Source: Limisphaerales bacterium (GTDB lineage Bacteria > Verrucomicrobiota > Verrucomicrobiia > Limisphaerales > UBA1100). From it: a DNA stretch of 39,485 nt. The stretch lies in assembly GCA_014382585.1 (NCBI GenBank), contig JACNJL010000055.1, forward strand, positions 1-39,485. The letters run 5' to 3'. The notes beneath the pieces are model-generated. The model searched no databases, had not been told where the DNA came from, and saw nothing but the letters and a program-made list of their open reading frames with translations. How positions within the stretch are numbered: position 1 is the stretch's first letter; each line of letters begins with the position of its first letter. Of the stretch, positions 1 to 39,485 are shown in pieces. The translations under genes and the position numbers were made by a program.

Positions 1-80
1 AACGCGCACTGCCAAGGACGTGAGCATGGCGATGTATTCCAAAGGCTTCGCGTGGAGGTGGAATGCAATCTATAAATCGC

Positions 81-428
81 CTATTGGGTCCGCCCATCTC
101 CGATATAACCTTTCCGTTTATTTTCCCAGGCTTCCCGACTTCCTCCAATCCCATCGTCAACCTTCCTTCGCTGCTCCTCGGGAATTTTATTTTTCGGATC
201 CGGTTTTGTGTGGGGAATTGTTCCTGAAAAGGATGGGGGTGGGGTTGATTTTTTTGATAAGTAATCCAAAGACACCTTTGGGTGTCTTTGGATTTGGCTC
301 CGGAGTTTCTTTTTGACCAAAACCCATCCTTTTCCATTAGGATGTGCCTTCAAGACCTTACCCGATTGCTTAGCGGCAGCTTGTGCTTCTTTGTAATCTT
401 TGAAATACACTGTTATTATTCTTTCCAC
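81..428 (-). CDS. Small basic hypothetical protein (115 aa)
   Basis: I do not recognise this family. The first 40 residues look like a genuine folded segment (TVYFKDYKEAQAAAKQSGKV, then an HPNGKGWVLVKKK stretch), and the remainder is charged and proline-rich, suggesting a disordered tail. There is no signal peptide or transmembrane segment. The start is GTG at 428; no strong ribosome-binding site is visible. A perfect 13-bp inverted repeat (264-276 with 281-293) lies inside the coding region, which is unusual and might instead mean that the true coding region ends earlier or that the gene is decaying. Role unknown; the call as a gene rests on amino-acid composition only. Confidence 0.5.
   Translation of the reverse strand: MERIITVYFKDYKEAQAAAKQSGKVLKAHPNGKGWVLVKKKLRSQIQRHPKVSLDYLSKKSTPPPSFSGTIPHTKPDPKNKIPEEQRRKVDDGIGGSREAWENKRKGYIGDGRTQ
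264..293. repeat. Perfect 13-bp inverted repeat (hairpin)
   Basis: The arms ATCCAAAGACACC (264-276) and GGTGTCTTTGGAT (281-293) are exactly complementary around a 4-nt loop. A run of T lies on the left side (247-255) rather than directly after the stem, so it is not a textbook terminator. It lies within the putative small gene on the minus strand. Confidence 0.6.
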
Positions 429-735
429 TCTCGGGCATGGGTGTCTTGCCAGTCGTCAAATCTCAACTGATGCTGGGGTCAGGTTACGTTTGGGTGCATG
501 GAACGCAACAATCAATTAACCGCTCCGCCGCTTGGATTAGGATCAGACCGGAACAAACGACGAAGCGATTAGTGCATGAATTAAAGGCCGAAGAATTTAA
601 CGTCGTCGTATTTCATCAACAGCATTGCTTTCGAATCTTGTTTGACCTGGGAACCCAGCACGCGGCTCCAGGTTTCAAAGAGTTGTTTATTTTCTTTGTG
701 ACGATTCACTGATCTCTGGCACTGCTTAACGCGCT
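429..735. other. Intergenic stretch without a confident gene
   Basis: Between the divergently placed small gene and the cytochrome gene I see no signal peptide that could belong to the cytochrome in any plus frame. A short minus frame from GTG at about 711 to a stop near 595 encodes about 38 plausible-looking residues (it begins VNRHKENKQLFETWSRVLGS), but nothing supports it further. The promoter of the cytochrome gene should lie here, but no clear -35/-10 pair stands out. Confidence 0.4.
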
Positions 736-1854
736 GTGATGCTTAAAGCCGTGAAAGAGGAGGAAGCCGTCCTGAAGGCTTGGTGGGCCTGCCGCAGCAA
801 AATCCTGCGCAAACTCGAACATCATCTCTACACCGGTGACGCGTTTAAAAAGGAAGAAATGGAGCCATTGGCAAAAGAGTTCGGCTGGTTGAACGCCAAG
901 GCGGGACTCATTGAAGCCCGTGCATTTGCCGAGGTGGAAGATACTCTGACCCATGCGCAATGGAGGCATCTCCGATCGCTGCGGCAAAACCCCGGCCTCG
1001 CCTCCAAGAGTGGGCAAAACCGCAAACGCGGCCGACTTCCCGGGCTCAGCCGTGAACTGGCAGCGCAATATGAAGACCTCTACGCAAAGGCGTTCACTTG
1101 GCTGACTGGAACCATGAAAGACAACCAAACCATTCCGCTGGGTCAACCGGCGCAGTTTTTTGGTTTTGTTTCCATTCGGCACAAAAGCGGCCATGGCGCC
1201 AGCCGCGGTAAAATCTACAAGCAATTTGCCAACATGCTGAACGCTCACCAACAAACAATCGTGACCAGTGCGATGAAAAAACTTGGGCCACAAACCGAAC
1301 ACTTTATTGCCAAGCGCGATGAACTGTTGGTGGAGATGGCCAAACTGCGGAGTCAGCCCGATACCTTTGATGCCGCCAAATACAAGGCCATGGCGACAGA
1401 GCTGGGGCTCATTGAAATCCGCTGCGGCATGACCGAAGCTCGGGCGTATCACTTGATTCGAAAGGGCATGACCCCAAAACAAACACAACAAATGATGGCC
1501 ATCCGTTCCGAATACATTCTCGATCAAAAAACCATGGAGAACATGACGCTCGCCCAGAGAGGGGCGGCCATCTATAACCTTTGTGCTGCCTGTCATTCCA
1601 ACACGCTAATTGCTCCGGACATTAGCCTTGTTTTTGAAAGCTCTGTTGCTTCAGCCGTGGGCTATGAATATTCTCCCGCCATGAAACAGATGGCGCAAGG
1701 CGATGCGCGTTGGTCCACGGAATTACTGGATCAATTTTTGGCAGCACCAACCAAGACTGTGCCCGGCACGAAGATGGGCTTTCAGGGACTGTTGAATGAA
1801 ACCGATCGTCAGGCGATTATCAGTTACCTCAAAGCATTGAAGGCTCAGAAATAA
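736..1854 (+). CDS. CpxP/Spy-like tandem domain fused to class I cytochrome c
   Basis: A 372-residue protein. Residues 17-85 and 190-257 are an internal duplication: each half ends in an LTxxQ-like motif (LTHAQ at 71-75, MTPKQ at 245-249) and shares the pattern (G)LIE.R.G..EARA, as in the periplasmic CpxP/Spy fold. Residues 275-372 are a class I cytochrome c with heme motif CAACH (283-287) and axial-Met segment PGTKMGF, like the c2/mitochondrial type. It would act as a periplasmic electron carrier. The oddity is the N-terminus: GTG 736 or ATG 739 directly follows an in-frame TAA (727-729), and there is no signal peptide, although heme attachment to c-type cytochromes needs export. The 5' end may be truncated or frameshifted. 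The next gene begins 11 nt downstream, so the two are probably cotranscribed. Confidence 0.8.
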   Translation: MMLKAVKEEEAVLKAWWACRSKILRKLEHHLYTGDAFKKEEMEPLAKEFGWLNAKAGLIEARAFAEVEDTLTHAQWRHLRSLRQNPGLASKSGQNRKRGRLPGLSRELAAQYEDLYAKAFTWLTGTMKDNQTIPLGQPAQFFGFVSIRHKSGHGASRGKIYKQFANMLNAHQQTIVTSAMKKLGPQTEHFIAKRDELLVEMAKLRSQPDTFDAAKYKAMATELGLIEIRCGMTEARAYHLIRKGMTPKQTQQMMAIRSEYILDQKTMENMTLAQRGAAIYNLCAACHSNTLIAPDISLVFESSVASAVGYEYSPAMKQMAQGDARWSTELLDQFLAAPTKTVPGTKMGFQGLLNETDRQAIISYLKALKAQK

Positions 1855-1865
1855 CTACTCCATTT

Positions 1866-3032
1866 ATGAAATCTCTTTGCTTCCTGTTTTTGGCCCTGTT
1901 GTGGGCCGGGCCGTTGCACGCGCAGCAGCCTTCGGAAAAACAACTGGCTGACTGGCTGAAGCGCTTTCCTGCGGCGGACGCCAATAAGGACGGCCAGTTG
2001 ACGATTGCCGAAGCCAGCGCGTTTCGGGATCAACTCAAGAACGGCCGTGCGCAGGCGCAACGTGGTGCGCCCCGTCAATTTACCGTGGATCCCGGCTGGG
2101 CCAAGGCGCCGGAGTTTCCCAAGCACGCGTTGATGTACCAGAGCCCGGCGGAGCTGAAGAAGCGCGGCCCCATCCGTAGTTTCCCCAAGACCGAAGGCGT
2201 GCTCCGAATTGTCGGCACAGGGCACAGTTTCATGATGCCGGGCTATCGCACATTGCCGGCCATCTGCAAGGCGGCGGGGTTTGAGCAGCCGCTGCATCTG
2301 CACACCGGCGGCGGCATGACCGGCAGCACGCGTTACAAGTGGGAACAGGAAAACGGCATCTTCCAATTCGACCAACGCCCGCGCCCGGTGCTGTTGCCCT
2401 CCATCGCCAACGCGAAATGGGAGGCCATGATGTGGGGGCCGTACTTCAATGATCGGCCGGCCTATTATCTGTGCTGGATGGATTTTTGTCTGAAGTACAA
2501 TCCGGGCATGAAGTTTTATCTCTCCGACGCCTGGCCACAGCTCTACCAACTCGGCCCCAATCCGCCCAAGAGCGAGCAAGCGCTCACGGCCAAGGTGTGG
2601 CAGCGGTTGGGCAAACAAAAAAATGTGCAGTCCAAGCAACTGGTGGACACATTGAACAAAAAACATCCCGGCACGGTGTTCATCATGCCGACCTCCGATG
2701 CCATGGTGTTGGCGGCCGAATATTATTTGCGCGGCGAATTGCCCGGAGTGCAGGGCCTACACAAATCCGTTGGCGGGAAGGACCGCTCTCTTTGGCGCGA
2801 TCGCCTCGGCCATCTCGGGCCGGGCTTCGATCGGCTGGAAGGTTATGTTTTCTATGCCACCCTTTATGGCCGCTCGCCCGAGCTGATTGAAGGCGATATC
2901 GCGTTCGGCGGCGACAAGGAATTTCCCAGCCGCGCCCTCGACCGCACCTTCCGCAAGATCGCCTGGCAAGCCGTCATCAACCACCCGCTTTCCGGCGTAA
3001 CAGATCAGGACGCCGACGGGGTGGGGGATTGA
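1866..3032 (+). CDS. Secreted EF-hand/SGNH-hydrolase-like protein
   Basis: A 388-residue secreted protein. A signal peptide covers residues 1-19 (MKSLCFLFLALLWAGPLHA). An EF-hand-like calcium loop follows (DANKDGQLTIAE, about residues 38-49). The core carries GTGHSFMMPGYRTLP at about 118, resembling the first SGNH-type hydrolase block, but a complete catalytic triad cannot be assigned by eye. The C-terminus ends in a calcium-type acidic motif (TDQDADGVGD), similar to the start of a thrombospondin type 3 repeat, and stops there. ATG at 1866 follows the cytochrome gene by 11 nt. It may act on an extracellular ester or polysaccharide, but the substrate is unknown and hydrolase activity is an inference. 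Confidence 0.75.
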   Translation: MKSLCFLFLALLWAGPLHAQQPSEKQLADWLKRFPAADANKDGQLTIAEASAFRDQLKNGRAQAQRGAPRQFTVDPGWAKAPEFPKHALMYQSPAELKKRGPIRSFPKTEGVLRIVGTGHSFMMPGYRTLPAICKAAGFEQPLHLHTGGGMTGSTRYKWEQENGIFQFDQRPRPVLLPSIANAKWEAMMWGPYFNDRPAYYLCWMDFCLKYNPGMKFYLSDAWPQLYQLGPNPPKSEQALTAKVWQRLGKQKNVQSKQLVDTLNKKHPGTVFIMPTSDAMVLAAEYYLRGELPGVQGLHKSVGGKDRSLWRDRLGHLGPGFDRLEGYVFYATLYGRSPELIEGDIAFGGDKEFPSRALDRTFRKIAWQAVINHPLSGVTDQDADGVGD

Positions 3033-3208
3033 TTTGGCCTGAACAGTTTCGGCGCGAGTATTGGATATTGGGGGCAAGGGGGATTTTGCCCCATTTTTGT
3101 ATGACCGAGCGTTAGGTCGTCACGTACGATCTGTTCCACGCGTTTCACCTTTCCCATTTATTGCATGTCCGCGTGAGCAGTTACCGTTGCTCACGCCCCC
3201 AATTCACG

Positions 3209-3348
3209 AGCACCCTGTAAGGGTGCGGTATAGAGCCAACGTTTTACAGCGCCCCTACAGGGCGCGACATTGTGTTGCCGTTGTCCCCGGGCTAAAGCCC
3301 GGGGCTACAATTGCTGAACCACTGCGTGGTTCAACCAGTGGTTTTTTC
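3209..3348 (+). repeat. 140-bp dispersed palindromic repeat, copy 1
   Basis: This copy matches 6180-6319 over 140 bp with four mismatches. It is built of consecutive short hairpins: CACCCTgtaAGGGTG, GCGCCCctacaGGGCGC, CCCCGGGCtaaaGCCCGGGG, and ACCACtgcGTGGT followed by ACCAGTGGT, ending in a T run. The structure resembles REP/BIME-type elements scattered in intergenic regions. No RAYT transposase gene is in the window. Confidence 0.85.
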
Positions 3349-3435
3349 GCCCCTCTCCCCCTCTCCCCCTCTCCCTCTCCCCCTCTCCCTCTCTGCCCTT
3401 CTGCCTCTCTGCCCTTCTGCCTTTCCCCGCCCCGG
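3349..3435 (+). repeat. Polypyrimidine (CCTCTC-type) tract
   Basis: A low-complexity run made almost only of C and T (repeated CCCTCTCC and CTGCCTTCT units) directly follows repeat copy 1. A similar but different CTCCTC tract follows copy 2 (6320-6360), so the tract seems linked to the repeat unit. Confidence 0.75.
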
Positions 3436-3498
3436 CACGTGCGCATTTGCTTTGATTTCGATTCATTGCCCGTCAAAATACGGCAACCGATTTCTCGT

Positions 3499-5985
3499 AT
3501 GAAAACACTTTGCATCATTTGGTTGGGCCTTGTTGTGGCACTCGTTTGGCCAAGCGCTCTGCAGGCGGCGGAGTTGGAAACTGACCTGCTTGTGGTCGGC
3601 GGGACGGAGAGCGGTTGTGCAGCGGCAGTGCAGGCGGCTCGCATGGGGGTGAAACGGATTGTGCTCGTCAACGACATCGATTGGCTGGGCGGCCAGTTCA
3701 GCGCCGAAGGGTTGGGCGCGATCGACGAGAATCGCGCGCACGGTTACAACGGCAAAGTGCCGATCCCGCGCTCGGGAATTTTCCGCGAGGTCATTGACGC
3801 CATCGAGGCGCGTAACGCCAAGTTGTACGGCGGCATCCGGCGCCCCGGCAACACGCGCGTGATCACCACCAGTCGGCCCAAGGAATCAGAGGCGGTCTTT
3901 CGCGAACTGCTCGCACCGTACGAACAGACCGGCCAACTGCGACGGGTTTCGCATTATCGATTGGAGAAGGTGCTGGTCGAAAATCACCGCGTTTTGGGAG
4001 CGGTGTTTCGATCCAACACGACGGACCAGACCCTGACGGTGCGGGCGCGGTTGACGATTGATGCCAGCGATTGGGGCGATGTGATTCAAGGCAGCGGTGC
4101 CCAATGGAATGCCGGGCAAGATGCTCAGGCGAAATACGGCGAGCCCAATGCGCCGGCCAAGGCGGAGCCAAGCACCGACCTGAATCCCATCACCTGGTGC
4201 ATGATTCTTGAGGAGCGCCCCGAGAAGACGCTGTTCCCCAAACCGGCCGGCTACGACCCGCATTATTTCAATAAACTCTGGGGCTGGATCGGCGAGGACT
4301 TTGCCTACACCACGCGCCGGCTGGTCGATGGGCACGGCTTCAAGCAGATTGATCACCCCGATATTCTGCTGATCAATAATCCGTCCATTGATTATCCGCT
4401 GGATGTCTACCCTGCCGCTGTCGCCGCCGCGCTGGAAGCCACTGAGCCGGGGGCCTCCAAAAAAAACCTCGTGGCCATGACGCCGCGGCAACGTGAGATT
4501 GTGTTCGCCGATGCGCGCCGGCATACATTGAAATATTATCATCATCTGCAAACGAATTTCCCAAAGTTTCAATTCATGGCGCGCAGCGAGGAATTCGGCA
4601 CAAAGGACAAGCTGCCGCCCAAGCCGTACATTCGCGAAAGCCTCCGGCTGGTGGCCCGGCATGTGGTGCGCGAACAGGAAGTAACGGGCTTCGCCAGCCG
4701 TTCCGGCTACGCCACCACGATGTTTCCGGACGCGGTATTTTCCTGGCAGTTCGAGATGGATTTCCACCCCACCCGCCGCGCCTGGACCACCGATCAAGGC
4801 GAGCGCGGTCCGTGGGAAGCGGTGTTCCGCGGCAACCGCCGATTCGGTCGCGGCGGCACGGGGCGTAGTGTGTTTCCGCTGCGCGCATTGGTGCCGCAAG
4901 GCGTACACGGCCTCTTGGCCGCCCAGAAAAACCTCGGCTACTCCAGCATCGTCGGGTCTTCCTGCCGCTTGCATGATCAATCCATCCACGCCGGGCAGGC
5001 CAGCGGCGCGGTGGCCGCCGTCAGCCTGCGTCATCAGATGGATCCCGCCGATCTGCCGTTCCAACGTCCACACCTCGCGGAAATCTGGAGGGGCCTCTTG
5101 GAGGTGAAAACCGGCGCGCCATTGGCGATTTGGCCCTTTGCAGATGTCGATCCGTACGACCGCAACTTTGTCGCCATCCAACAACTGGCCCTGCGCCGGC
5201 TGCTGCCGTTGACCGCCACCGAGACCTCCTTTCGCCCGGATCAACCCGCTTCGCCCGTCTGGATTTCAGCCGTAGTCGCCACCGTGAACAAGGCGGGATA
5301 CAAGCCGCCGCAGATCACCGTGACCCGGACGGAAAAACGCCGGAACATTGCGCGCCTTGTTTGGGATCATATCCGAACCCAACCTCTCCCCACCCGCAAG
5401 CGGCAATCGAAAACCGATGCGGATGGCGACGGCATCCCGGATACCGCCGACCCGCTGCCCTTCACCGCCGGCTGGAAATCCTGGAAACGCGATTCTACAA
5501 GTGACGGGTTGCCCGATCCATTACCGACCGGCACCAAGGTGATTCGGGCGATCAATTTCACCACCAAAACCGGCAACACACCGGCCGATTTCATCAATGA
5601 CATCGGCGGCCGATTCAACAAACAAACCGGCTTCGGCTGGCAACGCGACCTCACCGCTAGCACGCGGCTGCGGACGGTCGACAACAACTCTCTGCGCAGC
5701 GGATTCATCTTCACCCGCAGCCATGACGTGTGGGAATGCGTCCTGCCCAACGGCCGGTATTGGATCGAGCTTTCGATAGGCGACGCGGATCACGAACAAT
5801 TCGGCCAAAACGTCACCCTCGAAGGCCAGCCCGTGCACCGTAACCTCACTACCGCCAGCGGATTCTTCGCCGAGAAACGGCTCCCCGTGGAAATTCAGGA
5901 TGGCAAGCTCACCCTCGAGATCGGCCTCAAAGACAGCAAAACCAACACCTGCATCAACTGGCTCCGCATCCAGCCCCGGCCCTAA
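3499..5985 (+). CDS. Secreted FAD-dependent oxidoreductase with TSP3 linker and C-terminal beta domain
   Basis: An 828-residue protein. A signal peptide ends near residue 23 (PSALQAAELETD). The dinucleotide-binding motif VVGGTESGCAAAVQAARMG (about 32-50) and LGGQF, typical of the FAD_oxidored (PF12831) family, mark the flavin domain. At about 638-652 comes a thrombospondin type 3-like calcium repeat (DADGDGIPDTADPLPF) and then a second short one. The last ~150 residues form a beta-rich domain with malectin/CBM-like features (RAINF, NGRYWIELSIGD, NWLRI). I chose ATG 3499 because the open frame upstream reads through the palindromic repeat and pyrimidine tract. It probably oxidises an extracellular or periplasmic substrate, perhaps a sugar; the substrate is not visible. 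Confidence 0.85.
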   Translation: MKTLCIIWLGLVVALVWPSALQAAELETDLLVVGGTESGCAAAVQAARMGVKRIVLVNDIDWLGGQFSAEGLGAIDENRAHGYNGKVPIPRSGIFREVIDAIEARNAKLYGGIRRPGNTRVITTSRPKESEAVFRELLAPYEQTGQLRRVSHYRLEKVLVENHRVLGAVFRSNTTDQTLTVRARLTIDASDWGDVIQGSGAQWNAGQDAQAKYGEPNAPAKAEPSTDLNPITWCMILEERPEKTLFPKPAGYDPHYFNKLWGWIGEDFAYTTRRLVDGHGFKQIDHPDILLINNPSIDYPLDVYPAAVAAALEATEPGASKKNLVAMTPRQREIVFADARRHTLKYYHHLQTNFPKFQFMARSEEFGTKDKLPPKPYIRESLRLVARHVVREQEVTGFASRSGYATTMFPDAVFSWQFEMDFHPTRRAWTTDQGERGPWEAVFRGNRRFGRGGTGRSVFPLRALVPQGVHGLLAAQKNLGYSSIVGSSCRLHDQSIHAGQASGAVAAVSLRHQMDPADLPFQRPHLAEIWRGLLEVKTGAPLAIWPFADVDPYDRNFVAIQQLALRRLLPLTATETSFRPDQPASPVWISAVVATVNKAGYKPPQITVTRTEKRRNIARLVWDHIRTQPLPTRKRQSKTDADGDGIPDTADPLPFTAGWKSWKRDSTSDGLPDPLPTGTKVIRAINFTTKTGNTPADFINDIGGRFNKQTGFGWQRDLTASTRLRTVDNNSLRSGFIFTRSHDVWECVLPNGRYWIELSIGDADHEQFGQNVTLEGQPVHRNLTTASGFFAEKRLPVEIQDGKLTLEIGLKDSKTNTCINWLRIQPRP

Positions 5986-6004
5986 CCGCAGCGGGAAACC
6001 ACAA

Positions 6005-6058
6005 GAGGGACGAGGTGGAACTCGTCCCTCCCGGGAGGGGCAAGTTCCACCTTGCCCC
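6005..6058. repeat. Paired hairpin element with complementary loops
   Basis: Hairpin one has arms GAGGGACGAG (6005-6014) and CTCGTCCCTC (6021-6030) with loop GTGGAA. Hairpin two has arms GGGGCAAG (6037-6044) and CTTGCCCC (6051-6058) with loop TTCCAC. The loops are mutually complementary and the element as a whole is a near-palindrome centred on CTCCCGGGAG. It probably also ends transcription of the FAD gene. Confidence 0.7.
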
Positions 6059-6179
6059 ATTTTATTTACTCGACGGGCTCAACAAACATTCCATTCCGCT
6101 CACACCCACAAACCGCCGCGTAGTGACGGGGCAATTATAGCCCCACACTTCAGTGTGGGGTAAATGCCCGTAAACACAA

Positions 6180-6319
6180 AGCACCCTGCAAGGGTGCGGT
6201 ATAGAGCCAACGTTTTACAGCGCCCCTACAGGGCGCGACATTGTGTTGCCGTTCTCCCCGGGCTAAAACCCGGGGCTACAATTGCTGAACCACTGCGTGG
6301 TCCAACCAGTGGTTTTTTC
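6180..6319 (+). repeat. 140-bp dispersed palindromic repeat, copy 2
   Basis: Same length and orientation as 3209-3348 with four substitutions, two of which fall in hairpin stems or loops. A CTCCTC-rich tract (6320-6360) follows it. Together the two copies bracket the FAD oxidoreductase gene. Confidence 0.85.
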
Positions 6320-6389
6320 TCTTCTCCTCCTCTCCTCCTCTCCTCCTCTCCTCCTTTCCCGATTAACTCTCCGCGCCTCCGCGTACGCA

Positions 6390-6418
6390 TAAAAAAACCC
6401 GCACTGTTTTGTGCGGGT
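6390..6418 (-). terminator. Rho-independent terminator of the 9551-6488 operon
   Basis: On the minus strand a perfect 8-bp stem (ACCCGCAC/GTGCGGGT, 6397-6404 with 6411-6418) is followed directly by seven T residues (complement of 6391-6397). It lies 70 nt after the stop of the beta-propeller gene. Confidence 0.8.
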
Positions 6419-6454
6419 GAAGGTTGATGGTACGGCGGGGTTCCAACCTGCCGC

Positions 6455-6475
6455 GGCGCGCTGAGACAGCGCGCC
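6455..6475. repeat. GC-rich 9-bp hairpin
   Basis: Arms GGCGCGCTG (6455-6463) and CAGCGCGCC (6467-6475) are perfectly complementary around a 3-nt loop, 12 nt past the stop of the minus-strand propeller gene. It lies inside that gene's 3' untranslated region. Confidence 0.55.
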
Positions 6476-6487
6476 CTTCCTAGGCGA

Positions 6488-7951
6488 TTATTTCGGAATT
6501 TCGTTCAGCGTGTAATACGCATTCGGGTGCAGGAGTGGAAGGCCGTCCTTGGAGCGGATGCCGCCGGACACGAGATGGTGCACGTGCCCTTTCACGAGGC
6601 CTTCGACCTTGATGTGGACGCTCTTGTTGTCCGCTGCCACCGTGGCGGAGGTGACCTTGGGCGTCACGTGGTCGACTTCCGGACTGCCGTAGCTGGATTG
6701 CAGAATGTAGGTCCACGCTTTCATGGAATAGCTGGCCACATCGCCGGCGGTCTTGGGATCGACCTCGTGGGTGAAGGTCAGCTCGAAGCCGTCGGGTTTG
6801 GCGCGCATTTCATGGATTTCGAACGGCACTTTACCGGTCCAGGTTACGCGATCGAGCGCGAACCGTTTGCCGCCGCGGGCGCCCCAACCGCGATCGCTGC
6901 CGCCCACGAAGAGGGCGCCGCTGGGATCGTAGTAGGAGGGAATGTTGCCCGAGCCGAAGCCGGTCATGAACAGGATCGCCGCGCCTTGATAGACGCCGTT
7001 GACCTTTTCCAACACCACGCGGCTGACGTTTGAGTGGCTTTGATCACTGACAAGCAGTTGATTCTTGAACGGCCCAAACTTGTCGTTGTTGGCGAAGGCA
7101 AACCCGCTGGTGGAATTGCCGAGCTTGGCGTGCGGCAGCACGCAGGCCGGCGGAACGTATTCCTTCACACGCTCGCGCTCCACGGGGATGCGGCTTTTGC
7201 TGTTGGGCACCACGGGCGGGTTGGGGCCCATGTGCTTTTTCACGAGCGGCAGATCCCACCACTTGTAGCTGGCCGGATGGCTCTGAAACGAGCCCGCCTT
7301 CAGGTGCTTCAACGAGCTGGAGCCATTCCACGGGCCCTGGTTGTCCGAGTAAAACACATCGCCGAGATGGTTCAGACCAATGCCGCCGGGGCTGCGAATG
7401 CCGCTAGCGGTGGGGATCATCTCGCCTTTCTTGTTCACGCGCACACACCAGCCGCGGTAAGGAGTGTTGCTGTTGAAGGAACCGGTGAGACACAGGACCA
7501 CCCACATGTTGCCTTCGGGATCAAATTGCGATCCAAAGGCGTACTCGTGGTAATCGCCGTTGATGCCCCAGCCGTCGGTGAAGGTTTCAAAGACATCCGC
7601 ACGACCGTCGCCGTCCTCGTCCTTGATGCGCGTTACTTCGCAGCGTTGCGTGGCGTACAGCCAGCCGTCGCTCCAGTGAATACCAAGCGGCTCGTGCAGG
7701 CCACGGGCAAAGAGCTTCACCTTCATGTCGTCCGCCTTGCCGAGCGGATTGCTAACGGTGTAGATATCGCCGCGGCGGGTGCTGACAGCGAGGTTGCCGT
7801 TGGGCAGCATGGCAATGCCGCCGGCTTCGAGCACGACCTTTTCCGGCAACGGCACGCGGGTGAACTTGTAGTAGTCCTCCTGCTTCGGCTGAGCCTGAGT
7901 GGTGAAACCGGCCAGCAGCAGGCCGGCGATCAGTGTAAGTTTTTTCATCAT
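6488..7951 (-). CDS. Secreted beta-propeller (PVC-type sugar dehydrogenase-like) protein
   Basis: A 487-residue protein. It has a signal peptide (MMKKLTLIAGLLLAGFTTQA), then six-bladed-propeller style repeats: GGIAMLPNGNLAVSTRRGDI, LHEPLGIHWSDGWLYATQR, IRSPGGIGLNHLGDVFYSDN and GSGNIPSYYDPSGALFVGGS. This is the NHL/SGL-type propeller common in Planctomycetota and Verrucomicrobiota cytochrome-linked dehydrogenases; PQQ or heme binding is not evident. An EF-type acidic loop (DEDGDGRADVFE) is also present. ATG 7951 was chosen because AGGAG lies about 7 nt upstream. It follows the cytochrome c/PA14 gene after 19 nt and probably accepts electrons to or from it. Substrate unknown. Confidence 0.8.
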   Translation of the reverse strand: MMKKLTLIAGLLLAGFTTQAQPKQEDYYKFTRVPLPEKVVLEAGGIAMLPNGNLAVSTRRGDIYTVSNPLGKADDMKVKLFARGLHEPLGIHWSDGWLYATQRCEVTRIKDEDGDGRADVFETFTDGWGINGDYHEYAFGSQFDPEGNMWVVLCLTGSFNSNTPYRGWCVRVNKKGEMIPTASGIRSPGGIGLNHLGDVFYSDNQGPWNGSSSLKHLKAGSFQSHPASYKWWDLPLVKKHMGPNPPVVPNSKSRIPVERERVKEYVPPACVLPHAKLGNSTSGFAFANNDKFGPFKNQLLVSDQSHSNVSRVVLEKVNGVYQGAAILFMTGFGSGNIPSYYDPSGALFVGGSDRGWGARGGKRFALDRVTWTGKVPFEIHEMRAKPDGFELTFTHEVDPKTAGDVASYSMKAWTYILQSSYGSPEVDHVTPKVTSATVAADNKSVHIKVEGLVKGHVHHLVSGGIRSKDGLPLLHPNAYYTLNEIPK

Positions 7952-7970
7952 CAAATCTCCTTAAACAGTT

Positions 7971-9551
7971 TTAGTTGAGGTCCCATTCGTATTTGGCGCG
8001 CAGGATGGCCTTGCCATCCACAATCACGGGCACCAGCAGTTCCTTGCCGTTGGCGCCATCCCGCAGGATGGGCGCGTCCGGACTATCGATTGTGAGCTTG
8101 AGGTTCTGGCCCACCTTCCAACTGTTGCCCTGTTTCTCAATGAACCCGTCGGCGGCGGCGAGATAGTAGTATTTGCCGCTGCCAGTCAGGGTGAGTTGAC
8201 GGGTAAAGGCCGGCAGAGCGCCGGCCTCGGGAGTCACGTAATCTTCAATCACCGTTTCGCCCGCGGTGTACTTGAACACCGGTCGGCGGCCTTCCACGAG
8301 CCGATACCCCCGGAACCGCAGGCCCTTGGCGCGATCATCATCGTTGTTGCCCAGCTTCAACTCCGGCCACGGAGCCTTCTCATCAGGCAACACGGCAATC
8401 GCCTGCGCGCGCTTGAGCTTGATCAGGTAATGGCCGCTGGGCGGCTGGAATCCCTGCCCGCGCCCGTTCCAGTGCTTGGCGCCGTCCATAAACGCGCCGT
8501 GCCAGGTCATCACAATATTCAGCGCGTTGGCATCGAAACAAATGTTCACGTTTTCCGGATAGCCCACACCAATGCCGCGTGGGGAGGCGCCTTGAATGAA
8601 GTTGCGATACATCACCGCCTCATTGTTCTCCGGCACAATCGGGTTGCCGGTGGCGATGGCCGGCTTGTTGCCACCACCCTGCGGGGCGGTGTTGTGGGCC
8701 AGCTGCAGTTTCTTGATACCGGGCCCGGACATATCGAGCGAGAGATGTTCGCCGCCACCTTTCTCAAAATACTCAATGCGGATCAGATTCACACCGGCAT
8801 CCAGCGTGGCCGTGCCGTTTTTGTTGACCACTCCGTGCACACCGTCGTTGACCACCACGGGCACGCCGTTGACCAACAACCGCGAACCGTCATCCGAACC
8901 GAGGTTGAAGGTGTATTTGCCTTTGGTCTTCACCTCGAGTTCGCCTTCGATTACCAACCCGAAATTATCCCGGGTCTCGGAAAGATTGGTATCGGCGATC
9001 CCGCTGTCCGCTTTGCCGGATTTCACCGGCTTCAGCTTCTCGAAATCAGGCAGGTTACTCCAAGACCCGTTGTAGACGCGGTACTGGAATTTCTTCAGCG
9101 CCCCCTTGGCCACAATGCCCGCACCGGCCGGAGCCGTTCCGTCACTGAGACTTTTCACATACGCAACGAGCGCCTTCATTTCCTCGTCATTCACCGCAGG
9201 CGGCGGCGGCATGGGTGCCGCGGCACTTTTCACCACCTTGGCAATCGGATTACGGATGGATTCAATGAAGTAGGCCTCATCGAACTTGGCCTTGGCATCC
9301 TTGCCGCCAAATCCGAGGGTGACCTCGCGTTCCTGCCCCCAGAAATTGCCTTCGAATTTCGGCGCTTTCATTGCCACGCCCGCGAGCGCCGGCGGCCCGC
9401 CATCCACCTGATGGCAGGTGAAACAAATCTTGGCCTGAAAAAGCGCTTTGCCTTGAGCAATTAAATCCGCATTCGCAGCCGAGATATTTCCGGTCAATGC
9501 CACGACCGCCAGCACGGGCAGTCCCCAACGAGAAACACATTGTGAGTTCAT
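7971..9551 (-). CDS. Secreted cytochrome c with PA14 domain
   Basis: A 526-residue protein. After a signal peptide (about residues 1-28), a monoheme cytochrome c domain carries CFTCH (43-47) and a distal segment APMPPPPAVNDEEMKALVAY that supplies the axial Met. Next comes a PA14-like beta domain (about 150-275: YNGSWSNLPDF, YTFNLGSDDGSRLLVNG, NLIRIEYFEKGGGEHLSLD), usually a carbohydrate-binding module. The C-terminal ~230 residues (YRNFIQGASPRGIGVGYPEN onward) resemble the region found beside propeller dehydrogenases in this phylum. ATG 9551 is preferred over a longer open frame that overlaps the next gene and encodes no signal peptide. It is probably the electron carrier of the downstream propeller enzyme. 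Confidence 0.85.
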   Translation of the reverse strand: MNSQCVSRWGLPVLAVVALTGNISAANADLIAQGKALFQAKICFTCHQVDGGPPALAGVAMKAPKFEGNFWGQEREVTLGFGGKDAKAKFDEAYFIESIRNPIAKVVKSAAAPMPPPPAVNDEEMKALVAYVKSLSDGTAPAGAGIVAKGALKKFQYRVYNGSWSNLPDFEKLKPVKSGKADSGIADTNLSETRDNFGLVIEGELEVKTKGKYTFNLGSDDGSRLLVNGVPVVVNDGVHGVVNKNGTATLDAGVNLIRIEYFEKGGGEHLSLDMSGPGIKKLQLAHNTAPQGGGNKPAIATGNPIVPENNEAVMYRNFIQGASPRGIGVGYPENVNICFDANALNIVMTWHGAFMDGAKHWNGRGQGFQPPSGHYLIKLKRAQAIAVLPDEKAPWPELKLGNNDDDRAKGLRFRGYRLVEGRRPVFKYTAGETVIEDYVTPEAGALPAFTRQLTLTGSGKYYYLAAADGFIEKQGNSWKVGQNLKLTIDSPDAPILRDGANGKELLVPVIVDGKAILRAKYEWDLN

Positions 9552-9634
9552 TTTTAAAATAGTCTGCGCACAGTGTGTCGGTGCACAGATTTTCGCGCAA
9601 GCACTCAGCGGTGGCGCGGAGCAATTAGGACTCC

Positions 9635-10588
9635 TCAATTTGAATCCGCATTCAAAAGCGGTGGCTCCTTTTTCCCGCGCAAGCAAAGCCAACGAATAAA
9701 CCAAAAAGCTCCCAACGGTCCAAGCAACAACCCCAGCGCAATGACAAAAATTGTGGCAAGTATGGGGTGTATCATCGAATCCACCCATCCATCCAGCGCG
9801 AGATGAACGCCGCCCATAATTTTATTTTTGGCCAACGCCACCGCTTCCGATTCGGAAACCCCGTCGGCCTGAAATGACCCAATAACTTTCGCCGCTTCGG
9901 TGTCAGTGAGATTGCCCTTGAGTTGTTCATCCCAAATAAACTCGATTGCCTTTTCCGTAAACCAATTCTCGAAAAAGTTGCCATTGGTTTTTTGTTCCAC
10001 CACCACCAACGCCCGTTCGCGCACGGCACGTTCTTTGGATTGAGCTTGGGAAGCGGTTTTGCGCAACAGAGTAATCGCCTGGCCAAGATCACGCTCCAGC
10101 AATGAAGTACCATTGGCATCGGTTGCCAAGCCCGCGAGCCGCCACACCATAATGGCGGAATAAGTATTCACGACCGCCTTTTCAAATACTTCCCCCTGGC
10201 GCGCACCTTGTTTGATGGCACGACCCCCACCCCAAATACCCAGCCATGAACTGGACCCCAAACTCAATGTCCCCACCATTAGCACCGGCCACAGCCAACG
10301 CACGTATTTGTAGCCGCCCCACGGAATATCCATCCAACCGCGGTCGCGCAGTGCGCGCCACAGGAAAACCCCCGCCGCCACGCCCACCACAAAGCCCAGC
10401 CCGCCCCACAGGGTACAATGCCAAACCGCCTTGAGCGCCAGCTCGCCAAAGCCTTTCACCGCGTCCCAAACCGAGTTAAGGGCTTGGTTTGCCAACGACG
10501 ATTCTGCAGCTGTCGTCACGCCGACGACGCCTGCAATCAGCAAAAAAACAGCCCAATGACGAAACCGGTTCATCCCGCTTTTTGCCAT
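9635..10588 (-). CDS. Exported multi-TM hypothetical membrane protein
   Basis: A protein of about 317 residues; the start may instead be ATG 10573 (MNRFRHW). A signal-like hydrophobic N-terminus (AVFLLIAGVVGVTTAAES) is followed by two TM helices (LWGGLGFVVGVAAGVFLWRA and WLWPVLMVGTLSLGSSSWLG), a ~130-residue soluble helical region rich in charged residues (KTASQAQSKERAVRERALVV), and a C-terminal TM helix (ILATIFVIALGLLLGPLGAF) with a basic tail. No family is recognised. It lies 83 nt upstream of the cytochrome/PA14 gene on the same strand and diverges from the WDFS gene. Confidence 0.7.
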   Translation of the reverse strand: MAKSGMNRFRHWAVFLLIAGVVGVTTAAESSLANQALNSVWDAVKGFGELALKAVWHCTLWGGLGFVVGVAAGVFLWRALRDRGWMDIPWGGYKYVRWLWPVLMVGTLSLGSSSWLGIWGGGRAIKQGARQGEVFEKAVVNTYSAIMVWRLAGLATDANGTSLLERDLGQAITLLRKTASQAQSKERAVRERALVVVEQKTNGNFFENWFTEKAIEFIWDEQLKGNLTDTEAAKVIGSFQADGVSESEAVALAKNKIMGGVHLALDGWVDSMIHPILATIFVIALGLLLGPLGAFWFIRWLCLRGKKEPPLLNADSN

Positions 10589-10696
10589 CCCAAGCCGGTC
10601 AACACAAGAAACATATGTAAAACACACTAAAAACCCTCACAAAACAAGGTCTCTTCTGTAATTTAAGTTTTGTAGAAAAAAAATTTATAAAGTATA

Positions 10697-10724
10697 TTGA
10701 CAAATTCCAGAAAAACCATACTCT
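10697..10724 (+). promoter_or_regulatory. Candidate sigma70-type promoter upstream of WDFS gene
   Basis: A perfect TTGACA (10697-10702) is followed after 16 nt by TACTCT (10719-10724), a weak -10. A second possible -10, TATACT, lies at 10770-10775. The whole 10628-10799 gap is conspicuously AT-rich compared with its surroundings. Confidence 0.35.
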
Positions 10725-10732
10725 CTTTGCGC

Positions 10733-10751
10733 CCTAACTAAAACAGTTAGG
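10733..10751. promoter_or_regulatory. 7-bp inverted repeat, possible operator
   Basis: CCTAACT (10733-10739) and AGTTAGG (10745-10751) are perfect complements 5 nt apart, in the divergent promoter region and just downstream of the candidate promoter. A binding role is inferred from position only. Confidence 0.3.
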
Positions 10752-10799
10752 CTAAAAACGTCTGAAAACTATACTAGACACAACCAAATACCTCATACT

Positions 10800-11456
10800 A
10801 TGACAAACAAAAAATGGACCATGAATTCTCTGACCCGAGAAGATTGGGATTTCTCATGCTACAAAAACCTGCCGAGCTCCGCCATCAGCCGAATCTACTT
10901 ATGGGAACTGGATCGCGAACTGGGCAGCGGCAAAGGCCCCTTTGCCAAAGATCCCGCCAATAAAAAATGGCTGGCTTCTTTGAGCAAGGGCAATGACTAC
11001 ACCGCATTGCCAAATGCCCCTGTGGTGTCCAGCAGCGGCACCACGCACAAAACCCGCGGCGGTGATGCCGTGGCAGCGAGTGGCGGCAATACGCTTCATG
11101 TTTTCCAAATCAACTGGAATTGCAGCCACGGCGAACTCGTGGAGGCATTCTCGGATTGGTTGGAATTTGGGCACGGCACGCCGTACATCACGTTCCCGAC
11201 CAACACCCACGGGCGGCCGCGCCAGCAGTACGCTATGCTGGAAAAGGTGGCCATCCACCGCTTCCACAAAGTGGGCTACTCAGGCGGCCCGAAGTTTTTC
11301 CGGGAGAATAAAAAGGATGCTTTCCGACGGAACCTCAAACGCATCAACTGGACACTGGCGCAGCGCGAAATGAATCTCCATTTCAAGCATCGCACCAAGG
11401 AGTTGGCCCGGCTCAGCAAGGCAGCCGGCAAAAATTGGAAGAGCTTGCTCTACTAA
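10800..11456 (+). CDS. WDFS-type hypothetical protein (218 aa)
   Basis: A soluble protein without signal peptide. It begins with a DWDFSCYKNLP..AISRIYLWELDRELG segment (residues 15-41). A later block (FQINWNCSHGELVEAFSDWL) is followed by a basic, aromatic-rich C-terminus (KKDAFRRNLKRINWTLAQRE). I recall this layout of WDFS motif, Y.WE.(A/D)RE and an IDWN..D.EL..AF block from small uncharacterised proteins of Verrucomicrobiota and Planctomycetota, often in accessory regions; that match is from memory. The basic C-terminal half could bind nucleic acid, which is inference. ATG 10800 is the first start in a frame preceded by an AT-rich leader, and a strong terminator follows, so it is monocistronic. 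Confidence 0.75.
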   Translation: MTNKKWTMNSLTREDWDFSCYKNLPSSAISRIYLWELDRELGSGKGPFAKDPANKKWLASLSKGNDYTALPNAPVVSSSGTTHKTRGGDAVAASGGNTLHVFQINWNCSHGELVEAFSDWLEFGHGTPYITFPTNTHGRPRQQYAMLEKVAIHRFHKVGYSGGPKFFRENKKDAFRRNLKRINWTLAQREMNLHFKHRTKELARLSKAAGKNWKSLLY

Positions 11457-11498
11457 ACAACTAATCAAACAAACCCAACGCACACGTGCGATGAGTTT

Positions 11499-11527
11499 AA
11501 ACCCCGCCCCTTTGGGCGGGGTTTTTT
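11499..11527 (+). terminator. Rho-independent terminator
   Basis: An 11-bp stem (AAACCCCGCCC region 11499-11509 with 11514-11524) and a 4-nt loop are followed by a T run through 11527. It lies 43 nt after the WDFS gene. Because it also sits just beyond the stop of the convergent minus-strand lipoprotein gene (11537), it may act in both directions. Confidence 0.85.
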
Positions 11528-11536
11528 GTGGACTGG

Positions 11537-12466
11537 TCATTGAGCGATGCGCGTCACTTTCCTGCCCTCTTCATAAACTGATTCGCGGCGCTTGCCGCCT
11601 TGCGGGTAAAATAAAATCAGCGTGCCCGTGCCCTTTGACAATTCTGATGCCACAGTGCCTCCAAGCTTCCACGAAGTAGCCCGCACCAGCCGACCGCGCT
11701 GGAAAATGGCATCCACCATTCGTTCGCCGTTGGGGTACCACTCCACAAATCGACCGTTGATTTTGCCCTTCGAATAATCCGCCTCCATCAACGGCGCGCC
11801 ACCGGTGTACCACGACCGAATGAGCCCGTGGCGTTGGCCATGAATCATGCGACCTTTGAACCGAATCCCTTCATCAAAATAATCATAGTCGCCATGAAAC
11901 GGCTGGCCCGTGGCCGGGTTCACGTAGAGCCCCGATGCTTGCCGAACGGGCGGGCCGGCCGGCAATGGAACGGCGGCGCGAGGTTCCCTCCCCCCAATGG
12001 ATCCCTGGGGAGCGCCGGGCACTTGCACTCCATTGCGATAGGTTTTTTCGCTTTCGCGGGTGCCGTCGGGGTGGAAAAGTATGAGCGTGCCGCTACCGTT
12101 CACGACGCGACTGCCTTCGGTGCCATCGGGTTTCCAAGAGGAGGCTGAGATGATTTTCCCGTCCTGCCATTCCGCCACTGCGCGGCGTTGGGTGCGGGTG
12201 TACCATTCCTCAAACCGTCCGTGCTTGCGGCCATTTTTGTAGCTCAACACATATTTCTGGCCCGTGGAGGGGTCAGTCATTGTGTTCACGCCGGTGTAAG
12301 GCTCGGGATCGCCCTTCAAGTAAACCAATCCGCCGCGCATCTCCAATTCACTGAGTGATGGCTTCGGCCCGGATGATAGAGCTCCGCATCCGGCACTCAA
12401 AATACAAACAGCGAACAAGACGCACAAAGCGGCAGAGGGCATCATCAATTGGATCATTCGATTCAT
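11537..12466 (-). CDS. MORN/YwqK-like repeat lipoprotein
   Basis: A 309-residue lipoprotein. The signal sequence ends in lipobox LSAGC (about residue 27). The mature part holds repeated beta-hairpin units of the MORN-variant/YwqK type (KNGRKHGRFEEWY, MIHGQRHGLIRSWYTGGAPL, KGKINGRFVEWYPNGERMVD). A larger duplication is visible: ASSWKPDGTEGSRVVNGSGT and ATSWKLGGTVASELSKGTGT, each followed by LILF(H/Y)P. These repeats usually serve as protein or membrane interaction surfaces. ATG 12466 overlaps the stop of the upstream Sel1 gene as ATGA and has a strong AGGAGG 7 nt upstream, so the two are translationally coupled. A longer upstream frame is only antisense or overlap noise. Confidence 0.85.
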   Translation of the reverse strand: MNRMIQLMMPSAALCVLFAVCILSAGCGALSSGPKPSLSELEMRGGLVYLKGDPEPYTGVNTMTDPSTGQKYVLSYKNGRKHGRFEEWYTRTQRRAVAEWQDGKIISASSWKPDGTEGSRVVNGSGTLILFHPDGTRESEKTYRNGVQVPGAPQGSIGGREPRAAVPLPAGPPVRQASGLYVNPATGQPFHGDYDYFDEGIRFKGRMIHGQRHGLIRSWYTGGAPLMEADYSKGKINGRFVEWYPNGERMVDAIFQRGRLVRATSWKLGGTVASELSKGTGTLILFYPQGGKRRESVYEEGRKVTRIAQ

Positions 12467-14718
12467 TTTTTTCCTCCTGAATGGATTTTGATTTCTCCAC
12501 GCTGCACATGGAGCTGAGGGAGCCAGGCATTGGCTTTGGCAATGGCGGCTTGGCGTTGGGCCGGAATGAGTTTGGAAGCCAAGGCTTCCAATTGCCGGGC
12601 GGCGGCTTCGTGCCCACTCAAGGCGGCCTGACACCACCACACAAAAGCCTCCACTTCATTCGCATCCACCCCGCGGCCCGTGTGGCATAATCCTGCAAAA
12701 TTATGTTGAGCCTCCGCGTGGCCCTGCCAGGCCGCTTGCCGGAAACTGCGCGCAGCCGCTTCCACATCCTTGGGCACGCCCTGTCCCGTCAAAAGGCGCA
12801 CTCCCATTTCATTGAGCGCCTGGGGCTGGCCGAGCTGCGCGGCGCGTTGATACCACTTCACCGCGGCGGCCTCATCGTTTGGGGCTAATTGCACGGCGAG
12901 ATTAAACATCCCGTCGGCATATCCGCCCTCGGCCGCACGGGTGAAATAGTTACGGGCGGCAAGGGCATCGCGCGCAGTACTTTCACCGAGCAGCAACTTG
13001 ACCCCCAGTTGATTGGCCGCAGCAGCGTGGCCCTGATCGGCGGCTTGTTTGTAAAACTCAAATGATTTTTTATCGTTGAGTTCTTTGTCTCTACCCTGTT
13101 CGTAGCGGATCGCGAGCATGTGCTGCGCATCGGCCAAACCGCGGTCCGCCGAGAGCCGGACCAAGCGCAACGCTTCAGCCTCGTTTCGCTCCATTCCAAA
13201 TCCAAACGCGAGACGAGCGGCGTGGAGAAACTGTTCTGCGGGCGGGGCATCCTCAGCAGGCGCGACCCCTTCTCCAAGCTCGCCCAGCCGGGCGGGCCAG
13301 CCATCGTTGAGGCGGGCAGAAAGTTTGGCATGAAGACCCAATGCACCCTTGGCAGTCTGATGATCTCTGGCAAAAGATTGATTGTCCTTATCGCGATTAA
13401 ACTCCGTGAGTCGGGCGAGCCAGTGAAGTGCCAACTGAAAATTCTGCGGCACACCACGGCCTTCCTCGAAAATTTTGGATAATGCTAATTGCGCTTCCGC
13501 ACTGTCGTTTTCCGCCGCGCGTTGGTACCACTTCACTGCCAGTGCAAGGTTGGGCTCCGTGCCTTGGCCGGTGTCGTACATTTCGCCCAATTCGAATTGC
13601 CCACGGGCATTGTCATTTTCCGCCGCGCGCCGGTGCCATTGAAAACGCTCTTTGAGATTGGCCGCTTTTTCCTCTTCGGTGTCGCCCGCATTTTTCAAAC
13701 GCAGCCCCACGTTGTTTTGCGACACTGCGTTGCCACGTTCAGCCGCGCGCCGATAATGTTCAATCGCCTTATCAGGATTGGCCGCCCCCTCGCCGGCCCG
13801 GCCGTAGCCAATCATCCAGCCGATGTTATTGATGGCACCGGAGTTTCCCTGCGCGGCGGCTTTGCGATACCATTCCATGGCCAGCACATCATTTTGCTCC
13901 ACTCCGTGCCCTTTGCTGTAACGCGCACCGATCATAAACTGCGCCCCGGAATACCCCTGCTCAGCACAGGGCCGTTGCCAGCGAATGGCTTCCAAGTAAT
14001 CGCGACGGCCATGGCGTTGGCTCGCCCAAATGTTGCCCGCCAAATACATCGCCGCCACGCTTCCCTGCTCGCCGAGCGTCATCAGCTTGGGCAATGCTTC
14101 GCGGTATAGCTTGCGGGCCCGATCGCGATCGCGCCGGGCGCCAAGGCCATCCCAATATTGATCCGCCATTTCTGAAATTGAAAATGGATCGCCTGCCTTC
14201 GCGGCCTGTTCAAAAATTTTCAGCGCCGCGGTTTTGTCCATCTCCAATCCGCCCCAGCCGCGATAATGCAGCAGCCCCAACGCGCGCGCCGCCGAGGGAT
14301 GACCCGCCTGAGCCAGCGCAGGTAAACCGGGCGCGGCGCGTTTCAATAGTGCATTGCTCTTCGTTTCATCCGGCTTTACCCCGATGCCAAAGCGATACAT
14401 CATCCCTACTCGGAACAGGCCCAACGCATGACCGGTGGTGGCCGATTTATTGGCCCACTCAAACGATTGAGGTAAATCTACCGGCGCACCCTGCCCCCAT
14501 TCCAGCAACCGGCTCAACTCATATTGCGCCAACGCATCGCCGGCCTTGGCTTTGGTTAATTCTGCTGCAAACTGTTCAGCCAATTGGGGAGCGATGGCCT
14601 TCAACTTGTCAGGCAACCCCGCGCCGCGCGTGGGCGCTTCGTTTGGAATAGGAGCATCCTGCGAAAAAATACTAACGGATAGGAAGCCCCACAACCCAAA
14701 GATGAATGCAAACCTCAT
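12463..14718 (-). CDS. Large secreted Sel1/TPR-like repeat protein
   Basis: A 751-residue protein. A signal peptide (MRFAFIFGLWGFLSVSIFSQ) is followed by about fourteen Sel1-like repeats with the pattern A...G...A...LG..Y..G.GV..D...A..WY..AA..G; examples are AEQGYSGAQFMIGARYSKGH and NDSAEAQLALSKIFEEGRGV. One central stretch (about residues 430-490) breaks the periodicity. Sel1 solenoids act as protein-protein scaffolds, often in envelope signalling or assembly. ATG 14718 is chosen over an upstream TTG because the signal peptide starts there. It is coupled to the MORN-like lipoprotein, suggesting a shared complex in the envelope; the partner identity is unknown. Confidence 0.9.
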   Translation of the reverse strand: MRFAFIFGLWGFLSVSIFSQDAPIPNEAPTRGAGLPDKLKAIAPQLAEQFAAELTKAKAGDALAQYELSRLLEWGQGAPVDLPQSFEWANKSATTGHALGLFRVGMMYRFGIGVKPDETKSNALLKRAAPGLPALAQAGHPSAARALGLLHYRGWGGLEMDKTAALKIFEQAAKAGDPFSISEMADQYWDGLGARRDRDRARKLYREALPKLMTLGEQGSVAAMYLAGNIWASQRHGRRDYLEAIRWQRPCAEQGYSGAQFMIGARYSKGHGVEQNDVLAMEWYRKAAAQGNSGAINNIGWMIGYGRAGEGAANPDKAIEHYRRAAERGNAVSQNNVGLRLKNAGDTEEEKAANLKERFQWHRRAAENDNARGQFELGEMYDTGQGTEPNLALAVKWYQRAAENDSAEAQLALSKIFEEGRGVPQNFQLALHWLARLTEFNRDKDNQSFARDHQTAKGALGLHAKLSARLNDGWPARLGELGEGVAPAEDAPPAEQFLHAARLAFGFGMERNEAEALRLVRLSADRGLADAQHMLAIRYEQGRDKELNDKKSFEFYKQAADQGHAAAANQLGVKLLLGESTARDALAARNYFTRAAEGGYADGMFNLAVQLAPNDEAAAVKWYQRAAQLGQPQALNEMGVRLLTGQGVPKDVEAAARSFRQAAWQGHAEAQHNFAGLCHTGRGVDANEVEAFVWWCQAALSGHEAAARQLEALASKLIPAQRQAAIAKANAWLPQLHVQRGEIKIHSGGKK

Positions 14719-14769
14719 AGCAAAAGTGTAGCCCGCAGCCCGCAATTTGTCCTTAAAAATATTCCTGAT

Positions 14770-15282
14770 TTATTCCCTGCCCCGATGCAAAAATGTGGCG
14801 CGATAATTATGGTACTGGCGGGACACCGGCTCATGGCGGTCCACCCATTTGCCGGGGCGTTCGAGGGTCGTGCCATTCACCGTGATCCGCTCTCCCGGCT
14901 CGTACTCGCGACGTTGCACCCATTCCTGCTCGCGCCGCTCGAATTCACGCGAATGCACCACCAATTCCGCCCCCACTGCGCGCGCCTGCTTCCGTAATTG
15001 GCGGGTGCTTACGGAACTGGACGTATTGAATTCAGATTCCCCCAAAATTTCCCACCCGCCATCGGTGTGCAATTTCACCCGCTCCGCGTGCCGCCGCATA
15101 AGAGTTTGCTGCACCTCCGGCTCACTAACCATATTGGGTGACTCGGCCGTTGCGGGCACTATGGCTACTGAATTTAGAGGGAAATAATTGTCTTCATAAG
15201 GATTACCACCCCAATCCTCAAGCACGTTACAGCCCGTACCCAAAGCGACTCCCACCCATAATAACCAGAATGTTTTCACCAT
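14770..15282 (-). CDS. Hypothetical lipoprotein (170 aa)
   Basis: It has a lipoprotein signal with lipobox ALGTGC, about residues 13-18, so an N-terminal lipid anchor is expected. The mature part has a segment with alternating charged residues (LRKQARAVGAELVVHSREFE, then RREQEWVQRREYEPGERITV) and a C-terminal beta-like tail. No family is recognised; the pattern AVGAELVV resembles lipoproteins whose beta-alpha-beta core is preceded by a Sec II signal. ATG 15282 was chosen over the adjacent GTG 15285. It sits 51 nt upstream of the Sel1 gene and may belong to the same operon. Confidence 0.75.
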   Translation of the reverse strand: MVKTFWLLWVGVALGTGCNVLEDWGGNPYEDNYFPLNSVAIVPATAESPNMVSEPEVQQTLMRRHAERVKLHTDGGWEILGESEFNTSSSVSTRQLRKQARAVGAELVVHSREFERREQEWVQRREYEPGERITVNGTTLERPGKWVDRHEPVSRQYHNYRATFLHRGRE

Positions 15283-15384
15283 CACAATCCCCGCCCGAAC
15301 GTGAACGTACTATGCTTACTTTTGAATCAAACAGTACGTAAACGTACCACTTAAAACGCCTTTGTCAACCGTGCGGCTCTTGGT

Positions 15385-15404
15385 TTATCCACAAGTTATT
15401 CACA
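15385..15404 (+). promoter_or_regulatory. Two tandem DnaA-box matches
   Basis: TTATCCACA (15385-15393) is the perfect DnaA R-box and TTATTCACA (15396-15404) also fits TTWTNCACA. They lie in the same direction with 2 nt between them, in the 255-bp gap 15286-15540. Two boxes alone do not make an origin, and no dnaA, dnaN or AT-rich unwinding element is seen nearby; DnaA-dependent regulation or titration is possible. Confidence 0.5.
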
Positions 15405-15418
15405 GAGGAAAAGAAGAA

Positions 15419-15460
15419 GGCCGCCAACGGGGAGGAGTTTGGGGTATCCCGCTGGCGGCC
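15419..15460 (-). terminator. Candidate terminator of the GNAT gene
   Basis: A 13-bp inverted repeat (15419-15431 with 15448-15460, one mismatch) has a 16-nt loop. On the minus strand it is followed by a pyrimidine-rich run (TTCTTCTTTTCC). It lies 81 nt past the stop of the GNAT gene. The long loop makes it a moderate candidate only. Confidence 0.45.
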
Positions 15461-15540
15461 GAGAGCGGATGGGGGACACCCGCGGGCGAAGTTACTAACA
15501 AAGATGCAGCCAGTTGTCAACAACTAGTCCCGCCCGGAGG

Positions 15541-16041
15541 TTATTCAACTGTTTCAGCCAGTTTTTTAAGCGGTTCTCCGTTTATTCGGAAACAGCGCCA
15601 TTCGCTGATAGGCGTTGCGCCGAGGGTTTCGTAAAAGTTCGAGGCGGATTGATTCCAATCCAACGCCACCCATTCGAAACGCGGGCAGTTGCGTTCCACG
15701 GCAATGTTAGCCAAATGCACCATCAGTTGTTGACCGATGCCGTGGCGGCGAAATTCCGGTTTTACAAACAGATCCTCCAGATACAAACCGGCCCGACCGG
15801 TAAAGGTTGAAAAGTTATGAAAATACACCGCGAAGGCCGCCGGCTCGCCGCCCCATTCGGCAATGAGCGCTTCCACGGCGGCGCGGCGGTCTTCACCAAA
15901 AAGCGACTCGTGCACACTCGATTCGGTGGCCACCACTTCATCGAGCAGTTTTTCGTACTCGGCAATGGCGCGGATAAACTCAAGCAGCAACGGCACATCC
16001 GCCGCCGTGGCGGGGCGGATTAATAGGTTGGCATCAGGCAT
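15541..16041 (-). CDS. GNAT-family N-acetyltransferase
   Basis: A 166-residue cytosolic enzyme expected to transfer an acetyl group from acetyl-CoA to an amine. The N-terminal beta strand (LLIRPATAADVPLLLEFI) and the acetyl-CoA-binding segment YLEDLFVKPEFRRHGIGQQL (R-R-H-G-I-G, about residues 92-111) identify the GNAT fold. The C-terminal RFEWVALDWNQSASNFYETL gives the conserved last blocks. The overall layout (EYEKL near 35, GLYLEDLFV, ALDWN..A..FY...GA) resembles spermidine/diamine acetyltransferases. The substrate cannot be proved by eye. ATG 16041 is chosen because the upstream in-frame extension lacks GNAT features and crosses the divergent promoter region. Confidence 0.9.
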   Translation of the reverse strand: MPDANLLIRPATAADVPLLLEFIRAIAEYEKLLDEVVATESSVHESLFGEDRRAAVEALIAEWGGEPAAFAVYFHNFSTFTGRAGLYLEDLFVKPEFRRHGIGQQLMVHLANIAVERNCPRFEWVALDWNQSASNFYETLGATPISEWRCFRINGEPLKKLAETVE

Positions 16042-16131
16042 AAACGGCACTTTCGCGAAGACCAATGCAGATGTCAATGACCGCACTTTTACTCTTGGCC
16101 ACAGCGTGAGATGGCGTTTCAATGCCCACAT

Positions 16132-17442
16132 ATGGAAGGCATCCCCTCACCTCCACGGCGCGGCTTTACCTTGATTGAGCTGCTGGTGGTGATTGCGATC
16201 GTCGGAGTGCTGGCGGCACTACTGCTGCCGGTGCTTGGGCGCGCAAAGGCAAAAGCCCGGCGCGTTCAGTGCGTGAGTCAACTCGGGCAACTGGCGACTG
16301 CTTTGATTGCTTTTGCAAACGAACACGGAAACCGCCTGCCATGGCAATTCACGCCCTCCACCCAACGGGAATTTTTTGGGCCTCAACGTGATGACTTCGT
16401 CGGCCATCCGGCCGCCATCTTCTCGCTGCCTCCACTGCGGGCCGGGCTGGGTTCGGCTGAACTTTTGTGGTCGCCCTGCGATGCCGATCGCGAAGCCGCC
16501 AACCAAGCCGCCCGCGCCGACTGGTCCCAATACGATCCAACCATTGGCCGCATCCTGCCACACAAGGCAATCAGCTACGTGCTCATCCACGGCGCGGATA
16601 TTGGCCGCCCCACCACCGTGTTGGCCAGCACCCGCAATCTATCCACCTGCGATCTCGCCACGGCGCACTGGAGCGGCGCAGATGAAAAACACCCACCGCC
16701 TGAAGCGATGAGCGGCCTTAACAAAAGTCAGGGCCAACTCGTGGCGGCCGATGGTTCTGCGCGCCAATCGGATGATGCCGACCTTGGCACTTCCGGAAAA
16801 ACCGTGCTGGCTCATCGCGAATCAGCCGGTGGGGTCACCTTGGGCCGGGCGGCCACCGGTGTGCTCGGCTGCTGCGCTACGCCTTCCCCCGTGGTCGGCG
16901 CGACTATTCCCAACCTCTTTCCCAAGATAGCGGAAAACGGGAAAGGAACGCGGTACGTTTTTATTCTCGATTGCTCCGGCAGCATGCGCATTGACAAACG
17001 CTTGCAACTCGCCAAACAAGCGCTGTACCGCACGCTCCAAAAACTGGGTCCGAAAAAAGAATTTTTCATCTATTTCTACCACAGCGCAAGCATGCCGATG
17101 GACGGCGAGCCCTTGTCAGCCACCCCGGAAAATATCGCGCGCATCAAGTCATGGGTCAACGCCATCCCCGCCGCCGGTGGCACCGATCCGCGCGGCGCGT
17201 TGCGCGAAGCCTTTGGCGAGAAAAAACCCGACACCATTTGGCTGATGACCGACGGCATTTTCAAAGTGGGCAACGATACCCCCGTCCGGCGATTGATTGC
17301 CGACCTGAACCCAGACAAATCCGTACGCGTGAACACCGTTGGCTTCGGGCGCAAACCCGAGGATGTCGACAAATCCCTCGTCCCCATCGCCACCGAAAAC
17401 GACGGCAGCTTTGAATTCATCAACTCCCATCCGGGCAAATAA
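16132..17442 (+). CDS. Pseudopilin-VWA fusion protein
   Basis: A 436-residue protein. The N-terminus is a type IV prepilin-like leader, basic RRG then [20 protein letters not shown] (residues 12-31), with Glu at +5 as expected after cleavage between G and F. The pseudopilin core follows ([20 protein letters not shown]; a DUF1559-like layout). From about residue 275, a von Willebrand A domain carries the MIDAS motif DCSGSM and later [10 protein letters not shown] and WLMTDGIF. This joins a type II secretion or pilus-like anchor to a metal-dependent adhesion domain. ATG 16132 is preferred over ATG 16111 since it gives a short positively charged leader. It heads a three-gene operon and diverges from the GNAT gene. 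Confidence 0.85.
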
Positions 17443-17461
17443 CCCACCCAAACTTTTTGTA

Positions 17462-18460
17462 ATGCACAAAATACTCCCCGCCATCCTCATGGCGCTCACA
17501 ATGACGACTGAATCCGCAAACCCAGGCCATCTCGTTGCCATCGTCATCCACGGCGGTGCCGGCCGAATGGACAAGGCGAAGCTCACGCCCGCACGTCAAA
17601 AGAATTACCATGCCACCCTCGAGGCTTCCCTGCGCGCCGGCCACGCCATCCTCAAACGCGGCGGCAGCTCGCTCGACGCCGTGCAGGCGGCCATTATGGT
17701 GATGGAAGATTCGCCCCTCTTTAATGCCGGCAAAGGGTCGGTCTTCACCAGCGCCGGTCGCAATGAACTCGATGCCTCGCTGATGGATGGCCGCACCCTT
17801 GAGGCCGGCGCGGTCGGCGGCGTGACCACGTTGAAAAATCCCATCCTCGCCGCGCGTGCGGTGATGGATCACACCCCGCACGTGCTGCTCACCAACGAAG
17901 GCGCTGAAGCCTTCGCCAAATCCAGAGGATTGGAATGGGTGAATTCCAAATACTTTCACACCGATCAACGTTGGCGACAATTCCAGGAATGGAAAAGGAA
18001 AAAGGACAAAAGCAAACAAACCTTTCTCGATGAAAAACACGCCGACTACTTCGGCACCGTCGGCTGTGTGGCGCTCGATGCCAAAGGCAACCTTGCCGCC
18101 GGCACCTCCACCGGCGGACTCACCGGCAAACAATTCGGGCGCATCGGCGACTCACCCATCATTGGCGCCGGCACATATGCGAACAACCAAACCTGCGGCA
18201 TCTCCTGCACCGGCCACGGCGAATTTTTCATCCGCTACGCCGTCGCGCACGACATCTCCGCTCACATGGAATACAAACAATCCACCCTCGCCCAAGCCGC
18301 GCGCGAGGTCGTTCAGGTAAAACTCAAAAAAGCCAAAGGCAGCGGCGGCGTCATCGGCATTGATGCCAAAGGCAACATCGTGATGGAATTCAATACCCCC
18401 GCCATGAACCGCGGCAGCATTGACATCAACGGCAAATTGACGACTGGAATTTTCAAATGA
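17462..18460 (+). CDS. Exported isoaspartyl peptidase/L-asparaginase (Ntn hydrolase)
   Basis: A 332-residue member of the plant-type asparaginase family that hydrolyses isoaspartyl dipeptides and asparagine. It shows the IHGGAG motif (29-34), the FNAGKGSVFT block, and the autocleavage site GTVGCVALD with nucleophile Thr at about 199. The later GTYANNQ..GISCTGHGE block completes the substrate pocket. The family is made as a precursor split at the Gly-Thr bond into alpha and beta chains. A hydrophobic N-terminus (MHKILPAILMALTMTTESAN) suggests export. ATG 17462 is used because the longer frame upstream overlaps the VWA gene. Its stop overlaps the start of the M28 peptidase as ATGA, so the two should degrade peptides together. 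Confidence 0.9.
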   Translation: MHKILPAILMALTMTTESANPGHLVAIVIHGGAGRMDKAKLTPARQKNYHATLEASLRAGHAILKRGGSSLDAVQAAIMVMEDSPLFNAGKGSVFTSAGRNELDASLMDGRTLEAGAVGGVTTLKNPILAARAVMDHTPHVLLTNEGAEAFAKSRGLEWVNSKYFHTDQRWRQFQEWKRKKDKSKQTFLDEKHADYFGTVGCVALDAKGNLAAGTSTGGLTGKQFGRIGDSPIIGAGTYANNQTCGISCTGHGEFFIRYAVAHDISAHMEYKQSTLAQAAREVVQVKLKKAKGSGGVIGIDAKGNIVMEFNTPAMNRGSIDINGKLTTGIFK

Positions 18461-19806
18461 AACTGCGCCTCCTCTTACTCCTCGCTATACCCTTCACCAC
18501 AGGGGCGGCGGAAATTTCCAAAAAATATCAAGCCACGGCTGATCGGCTGATTCATTCGGCGACGAATAGTGGGTTTGCGTTTCAGCGACTGGCGACGATG
18601 TGCGATTCATTTGGGCCGCGCTTGAGCGGGTCACCGAATTTGGAGAAGGCGATTGATTGGTGTTTGGCGGAGATGAAAAAGGATGGGTTTGTCAATGTGC
18701 ACGGGGAGGATGTGATGGTGCCGCATTGGGTGCGCGGGAAGGAATCGGCGGAGTTGGTTTCGCCGCGCCGACGGGTACTGCCGATGTTGGGTTTGGGGGG
18801 AAGTGTGGGCACACCGAGGGAAGGCATCACGGCAGAAGTTTTGGTGGTGGATAGTTTTGCGGATCTCAAAGCAAAGGCGGCGCAGGCGAAAGGGAAGATG
18901 GTGCTGTTTAATGTGCCGTTTACAAATTATCGAGAGACGGTGATTGTGCGGAGCATCGGGGCGATTGAGGCGGCGAAGGTCGGCGCCGTAGCCAGCTTGA
19001 TTCGGTCGGTGGGGCCGTTTTCAATGCAAACGCCGCACACGGGCAATATGCGCTACGATGACAAAGTGAAACGTATTCCGCACGCGGCGCTTTCGATGGA
19101 GGATGCGCTGATGCTGGCGCGGATGCATTCGCGCGGGGAAACGATTCGCGTGCGATTGAAAATGGAGGCACGGACGCTGCCGCCAGTGAAGTCGCGCAAT
19201 GTGATTGCAGAAATTCGCGGAAGCGAGAAGCCGGATGAAATTGTAATCGTCAGCGGCCACATCGATTCGTGGGACGTGGGCCAAGGTGCGATGGATGACG
19301 GCGGTGGTTGTCTGGCAGCGTGGGAGGCGGCGCGGTTGGTTATGAAAAGCGGCCTCAAACCAAGGCGTACCATTCGCGTGGTGTTGTGGACGAATGAGGA
19401 AAACGGCCTCGGCGGCGCGAAGGAATACGCGCGGCGACACGCGAAGGAGTTGAAAAATCATGTGCTTGCGATTGAATCAGACAGCGGCGTTTTCAAGCCA
19501 ACCGGCTACGGCTTCCTCGGTAGCGGTGAGGGGATGAAAGTCATCCAACAAATCGGCGGGCTTTTAAAGCCGCTGGGCGCGGGCGAAATCAAGAAAGGCT
19601 GCCGAGGCGCGGACGTGATGAGGCTCATTGTGGGCGGCGTGCCGGTGATGCATTTGGAGGTGGACCGCGAGCGTTACTTTTGGTTTCACCACACCCACGC
19701 GGACACCATCGACAAGTTGGATCAAAACGAATTCAACCGCTGCGTGGCCTCGCTGGCGGTGATGACGTTTTTGGCGGCAGACTTGCCCGGCGGCGTGCCC
19801 CGTTAA
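18457..19806 (+). CDS. Secreted M28 family metallopeptidase (carboxypeptidase Q-like)
   Basis: A 449-residue zinc peptidase. A signal peptide (MKLRLLLLLAIPFTTGAAE) leads to a PA-like inserted region (about 125-185) and the M28 catalytic core. Ligand blocks visible are SGHIDSWD (His268), GAMDDGGG (Asp280), TNEENGL (Glu314-315, catalytic and ligand), ESDSG (Asp342) and FHHTHADT (His411-414). This follows the carboxypeptidase Q/plasma glutamate carboxypeptidase layout, so it likely removes terminal residues from short peptides outside the cytoplasm. ATG 18457 overlaps the asparaginase stop. It is the last gene of the operon. Confidence 0.9.
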   Translation: MKLRLLLLLAIPFTTGAAEISKKYQATADRLIHSATNSGFAFQRLATMCDSFGPRLSGSPNLEKAIDWCLAEMKKDGFVNVHGEDVMVPHWVRGKESAELVSPRRRVLPMLGLGGSVGTPREGITAEVLVVDSFADLKAKAAQAKGKMVLFNVPFTNYRETVIVRSIGAIEAAKVGAVASLIRSVGPFSMQTPHTGNMRYDDKVKRIPHAALSMEDALMLARMHSRGETIRVRLKMEARTLPPVKSRNVIAEIRGSEKPDEIVIVSGHIDSWDVGQGAMDDGGGCLAAWEAARLVMKSGLKPRRTIRVVLWTNEENGLGGAKEYARRHAKELKNHVLAIESDSGVFKPTGYGFLGSGEGMKVIQQIGGLLKPLGAGEIKKGCRGADVMRLIVGGVPVMHLEVDRERYFWFHHTHADTIDKLDQNEFNRCVASLAVMTFLAADLPGGVPR

Positions 19807-19844
19807 TTTTTTGGGGCGGGAACTGTTCAACTGTTCTACTCACC

Positions 19845-19879
19845 AAAAAGCAGCCGCCGAGATTGTCCCGACGGCTGCT
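19845..19879 (-). terminator. Terminator of the LRR gene (minus strand)
   Basis: A stem AGCAGCCG/CGGCTGCT (19849-19856 with 19872-19879) has on its minus-strand exit side a T5 run (complement of 19845-19849). It lies between the convergent M28 and LRR genes, so the stem may also stop plus-strand transcripts. Confidence 0.6.
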
Positions 19880-20012
19880 ACCCAACGCGCTATTATGTGA
19901 GCTGGCGGTCTGCGCGACACACCAGCAACGGGAAGCCTAGCAGGAGTTTGCTCCGCTTGCCTACTGTAAGAATGAGTTTTGTTTATAGTAGGGTCCGGCG
20001 GTGCAGAGAGGG

Positions 20013-21233
20013 TTAGAAATCAATTCGGCAGTTGGGAAGGGCTATGCGGAGCGCCTCCACTTCGCTGCGCGGAATGGGGTTTCCGCCGAGGCTGATCAGG
20101 TCCAATTGCCCGAGGCCGGCGAGCGCGGTGACGCGGGTAATACGGTTGCGTTCAAGATATAAAATCTTGATGTCCTTGAGTTTCGACAAGGGAGATAAGT
20201 CGCTGATCACATTGTCGTTCAGGTTCAAAAACTCAAGCGCATGGAGATTTTCCAACGGGCGAATATCTGAAATTTCATTTTTTGAAAAATCCAGCGACTC
20301 TATCCGCAATAGTTTACCCATGGGTTCGAGAATGCGGATCTGATTTCCACTCGCATCCAACTTACGCAACTCCTTTAAGCGCGCTATGGGGGCGATTGAG
20401 GTGAACCGGTTGTTGCGAATGATCAGGTCATTGAGCGTGCTGATGCGGCCGAGGGGTTCAAGATCGGCCACGCGATTATCGCCTAAATCAAGCCGGCGCA
20501 ATTGTGGTAACCTCGCCAATGGGGAGACATCTTCGATCCGGTTGAATCGCAGATAAATCACTTCCAACTTGGTGAGCGATTCAAGGGGTTCAAGATGTTC
20601 CACGTGGTTGTTGTTGAGGATGAGCAAATGCAACCCGCGGAGTTGACTTACGGGCTTGAGATCGCTCACCAAACTTTGGGCAAGATCAATTCGGTCCAGC
20701 TGCAACAACTCGGTTTTGGTGATGTCCCCTTCGGGTTTCCTAAGTTCCTCGCGCAACTTGATCTCAAACTGAGCATTGGAAAACTTAACCCGTTCGACCG
20801 GATCGCCCTCGGCCACTCCCGATTCACCACCCCATCGCGAATGCGATTCGCTGCGCACTTCCACCAATTCATAAATCCCGTATTCACGACTATAAATGAG
20901 ACGCATGGTGTAGTTAAAAAACACCCCGGGCCAAATATAATCATCCACCATATCACCCTCCCGGCTCCGCGGTTCAGAGGCATCGGGTTCGCGCTTCATC
21001 AATGCGTGAACCTCGTCACGATTCACGTCCGGCCCTTGTAACAGGAAAAAGAAATCGTTTGCCTTGGCCTCACACTCACGCCGCGCCTGAAGATCAATCC
21101 AGAAACCCACACCCACCAATAGCAACACCCCCGTCAACCCGATACGAAACGCCAGCAGTACTCGGCCTCTTTTAGGCGATTCAACTTCGGGCTCAGCCTC
21201 AAGCTTGTGAATGTCCGCGTCGAATTTGCTCAT
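20013..21233 (-). CDS. Single-TM leucine-rich-repeat protein (internalin-like)
   Basis: A 406-residue protein. A charged cytoplasmic N-terminus (1-26) precedes one TM helix (LLAFRIGLTGVLLLVGVGFW, about 26-45). A non-repeat region of ~130 residues follows. Residues about 190-395 form eight to nine 22-residue LRRs of the SDS22/internalin type: LHLLILNNNHVEHLEPLESL, LEVIYLRFNRIEDVSPLARL, LEFLNLNDNVISDLSPLSKL. These build a curved binding surface, placed outside the membrane by topology. It is convergent with the M28 gene and 164 nt downstream of the Sel1/zinc-ribbon gene. Ligand unknown. Confidence 0.85.
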   Translation of the reverse strand: MSKFDADIHKLEAEPEVESPKRGRVLLAFRIGLTGVLLLVGVGFWIDLQARRECEAKANDFFFLLQGPDVNRDEVHALMKREPDASEPRSREGDMVDDYIWPGVFFNYTMRLIYSREYGIYELVEVRSESHSRWGGESGVAEGDPVERVKFSNAQFEIKLREELRKPEGDITKTELLQLDRIDLAQSLVSDLKPVSQLRGLHLLILNNNHVEHLEPLESLTKLEVIYLRFNRIEDVSPLARLPQLRRLDLGDNRVADLEPLGRISTLNDLIIRNNRFTSIAPIARLKELRKLDASGNQIRILEPMGKLLRIESLDFSKNEISDIRPLENLHALEFLNLNDNVISDLSPLSKLKDIKILYLERNRITRVTALAGLGQLDLISLGGNPIPRSEVEALRIALPNCRIDF

Positions 21234-21397
21234 CAGATCTGATAGAATGAACGATTAAACTATCGCCACCGAATCCCAATCCCCGTCCACACCGTGGCTA
21301 TTGCGCAACACCGGTTCATCCCCGAAATTACCCAACCCGATGAATGGGTGCAATCACGATATGCCGGTTCATCGAAAAGGCTCGGCATAGAGTTTCA

Positions 21398-22054
21398 CTA
21401 ACAACTTCGGGCCAGCAAATACAAGACGACTCCCACCCCAAAAACCGCATCCAAATTAAAGCCCGGTTCTTTTGATTTTGCTTCTCCGGAATTTGTTTCC
21501 TCAACCGGCAGCCGGGGTTCCGGTTTTTTCCCAAACCACCGCATCAGTCGCGATTCGGTGTTCCCAGTTCCGCCCATTGCCCCCTCGAAGTTTACCGGTT
21601 GACCCACGGTTGAACGTCCGGGCGAACTCGATTGTTTGTGGGACCAACCGCAAATCCAGCACCGTAAATCACCATCCCAATCCTGCAACGGACCGTGGCC
21701 GTTGGGGCAATTCCCTTGCCCCGCCGAATCAGACTTGGATTCTTTGGCTTGCCGGAGGGGTTTGGTCTTGATCACTGGAGGCAGTGCTACCTCCGCGACA
21801 GCCCCCACCTTTGCTTTTGTAGCGGCACGGGGCGTTTCCAATTTGCCTGGGTTTTTTTTCGACCCACCCAGAGTCGCCAGAATTCGGGCGGCATCCTCGT
21901 GACCCTGTTCTGCCGCACGCTCAAACCAATGTCGGGCTTGCTCCAGATTCTGTTCCGTTCGATCGCCGGTCTGGTAAATGACCGCCAATCGATATTGGAT
22001 TTTAACTTCATTTAACTCCTCGGCGCGGAAAATAAGATTGTCCAGAATTCGCAT
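21398..22054 (-). CDS. Sel1-repeat plus zinc-ribbon protein with C-terminal hydrophobic tail
   Basis: A 218-residue protein. The N-terminal ~70 residues hold two Sel1-like units (VKIQYRLAVIYQTGDRTEQN, ARHWFERAAEQGHEDAARIL). A low-complexity linker rich in Lys, Ala and Pro follows. Around residues 114-136 is a zinc-ribbon-like CPNGHG...LRCWICGWS with four metal ligands (Cys-x3-His and Cys-x2-Cys). The last residues form a short hydrophobic tail (FNLDAVFGVGVVLYLLARSC) that could anchor the protein, tail-anchored fashion. This combination is not one I recognise. It lies 59 nt downstream of the PqiA-like gene and may be the last gene of that operon. Confidence 0.7.
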   Translation of the reverse strand: MRILDNLIFRAEELNEVKIQYRLAVIYQTGDRTEQNLEQARHWFERAAEQGHEDAARILATLGGSKKNPGKLETPRAATKAKVGAVAEVALPPVIKTKPLRQAKESKSDSAGQGNCPNGHGPLQDWDGDLRCWICGWSHKQSSSPGRSTVGQPVNFEGAMGGTGNTESRLMRWFGKKPEPRLPVEETNSGEAKSKEPGFNLDAVFGVGVVLYLLARSC

Positions 22055-22113
22055 GAGGAAAAATTCTTAATTTTTTTGATCACCCCGCCGGCAAGGCCGG
22101 TGAATGCCAAAGG

Positions 22114-22641
22114 TTAATCTTCCGTGCCCTCCGAGGCAACGGAATTGCGCCCGCCGCTGATATACAGTGAAATGTAAATACTCAACAACACCGAAGCACA
22201 AAAGGCCGCCGCGCCCCACTCAACGGCCACACGTGAACCGCCGGGCAAACCCTTGACAGCCACCACCAGCACCGCCAGCACAAATACATCCAACATCGAC
22301 CATTTACCGAGTTGATTCACCCAGCGTACCGAGCCGCCGATGTTCAAACCCGCCGCCAGCCGGGCGGAGGCCATGTAGTACACCCCCAGTTTCCAAATCG
22401 GGAACACCACAGAAAAGAGCAGCACCATCACGCCGATAAACACACTGCCCTCGTCAAACATGGAACGGATGCCTTGGAGAATGGAATAAGTGGTGGGCAC
22501 GGTGAGTTCGGGGTTAATCAGCCGTACGAGCGGGGTGAACTCGCCAAAGCCGGGGTGCAGCGTCATGCAGGGTGCAAACAACCCAAGCCCAAGCAGTCCC
22601 GCCGCCACCGCAAGGCATCCCTGAAGTTGCCGCGGGTTCAT
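22114..22641 (-). CDS. PqiA-like integral membrane protein
   Basis: A 175-residue protein with four predicted TM helices (about 8-27, 67-92, 118-134, 140-163). The family hallmark YSILQGI..MF.EG...IGVMVLLFSVVFPIWKL followed by LGKWSMLDVFVLAVLVVAVK matches the paraquat-inducible protein A (PqiA/YebS) family, inner-membrane partners of MCE lipid-transport proteins. It is a single-domain version without the CxxC zinc motifs of full-length PqiA. No MCE (PqiB-like) gene is in the window. The start ATG 22641 follows the C2-like gene stop by 5 nt, so they are cotranscribed. A role in envelope lipid movement is inferred from family only. Confidence 0.8.
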   Translation of the reverse strand: MNPRQLQGCLAVAAGLLGLGLFAPCMTLHPGFGEFTPLVRLINPELTVPTTYSILQGIRSMFDEGSVFIGVMVLLFSVVFPIWKLGVYYMASARLAAGLNIGGSVRWVNQLGKWSMLDVFVLAVLVVAVKGLPGGSRVAVEWGAAAFCASVLLSIYISLYISGGRNSVASEGTED

Positions 22642-22646
22642 AACGG

Positions 22647-23336
22647 TCAGCGCAGGGCCTCCACGAGCTTTTCCACCGGCTGCGCGCTGTCCACTACGCG
22701 CAAGACAAAACGCTTGAGCCCGCCGCGCCCGGCCGCCATCTGCGCGCGATCGCGCGTGGGTTTGCCTTCGGCATCAATGAAATACGGGTTGTCGCCCGGC
22801 TCGAGATCGGCCAGCGGAATGGCGCAACCGCCGGCGAAGTCGTCCCGCACCGGATCGTCATCATACGCCCGAATGACCAATTCGCCCTTGGGTTCCACTG
22901 AAATTAACGCTGCTTTAATCAGATTGCGTGGCGAAAACCGCTGCCCTTCGCTGGAAAGCACCTTGCGTAATTCGACCACGCTCACATTCGTGCCCAAGCC
23001 AAACCACTTGCCGATGAGCGCATTTTTCACCACATCATTTTCCGTGTGATACACCGTCTTGCCGTGCCAGTTCAGCTGATAAAATAAATCCGGCGCGGAA
23101 CTTCCCGCGTCCCAACTATCGCCCCCCTCCTTCATCGGATGAAACTCCATCAACGTCACCAGCACATAATAATCCTTCCCCACCACCACCTTCCGCGAAG
23201 GCGCGCGCGAAGCCTCTTCCGTCTCCTTGTCGCCCCACAAAAACACCGCCCCCACCGCCAACACAATCAACAACGGCACCATATAATAAAAAGGCGCAGG
23301 AGTCGGTCGCGTTTCTGTGGGTTTGCTTTCGGCCAT
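22647..23336 (-). CDS. Membrane-anchored C2-like domain protein
   Basis: A 229-residue protein. A short cytoplasmic start (MAESKPTETRPTPAP) leads to one TM helix (FYYMVPLLIVLAVGAVFLWG, about 16-35) and a beta-rich domain. Its layout (YYVLVTLMEFHPMKEGGDSW, DLFYQLNWHGKTVYHT, AALISVEPKGELVIRAYDDD, DDFAGGCAIPLADLEPG) resembles a C2 domain, including an Asp cluster DDDPVRDDF in the position of the calcium/lipid-binding loop. C2 domains typically bind acidic lipid surfaces. ATG 23336 is chosen over a longer frame that overlaps the upstream gene. It sits 11 nt after the secreted-protein gene. The C2 assignment is by eye. Confidence 0.65.
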   Translation of the reverse strand: MAESKPTETRPTPAPFYYMVPLLIVLAVGAVFLWGDKETEEASRAPSRKVVVGKDYYVLVTLMEFHPMKEGGDSWDAGSSAPDLFYQLNWHGKTVYHTENDVVKNALIGKWFGLGTNVSVVELRKVLSSEGQRFSPRNLIKAALISVEPKGELVIRAYDDDPVRDDFAGGCAIPLADLEPGDNPYFIDAEGKPTRDRAQMAAGRGGLKRFVLRVVDSAQPVEKLVEALR

Positions 23337-23347
23337 GGCGAGGGGGT

Positions 23348-23974
23348 TTACGGCTTCGGCTTCAGGGCCACGTTGCCGCGGATCTCGCGCAACGTGTTCC
23401 AGATCGCCTTGTCGCGTGGCTTCGGTGAGGCGCACACAAACAGATATTGATGCGGCGAACCGACAAATTTCAAGGTCTGCAGTTCAAAGTGCAGCGTCTG
23501 AAACTTGCGCGTGGCAAAGGGCTCGATCCAGTTCACCGTGGCCGTGAAGGACGCCACGTCGAACGACCCTTTCGGTTTCTTCTCAAAATGCTTCATCTTG
23601 CGCACGTTCACCGAGAACTTGCTGGTGTCCAACTTCGGGTTACCCAACCGCGCCTTGGAGAGGCCGGCGTAATAGGTAAACAATTCCTTCTGCAACACTT
23701 CAGACGTCAGCACGGGTTTGGCTTCCACGGCGAAGAGAAAGACGTACGTGAAAAAATCCGGCTGATCCGCCTTGAACATCCCCGGCGAGAAGAGAATTTC
23801 CTCAATACCCTTCAGGCCCAGATCCGGGGCAAACCCTTTCGGTGGGAGCGCAATGCGTTCGCCAAACCATTTTGGCGTGGGTTTCTTGATGACAAACTGC
23901 TGCTGCGCCAACGGCTGAGCCGCGGACAATGATACTCCGGCCAATGCCAGAACAAGAAGGATGGTTTTTTTCAT
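23348..23974 (-). CDS. Secreted hypothetical protein (208 aa)
   Basis: It has a signal peptide (MKKTILLVLALAGVSLSAAQ). The mature chain is rich in beta-like segments and aromatic residues (FFTYVFLFAVEAKPVLTSEV, SFTATVNWIEPFATRKFQTL, KFVGSPHQYLFVCASPKPRD). No family is recognised. It lies 15 nt after the P-loop gene and 11 nt before the C2-like gene, so it is part of the same operon and is expected to work outside the membrane in the same process. Confidence 0.75.
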   Translation of the reverse strand: MKKTILLVLALAGVSLSAAQPLAQQQFVIKKPTPKWFGERIALPPKGFAPDLGLKGIEEILFSPGMFKADQPDFFTYVFLFAVEAKPVLTSEVLQKELFTYYAGLSKARLGNPKLDTSKFSVNVRKMKHFEKKPKGSFDVASFTATVNWIEPFATRKFQTLHFELQTLKFVGSPHQYLFVCASPKPRDKAIWNTLREIRGNVALKPKP

Positions 23975-23989
23975 GAGTTTAATTTGTGT

Positions 23990-24556
23990 TTACGAGTTTA
24001 AAGCGGGTTGTTCCATTCGGCAGTATTTTCGAAATAAACGCAAGGCACGATCAAAACTACAGTGGGGATAGCGTTCCAGAATGTGGTTCATATCCAAATA
24101 GCTCGATCCGTATTCGGCACAATACGATTCCAGAGCGGCTTGGGTAAATTCGATCCGCTCCGCTTTCAAATGACGCGCCAGTTTTTCACGGTTCACATCC
24201 GTCCGCCACAGTTGAGTCGACCACCCGATTCGTAGCGGGGCAAACCATGCAGGGTGTAAGTGCGCGGCTAACAAGACTTGATTGCCGCGCATCAATAACC
24301 GGATCAATTTGTACAATTCACGGGGACGGATCAGATCATCCACCACCACCAATCCGTTTTCCACTGCCGGCACCGTCCAATCCAATCCGCCTCCGATCAC
24401 CCGCTCGATGGGCCGATTTTGAAAATCAGGATGATGTTGGATCAACCATTGGATCGCCGTCGATTTCCCGGAACCACTCACCCCAGTAAAGACCGCCAAT
24501 CGCGTCGACCGGAATGAGGCCGTTTTCAACTCAAGAAAATCATCAAAGCCGGTCAT
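23990..24556 (-). CDS. P-loop NTPase, cassette copy 1
   Basis: A 188-residue soluble protein. Walker A is GVSGSGKS (25-32) and Walker B-like NGLVVVDD (67-74); a conserved LAAH (His99) follows where a sensor residue could lie. The C-terminal half has conserved RTD..REKL.RHL (118-130), C.EY..SY.DMN.IL (146-160), RYP...SFD.AL..F...CRM. It aligns without gaps to the NTPase at 32796-33359 with about 105 of 181 identical residues. I do not know this family; it resembles no common ABC, kinase or AAA subtype by eye. Its start overlaps the stop of the two-TM membrane gene (ATGA). It is probably the ATP-using partner of that protein. Confidence 0.85.
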   Translation of the reverse strand: MTGFDDFLELKTASFRSTRLAVFTGVSGSGKSTAIQWLIQHHPDFQNRPIERVIGGGLDWTVPAVENGLVVVDDLIRPRELYKLIRLLMRGNQVLLAAHLHPAWFAPLRIGWSTQLWRTDVNREKLARHLKAERIEFTQAALESYCAEYGSSYLDMNHILERYPHCSFDRALRLFRKYCRMEQPALNS

Positions 24557-25641
24557 GTGATAAAAAAATCGGTGACCTCAATTGAATCGATCGGCCCTTT
24601 TAATTCGTGGTCGATGAATTCGTCGTGGAGCAACTGGACCTCCCAATAAACCGCCAGCCCGTGTGTTTTCGATATTTCCAACGGCGGATACAACGCCTTA
24701 AACATCGGCCCAAAATCCACCTCCCCGGGAAAATGATTCCCGATCTCCTGACGCTTCGGAATGTGACCCACTCGTTCACTATAAAGGATAATCGGGCGAA
24801 CCGGCTCCTCAAAGCTCACCGTGCGTCGGTTAGACCCGGAGCCTCGGATATATTGCCCCATCTCCATGTTACAAGCCACCACCCGCAAAGTCATATTCTT
24901 GAGATCAATTTCCGATTTCCCTGAAACCAGTTGTGAAATTGGCAGACAGGTACCCCGCGTGATGGCGGGAATCGGCCGAAGCGATACGTTGATGTACGAT
25001 CTAAAAAGAGAGTTTTTCTGCCACACCCAAAGGCAAACCATTAAAATAAAGAGGAAAATAATGAAAACCACTACACCTACAATCGAGTCATCAGAATCAT
25101 CAGAGCCAAGTTCCCAAATCAGCCAGCTCCCGCCAAGCCATCCAAGGGCACACAAGAGAGACATCAGGATGAAGCCCATTTTCCTTCCGGATGATAAAGC
25201 ATCAAAATTTTTGCCGAATTGAACTGTATCAAAAGGATCAATCACTTCTGTGGCATCACCGCCACGGCTACCAGACCGCGCGTCCACCAACTTGAATTGC
25301 GTCGTCCGGCTCACCTGAGAATCCTTTAAGATCCACGCATCATCCACTTTGAGATTCGCACGCAACACGATGGATGCATGGGTTCCTTCATAGGTGAAGC
25401 ATTCAAACGAATCGGTTGGAATCTCAAGTTCATATTCCGTGCGATCCACAACGAACTTGTCGGTGTACAGATTCGTCTCATCATTGACCGGACTTGAATC
25501 ATGCACCTCACTGGCCAGATCGAGAGAGAACTCGGCCTTTTTCCCCATCATCTTGGGGTCGGTGATTTTGAGGATGACGGTAAAATAATTCGGCCGAAAA
25601 GAAACATCCGGCCGAATTGATAGATGTAGATGGTCCGACAC
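24553..25641 (-). CDS. Two-TM, arrestin-like-flanked membrane protein, cassette copy 1
   Basis: A 362-residue protein. Residues 1-120 are beta-rich (FTVILKITDPKMMGKKAEFS, ELEIPTDSFECFTYEGTHAS, IVLRANLKVDDAWILKDSQV) and look like an arrestin N-type sandwich. TM helices lie at about 155-177 and 187-207, with an acidic loop (SDDSDD) between them. Residues 215-362 form a second beta-rich part (RVVACNMEMGQY, RTVSFEEPVRPIILYSE, HGLAVYWEVQLLHDEFIDHE). The start is GTG 25641. It is a paralog of the 33356-34471 product. Both fold assignments are inference. The base composition is visibly more AT-rich than copy 2. Confidence 0.8.
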   Translation of the reverse strand: MSDHLHLSIRPDVSFRPNYFTVILKITDPKMMGKKAEFSLDLASEVHDSSPVNDETNLYTDKFVVDRTEYELEIPTDSFECFTYEGTHASIVLRANLKVDDAWILKDSQVSRTTQFKLVDARSGSRGGDATEVIDPFDTVQFGKNFDALSSGRKMGFILMSLLCALGWLGGSWLIWELGSDDSDDSIVGVVVFIIFLFILMVCLWVWQKNSLFRSYINVSLRPIPAITRGTCLPISQLVSGKSEIDLKNMTLRVVACNMEMGQYIRGSGSNRRTVSFEEPVRPIILYSERVGHIPKRQEIGNHFPGEVDFGPMFKALYPPLEISKTHGLAVYWEVQLLHDEFIDHELKGPIDSIEVTDFFIT

Positions 25642-25693
25642 GTTGATTAATTAAATCATATAACGGTGGCGCTACACAACCCAACAACCCGTA

Positions 25694-26950
25694 TTATTTT
25701 CCCCCAATCGCATACAACGCCTCGTGGGTGCGCAGGTAAATGCGGCCGTTGCTGGGGGCCGGGGAGGCGGTGAGCCCTCCGGCGAGTTTGTTCTTGGCCA
25801 GCACCTTGAATTCCCGACCGGCCTGCAGCACGGTCACCATGCCGTCCCGCGAGGTAATATAGATCTTCCCATCCCCGGCCACCGGCGAGGCGCGGTAGGT
25901 TTGGCGATGAGGCGACTCGGAATAGAGTTGCTCGCCGCTCTTGGCATCGAGGCACGTCACCGTGCCGTTTTCACGGCAGAGATACACGAGGTTGTTGTAA
26001 ATCACCGGGGAAGGCACATCCGGCGTGCCGCGGTCAATGCGCCAGACCTCTCCCTTGCCGCCTTTGCCGATGAAGCCCTTGGCACCCGTCACACTGATGG
26101 CGGCCACGCCGCGATTCTTCGCCGAGGGAATGACCACTAAACCCTTATGCGCCACCGGCGAGGCCACAAAACGCAACGTCCGATTGTAGCTATCTTTGGG
26201 ATTCAGATCGCCCACCCGCCAGAGTTCTTTGCCGTCCATCGGATCATGCCCGATAGCGTAGTCGTTGCCATGCGTCACGATCTGAAATGTAGCCCCGTAC
26301 GCCACCGCCGTCGGGGAGGCGTAGGAATGCTCACATTCGGCCACACCGTCACTCTTGCGTTCCACCTTCCACACTTCCTTGCCGGTAAAGGTATCAATAC
26401 TCACCAGCAACGCCGCGTTGGAATGGATCAGCTGCAAATACAACCGACCCTGAAACAACAGCGGCGTGGAGTGAAAGCCGAAGCCCAGCCGGAATTTCCC
26501 GTAGCGTTCCTGCGCATTGAAACTCCAAGCCGGCGTCCCGTCATATTTCGTGGCCGCCACATCGCCGTTGCCGGTCATGGTGTAAATGTGCCGTGAATTT
26601 GCGCTTGGCGTAGGCGAGGCCAGCGTGCGTTCGCCCGAACCCGTTCCCTTGCCAGTCCCCACCGGCGTACGCCACAGTTCCTTGCCCTTGAGGTCCACCG
26701 CGATCAAGTACACCTGCTTGTCAATCTCCGCCATGGTAAACACCTTGCCGGCAAACACAATCGGCGTGGCGGAACTGGAGCCCTTGATCGGCAGTTTCCA
26801 GAGCACATTTTTGTCCTCGGCCCATTCGGTCGGGAGATTTTTCTCCACGCTTACGCCATCATGACGCGGCCCGCGCCAGTGCGGCCAATCGACCGCGGCG
26901 ACTTGGAAGACAACAGTAAACAGCAATGAAGTAACGAGTAGGTTTTTCAT
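25694..26950 (-). CDS. Exported PQQ-type beta-propeller protein
   Basis: A 418-residue protein. A signal peptide (MKNLLVTSLLFTVVFQVAAV) is followed by the diagnostic DWPHWRGPRHDGVS. Then come repeated propeller blades of the PQQ-like (BamB-type) repeat: GKVFTMAEIDKQVYLIAVDL, GRLYLQLIHSNAALLVSIDT, GKIYITSRDGMVTVLQAGRE. The C-terminus ends NGRIYLRTHEALYAIGG. The family is abundant in Planctomycetota and Verrucomicrobiota; most members lack a proven cofactor. ATG 26950 is preferred to TTG 26956 at the frame start. It lies 8 nt downstream of the DUF1501 stop and is the last gene of that operon before cassette copy 1. Confidence 0.85.
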   Translation of the reverse strand: MKNLLVTSLLFTVVFQVAAVDWPHWRGPRHDGVSVEKNLPTEWAEDKNVLWKLPIKGSSSATPIVFAGKVFTMAEIDKQVYLIAVDLKGKELWRTPVGTGKGTGSGERTLASPTPSANSRHIYTMTGNGDVAATKYDGTPAWSFNAQERYGKFRLGFGFHSTPLLFQGRLYLQLIHSNAALLVSIDTFTGKEVWKVERKSDGVAECEHSYASPTAVAYGATFQIVTHGNDYAIGHDPMDGKELWRVGDLNPKDSYNRTLRFVASPVAHKGLVVIPSAKNRGVAAISVTGAKGFIGKGGKGEVWRIDRGTPDVPSPVIYNNLVYLCRENGTVTCLDAKSGEQLYSESPHRQTYRASPVAGDGKIYITSRDGMVTVLQAGREFKVLAKNKLAGGLTASPAPSNGRIYLRTHEALYAIGGK

Positions 26951-26958
26951 ATTCAAAA

Positions 26959-28485
26959 TTAAGCGATGATGTCTTTCACCACATGTCCGTGCACATCGGT
27001 CAATCGAAAGTCGCGGCCCTGATAACGATAGGTCAATCGACGATGATCAATGCCGAGCTGGTGCAGGATGGTGGCGTTCAGGTCGTGGATGTGCATGGTA
27101 CCGGGGGTCCACTTGTGTTTGTCCGGCTGCGGCTTGAGCTGATTGCCGTCGGCATCGGCGATGTTGTAGCCGTAATCGTCGGTGCGTCCGTAGGTGATGC
27201 CCGGCTTGATGCCGCCGCCAGCCATCCAGATGCTGAAACAGCGCGGGTGATGATCACGCCCGTAATTATCCTTGCCCAAGCGCCCTTGACAATACGGCGT
27301 GCGGCCGAACTCCCCGCCCCACACCACGAGCGTGTCGTCGAGCATGCCGCGTTGGCGGAGATCCTTGATGAGACCGGCGCTCCCCTGATCAATGTCCTTA
27401 CATTGGTTGCCATGCTCGCCAGCGAGGTTGCCGTGGGCGTCCCAACCGCGATGGAAAATCTGAATGTTCCGCACCCCGCGCTCGGCCAATCGCCGCGCGT
27501 TCAAGCAGCAGGCCGCAAAGGTGCCCGGCGTGCGGGCGTCTTCGCCATAGAGCTTGAAGGTGCTGTCCGGTTCCTTGCTCAGATCCATCAGCTCCGGCAC
27601 GCTGCTTTGCATCCGGTACGCCATCTCGTGCTGTTGAATGCGCTCCAACGCGCCGGGATCGGACAACCGCTCGCCTTGTGCTCGGTTCAACGCCGCCAAG
27701 GTGTCCAGCTGCGCCCGGCGATCTTCGCGTGAGACGCCGGCAGGATTGTTCAGGTACAGCACCGGATCCCCTTCACTGCGCAACAGCACGCCCTGATGTT
27801 GTGAGGACATAAAGCCCGAACCCCATAGGCGTCCGAACAAGCTTTGCTCCGGGTGCTTGGTCCGCGCGTGCATCACGAGGTAGTTCGGCAAATTTTCATT
27901 GGCACTGCCCAGCCCGTAGCTCAACCAAGCGCCGAGGCTGGGTCGGCCGGGGATTTGGCTGCCGGACTGGATGTAGGTGATCGCCGGATCATGATTGATC
28001 GCCTCGGTAAACGCCGTGTGCACCACGCACAACTCCTTGGCCACCGTCGCCGTGTGCGGCAGCAGTTCGCTCACATGCACGCCGTCCGCGTTGTTGGCCT
28101 GTTTGGTAAATTTATATTTTGTCGGACACACCGGCAGTGTCTTTTGCCGCGAAGTCATGCCGGTGATGCGCTGGCCATCGCGCACTTCCTTCGGCAAATC
28201 CTTGCCGTACATCGCCTGCATCTTCGGCTTGTAATCCCACAGATCAAGATGACTCGGACCGCCGCTCATGAAGAGATAAATCACCCGCTTCGCCTTGGCC
28301 ACATGATGCAGTCCCCCATTCAGCTTGGCGTTCCCTTTGCCGGCTCCGAACATGTCCGGCCCCATCAACCCGGCCATCGCCGCCGTGCCCAATCCCAGCG
28401 CCGAGCGCCCGAACATTTGCCGACGCGTCATCATCAGTTGCGATTCGCGTTCGAATTTCTTAATCGAATTTTCAATCGTACTCAT
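26959..28485 (-). CDS. DUF1501 protein (Tat-exported, sulfatase-like)
   Basis: A 508-residue protein. The N-terminus MSTIENSIKKFERESQLMMT precedes RRQMFGRSALGLGTAAMAGL, a Tat-type leader with twin arginines. The core carries the DUF1501 hallmarks VIYLFMSGGPSHLDLWDYKP, HTAFTEAINHDPAITYIQSG, DTLVVWGGEFGRTPYCQG and NATILHQLGIDHRRLTYRY. DUF1501 proteins have an alkaline-phosphatase-like fold and are almost always encoded beside DUF1549/DUF1553 proteins. ATG 28485 is chosen because the upstream in-frame part is made from an inverted repeat (28474-28510) and intergenic sequence. It is separated from its natural partner by the inserted four-helix-bundle gene. Confidence 0.9.
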   Translation of the reverse strand: MSTIENSIKKFERESQLMMTRRQMFGRSALGLGTAAMAGLMGPDMFGAGKGNAKLNGGLHHVAKAKRVIYLFMSGGPSHLDLWDYKPKMQAMYGKDLPKEVRDGQRITGMTSRQKTLPVCPTKYKFTKQANNADGVHVSELLPHTATVAKELCVVHTAFTEAINHDPAITYIQSGSQIPGRPSLGAWLSYGLGSANENLPNYLVMHARTKHPEQSLFGRLWGSGFMSSQHQGVLLRSEGDPVLYLNNPAGVSREDRRAQLDTLAALNRAQGERLSDPGALERIQQHEMAYRMQSSVPELMDLSKEPDSTFKLYGEDARTPGTFAACCLNARRLAERGVRNIQIFHRGWDAHGNLAGEHGNQCKDIDQGSAGLIKDLRQRGMLDDTLVVWGGEFGRTPYCQGRLGKDNYGRDHHPRCFSIWMAGGGIKPGITYGRTDDYGYNIADADGNQLKPQPDKHKWTPGTMHIHDLNATILHQLGIDHRRLTYRYQGRDFRLTDVHGHVVKDIIA

Positions 28486-28510
28486 ACCTCGTACTCCTAC
28501 TCGTAATCGA
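28474..28510. repeat. 37-bp inverted repeat, left arm
   Basis: Its reverse complement matches 28898-28934 in 34 of 37 positions, with the first 19 positions identical. The arm covers the ATG AGT ACG ATT start of the DUF1501 gene and carries the tandem TACTCCTACTCG motif. Confidence 0.85.
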
Positions 28511-28519
28511 TTTCCCTCT

Positions 28520-28897
28520 TCACTTGTCAAACTTATCAACCAATTTCGTCAACATCGAAACAATGCGAACCAGCAGAATCTTTCCCTCTGCCACACGCTC
28601 CCCCGTCAAGGCCCGCTTGGAGACCATTACATCAAGGCACCCCGCGCACTCGGTTGCCGAGCCCCGGGCGTCATCAAAAAACCGGGCGCGTTGCTTCGTC
28701 GCGCGACGGCCGTTGCCCTCGGCGATGTTAAGCACGATGGAGGTGCTGGCGCGGTCAACTTGGTCGATGACCTCGCGGACACGCACATCTTTGCTTTCCT
28801 TCAATTCCGGAAATACATCCGTCAACCATGCGACGAATTTCAGGGCCAACTGGTAGACCTCCAGTTTTTCGTGTGAGAATTGTGGGTTTGAGGTCAT
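28520..28897 (-). CDS. Four-helix-bundle protein (23S rRNA IVP/S23 family), inserted
   Basis: A 125-residue helical protein. The N-terminus (HEKLEVYQLALKFVAWLTDV) and the centre (VIDQVDRASTSIVLNIAEGN), followed by ARFFDDARGSATECAGCLDV, match the four-helix-bundle family first described in 23S rRNA intervening sequences and elsewhere as stand-alone genes. The lengths agree (about 120 residues). Its molecular role is unclear; the family is linked to small mobile elements. ATG 28897 was chosen since the upstream in-frame part is made of the repeat arm. It is bracketed by a 37-bp inverted repeat and interrupts an otherwise tight DUF1549-DUF1501 pair. Confidence 0.9.
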   Translation of the reverse strand: MTSNPQFSHEKLEVYQLALKFVAWLTDVFPELKESKDVRVREVIDQVDRASTSIVLNIAEGNGRRATKQRARFFDDARGSATECAGCLDVMVSKRALTGERVAEGKILLVRIVSMLTKLVDKFDK

Positions 28898-28934
28898 TCG
28901 ATTACGAGTAGGAGTAGGAAGTACGAGTACGATT
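28898..28934. repeat. 37-bp inverted repeat, right arm
   Basis: Pairs with 28474-28510. It begins right after the four-helix-bundle start codon and runs to the stop codon region of the DUF1549/1553 gene. Confidence 0.85.
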
Positions 28935-31179
28935 AATACACCCACATCGCCACGTCACTGGCCAGCACCGTGATGACCACCTGCGCCCAGGCGGCGTGGT
29001 CGGCGGCGTTTAGTTTTTCATCGCGCGGCGAATCGCCGATCGACAGAAACGCTTTCGCGTCCTCCGCGTTGGCCGCGTAGCGGGTCTTTAATTTCCGGAA
29101 CAATCCCATGCACGCCGCGCGTTCCGCGGCGTTGGGCGCGCGACTGGCCACCAACTCGAAGAGCCGGTTTAGTCGACCCGCATCATCGGCGGCCTCCTGC
29201 ATCAATCGCTGTCCAAACTGCCGACCCATCTCCACGCGCTGGCGTTCGTTCAACAACGCGAGACTTTGCGTCGGCGTGCTGGTGCGGGAACGCTGCACAC
29301 AACTGCTTTCGCGACTGGGCGCGTCAAAGAGCGTCATCATCGGGTGCGGGCTGGTGCGTTTCCAGTAGACGTACAAACTGCGCCGGTACTGGCGGGCGTC
29401 CTTGTCCGACACATAACTCTTGGTGTTGCTGGCCGGATGCATCAGAGCTTTCCAGAGGCCACTCGGCTGGTACGGCTTTACGCCTTCGCCGCCCATAGTG
29501 TCATCGAGCAATCCGCTTGCCCACAGGGCCACATCGCGCAGGGCCTCGGCGTCCAGTCGATGCGCCGGCCCACGCGCCCACAGGCGGTTTTCCGGGTCCT
29601 TCACCGGCGGCCGATGCGCAGAGCTTTGCTTGAACGTGCGACTGGTCACCATCAGCTTAAGCATGCCTTTAAGATCCCACTTGCGATCCTGCAAATCCAC
29701 CGCCAACCAATCGAGCAGCTCCGGATGCGTCGGCTGTTCGCCCTGCAATCCGAAATCCGCCGGCGTACGCACCAGCCCCTGACCGAAGGTGCGCTGCCAA
29801 ATGCGGTTGACCAACACGCGCGAGACCAGCGGATGGCCGCGCGCGGTCAGCCATTGCGCCAAGCCGAGCCGGTTGCGCGGAGCGTCCTCGGGCAGCACCC
29901 CCATCACCGCAAACACATCCGGCTGCAGCGGTTCGCCCTTCGGCAGATTGTATTCCCCGCGATCCAGCAGCTGGGTCACCCGCGGCTTGGGCAAATCCCG
30001 CGCAACGAGCGTGGGTTTGAAGGTCTTTTTGAATTCCTCCAACTCCTTGGCCGCCGCGTCGCCTTGTTTCACCAGCGCCTCCCAGCGATCCCACGCCGCC
30101 ACATCGGCCGGTGCCTTGACGGTGGGCCCGTACTCGTACCGGTTGCCGTCCATCGACGGCTCGGCGGTGCTGTTGAAGAACGCCATCATCTGGTAATATT
30201 CCACCTGCGGAATCGGATCGTACTTGTGCGTGTGACAGCGCGCGCACACGAGGCTCATCCCCAGCAGCGACGTGCCCAGCGTTTCCACGCGGTCAAAATT
30301 ATTCTTCGCCTGAAACTCCGCCGGAATGGCGCCGCCCTCAGCCGTGGTGGGGTTCATGCGCACAAACCCAGTCGCCACCTGCTGCTCCAGCGTTGGCTCG
30401 GGCAAGAGATCGCCGGCCAGTTGCCAGATAAGAAATTCATCGAGCGGTTGATTACGGTTAAAGGCGCGCACCACCCAATCGCGGTAGGGATAAATGCCGC
30501 GCTTGTTGTCCAAATGCAGCCCGTGCGTGTCGCCGTAGCGCACGGCGTCCAGCCAGTACCGCGCCTGATGCTCGCCATACCGCGGACTGACCAACAAGGC
30601 ATCCACCAACCGCTCGTACGCAGCCGGTTTTTTGTCGGCCAAAAACTGTTTCAACAATGCCGGCTCCGGCGGCAGGCCGGTCAGCACCAAGGCCGCTCGT
30701 CGCGCCAATGTGGTCTTGTCCGCTTCCGGAGCGAAGCCGATGTCCTTGGCTTTTAATTGCCGCTCCACCAGGCCGTCGATGGCGTTTCCCTTCCAAGTGG
30801 GCCGCATTTTTTTCGGCGGCACAAAGGCCCAGTGCTTGGCGTACTGACCGCCTTCCTTCACCCATTGCGTGAGCAACGCGCGCTCGGCGGAGGTGAGCTG
30901 TTTCTCCGCGTCCTTGGGCGGCATTGGCTCCTCGGCATCGTGCAGGCGCACCAGAATCTCGCTTTCGCCAAGTTGCTTGGGATTGATGGCGGAATAGCCT
31001 CCGAGATCGCGCGTGGCGCCGGCAAACGAATCGAGCCGCACGAGGTCCTTCTTTTTGGTGTCCGGCCCGTGGCACACGAAACATTTATTGGAAAGGATGG
31101 GCAGGATCTCGCGCGAAAAATCCACCGCGAACAACTGGCACGCACAAATCAATGCAGCCAATAAAGAAACGCGTTTCAT
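28933..31179 (-). CDS. Secreted PSCyt1-DUF1549-DUF1553 protein
   Basis: A 748-residue protein. A signal peptide (MKRVSLLAALICACQLFAVD) is followed by a planctomycete cytochrome c (PSCyt1) with NKCFVCHGPD (heme CxxCH) and the AMxPPKD-like EEPMPPKDAE. DUF1549 follows (VDALLVSPRYGEHQARYWLD, YRDWVVRAFNRNQPLDEFLI, second heme-like CARCHTHKYDPIPQVEYY). DUF1553 is C-terminal (RNRLGLAQWLTARGHPLVSR, NRIWQRTFGQGLVRTPADFG). The family is an extracytoplasmic heme protein, functionally uncharacterised, paired with DUF1501. Length is a little short for the family because the DUF1549-1553 linker is compact. Its native downstream partner is DUF1501, now displaced by the inserted cassette. Confidence 0.92.
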   Translation of the reverse strand: MKRVSLLAALICACQLFAVDFSREILPILSNKCFVCHGPDTKKKDLVRLDSFAGATRDLGGYSAINPKQLGESEILVRLHDAEEPMPPKDAEKQLTSAERALLTQWVKEGGQYAKHWAFVPPKKMRPTWKGNAIDGLVERQLKAKDIGFAPEADKTTLARRAALVLTGLPPEPALLKQFLADKKPAAYERLVDALLVSPRYGEHQARYWLDAVRYGDTHGLHLDNKRGIYPYRDWVVRAFNRNQPLDEFLIWQLAGDLLPEPTLEQQVATGFVRMNPTTAEGGAIPAEFQAKNNFDRVETLGTSLLGMSLVCARCHTHKYDPIPQVEYYQMMAFFNSTAEPSMDGNRYEYGPTVKAPADVAAWDRWEALVKQGDAAAKELEEFKKTFKPTLVARDLPKPRVTQLLDRGEYNLPKGEPLQPDVFAVMGVLPEDAPRNRLGLAQWLTARGHPLVSRVLVNRIWQRTFGQGLVRTPADFGLQGEQPTHPELLDWLAVDLQDRKWDLKGMLKLMVTSRTFKQSSAHRPPVKDPENRLWARGPAHRLDAEALRDVALWASGLLDDTMGGEGVKPYQPSGLWKALMHPASNTKSYVSDKDARQYRRSLYVYWKRTSPHPMMTLFDAPSRESSCVQRSRTSTPTQSLALLNERQRVEMGRQFGQRLMQEAADDAGRLNRLFELVASRAPNAAERAACMGLFRKLKTRYAANAEDAKAFLSIGDSPRDEKLNAADHAAWAQVVITVLASDVAMWVY

Positions 31180-31256
31180 AGGGAAATCGTATCAGCCGAA
31201 CTTTGAATTTCCAGCCTTATTCGCTATGCGTTTGACGCTCAATGACTGATGCGTTG

Positions 31257-32660
31257 TTACCCGAACAATTTCAACACCGGTTTGCCGGGGGTGATGGGGC
31301 GGGTGATGCCGGTGTTGTTTTGCGGCTCGTTGAGGGGGATGTCCAGCGCGTGGTAAATGGTGGCGGCGAGTTCTTCGGGGCGCACGGGATCGCTGGTGAC
31401 GGTCGAGCCGGTCTTGTCGGACTTGCCGTACACGTGGCCGCCGGCAATGCCGCAACCGGCAATGATGGAGGAAAAACATTTCGGCCAATGCTGGCGGCCC
31501 GGGGGTTGTTGGGTGAGCACTTTTGGCGTGCGACCAAATTCACCGGTCACCACCACCAACGTGTTATCCATCATCCCGCGCTCTTTGAGATCCGTAAACA
31601 ATCCGGCCAGCGCCTGATCCAGGCGCGGCAGGCAGAAGCCCATTCCGTAGGAGCCATTCCCGAAGGCGTTGCCCATCCCCATATTGCCACCGTGCATATC
31701 CCAACTGCTACTGGGCGGGCCTCGCCGATCGCTCGGGGCTTGGCCAACCCAGCCGTTCACGGTCACAAAGCGCACGCCCGCTTCCACCATACGGCGGGCC
31801 AGTAAAAGATTTTGGCCGAGCGGATGCATCCCGTAACGCTCGCGCACTTTTAACGGCTCGCGTTTGAGATCAAACGCCTCGCGCCCTTCCGGTCGCGTCA
31901 TCGCGTCGTACGCTTTCTCGCGCAGATCGCTCCAGTCGGCGCCCTTGGCGTCTTTATCCAGCGCGTTACTCTCGATGCTGCCGAGAAGCTTGCGGCGTTG
32001 GGCGAGACGATCCGCATCGCCGAGATCATAAATTTTCGGCGCCGCAAAATTCGGCATCGCCGGATGATTATTCGCCGAACCCACAAATACCGGCGCATAT
32101 GCCGAGCCGAGGTAACCGCCCAGCGCAAGATTCGGTGCACAAAAAACCGGGCGACCCACGCATTTAATCAGCCAAGCGTTGGAGACAATATTACGCTTGC
32201 TCGGTTTGTGCTTCGCCACGAACGAGCCGAGGTACGGCTGATCATCCGGCACCCCTTGCTGCACGCGCTTGGCCGATTGGCCGCTCAACAAATTATGCAT
32301 CGCATCAAAGTGATTGCTGATCGCGCCCGGATGCGTCATCGAATTGATGAGTGTAAACTGGTCGGTAAGCTTCGCCAGCCGCGTGTGCATTTCGTTGAGA
32401 CGCATCCCCGGCACTTTGGTGGAGATCGGCTGGTACGGCCCGCGATATGCCTCCGGCGCGTTGGGTTTCATATCCCAAGTATCCACGTGGCTCGGGCCGC
32501 CGCACAACAACACGAAGATGCACCTCTTCTCCGCCGACACCGCGTTGCCCGATTTATCGAGTTTATCGCTGCCCATCACCGAGCCGGGCATCCCCATGCT
32601 GGCAACGCCCAAGCCGCCCGCAACGAGGGCCTGTCGACGGTTCATTTCAAATTCGCTCAT
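31257..32660 (-). CDS. Second DUF1501 protein
   Basis: A 467-residue protein. A Tat-like leader (MSEFEMNRRQALVAGGLGVA, twin Arg) opens it. Motifs include CIFVLLCGGPSHVDTWDMKP, NSMTHPGAISNHFDAMHNLL, EAGVRFVTVNGWVGQ, NTLVVVTGEFGRTPKVLTQQ and ATIYHALDIPL. It is paralogous to the DUF1501 at 26959 but of a different subgroup (shorter, with other motifs). It starts at ATG 32660 or ATG 32645. It lies 77 nt upstream of the DUF1549/1553 gene on the same strand, and 26 nt downstream of the truncated propeller tail, so it probably belonged to that operon. Confidence 0.9.
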   Translation of the reverse strand: MSEFEMNRRQALVAGGLGVASMGMPGSVMGSDKLDKSGNAVSAEKRCIFVLLCGGPSHVDTWDMKPNAPEAYRGPYQPISTKVPGMRLNEMHTRLAKLTDQFTLINSMTHPGAISNHFDAMHNLLSGQSAKRVQQGVPDDQPYLGSFVAKHKPSKRNIVSNAWLIKCVGRPVFCAPNLALGGYLGSAYAPVFVGSANNHPAMPNFAAPKIYDLGDADRLAQRRKLLGSIESNALDKDAKGADWSDLREKAYDAMTRPEGREAFDLKREPLKVRERYGMHPLGQNLLLARRMVEAGVRFVTVNGWVGQAPSDRRGPPSSSWDMHGGNMGMGNAFGNGSYGMGFCLPRLDQALAGLFTDLKERGMMDNTLVVVTGEFGRTPKVLTQQPPGRQHWPKCFSSIIAGCGIAGGHVYGKSDKTGSTVTSDPVRPEELAATIYHALDIPLNEPQNNTGITRPITPGKPVLKLFG

Positions 32661-32686
32661 TGTGTTTTGACGCTAAAAATTCCCAC

Positions 32687-32797
32687 TTATTCGCCAAGGC
32701 ACACCACCTCGCCCGCCTTGGTGCTAAGGCACAGCTTGCCGCTCGCGATGGCGAGGCCGTCCCACATCGGCGGCGGCACGGTGCCCTTGGCGCGGTC
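32687..32797 (-). pseudogene. C-terminal remnant of a PQQ-type propeller gene
   Basis: A minus frame of 36 codons plus TAA reads DRAKGTVPPPMWDGLAIASG then KLCLSTKAGEVVCLGE, the typical last blade of propeller proteins in this phylum (WDGLAIA.GKL.LST..G.VVCLG). It has no start and begins where the P-loop gene of cassette 2 stops (the TGA of that gene overlaps). It differs from the end of the intact propeller at 25694-26950. It is most simply the tail of a gene whose body was lost when cassette 2 or its flanks moved. Confidence 0.7.
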
Positions 32798-33359
32798 AGA
32801 CCGAGCGTGTGGGTTGCATCCGGCAATGGCGGCGGAAGCGGGCTAGGGCTTGGTCGAAACTGCGGTCGGGATAGCGCCCGAGGATGAGGTTCATGTCGAA
32901 ATAGCTCGCGGCATATTCGTCGCAGAAGGAGTCGATGGCCTCGCGCGTGTAGGGGATGGCGCGGGCGTCCAGGTGGCGCATGAGTTTTTCGCGGCTGGTG
33001 TCGGTGCGGAAGAGCCGCAGGCGCCAGCGCAGTCGCAACGGCTGGAACCATGCCCGATGCGGATGAGCCGCCGCCAGCACGGTGTTGCCGCGCGCCAGCA
33101 GCTGCGCCAGCCTCGGTAATTCGCGGGCGTGGACGATGTCATCAACGACTACGAGCCCATTGTGTTGCGCGGGCAATGTCCATTGGCCGCGGCGGCCTGC
33201 CACGTGGGTCACCGGTCGGCCGGCATAGGCGGGATGATGGGCGAGCAGCCAGCCGATGGCGGTGGATTTGCCCGAGCCGCTCACGCCGTTGAAGACGACC
33301 AGCCGAACGCCTTCCAGATCGGCATCGCGCAGGTTCAGGTAATCGTCAAACTCCGTCAT
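32796..33359 (-). CDS. P-loop NTPase, cassette copy 2
   Basis: A 187-residue protein. It shows the same landmarks at the same positions as copy 1: GVSGSGKS (25-32), NGLVVVDD (67-74), RTDTSREKLMRHL (118-130), CDEYAASYFDMNLIL (146-160), RYPDRSFDQAL, CRM. Differences cluster at residues 11-18 and 50-60, leaving the nucleotide site intact. ATG 33359 overlaps the membrane gene stop as ATGA; a longer in-frame start (33401) would only add residues inside that gene. It is visibly more GC-rich than copy 1, and its 3' end overlaps the truncated propeller tail. Function unknown. Confidence 0.85.
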   Translation of the reverse strand: MTEFDDYLNLRDADLEGVRLVVFNGVSGSGKSTAIGWLLAHHPAYAGRPVTHVAGRRGQWTLPAQHNGLVVVDDIVHARELPRLAQLLARGNTVLAAAHPHRAWFQPLRLRWRLRLFRTDTSREKLMRHLDARAIPYTREAIDSFCDEYAASYFDMNLILGRYPDRSFDQALARFRRHCRMQPTRSV

Positions 33360-34471
33360 GCCGCCAAAAAATCCTCGTAGCGGAACAGATCCACCGGGCA
33401 CACCAGTTCCTGGTCCACAAATTCTTTATGGATCAATTGCACCTCCCAATAGATTTCCAACCCGTGGCGGGAGGAGATGGTGTTGGGCGGATACAGCGCC
33501 GCGAACATGGGCTCAAACGCAATTTCGTCGTCGAAAAAACTCGAGACCGGCTGGCCGGCGGGGATGAGGCTCACCTTTTTTTCAAACAACTTCACCGCGC
33601 GCACCGGCTCCTCGAAGCTGACTGTGCGCTCCTGCGTGCCATGCCCTTCGCGGTACTGCCCCTTCTCCATGTTGCAAGCCACCACGCGCAGGATGATGTT
33701 CTCCAAGTCCACCCGCGACTTGCCCTCGATGAGTTCCGACACACGCAGGCGTGTGGAGCGGTTGATGCTGGGCAGCCTGCGGAGTTGTAAAGTCATATAC
33801 TTTCCCAACTGGCGCTGCATGGCCCACCACATCACCACCGCAATCACCACGTCGACCGCCAGCGCGGCCAGAATCGGAGGCCCGCCTTCATCATCCGAGC
33901 CATCGAAGTGATAGATAATCGTATTGCTTTGGGACGCTCCCTGATCATGGATCCCCACGAGTGTGTTCGCGCCAAGGACGACCACGCCGATGACGACGAT
34001 GAGGAGGGTTTGGATTTGGCTAAACCACGGCACCGCCTTCAGGTTCTTGACGAACTCGAACGCGTCATCCGGATCGATCATCCGGCTGGCATTGCCCTTG
34101 ACCCGAGGTTTGTTGCCCGCCAGCTGGAGCACCACCGACTGCTCCACCTTGGTATCGAAAACCCATGCATCATCCACCACCAACTTGGCCGACACCACGA
34201 TGGAAATATTCTGCCCAGAGTAGGTGTATGTGCGATGCTGGCCGATCGGAATTTTCTGCTTATGCCCGGAGCCGCTTACTCGGAATGACGTGCCAAAGAG
34301 TTCCTTCGAACCGTTCACCGGCCTCACCTCCGAGACACGGCACGTCGCCACCAGTTGCAACTTCGCCTCCTTGCCCTGCATTTTGGGATCGCGAAACGCT
34401 ATGTCCACCCACACATGATCCGGATCCCTGCCGACATCGTAAGTGACCTTTAAACTTGCTCCATCCGCCAT
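33356..34471 (-). CDS. Two-TM, arrestin-like-flanked membrane protein, cassette copy 2
   Basis: A 371-residue protein. Beta-rich N-part (1-120: FRDPKMQGKEAKLQLVATCR, TYTYSGQNISIVVSAKLVVD, DAWVFDTKVEQSVVLQLA), TM helices at about 152-173 and 199-218 with an acidic loop between them (GSDDEGG), and a beta-rich C-part (RVVACNMEKGQY, RTVSFEEPVRAVKL, HGLEIYWEVQLIHKEFVDQE). These match copy 1 block for block. ATG 34471 is chosen over ATG 34510 because it aligns with the N-terminus of copy 1 and has GGGAG upstream. The arrestin-like label is a fold guess from strand pattern, not from a search. Confidence 0.8.
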   Translation of the reverse strand: MADGASLKVTYDVGRDPDHVWVDIAFRDPKMQGKEAKLQLVATCRVSEVRPVNGSKELFGTSFRVSGSGHKQKIPIGQHRTYTYSGQNISIVVSAKLVVDDAWVFDTKVEQSVVLQLAGNKPRVKGNASRMIDPDDAFEFVKNLKAVPWFSQIQTLLIVVIGVVVLGANTLVGIHDQGASQSNTIIYHFDGSDDEGGPPILAALAVDVVIAVVMWWAMQRQLGKYMTLQLRRLPSINRSTRLRVSELIEGKSRVDLENIILRVVACNMEKGQYREGHGTQERTVSFEEPVRAVKLFEKKVSLIPAGQPVSSFFDDEIAFEPMFAALYPPNTISSRHGLEIYWEVQLIHKEFVDQELVCPVDLFRYEDFLAA

Positions 34472-34681
34472 CCCGTTCTCCCGTCTTCCCAGACGTTTGC
34501 AGCCCTCCATGAGCTGAACAGGAAATACACAACATTTAATCCCGTGACAAGTTACAAAAACTCACGAATTTTGGAGCGGGCAAGGCTTCAGGAATGATTC
34601 CTGCCATGAACTCCAGCGGCCAGCCAGCGGTGGATTTCCTGTTGAAGAAACCTGCGCCAGACGCTTTCATCAAGGCGCACC

Positions 34682-36763
34682 ATGAAAACACTTCATTCGC
34701 TCCTTGCCGTTCTTTTGTTTGCCTGTCTTTCCCCCACCTCCCAAGCCGCCCTGCGGGCCGGGGCGCACACGGCGGATGCCACGCCAACGGTTTTACCGGT
34801 GCATGTGAATGGCGGAATGCGGCAGCGGGAATTGGGCGAAGTGGGCAGCCGCATCAAAGTACGGGCAATTGTGCTGGCCGACGGCACGACGACGCTGGCC
34901 ATCGTCGTCGTGGATAGTTGCATGATGACGCGCGACTTCCTCGATGACGCCAAGAAAGCGGCGAGCGAGCGCACCGGCATCCGCGCCGACCGGATGTTCA
35001 TCAGCGCCACACACACGCACAGCGCTCCCGCCAGCATGGGCTGCCTCGGCACGGACGCGGATCCGCGCTATCCGCTGTTGCTGCGGCGGAAAATCATGGA
35101 GGCCATCGTTGGCGCGCAAAAAAATCTCGAGCCGGCGCAGGTGGGCGCGACGGTGTTTGATGCGAATGAATTTACCGCGCTGCGCCGCTGGGTGCTCCGC
35201 CCCGATCGCGTGCGCATGGATCCCTTTGGCAATCCCACCGTGCGCGCGACGATGCATGCGGGCAATAACTGGGACGATGTCACCGGTGAAAGCGGCCCGG
35301 AAGATCCGGATTTTTCGCTGATCAGTTTTCAATCGCTTCAAGGCCGGCCGATTGCGGTGCTCAGTAATTTTTCGATGCATTACTTCAGTGGCGTGAAAGG
35401 GCTGAACGCCGATTATTTTGGGATGTTTAACGATCGTCTGGAGCTGGCCCTCACGCTGCCGCAAAACGAATCGCTGCATCCGCCTTTTGTCAGCGCGTTG
35501 GGACACGGCTGCAGCGGTGACATTTGGCGGCGCGATTATACCAAACGGCCGCTGGATAATCCGAAGATCGAGGACTACACCGATGCGCTGGTGAAGAAGA
35601 CGCTCGCTGCCTATCAGAAAATCAAATACGACCGCACGGCCACGCTGGCTATGGCGCAGACGGATCTGCCGCTGAAGTTTCGCGCGCCGGACGCGCAACT
35701 GCTCGAGTGGGCACGCGGCATCGTCGCCCAGACCGAGGGCCTGCCCAAAACACAGCCGGAGATTTATGCGCGCGAACAAATCTTCCTGCACGAACGCCCC
35801 GAGGCCACGCTTTGCCTGCAAGCCATTCGCATCGGCGACATCGGCCTCACGGGCATTCCCAACGAGGTTTATGCCCTGACCGGGCTCAAGCAAAAGGCTG
35901 TGAGTCCGCTGAAGACGACCATCACTTTCGATCTTGCCAACGGCTCCGAAGGCTACATCCCCCCGCCCGAACAACATGCGCTCGGCGGTTACAACACCTG
36001 GGCCGCGCGCACCGCCGGTCTCGAGTCCAGCGCCGAACCGCGCATCGCCGAGGCGTGCATTCAGTTGCTCGAGAAAGTGGCCGGCAAACCGCGCCGCACA
36101 CCCGTCACTCCGAGAGGCCCCGCCGCCGAGACGATCGCCCAACTCAAGCCCGCCGCGTGGTGGCGCCTTGATGAATTCAATGGCCCGCGTGCGGCGGATG
36201 AAATGAACCGGCACGACGGCATTTACGAAACGCAAGTGGCCTACCAACTTGCCGGTCCCCATTCGGAAAAATTCACGCCCGGCCAAATCAACCGCGCCGC
36301 CCATTTCGTTGGCCAACGCATGCAGGCCCGCCTGCCCAAGCTGGGCACCAGCTACAGTGTCTCGCTGTGGTTCTGGAACGGCATGCCCAATGATTCGCGC
36401 GCCGTGCTTGGTTGGATGTTCAGCCGCGGCCGCAATCACGCCCTCGGCACCGGCGACTCCCTCGGCCTCAACGCCAAGGGCCACCTCATTTTTCGTAGCG
36501 GCCAAAAAACCCACACCGGCAAAGCCCCCGCCACCCGCTGGCAATGGCACCACGCCGTTCTCGTCCGCGATGGCGACCTCGTCCGCGCGTACCTCGACGG
36601 CAAACTCCAAATCGAAGCGAAGGCAGCGGCGTTGCTCCCAGTGGAGACAATCTTCCTCGGCGGCCGCCATGACAACGAGTCCAACTGGGAAGGCCGGCTG
36701 GACGAAGCAGCCGTGTTTGACCGGGCGTTGACTGCGGCTGAAGTACGGACGCTAACTAATTAA
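34682..36763 (+). CDS. Secreted neutral ceramidase-like/LamG fusion
   Basis: A 693-residue protein. A signal peptide (MKTLHSLLAVLLFACLSPTS) precedes a region like the N-terminal domain of neutral/alkaline non-lysosomal ceramidase (about 24-470). Visible blocks are VVDSCMMTRDFLDDAKKAAS, FISATHTHSAPASMGC (metal-binding His), SNFSMHYFSG and GHGCSGDIWRRDY at the position of the serine-containing active-site loop, and the EVYALTGLKQK region. In bacterial ceramidases that loop reads NxGDxSPN, so this is a divergent member. From about residue 490 a LamG/concanavalin-like domain follows (AAWWRLDEFNGPRAADEMNR, SVSLWFWNGM, AYLDGKLQIEA, WEGRLDEAAVFDRAL). It may hydrolyse an amide- or sugar-containing polymer; substrate unknown. 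It is divergent from cassette 2. Confidence 0.8.
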   Translation: MKTLHSLLAVLLFACLSPTSQAALRAGAHTADATPTVLPVHVNGGMRQRELGEVGSRIKVRAIVLADGTTTLAIVVVDSCMMTRDFLDDAKKAASERTGIRADRMFISATHTHSAPASMGCLGTDADPRYPLLLRRKIMEAIVGAQKNLEPAQVGATVFDANEFTALRRWVLRPDRVRMDPFGNPTVRATMHAGNNWDDVTGESGPEDPDFSLISFQSLQGRPIAVLSNFSMHYFSGVKGLNADYFGMFNDRLELALTLPQNESLHPPFVSALGHGCSGDIWRRDYTKRPLDNPKIEDYTDALVKKTLAAYQKIKYDRTATLAMAQTDLPLKFRAPDAQLLEWARGIVAQTEGLPKTQPEIYAREQIFLHERPEATLCLQAIRIGDIGLTGIPNEVYALTGLKQKAVSPLKTTITFDLANGSEGYIPPPEQHALGGYNTWAARTAGLESSAEPRIAEACIQLLEKVAGKPRRTPVTPRGPAAETIAQLKPAAWWRLDEFNGPRAADEMNRHDGIYETQVAYQLAGPHSEKFTPGQINRAAHFVGQRMQARLPKLGTSYSVSLWFWNGMPNDSRAVLGWMFSRGRNHALGTGDSLGLNAKGHLIFRSGQKTHTGKAPATRWQWHHAVLVRDGDLVRAYLDGKLQIEAKAAALLPVETIFLGGRHDNESNWEGRLDEAAVFDRALTAAEVRTLTN

Positions 36764-36824
36764 CCACAGAGGCCCAGAGAAACCTTTTTCAGAAAAATCT
36801 CGGTGTTCTCTGTGCCTCTGTGGT
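36763..36824. repeat. Dispersed 18-bp inverted repeat, bidirectional terminator
   Basis: Arms ACCACAGAGGCCCAGAGA (36763-36780) and TCTCTGTGCCTCTGTGGT (36807-36824) differ at one position. They lie in the 67-nt gap between two convergent genes and are of the CCACAGAGGCACAGAGA type that recurs in intergenic DNA of this phylum. Confidence 0.65.
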
Positions 36825-36830
36825 GAAAAA

Positions 36831-38249
36831 TCAATCCCGCACCGGCCCGGGGTGATTGATCTTGGTGGCACCGCGTTCGGTGCCCGGCTGAGTCCCGTGT
36901 TTCCAGCCCTTGAACCGTTTGCCATCGGGGGTTTGCCGGTTGGGCGTGGGATTTTTGGGAACGGTGTCGCCGGTATCTTCAGCCCAGCGATCAAGGAGTT
37001 GGGTGAGTTGGCTGATCTCCGCCGCGTATTTCTTATCGGCGGCGAGGTTACGCAATTGATGAGGATCCTTGCTCAGATCGTATAGCTCCAGCGCGGGGCG
37101 AGGTTTCAGGAAAATATCGAGCTGGTTTTTGTTGAGCTTGCCCGCGGCGTGCATCTTCCAGAGTTCGGCCCCGGCGGGATGGCTGGGGTCGCCTTCCATG
37201 CAGAGGTTTTGGAGATGCGGATAAGCGTTGCGGATGAGCACCCAATCCTTCCAACGCACCATGCGTTCGTGGGCCTGATAGACATGCCAGTTGTGCTCGG
37301 CAAACACGTAATCGCGCACGGTGGCCTTGGGGTTCTCAAGAATGGGCGCGAAGCTCACACCTTGAATGCGTTTGTCTTTCTTAGCACCGGCCAGATCGAG
37401 AATGGTCGCGCTGATGTCGATGCTGCTAATCAGCGACTGCGTCTCGGCGGGCGCGATGGTGCCGGGACGCGCAATGAGGAACGGCGTGCGAATACCGCTG
37501 TCGTACAGACGCGTTTTGCTGCGCGGAAACGGTCGGCCATTGTCGGTCATGTAAATAATGTAGGTGTCCTTTTCGATGCCCTGCCGTTTCAGCTCGGCGC
37601 GCAGTTGGCCCATGTAATAATCCGTGCGGCTCACCTCATGCATGTACTCGGCGAGATCCTTGCGCGTCACTGGGCCGTCGTAGAGATACGGTGGCACCTC
37701 GATGTCCTCGGGCTTGTAGAGCGGCGCCTTGTCGTTGAGCGCCCAACCGCGGTGAGCATCGCTGGAAGCGAACCAGAAAAAGAACGGTTGATCCTTCGGC
37801 CGCTCCTGCAACATTGGCACCCAGTCCGCCGACTTGCTCGGACCTTTGCCACCGGACACCTTATCGAACCCACGATTCACCGCCTTGCCCATATGATGTT
37901 TGCCCGAGAGCGCCGTGTAATATCCAGCCGCCTGCAATGCCTCGGGAAACACCGGCTGATCAGCCGGCATGGACGTGTGCAGCTCCGATGCCCCGGTGTT
38001 ATGCGGATACCGCCCAGTGATCAAACTGCACCGACTCGGCGAACAACTGCTGATGCTCAAGTACGCCCCATGAAACAACATCCCTTCCTTCGCCATCCGA
38101 TCGAGGTGCGGCGTCTTCGCCACCTTGCTCCCGTAACAGCCAAGGTCATCCCAGGAAATATCGTCGGTGATAAAGAGAATAAAATTGGGCTTATCCGCTG
38201 CTTGAGCAGGAAAAAAGGCGGCCACTAAAAGAGATAAAATTAGTTTCAT
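36831..38249 (-). CDS. Secreted type I sulfatase
   Basis: A 472-residue sulfatase with signal peptide (MKLILSLLVAAFFPAQA). Metal ligands NFILFITDD (Asp29-30) precede the formylglycine site CSPSR (69-73), followed by SLITGRYP; Cys69 is the residue converted to formylglycine by the maturing enzyme, which is not in the window. GKHHMG supplies the Lys/His pair. The C-terminal DLSKDPHQLRNLAADKKY is typical of the S1 sulfatase family. It removes sulfate esters from polysaccharides outside the cytoplasm. ATG 38249 is 3 nt after the stop of the Sel1 lipoprotein gene, so they are cotranscribed. Substrate class cannot be told by eye. Confidence 0.93.
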   Translation of the reverse strand: MKLILSLLVAAFFPAQAADKPNFILFITDDISWDDLGCYGSKVAKTPHLDRMAKEGMLFHGAYLSISSCSPSRCSLITGRYPHNTGASELHTSMPADQPVFPEALQAAGYYTALSGKHHMGKAVNRGFDKVSGGKGPSKSADWVPMLQERPKDQPFFFWFASSDAHRGWALNDKAPLYKPEDIEVPPYLYDGPVTRKDLAEYMHEVSRTDYYMGQLRAELKRQGIEKDTYIIYMTDNGRPFPRSKTRLYDSGIRTPFLIARPGTIAPAETQSLISSIDISATILDLAGAKKDKRIQGVSFAPILENPKATVRDYVFAEHNWHVYQAHERMVRWKDWVLIRNAYPHLQNLCMEGDPSHPAGAELWKMHAAGKLNKNQLDIFLKPRPALELYDLSKDPHQLRNLAADKKYAAEISQLTQLLDRWAEDTGDTVPKNPTPNRQTPDGKRFKGWKHGTQPGTERGATKINHPGPVRD

Positions 38250-38252
38250 ACT

Positions 38253-39281
38253 TCAATTTGAATTTTTTTTGATATTAGCCAGTTGCTCCTTAGCAGGTTC
38301 AAAGCCATTTTCCGCGGCTACATTAAGCCATCTTACCGCTTCTCTGTCATTTTCCTTAACCCCAATACCTTTCGAATACATTGATGCTAATTGGTACTGT
38401 GCGACCGGAAGATTATGTTCTGCAGCAGAAGAAATATAATCAAATGCAGTTTTATAATCTTTTTGAACCCCTTGAGCGGTGAGGTACATAACTCCAAGTG
38501 AATAGTACGCAAAGGGTAAGTTTTGCTCTGCAGCTTTACGCCACCATTTGGCTGCTTCCTGAAAGTTTTGCTCCACACCATGGCCTTTGGCAAACATCCC
38601 TCCCAAGGTGTATTGAGCCATAGGAGAGCCTTGATCTGCCGCCTTACGATACCATTTAATTGCTTGTTCGTAATCTTGCTCTACTCCTTGGCCTCTTGCA
38701 TACGCCATTCCAAGGGCGGTTTGCGCTCTATGATTGCCTTTTTCAGATGCCTTTCGGTACCATTTAAAAGCTTCTTTGTAATCCTGCTCCACGCCCCCCG
38801 CTTCAGTGTAAATTGCTCCCAAAGATACTTGAGCTTCCGAATCTCCGGCCTCCGCAAGCTTTCGAAGCCCAACTTTTGATGCTTCAAATAAGTCACTCAA
38901 CTCATTCTCATATTTTGGTGTCCAAATTCCTTTTTTCAATTGCAATGCTAATTGAAATTGAGCTTTAGGATTTTTTTGTTCAGCAGATTTTCGCATCCAA
39001 ATTATGAACTCACCGAAATCCTTCTCAACACCACGACCCTCACCATACATTTTTGCCAGTTGAAATTGGGCCTCTGCATCTCCCGACTCCGCCATGGTTT
39101 TAATTTCATTAAATTCCTCTTTAAGATTTTCAGCCAACTTCTTGGCCTTCATTTTTAATGGAGGGGTTTTTTGCTCTAAAACAAGTGCAGACGAAGGACT
39201 ATCCTGCTCAGATTGCCTCTTCCCACATCCCAAAAATACAAGGCAACCCATACAAAACAAGTATGTGCATATAGTTTTCAT
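38253..39281 (-). CDS. AT-rich Sel1-repeat lipoprotein
   Basis: A 342-residue lipoprotein. The signal sequence ends in lipobox VFLGC (about residue 19). Residues about 70-340 contain seven to eight Sel1 repeats: GDAEAQFQLAKMYGEGRGVE, NHRAQTALGMAYARGQGVEQ, SPMAQYTLGGMFAKGHGVEQ, LPVAQYQLASMYSKGIGVKE. It probably scaffolds an envelope complex. ATG 39281 is chosen; a longer upstream frame overlaps the next gene in another frame and has no lipobox in position. Its base composition is markedly more AT-rich than the sulfatase downstream and other genes here, which suggests recent acquisition. Confidence 0.88.
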   Translation of the reverse strand: MKTICTYLFCMGCLVFLGCGKRQSEQDSPSSALVLEQKTPPLKMKAKKLAENLKEEFNEIKTMAESGDAEAQFQLAKMYGEGRGVEKDFGEFIIWMRKSAEQKNPKAQFQLALQLKKGIWTPKYENELSDLFEASKVGLRKLAEAGDSEAQVSLGAIYTEAGGVEQDYKEAFKWYRKASEKGNHRAQTALGMAYARGQGVEQDYEQAIKWYRKAADQGSPMAQYTLGGMFAKGHGVEQNFQEAAKWWRKAAEQNLPFAYYSLGVMYLTAQGVQKDYKTAFDYISSAAEHNLPVAQYQLASMYSKGIGVKENDREAVRWLNVAAENGFEPAKEQLANIKKNSN

Positions 39282-39321
39282 TTTACTTATTCTCTTAATC
39301 AGGCGTTTCAACTCATTGAAA

Positions 39322-39485
39322 TCATTCCTCAATGATTCGCCCCTGATTGATCTTCTCCAGGGCTGAGGAGGAATGCTTTGGTTTATACGGGTACCAGTCC
39401 GGGGCGCCGAACCAGTCGTACATGACGGCACGGAATTTTTCGATTTTCTCGGGGGGCTCTTTTTTCCAGCCCATGTCGCCGGTCT
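39322..39485 (-). CDS. Partial gene, C-terminal 54 residues
   Basis: The window end cuts a minus-strand gene. The visible part reads TGDMGWKKEPPEKIEKFRAV, then MYDWFGAPDWYPYKPKHSSS and ALEKINQGRIIEE, ending TGA at 39322-39324. It looks like real protein (aromatic-rich, balanced) but is too short to place in a family. It lies 40 nt upstream of the Sel1 lipoprotein gene on the same strand, so it may be the first visible member of that operon. Confidence 0.6.
   Translation of the reverse strand, partial: TGDMGWKKEPPEKIEKFRAVMYDWFGAPDWYPYKPKHSSSALEKINQGRIIEE

Follow-up and report, generated by a model that had tools for sequence, protein, structure and literature searches.

Do the tightly spaced minus-strand genes for a membrane protein (M), a P-loop NTPase (P), a secreted protein (S), a C2-like protein and a PqiA-like protein in this Limisphaerales contig encode one membrane or lipid-handling machine, as a sequence-only reading had hinted? 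We analyzed the window, i.e., the whole stretch of 39,485 nucleotides, together with the genomes of relatives. It is likely that two units make up the run as a genetic mosaic, an autonomous cassette M–P and an S–C2–PqiA–Sel1–LRR envelope operon, and the two need not be one machine.

Gene order and spacing in the run

A base-by-base check of open reading frames gave the minus-strand order M, P, S, C2-like, PqiA-like and Sel1/zinc ribbon, with gaps of −4, 15, 11, 5, and 59 nt. The spacing described earlier (15, 11, and 5 nt or overlap, with the Sel1/zinc-ribbon gene 59 nt further on) was the same in ORF coordinates. M is the first gene of cassette 1 (24553–25641, minus strand, GTG start, 362 aa). 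P (23990–24556, minus strand, 188 aa) shares with the end of M a 4-nt ATGA overlap, through which translation of the two is probably coupled. S follows at 23348–23974 on the minus strand and encodes 208 aa.

The C2-like protein (22647–23336, minus strand) is read here from the ATG at 23336; a longer GTG ORF would overlap S. Next come the single-domain PqiA-like protein with four predicted transmembrane segments (22114–22641, minus strand; PF04403, 72.7 bits, cut-off 23.8) and the Sel1 repeat and zinc-ribbon-like protein (21398–22054, minus strand; PF08238, 41.7 bits, cut-off 30.7). The PqiA and Sel1 products claimed earlier are hence borne out by Pfam. The claims of a secreted protein and a two-TM protein agree with a single hydrophobic stretch at the N terminus of S and two transmembrane segments in M. 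The C2 label fared less well: the protein has one N-terminal membrane anchor and its gene is conserved, but its match to PF00168 is weak, with 13 bits against a gathering cut-off of 22 (E = 0.12). For P, the NTPase label stood on Walker A and B motifs in an AAA+-like core; Pfam gives P Walker-A-type matches only.

Two neighboring genes had been missed. A PQQ/BamB-like propeller gene recognized by Pfam (25694–26956, minus strand) ends 52 nt upstream of M. Beyond Sel1 lies a gene for a leucine-rich repeat (LRR) protein with an N-terminal membrane anchor (20013–21233, minus strand; Pfam), the last gene of the downstream unit, followed by a terminator-like hairpin at 19849–19879 on the minus strand (14 pairs, 9 of them GC, with a T tail), which is a consensus match only. 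Scans for promoters and terminators returned sites at chance level, and this hairpin (19879–19849) was the one strong candidate. M–P and the downstream unit are probably co-transcribed in the window. Spacing is tight throughout and the window scan gave no strong terminator-like site between the two units, so that a local functional link between them may exist there.

The downstream unit occurs without M–P

Gene order was compared in relatives, as the earlier reading had suggested. The S–C2–PqiA–Sel1 order was kept in two genomes, G125 (locus L014), which is of the same genus, and G534 (L102), with Sel1 in the same place in both, but the full order including M–P was seen only in the window. The C2-like protein is 76% identical in G125 and 83% in G534. 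The LRR gene also follows Sel1 in G125, where it is 70% identical and stands in the same order, and beyond it lies the same peptidase gene as in the window; the G534 contig ends inside Sel1. Neither genome has M–P at this site. In both, S faces a beta-lactamase-family (PF00144) gene where the window has P. P had no match in the whole G125 genome, and G534 carries a truncated M without P elsewhere. The downstream unit is probably an operon for envelope proteins, shared by a few close relatives, that serves the envelope on its own.

A lipid-transport role of this unit was approached through its PqiA-like protein. In E. coli, according to one published account (PMC10897342), PqiA has two partners, PqiB, which is an MCE protein, and PqiC, a lipoprotein. 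A set of the PqiA–PqiB–PqiC type was not found here, and no MCE gene stands beside the PqiA-like gene, as it would for a PqiABC or LetAB partner. The search for MCE genes proposed earlier gave one match in the genome, on contig C64 in an operon of the MlaE–MlaF–MlaD type and not with PqiA. Moreover, the 175-aa PqiA-like protein scored 38.2 bits with TIGR00155, the NCBIfam model of the two-domain PqiA/YebS transporter subunit, against a cut-off of 260, covering 108 of 403 model positions. Genes of the PqiA family occur in 19 of the 146 genomes of the order, and the four neighborhoods that we read held unrelated partner genes, e.g., NnrS. Any lipid role of the single-domain protein would go without the usual adjacent MCE partner.

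M–P is a two-gene cassette in three phyla

The window itself holds a second copy of the pair, cassette 2. M2 (33356–34471, minus strand) is 36% identical to M and matches its profile with 507 bits, and P2 (32796–33359, minus strand) is 57% identical to P and has a 4-nt overlap with M2. M2–P2 is a real, diverged homologue with neither S, C2 nor PqiA beside it, in agreement with what had been said of cassette 2.

An M alignment used to scan 84,980 species genomes found 23 loci. Most are in marine Verrucomicrobiota and Planctomycetota; one is in a Gracilibacterium, in which the M–P pair is open only under code 25. P directly follows M in 22 of these loci, mostly with an ATGA or GTGA overlap. The sole exception is L019, where M is cut short at about residue 294 and P is absent. 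BLAST detected no C2-like or PqiA-like match in the flanks of M–P loci found elsewhere; the flank of L037 could be read under code 25 alone, and neither appears among the ORFs listed for it. The earlier statement that M–P is separable from its envelope neighbors holds. Trees of M and P recovered the same main clades, as expected for a jointly inherited pair.

P is present in 4 of the 146 genomes of the order, its own genome included. M was found only in its own genome among 387 sampled genomes of the phylum; hence the pair is patchy. Profile matches of P in 67 other genomes of the phylum were short Walker A matches of 19–25 bits and were not counted. A genome scan with the P alignment confirmed no relative; the excessive frequency of Walker A patterns is the probable reason. 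Viral contigs and plasmids were searched for M and phages for P, and no relative was found.

Several M–P loci lie near PSD1 and DUF1501 genes. We dropped this as a functional link; the window's own genome has 75 DUF1501 matches, i.e., about one per 49 kb. A DUF3127-like gene near the Opitutales pairs was also noted and may reflect shared synteny.

A putative join at the end of S and exchange of M–P

Genome G104 is syntenic with much of the window: it has PQQ–M–P–S, followed by a homologue of the window gene at 16111–17442. The same arrangement, without the genes from C2 to LRR, was found at G104/L015, L017, and L018, and the whole G104 genome gave no match for the C2-like protein or PqiA. S adjoins P in five genomes (the window and L015–L018), and in these S may matter to M–P.

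The S protein of the window is 85% identical to that of G104 and 63% to that of the congener G125. Along the S gene, DNA identity between window and G104, representing the M–P–S type, is 0.77–0.97 for most of the length, 0.67 near the end and 0.40 thereafter. Past S, in the C2-like gene, identity to G125 and G534, which are of the C2–PqiA type, climbs to 0.80–0.88. The nearest relative thus switches at the end of S, and we infer that the window joins the upstream half of one kind (PQQ–M–P–S) to the downstream half of the other (S–C2–PqiA) within the final ~60–80 bp of the S gene. In four distant genomes (L069–L072), the PQQ propeller gene is directly followed by S, and M–P is absent from the space between the two. 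This points to an insertion of M–P at that place, a direction suggested by parsimony.

Identity at fourfold degenerate sites was much higher in the cassette than around it. It was 0.84–0.93 for P (window against L016, L008, and L017) and 0.83–0.91 for M (window against L016, L008, and G104); the flanks gave 0.52–0.60 for S, 0.65 for PQQ, 0.66 for DUF1501, and 0.59 for PSD1. The PQQ comparison with L008 had been read in a wrong frame and is left out. The excess of M–P over the flanks had Fisher p values of 1e-5 to 1e-9, and the block of high identity spans about 23,850–25,700. Judged by these sites, M–P has evidently been exchanged between lineages by recombination, more recently than its surroundings. 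The ends of M are well conserved in L017 and L018, but between them the N-terminal, transmembrane and middle part is divergent (down to 0.42); it appears that segments of M have been swapped.

Predicted architecture of M and P

The two transmembrane segments of M are predicted at residues 157–175 and 186–204, between two beta-rich lobes. None of 19 family members gave a meaningful Pfam match, and there was no NCBIfam match either. The structure model of M is of moderate confidence (pLDDT 70, pTM 0.46). In Foldseek, its leading matches were ARRD-6, VPS26, and arrestins (best E 1e-8); in VIA-align 2, arrestins reached Z ~8, tied with other beta sandwiches. Pfam models of the arrestin clan matched none of the 19 members at E up to 0.1. 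We take the modeled likeness of M to arrestin/VPS26 lobes split by a transmembrane hairpin as a lead.

In all 19 M proteins, an acidic loop (consensus YSHxDSDGDxSSP) connects the transmembrane helices, and a positive stretch follows the second helix. By the positive-inside rule, a positively charged flank marks the cytoplasmic side. Both lobes of M would hence be cytoplasmic, on the same side as P.

P carries the Walker A motif GVSGSGKST, the Walker B motif LVVVDD, and a conserved H99; GxSGSGKS/T and hhVVDD/E are conserved across its relatives, which are about 172–229 aa long. Similarity in sequence searches was mostly restricted to the Walker A region. In the model of P (pLDDT 89.8), a short helical end follows an AAA+-like core, and the fold lies near those of RFC, CED-4, Apaf-1, and Avs domains; VIA Z values reach 11 over 176 residues, with an rmsd of 3.2. 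With Walker A and B in an AAA+-like core, P is predicted to be a compact AAA+/STAND-like NTPase. A STAND protein combines winged-helix, sensor, and effector domains in one chain; P ends after its short helical part.

Discussion

Four observations form the basis of the mosaic: the gene order in relatives, the switch of the nearest relative at the end of S, the identity excess of M–P, and the occurrence of M with P in three phyla. M–P would have come to lie between the PQQ propeller gene and its old neighbor S, and the two units would most likely have been joined by homologous recombination in the S gene that they shared.

That the genes from M to PqiA (or Sel1) evolved together as a single operon encoding a membrane or lipid-transport machine, the notion from which we started, has in its favor the tight spacing on one strand, the membrane and secreted products, and a run that is free of strong terminator-like sites inside. 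Gene order nevertheless largely refutes it, since each half occurs without the other, the full order was seen only in the window, and the flanks of M–P relatives in three phyla show no C2 or PqiA nearby. The MCE gene, too, sits elsewhere in an Mla-type operon. We regard a single machine as very unlikely. A different history of the same genes starts from the window order as the ancestral one. G104-like genomes would then have lost C2–PqiA–Sel1–LRR, and G125 and G534 would have lost M–P and replaced the upstream part with most of S. Gene loss is common, and such a history would fit the C2–PqiA block common to the window, G125, and G534 as well as the PQQ–M–P–S block common to the window and G104. 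It needs, however, at least two events ending in the same 60–80 bp of S. Moreover, distant S genes adjoin PQQ without M–P, the four distant outgroups look like PQQ–S without M–P or C2–PqiA, and the identity excess of M–P speaks for recent exchange whatever the order. We consider an ancestral window order improbable, and keep the mosaic as the better account.

What the cassette does is a separate matter. M could be an inner-membrane protein whose two arrestin/VPS26-like lobes lie in the cytoplasm and are connected by the transmembrane hairpin; the short acidic loop of the hairpin would face outward. P, made in step with M, would dock on the lobes and switch the binding of a partner or cargo by M at the membrane. 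In its details, this mechanism is tentative and less likely than not. With similar reserve, at somewhat less than even chances, we propose that M–P is an undescribed bacterial membrane switch that has spread by recombination across PVC bacteria and Gracilibacteria. A transmembrane hairpin would divide its arrestin-like protein, and a dedicated minimal AAA+/STAND-like NTPase would work it. M–P might instead be an anti-phage or other conflict module with P as STAND-like sensor or switch and M as membrane effector. Its patchy occurrence (four genomes of the order, its own genome only in the phylum sample), its recombinational spread, with the middle of M divergent in L017 and L018, and the nearness of the P fold to CED-4/Apaf-1 and Avs NTPase domains would all suit such a role. 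Yet PADLOC 2.0.0 gave P weak matches of Walker A scale and M none, the searches of viral contigs and plasmids for M and of phages for P came back empty, and no defence genes were recognized around M–P loci; a conflict module is thus unlikely.

The present analysis stops a plausible but wrong guilt-by-association, in which M–P was part of a PqiA lipid machine. It leaves a cleaner target: a two-gene cassette of constant order in three phyla, with signs of recent exchange between genera and no family model in the searched libraries. If M is truly an arrestin-like protein that is anchored in the membrane and has an NTPase of its own, a bacterial branch would be added to a fold best known from eukaryotic receptor and cargo sorting.

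Among known systems, the PqiA/LetA family of PqiABC and LetAB lipid transport resembles the downstream unit in the Pfam PqiA match and four predicted transmembrane segments. It differs in having two domains where the window protein has one, and here C2-like, Sel1, and LRR genes are the partners in place of an adjacent MCE gene. The Mla operon on C64, which holds the sole MCE match of the genome, lies on another contig and has no link to M–P or the PqiA-like gene. The arrestin clan comprises arrestins and VPS26, and exists in bacteria with Spo0M (PMC2515105). M may resemble its members in the predicted beta-sandwich lobes, but has a transmembrane hairpin between them, an NTPase partner, and no Pfam sequence match to the clan. 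Finally, P at 188 aa lacks the winged-helix, sensor-repeat, and effector domains of AAA+/STAND NTPases, but shares with RFC, CED-4, Apaf-1, and Avs the Walker A and B motifs, an AAA+-like core, and a helical C-terminal part.

A probable second exchanged block and variants of the M-P cassette

Window positions 6488-9551 probably represent a second block of recent exchange. Fourfold identity to L008, a relative's locus that carries the pair of M (two-TM membrane protein) and P (P-loop NTPase), is 0.84-0.86 in this stretch and only 0.34-0.47 in the adjoining genes (9635, 10800, 12463 and 15541).

The locus L019 (326-1234) appears to hold a cassette in decay. M ends early, at about residue 294, and runs into unrelated sequence, and P is absent beside the shortened gene. 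The same genome retains, on a different contig, the block of genes for the secreted protein S and the C2-like, PqiA-like and Sel1 proteins. At L034 (936-4166), a single P is preceded by two tandem M genes, and the ATGA start of P beside the second M is not in frame with the remainder of P. The pair also occurs in a Gracilibacterium that uses genetic code 25 (L037, 7896-9562); there the genes overlap by 7 nt, and M contains 19 codons and P contains 6 that code 25 and table 11 translate differently.

Neighboring genes

Close to M-P, seven Opitutales/Verrucomicrobia loci (L029-L036) carry a DUF3127-like gene, its family name assigned by eye, which is possibly shared synteny. DUF1501 matches number 75 across the 3.7 Mb of the window's whole genome, i.e., about one per 49 kb.

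In distant relatives (L069-L072), the PQQ propeller gene is directly followed by S, and we propose that the two form a pair of their own. L016 (9665-12165) would provide a further alternative gene set downstream of PQQ-M-P-S, made up of genes for a metallo-beta-lactamase-fold protein, for a GYF_2 protein and for a product that matches the N-terminal part of the window LRR protein at 31%.

Follow-up and report, generated by a model that had tools for sequence, protein, structure and literature searches.

A short propeller tail upstream of a DUF1501 gene in a Limisphaerales genome is probably the leftover of a gene whose place an unrelated gene pair now takes

Organization of the locus

The analysed DNA (hereafter the window, 39,485 nucleotides) makes up the entire contig C55 in a Limisphaerales draft genome (G000; 3.7 Mb in 70 contigs) that has 75 DUF1501 matches. 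The minus strand carries, in order, X2, P-loop2, the remnant of a propeller gene, DUF1501-B and a PSCyt1/DUF1549/DUF1553 gene, followed by a 23S_rRNA_IVP gene, DUF1501-A, a 420-residue propeller, X1 and P-loop1. The X/P-loop pair, which is unnamed, combines a putative membrane-type protein with a small P-loop ATPase, and stands in the window twice, as cassettes 1 and 2. The features are as follows.

23990-25641, minus strand: cassette 1, composed of X1 (24553-25641) and P-loop1 (23990-24556); X is 37% and P-loop 58% identical to cassette 2
25694-26956, minus strand: intact 420-residue propeller adjoining copy 1 and excluded as the origin of the tail (Pfam PQQ_2; 17 bits against the tail)
26959-28539, minus strand: DUF1501-A
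28520-28945, minus strand: 23S_rRNA_IVP gene
28933-31179, minus strand: PSCyt1/DUF1549/DUF1553 gene in the same run of genes (Pfam)
31257-32660, minus strand: DUF1501-B, probably once downstream of the propeller (Pfam PF07394, 261.6 bits; orthologs 87-95% in five congeners)
32687-32779, minus strand: probable propeller remnant, comprising the final 30 codons plus stop of a ~1,025-residue PQQ-type gene (26/30 identity, tblastn, DNA similarity)
32780-32795, minus strand: junction spacer separating the remnant from the P-loop2 stop, dissimilar to the propeller and to congener DNA
32796-33401, minus strand: P-loop2 of cassette 2, an ORF with Walker A motif GVSGSGKST, weak AAA/STAND matches below cut-off and a P-loop fold model
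33356-34510, minus strand: X2 of cassette 2, an ORF of ~371-384 residues that stays below cut-off in Pfam, NCBIfam and PADLOC
34511-34660, no strand: non-coding left edge of the replaced stretch, dissimilar to congeners; similarity to G005 resumes at 34661

P-loop2 more likely starts at 33359, which gives a protein of 187 residues. The divergent 693-residue gene beyond the left edge, a hydrolase-like gene and some other neighbours are without a Pfam call. In the non-coding DNA upstream of X2, an inverted repeat with 14-nt arms (93%) set 99 nt apart is found at 34517-34643.

The 23S_rRNA_IVP (four-helix bundle) gene is flanked, in the region 28440-28980, by a long imperfect inverted repeat, and the strand folds with a z of -5.3. 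It sits between the DUF1549/DUF1553 gene and DUF1501-A, is absent between these two genes in G001 and G017, and lies at the edge of a block resembling genus g5. Two 23S_rRNA_IVP genes were found in the genome, the other of which (L164 on contig C46, around 6058-6333) likewise sits between DUF1553 and DUF1501 genes (2/2).

The tail matches the end of a 1,025-residue propeller

Translation of 32797-32687 on the minus strand gives 36 residues and then a stop, all of which the first-pass annotation had assigned to a propeller C-terminus. The homology to a propeller C-terminus holds, but does not extend to the first six residues (DRAKGT). Similarity to the DNA of the congeners G001, G005 and G006 sets in at 32779, and thus the remnant proper comprises 30 codons plus stop (32687-32779), with the translation VPPPMWDGLAIASGKLCLSTKAGEVVCLGE-stop. 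The order described earlier, in which the tail begins where the P-loop gene ends and a DUF1501 gene follows, is borne out: the P-loop2 stop codon occupies 32798-32796, the remnant begins ~17 nt beyond P-loop2, and the DUF1501-B start codon (32660) lies 26 nt past the remnant.

The closest counterpart is a propeller of the sister genome G001, which ends VPPPMWDGLAIAGGKLYLTTKAGEVLCLGE and matches PQQ_2 (PF13360, BamB-like PQQ repeat) at 125 bits; 26 of the 30 remnant residues are identical to its C-terminus (81 bits). A tblastn search of the entire G000 genome with this propeller returned a match at 32690-32791 (E 2.0e-10, 79% identity) that covers residues 992-1025 of 1025. The best other match in G000 is 39% identical, indicating that the assembly has no full copy at any other site. 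The remnant thus corresponds to the same last 30 residues and takes the same position upstream of DUF1501-B as the G001 gene, but amounts to ~3% of it, without start, signal peptide or repeats. Searched with a cut-off of E 1, Pfam gave no match on the 36 residues, as expected for such a short piece, and hence no propeller repeats. As a candidate source, the end of the neighbouring 420-residue propeller was rejected, with 17 bits (E 0.51) against 81 bits for the G001 gene.

The pN/pS of the tail against the intact congeners is 0.17-0.33 over 30 codons, compared to ~1 expected for sequence long free of constraint, and most of its divergence from the congeners may predate the gene loss. As in degraded pseudogenes left by deletion, the 3' end is recognisable, the 5' part is gone, and an intact ortholog occupies the same place in a relative. 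The tail is most likely non-functional debris.

State of the propeller locus among sister genomes

The comparison covered seven members of the genus (G000-G006), all draft assemblies, among which G003 is 59% complete. DUF1501-B has orthologs in five of the six congeners, at 87-95% protein identity. The first-pass annotation had suggested looking for the intact propeller in a relative lacking cassette 2; G001 has one, of 1,025 residues with the same C-terminus as the tail, directly upstream of its DUF1501-B ortholog (L040, 5048-8131). The propeller of G002 is also intact (1,025 residues, 93% identical), and its contig ends right after the gene, so that DUF1501-B is beyond view. In G006, the contig edge cuts the gene, and the last 562 propeller residues stand upstream of DUF1501-B. 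The G005 copy is split into five tblastn pieces in shifting frames, and these frame breaks could be sequencing errors. The body is missing, with no cassette, from both G004, where the first ~31 codons are fused to the last five, and G003, where a degraded C-terminal end adjoins the gene that in G001 stands one gene further upstream. The gap is simply closed in G004, but in G000 an unrelated gene pair occupies it: beyond the 30 retained codons lie 1.88 kb of other sequence (32780-34660), reaching the upstream region of the 693-residue gene. Altogether, the propeller is intact in two genomes (G001 and G002), open to the contig edge in one (G006), frame-broken in one (G005) and bodiless in three (G000, G003 and G004).

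G004 matches both flanks of the G000 locus, at 85% over 34740-38191 and 91% over 31255-32703, and shares nothing in between. Outside the genus, none of the eight DUF1501-B orthologs examined has the tail in the 170 bases upstream, suggesting that the propeller/DUF1501-B neighbourhood is genus-specific as far as seen. The DUF1501-B tree leaves G000, G001, G004, G005 and G006 mutually unresolved and places G003 outside, with G015; the independence of the losses therefore rests on their breakpoints rather than on the tree. With the body gone at different breakpoints in G003 and G004, and the frame broken in G005, propeller loss is recurrent in the genus.

G003 presents itself as a mosaic: its propeller tail and spacer (L044, 9150-9320) are nearly identical to those of G002, with one synonymous and five non-synonymous differences in 30 codons, yet its DUF1501-B groups with G015.

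Cassette 2 and related X/P-loop pairs

Cassette 2 was found in G000 alone; the pair is absent from G001-G005, and X2 matches one fragment in G006. No genome showed an intermediate with both the cassette and an intact propeller, or a deletion lacking the cassette within this lineage. A search of 320 genomes of the order found no close donor of the 1.88 kb: the best non-self match is 66% over 322 bases, and most of the 105 genomes with any match align over only ~40 bases at the Walker A site. Pfam, NCBIfam and PADLOC gave no name for X2 or P-loop2 over cut-off. Against the PADLOC models of anti-phage defence, the best E-values are 0.046-0.061 for P-loop2 and X2 and 5.7e-5 for P-loop1, the latter over the P-loop region only, and none of the three was assigned to such a system. 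The predicted structure of P-loop2 adopts a P-loop fold (mean pLDDT 84.9), and in a fold search it had 75 hits within E 0.001, the top ones being clamp-loader and other AAA ATPases. The TM-scores are low (0.30-0.51 of the query for the best 50 of 75) and so give no closer identity. The low-confidence model of X2 (pLDDT 55.5) has two beta-rich halves around two long helices and is too poor for a fold search. Promoter and terminator scans stayed at chance level.

Complete or partial X/P-loop pairs are present in G000 (twice), G010, G014, G016, G017, G006 (a truncated X only) and genomes of one other family (f2, genus g6); the module was found in only two families of the order. Searching the 320 genomes of the order with the P-loop alignment picked out 28 at a threshold of E 0.001, of which 11 had E-values below 1e-20; the remainder comprises two with fragments (G186 and G192) and 15 that match weakly, mostly over the P-loop motif. 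The X alignment, searched against 387 sampled genomes of the phylum, matched G000 alone. Compared to cassette 1 and the pairs in G010, G014, G016, G017 and G020, cassette 2 has the same gene order and conserved motifs, but shares 35-58% identity and lies in a different neighbourhood.

In four g6 genomes (G020, G178, G186 and G194), whole or fragmentary pairs adjoin one particular ORF, which we take to be a methionine-synthase-like gene; in G186 (L139) and G194 (L138), only shortened pieces of the pair are left beside it. In G006 (L072, 326-1234), an X gene is cut short after the end of the 420-residue propeller, with no P-loop gene next to it, which is a second case of X/P-loop decay.

Cassette 1 is conserved at the corresponding site in G010, G014, G016 and G017. 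It belongs to a block (23347-28455) with DUF1501-A, the 420-residue propeller and a 208-residue gene, which resembles DNA of genus g5: 88% to G017 over 5,100 bases and 90% to G010 over 2,909 bases. Its 25694-28449 part is 73% similar to the congener G001, where no cassette is present, and G004 and G005 lack most of the block at this site. By these similarities, the block likely came by horizontal exchange. A recent duplication of cassette 1 was considered as the origin of cassette 2 and rejected, given their 37% (X) and 58% (P-loop) identity and the trees, which separate the copies: a long branch splits the two copies of the window in the P-loop tree, and the X tree, rooted at its midpoint, places X2 with the other family.

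Proposed history and alternative explanations

Comparison with G001 makes it highly probable that 32687-32779 is the leftover end of a ~1,025-codon propeller gene, the body of which was exchanged for 1.88 kb carrying X2 and P-loop2. The ancestor would have had the G001 arrangement, with the PQQ-repeat propeller ~26 nt upstream of DUF1501-B. In the G000 lineage, the stretch from ~34660, just upstream of the divergent 693-residue gene, to 32779 would then have been exchanged, either by a single recombination swap or by an earlier deletion of the propeller and a later arrival of the gene pair. The scrap may have been retained because the deletion did not reach the start region of DUF1501-B, on which selection acts. 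X2 and P-loop2, now upstream on the same strand, may supply the transcription of DUF1501-B.

A swap in which the cassette recombined into an intact propeller and removed its body in one step, as the first-pass annotation had proposed, is possible, though we consider it somewhat less than an even chance. The cassette does fill exactly the place of the body, with 17 nt from the P-loop2 stop to the remnant and both flanks syntenic; that it caused the loss is what the sister genomes call into question. The body is missing without a cassette in G003 and G004, which therefore did not require one, and the G005 copy is broken in place, so the loss may precede the cassette and a prior deletion is at least as likely. 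Traces of insertion are also wanting. No word of at least 8 bases, direct or inverted, is shared between 34480-34760 and 32680-32830, and no target-site duplication was found; the cassette ends have only short imperfect repeats. By eye, 32796-34510 contains no recombinase- or transposase-like ORF, only X2 and P-loop2 reading as genes, and neither protein matches recombinase families. Cassette 2 thus differs from a transposon or integron cassette in lacking target duplication, terminal repeats and a recombinase gene. A mobile element was likewise rejected: terminal repeats are missing, P-loop2 has no match in phage or plasmid records, and a scan of the genome_contigs collection with the P-loop alignment gave no relative. 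In other genomes, the pair occupies fixed chromosomal places. The contrast once drawn with copy 1, said to lie beside an intact propeller, falls away, since that 420-residue propeller is a different gene with its own G001 ortholog and the two cassettes are distant; lying in a g5-like block, cassette 1 is irrelevant to the mechanism of loss.

The other explanations fare worse. The site upstream of DUF1501-B might be an exchange site, where propeller and X/P-loop are swapped in and out beside DUF1501/DUF1549 runs and the edge facing DUF1501 is preserved at each swap; we regard this as unlikely, but if true, the X/P-loop pair would be a functional alternative to the propeller partner. That the tail is a mini-gene, or a leader coupling translation into DUF1501-B, is very improbable: the frame is open with possible GTG and ATG starts, and a tail is kept near DUF1501-B in all three bodiless genomes, but the kept length varies from 30 codons in G000 to a longer degraded end in G003 and five codons in G004, and the eight out-of-genus orthologs have none within 170 bases upstream. 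Equally hard to credit is an assembly chimera with the cassette misjoined between the flanks: cassette 2 is known from a single draft assembly, but both flanks neighbour this same locus in G004, and both cassette genes, P-loop2 and X2, are complete and end naturally. Although the tail has only 30 residues and no Pfam match, a chance resemblance to a propeller end is practically negligible, with E 2e-10 in a whole-genome search at a syntenic position, and is refuted by G001.

On the best reading of these sequences, the genus is losing the propeller gene, and cassette 2 would occupy the vacated space. The leftover tail is a case of ordinary gene loss, and a warning for readers of such sequence that a short propeller-like end adjoining DUF1501 is debris rather than a gene. 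Overall, the locus captures gene loss midway, with intact, contig-cut, frame-broken, body-deleted and body-replaced states among seven sister genomes.
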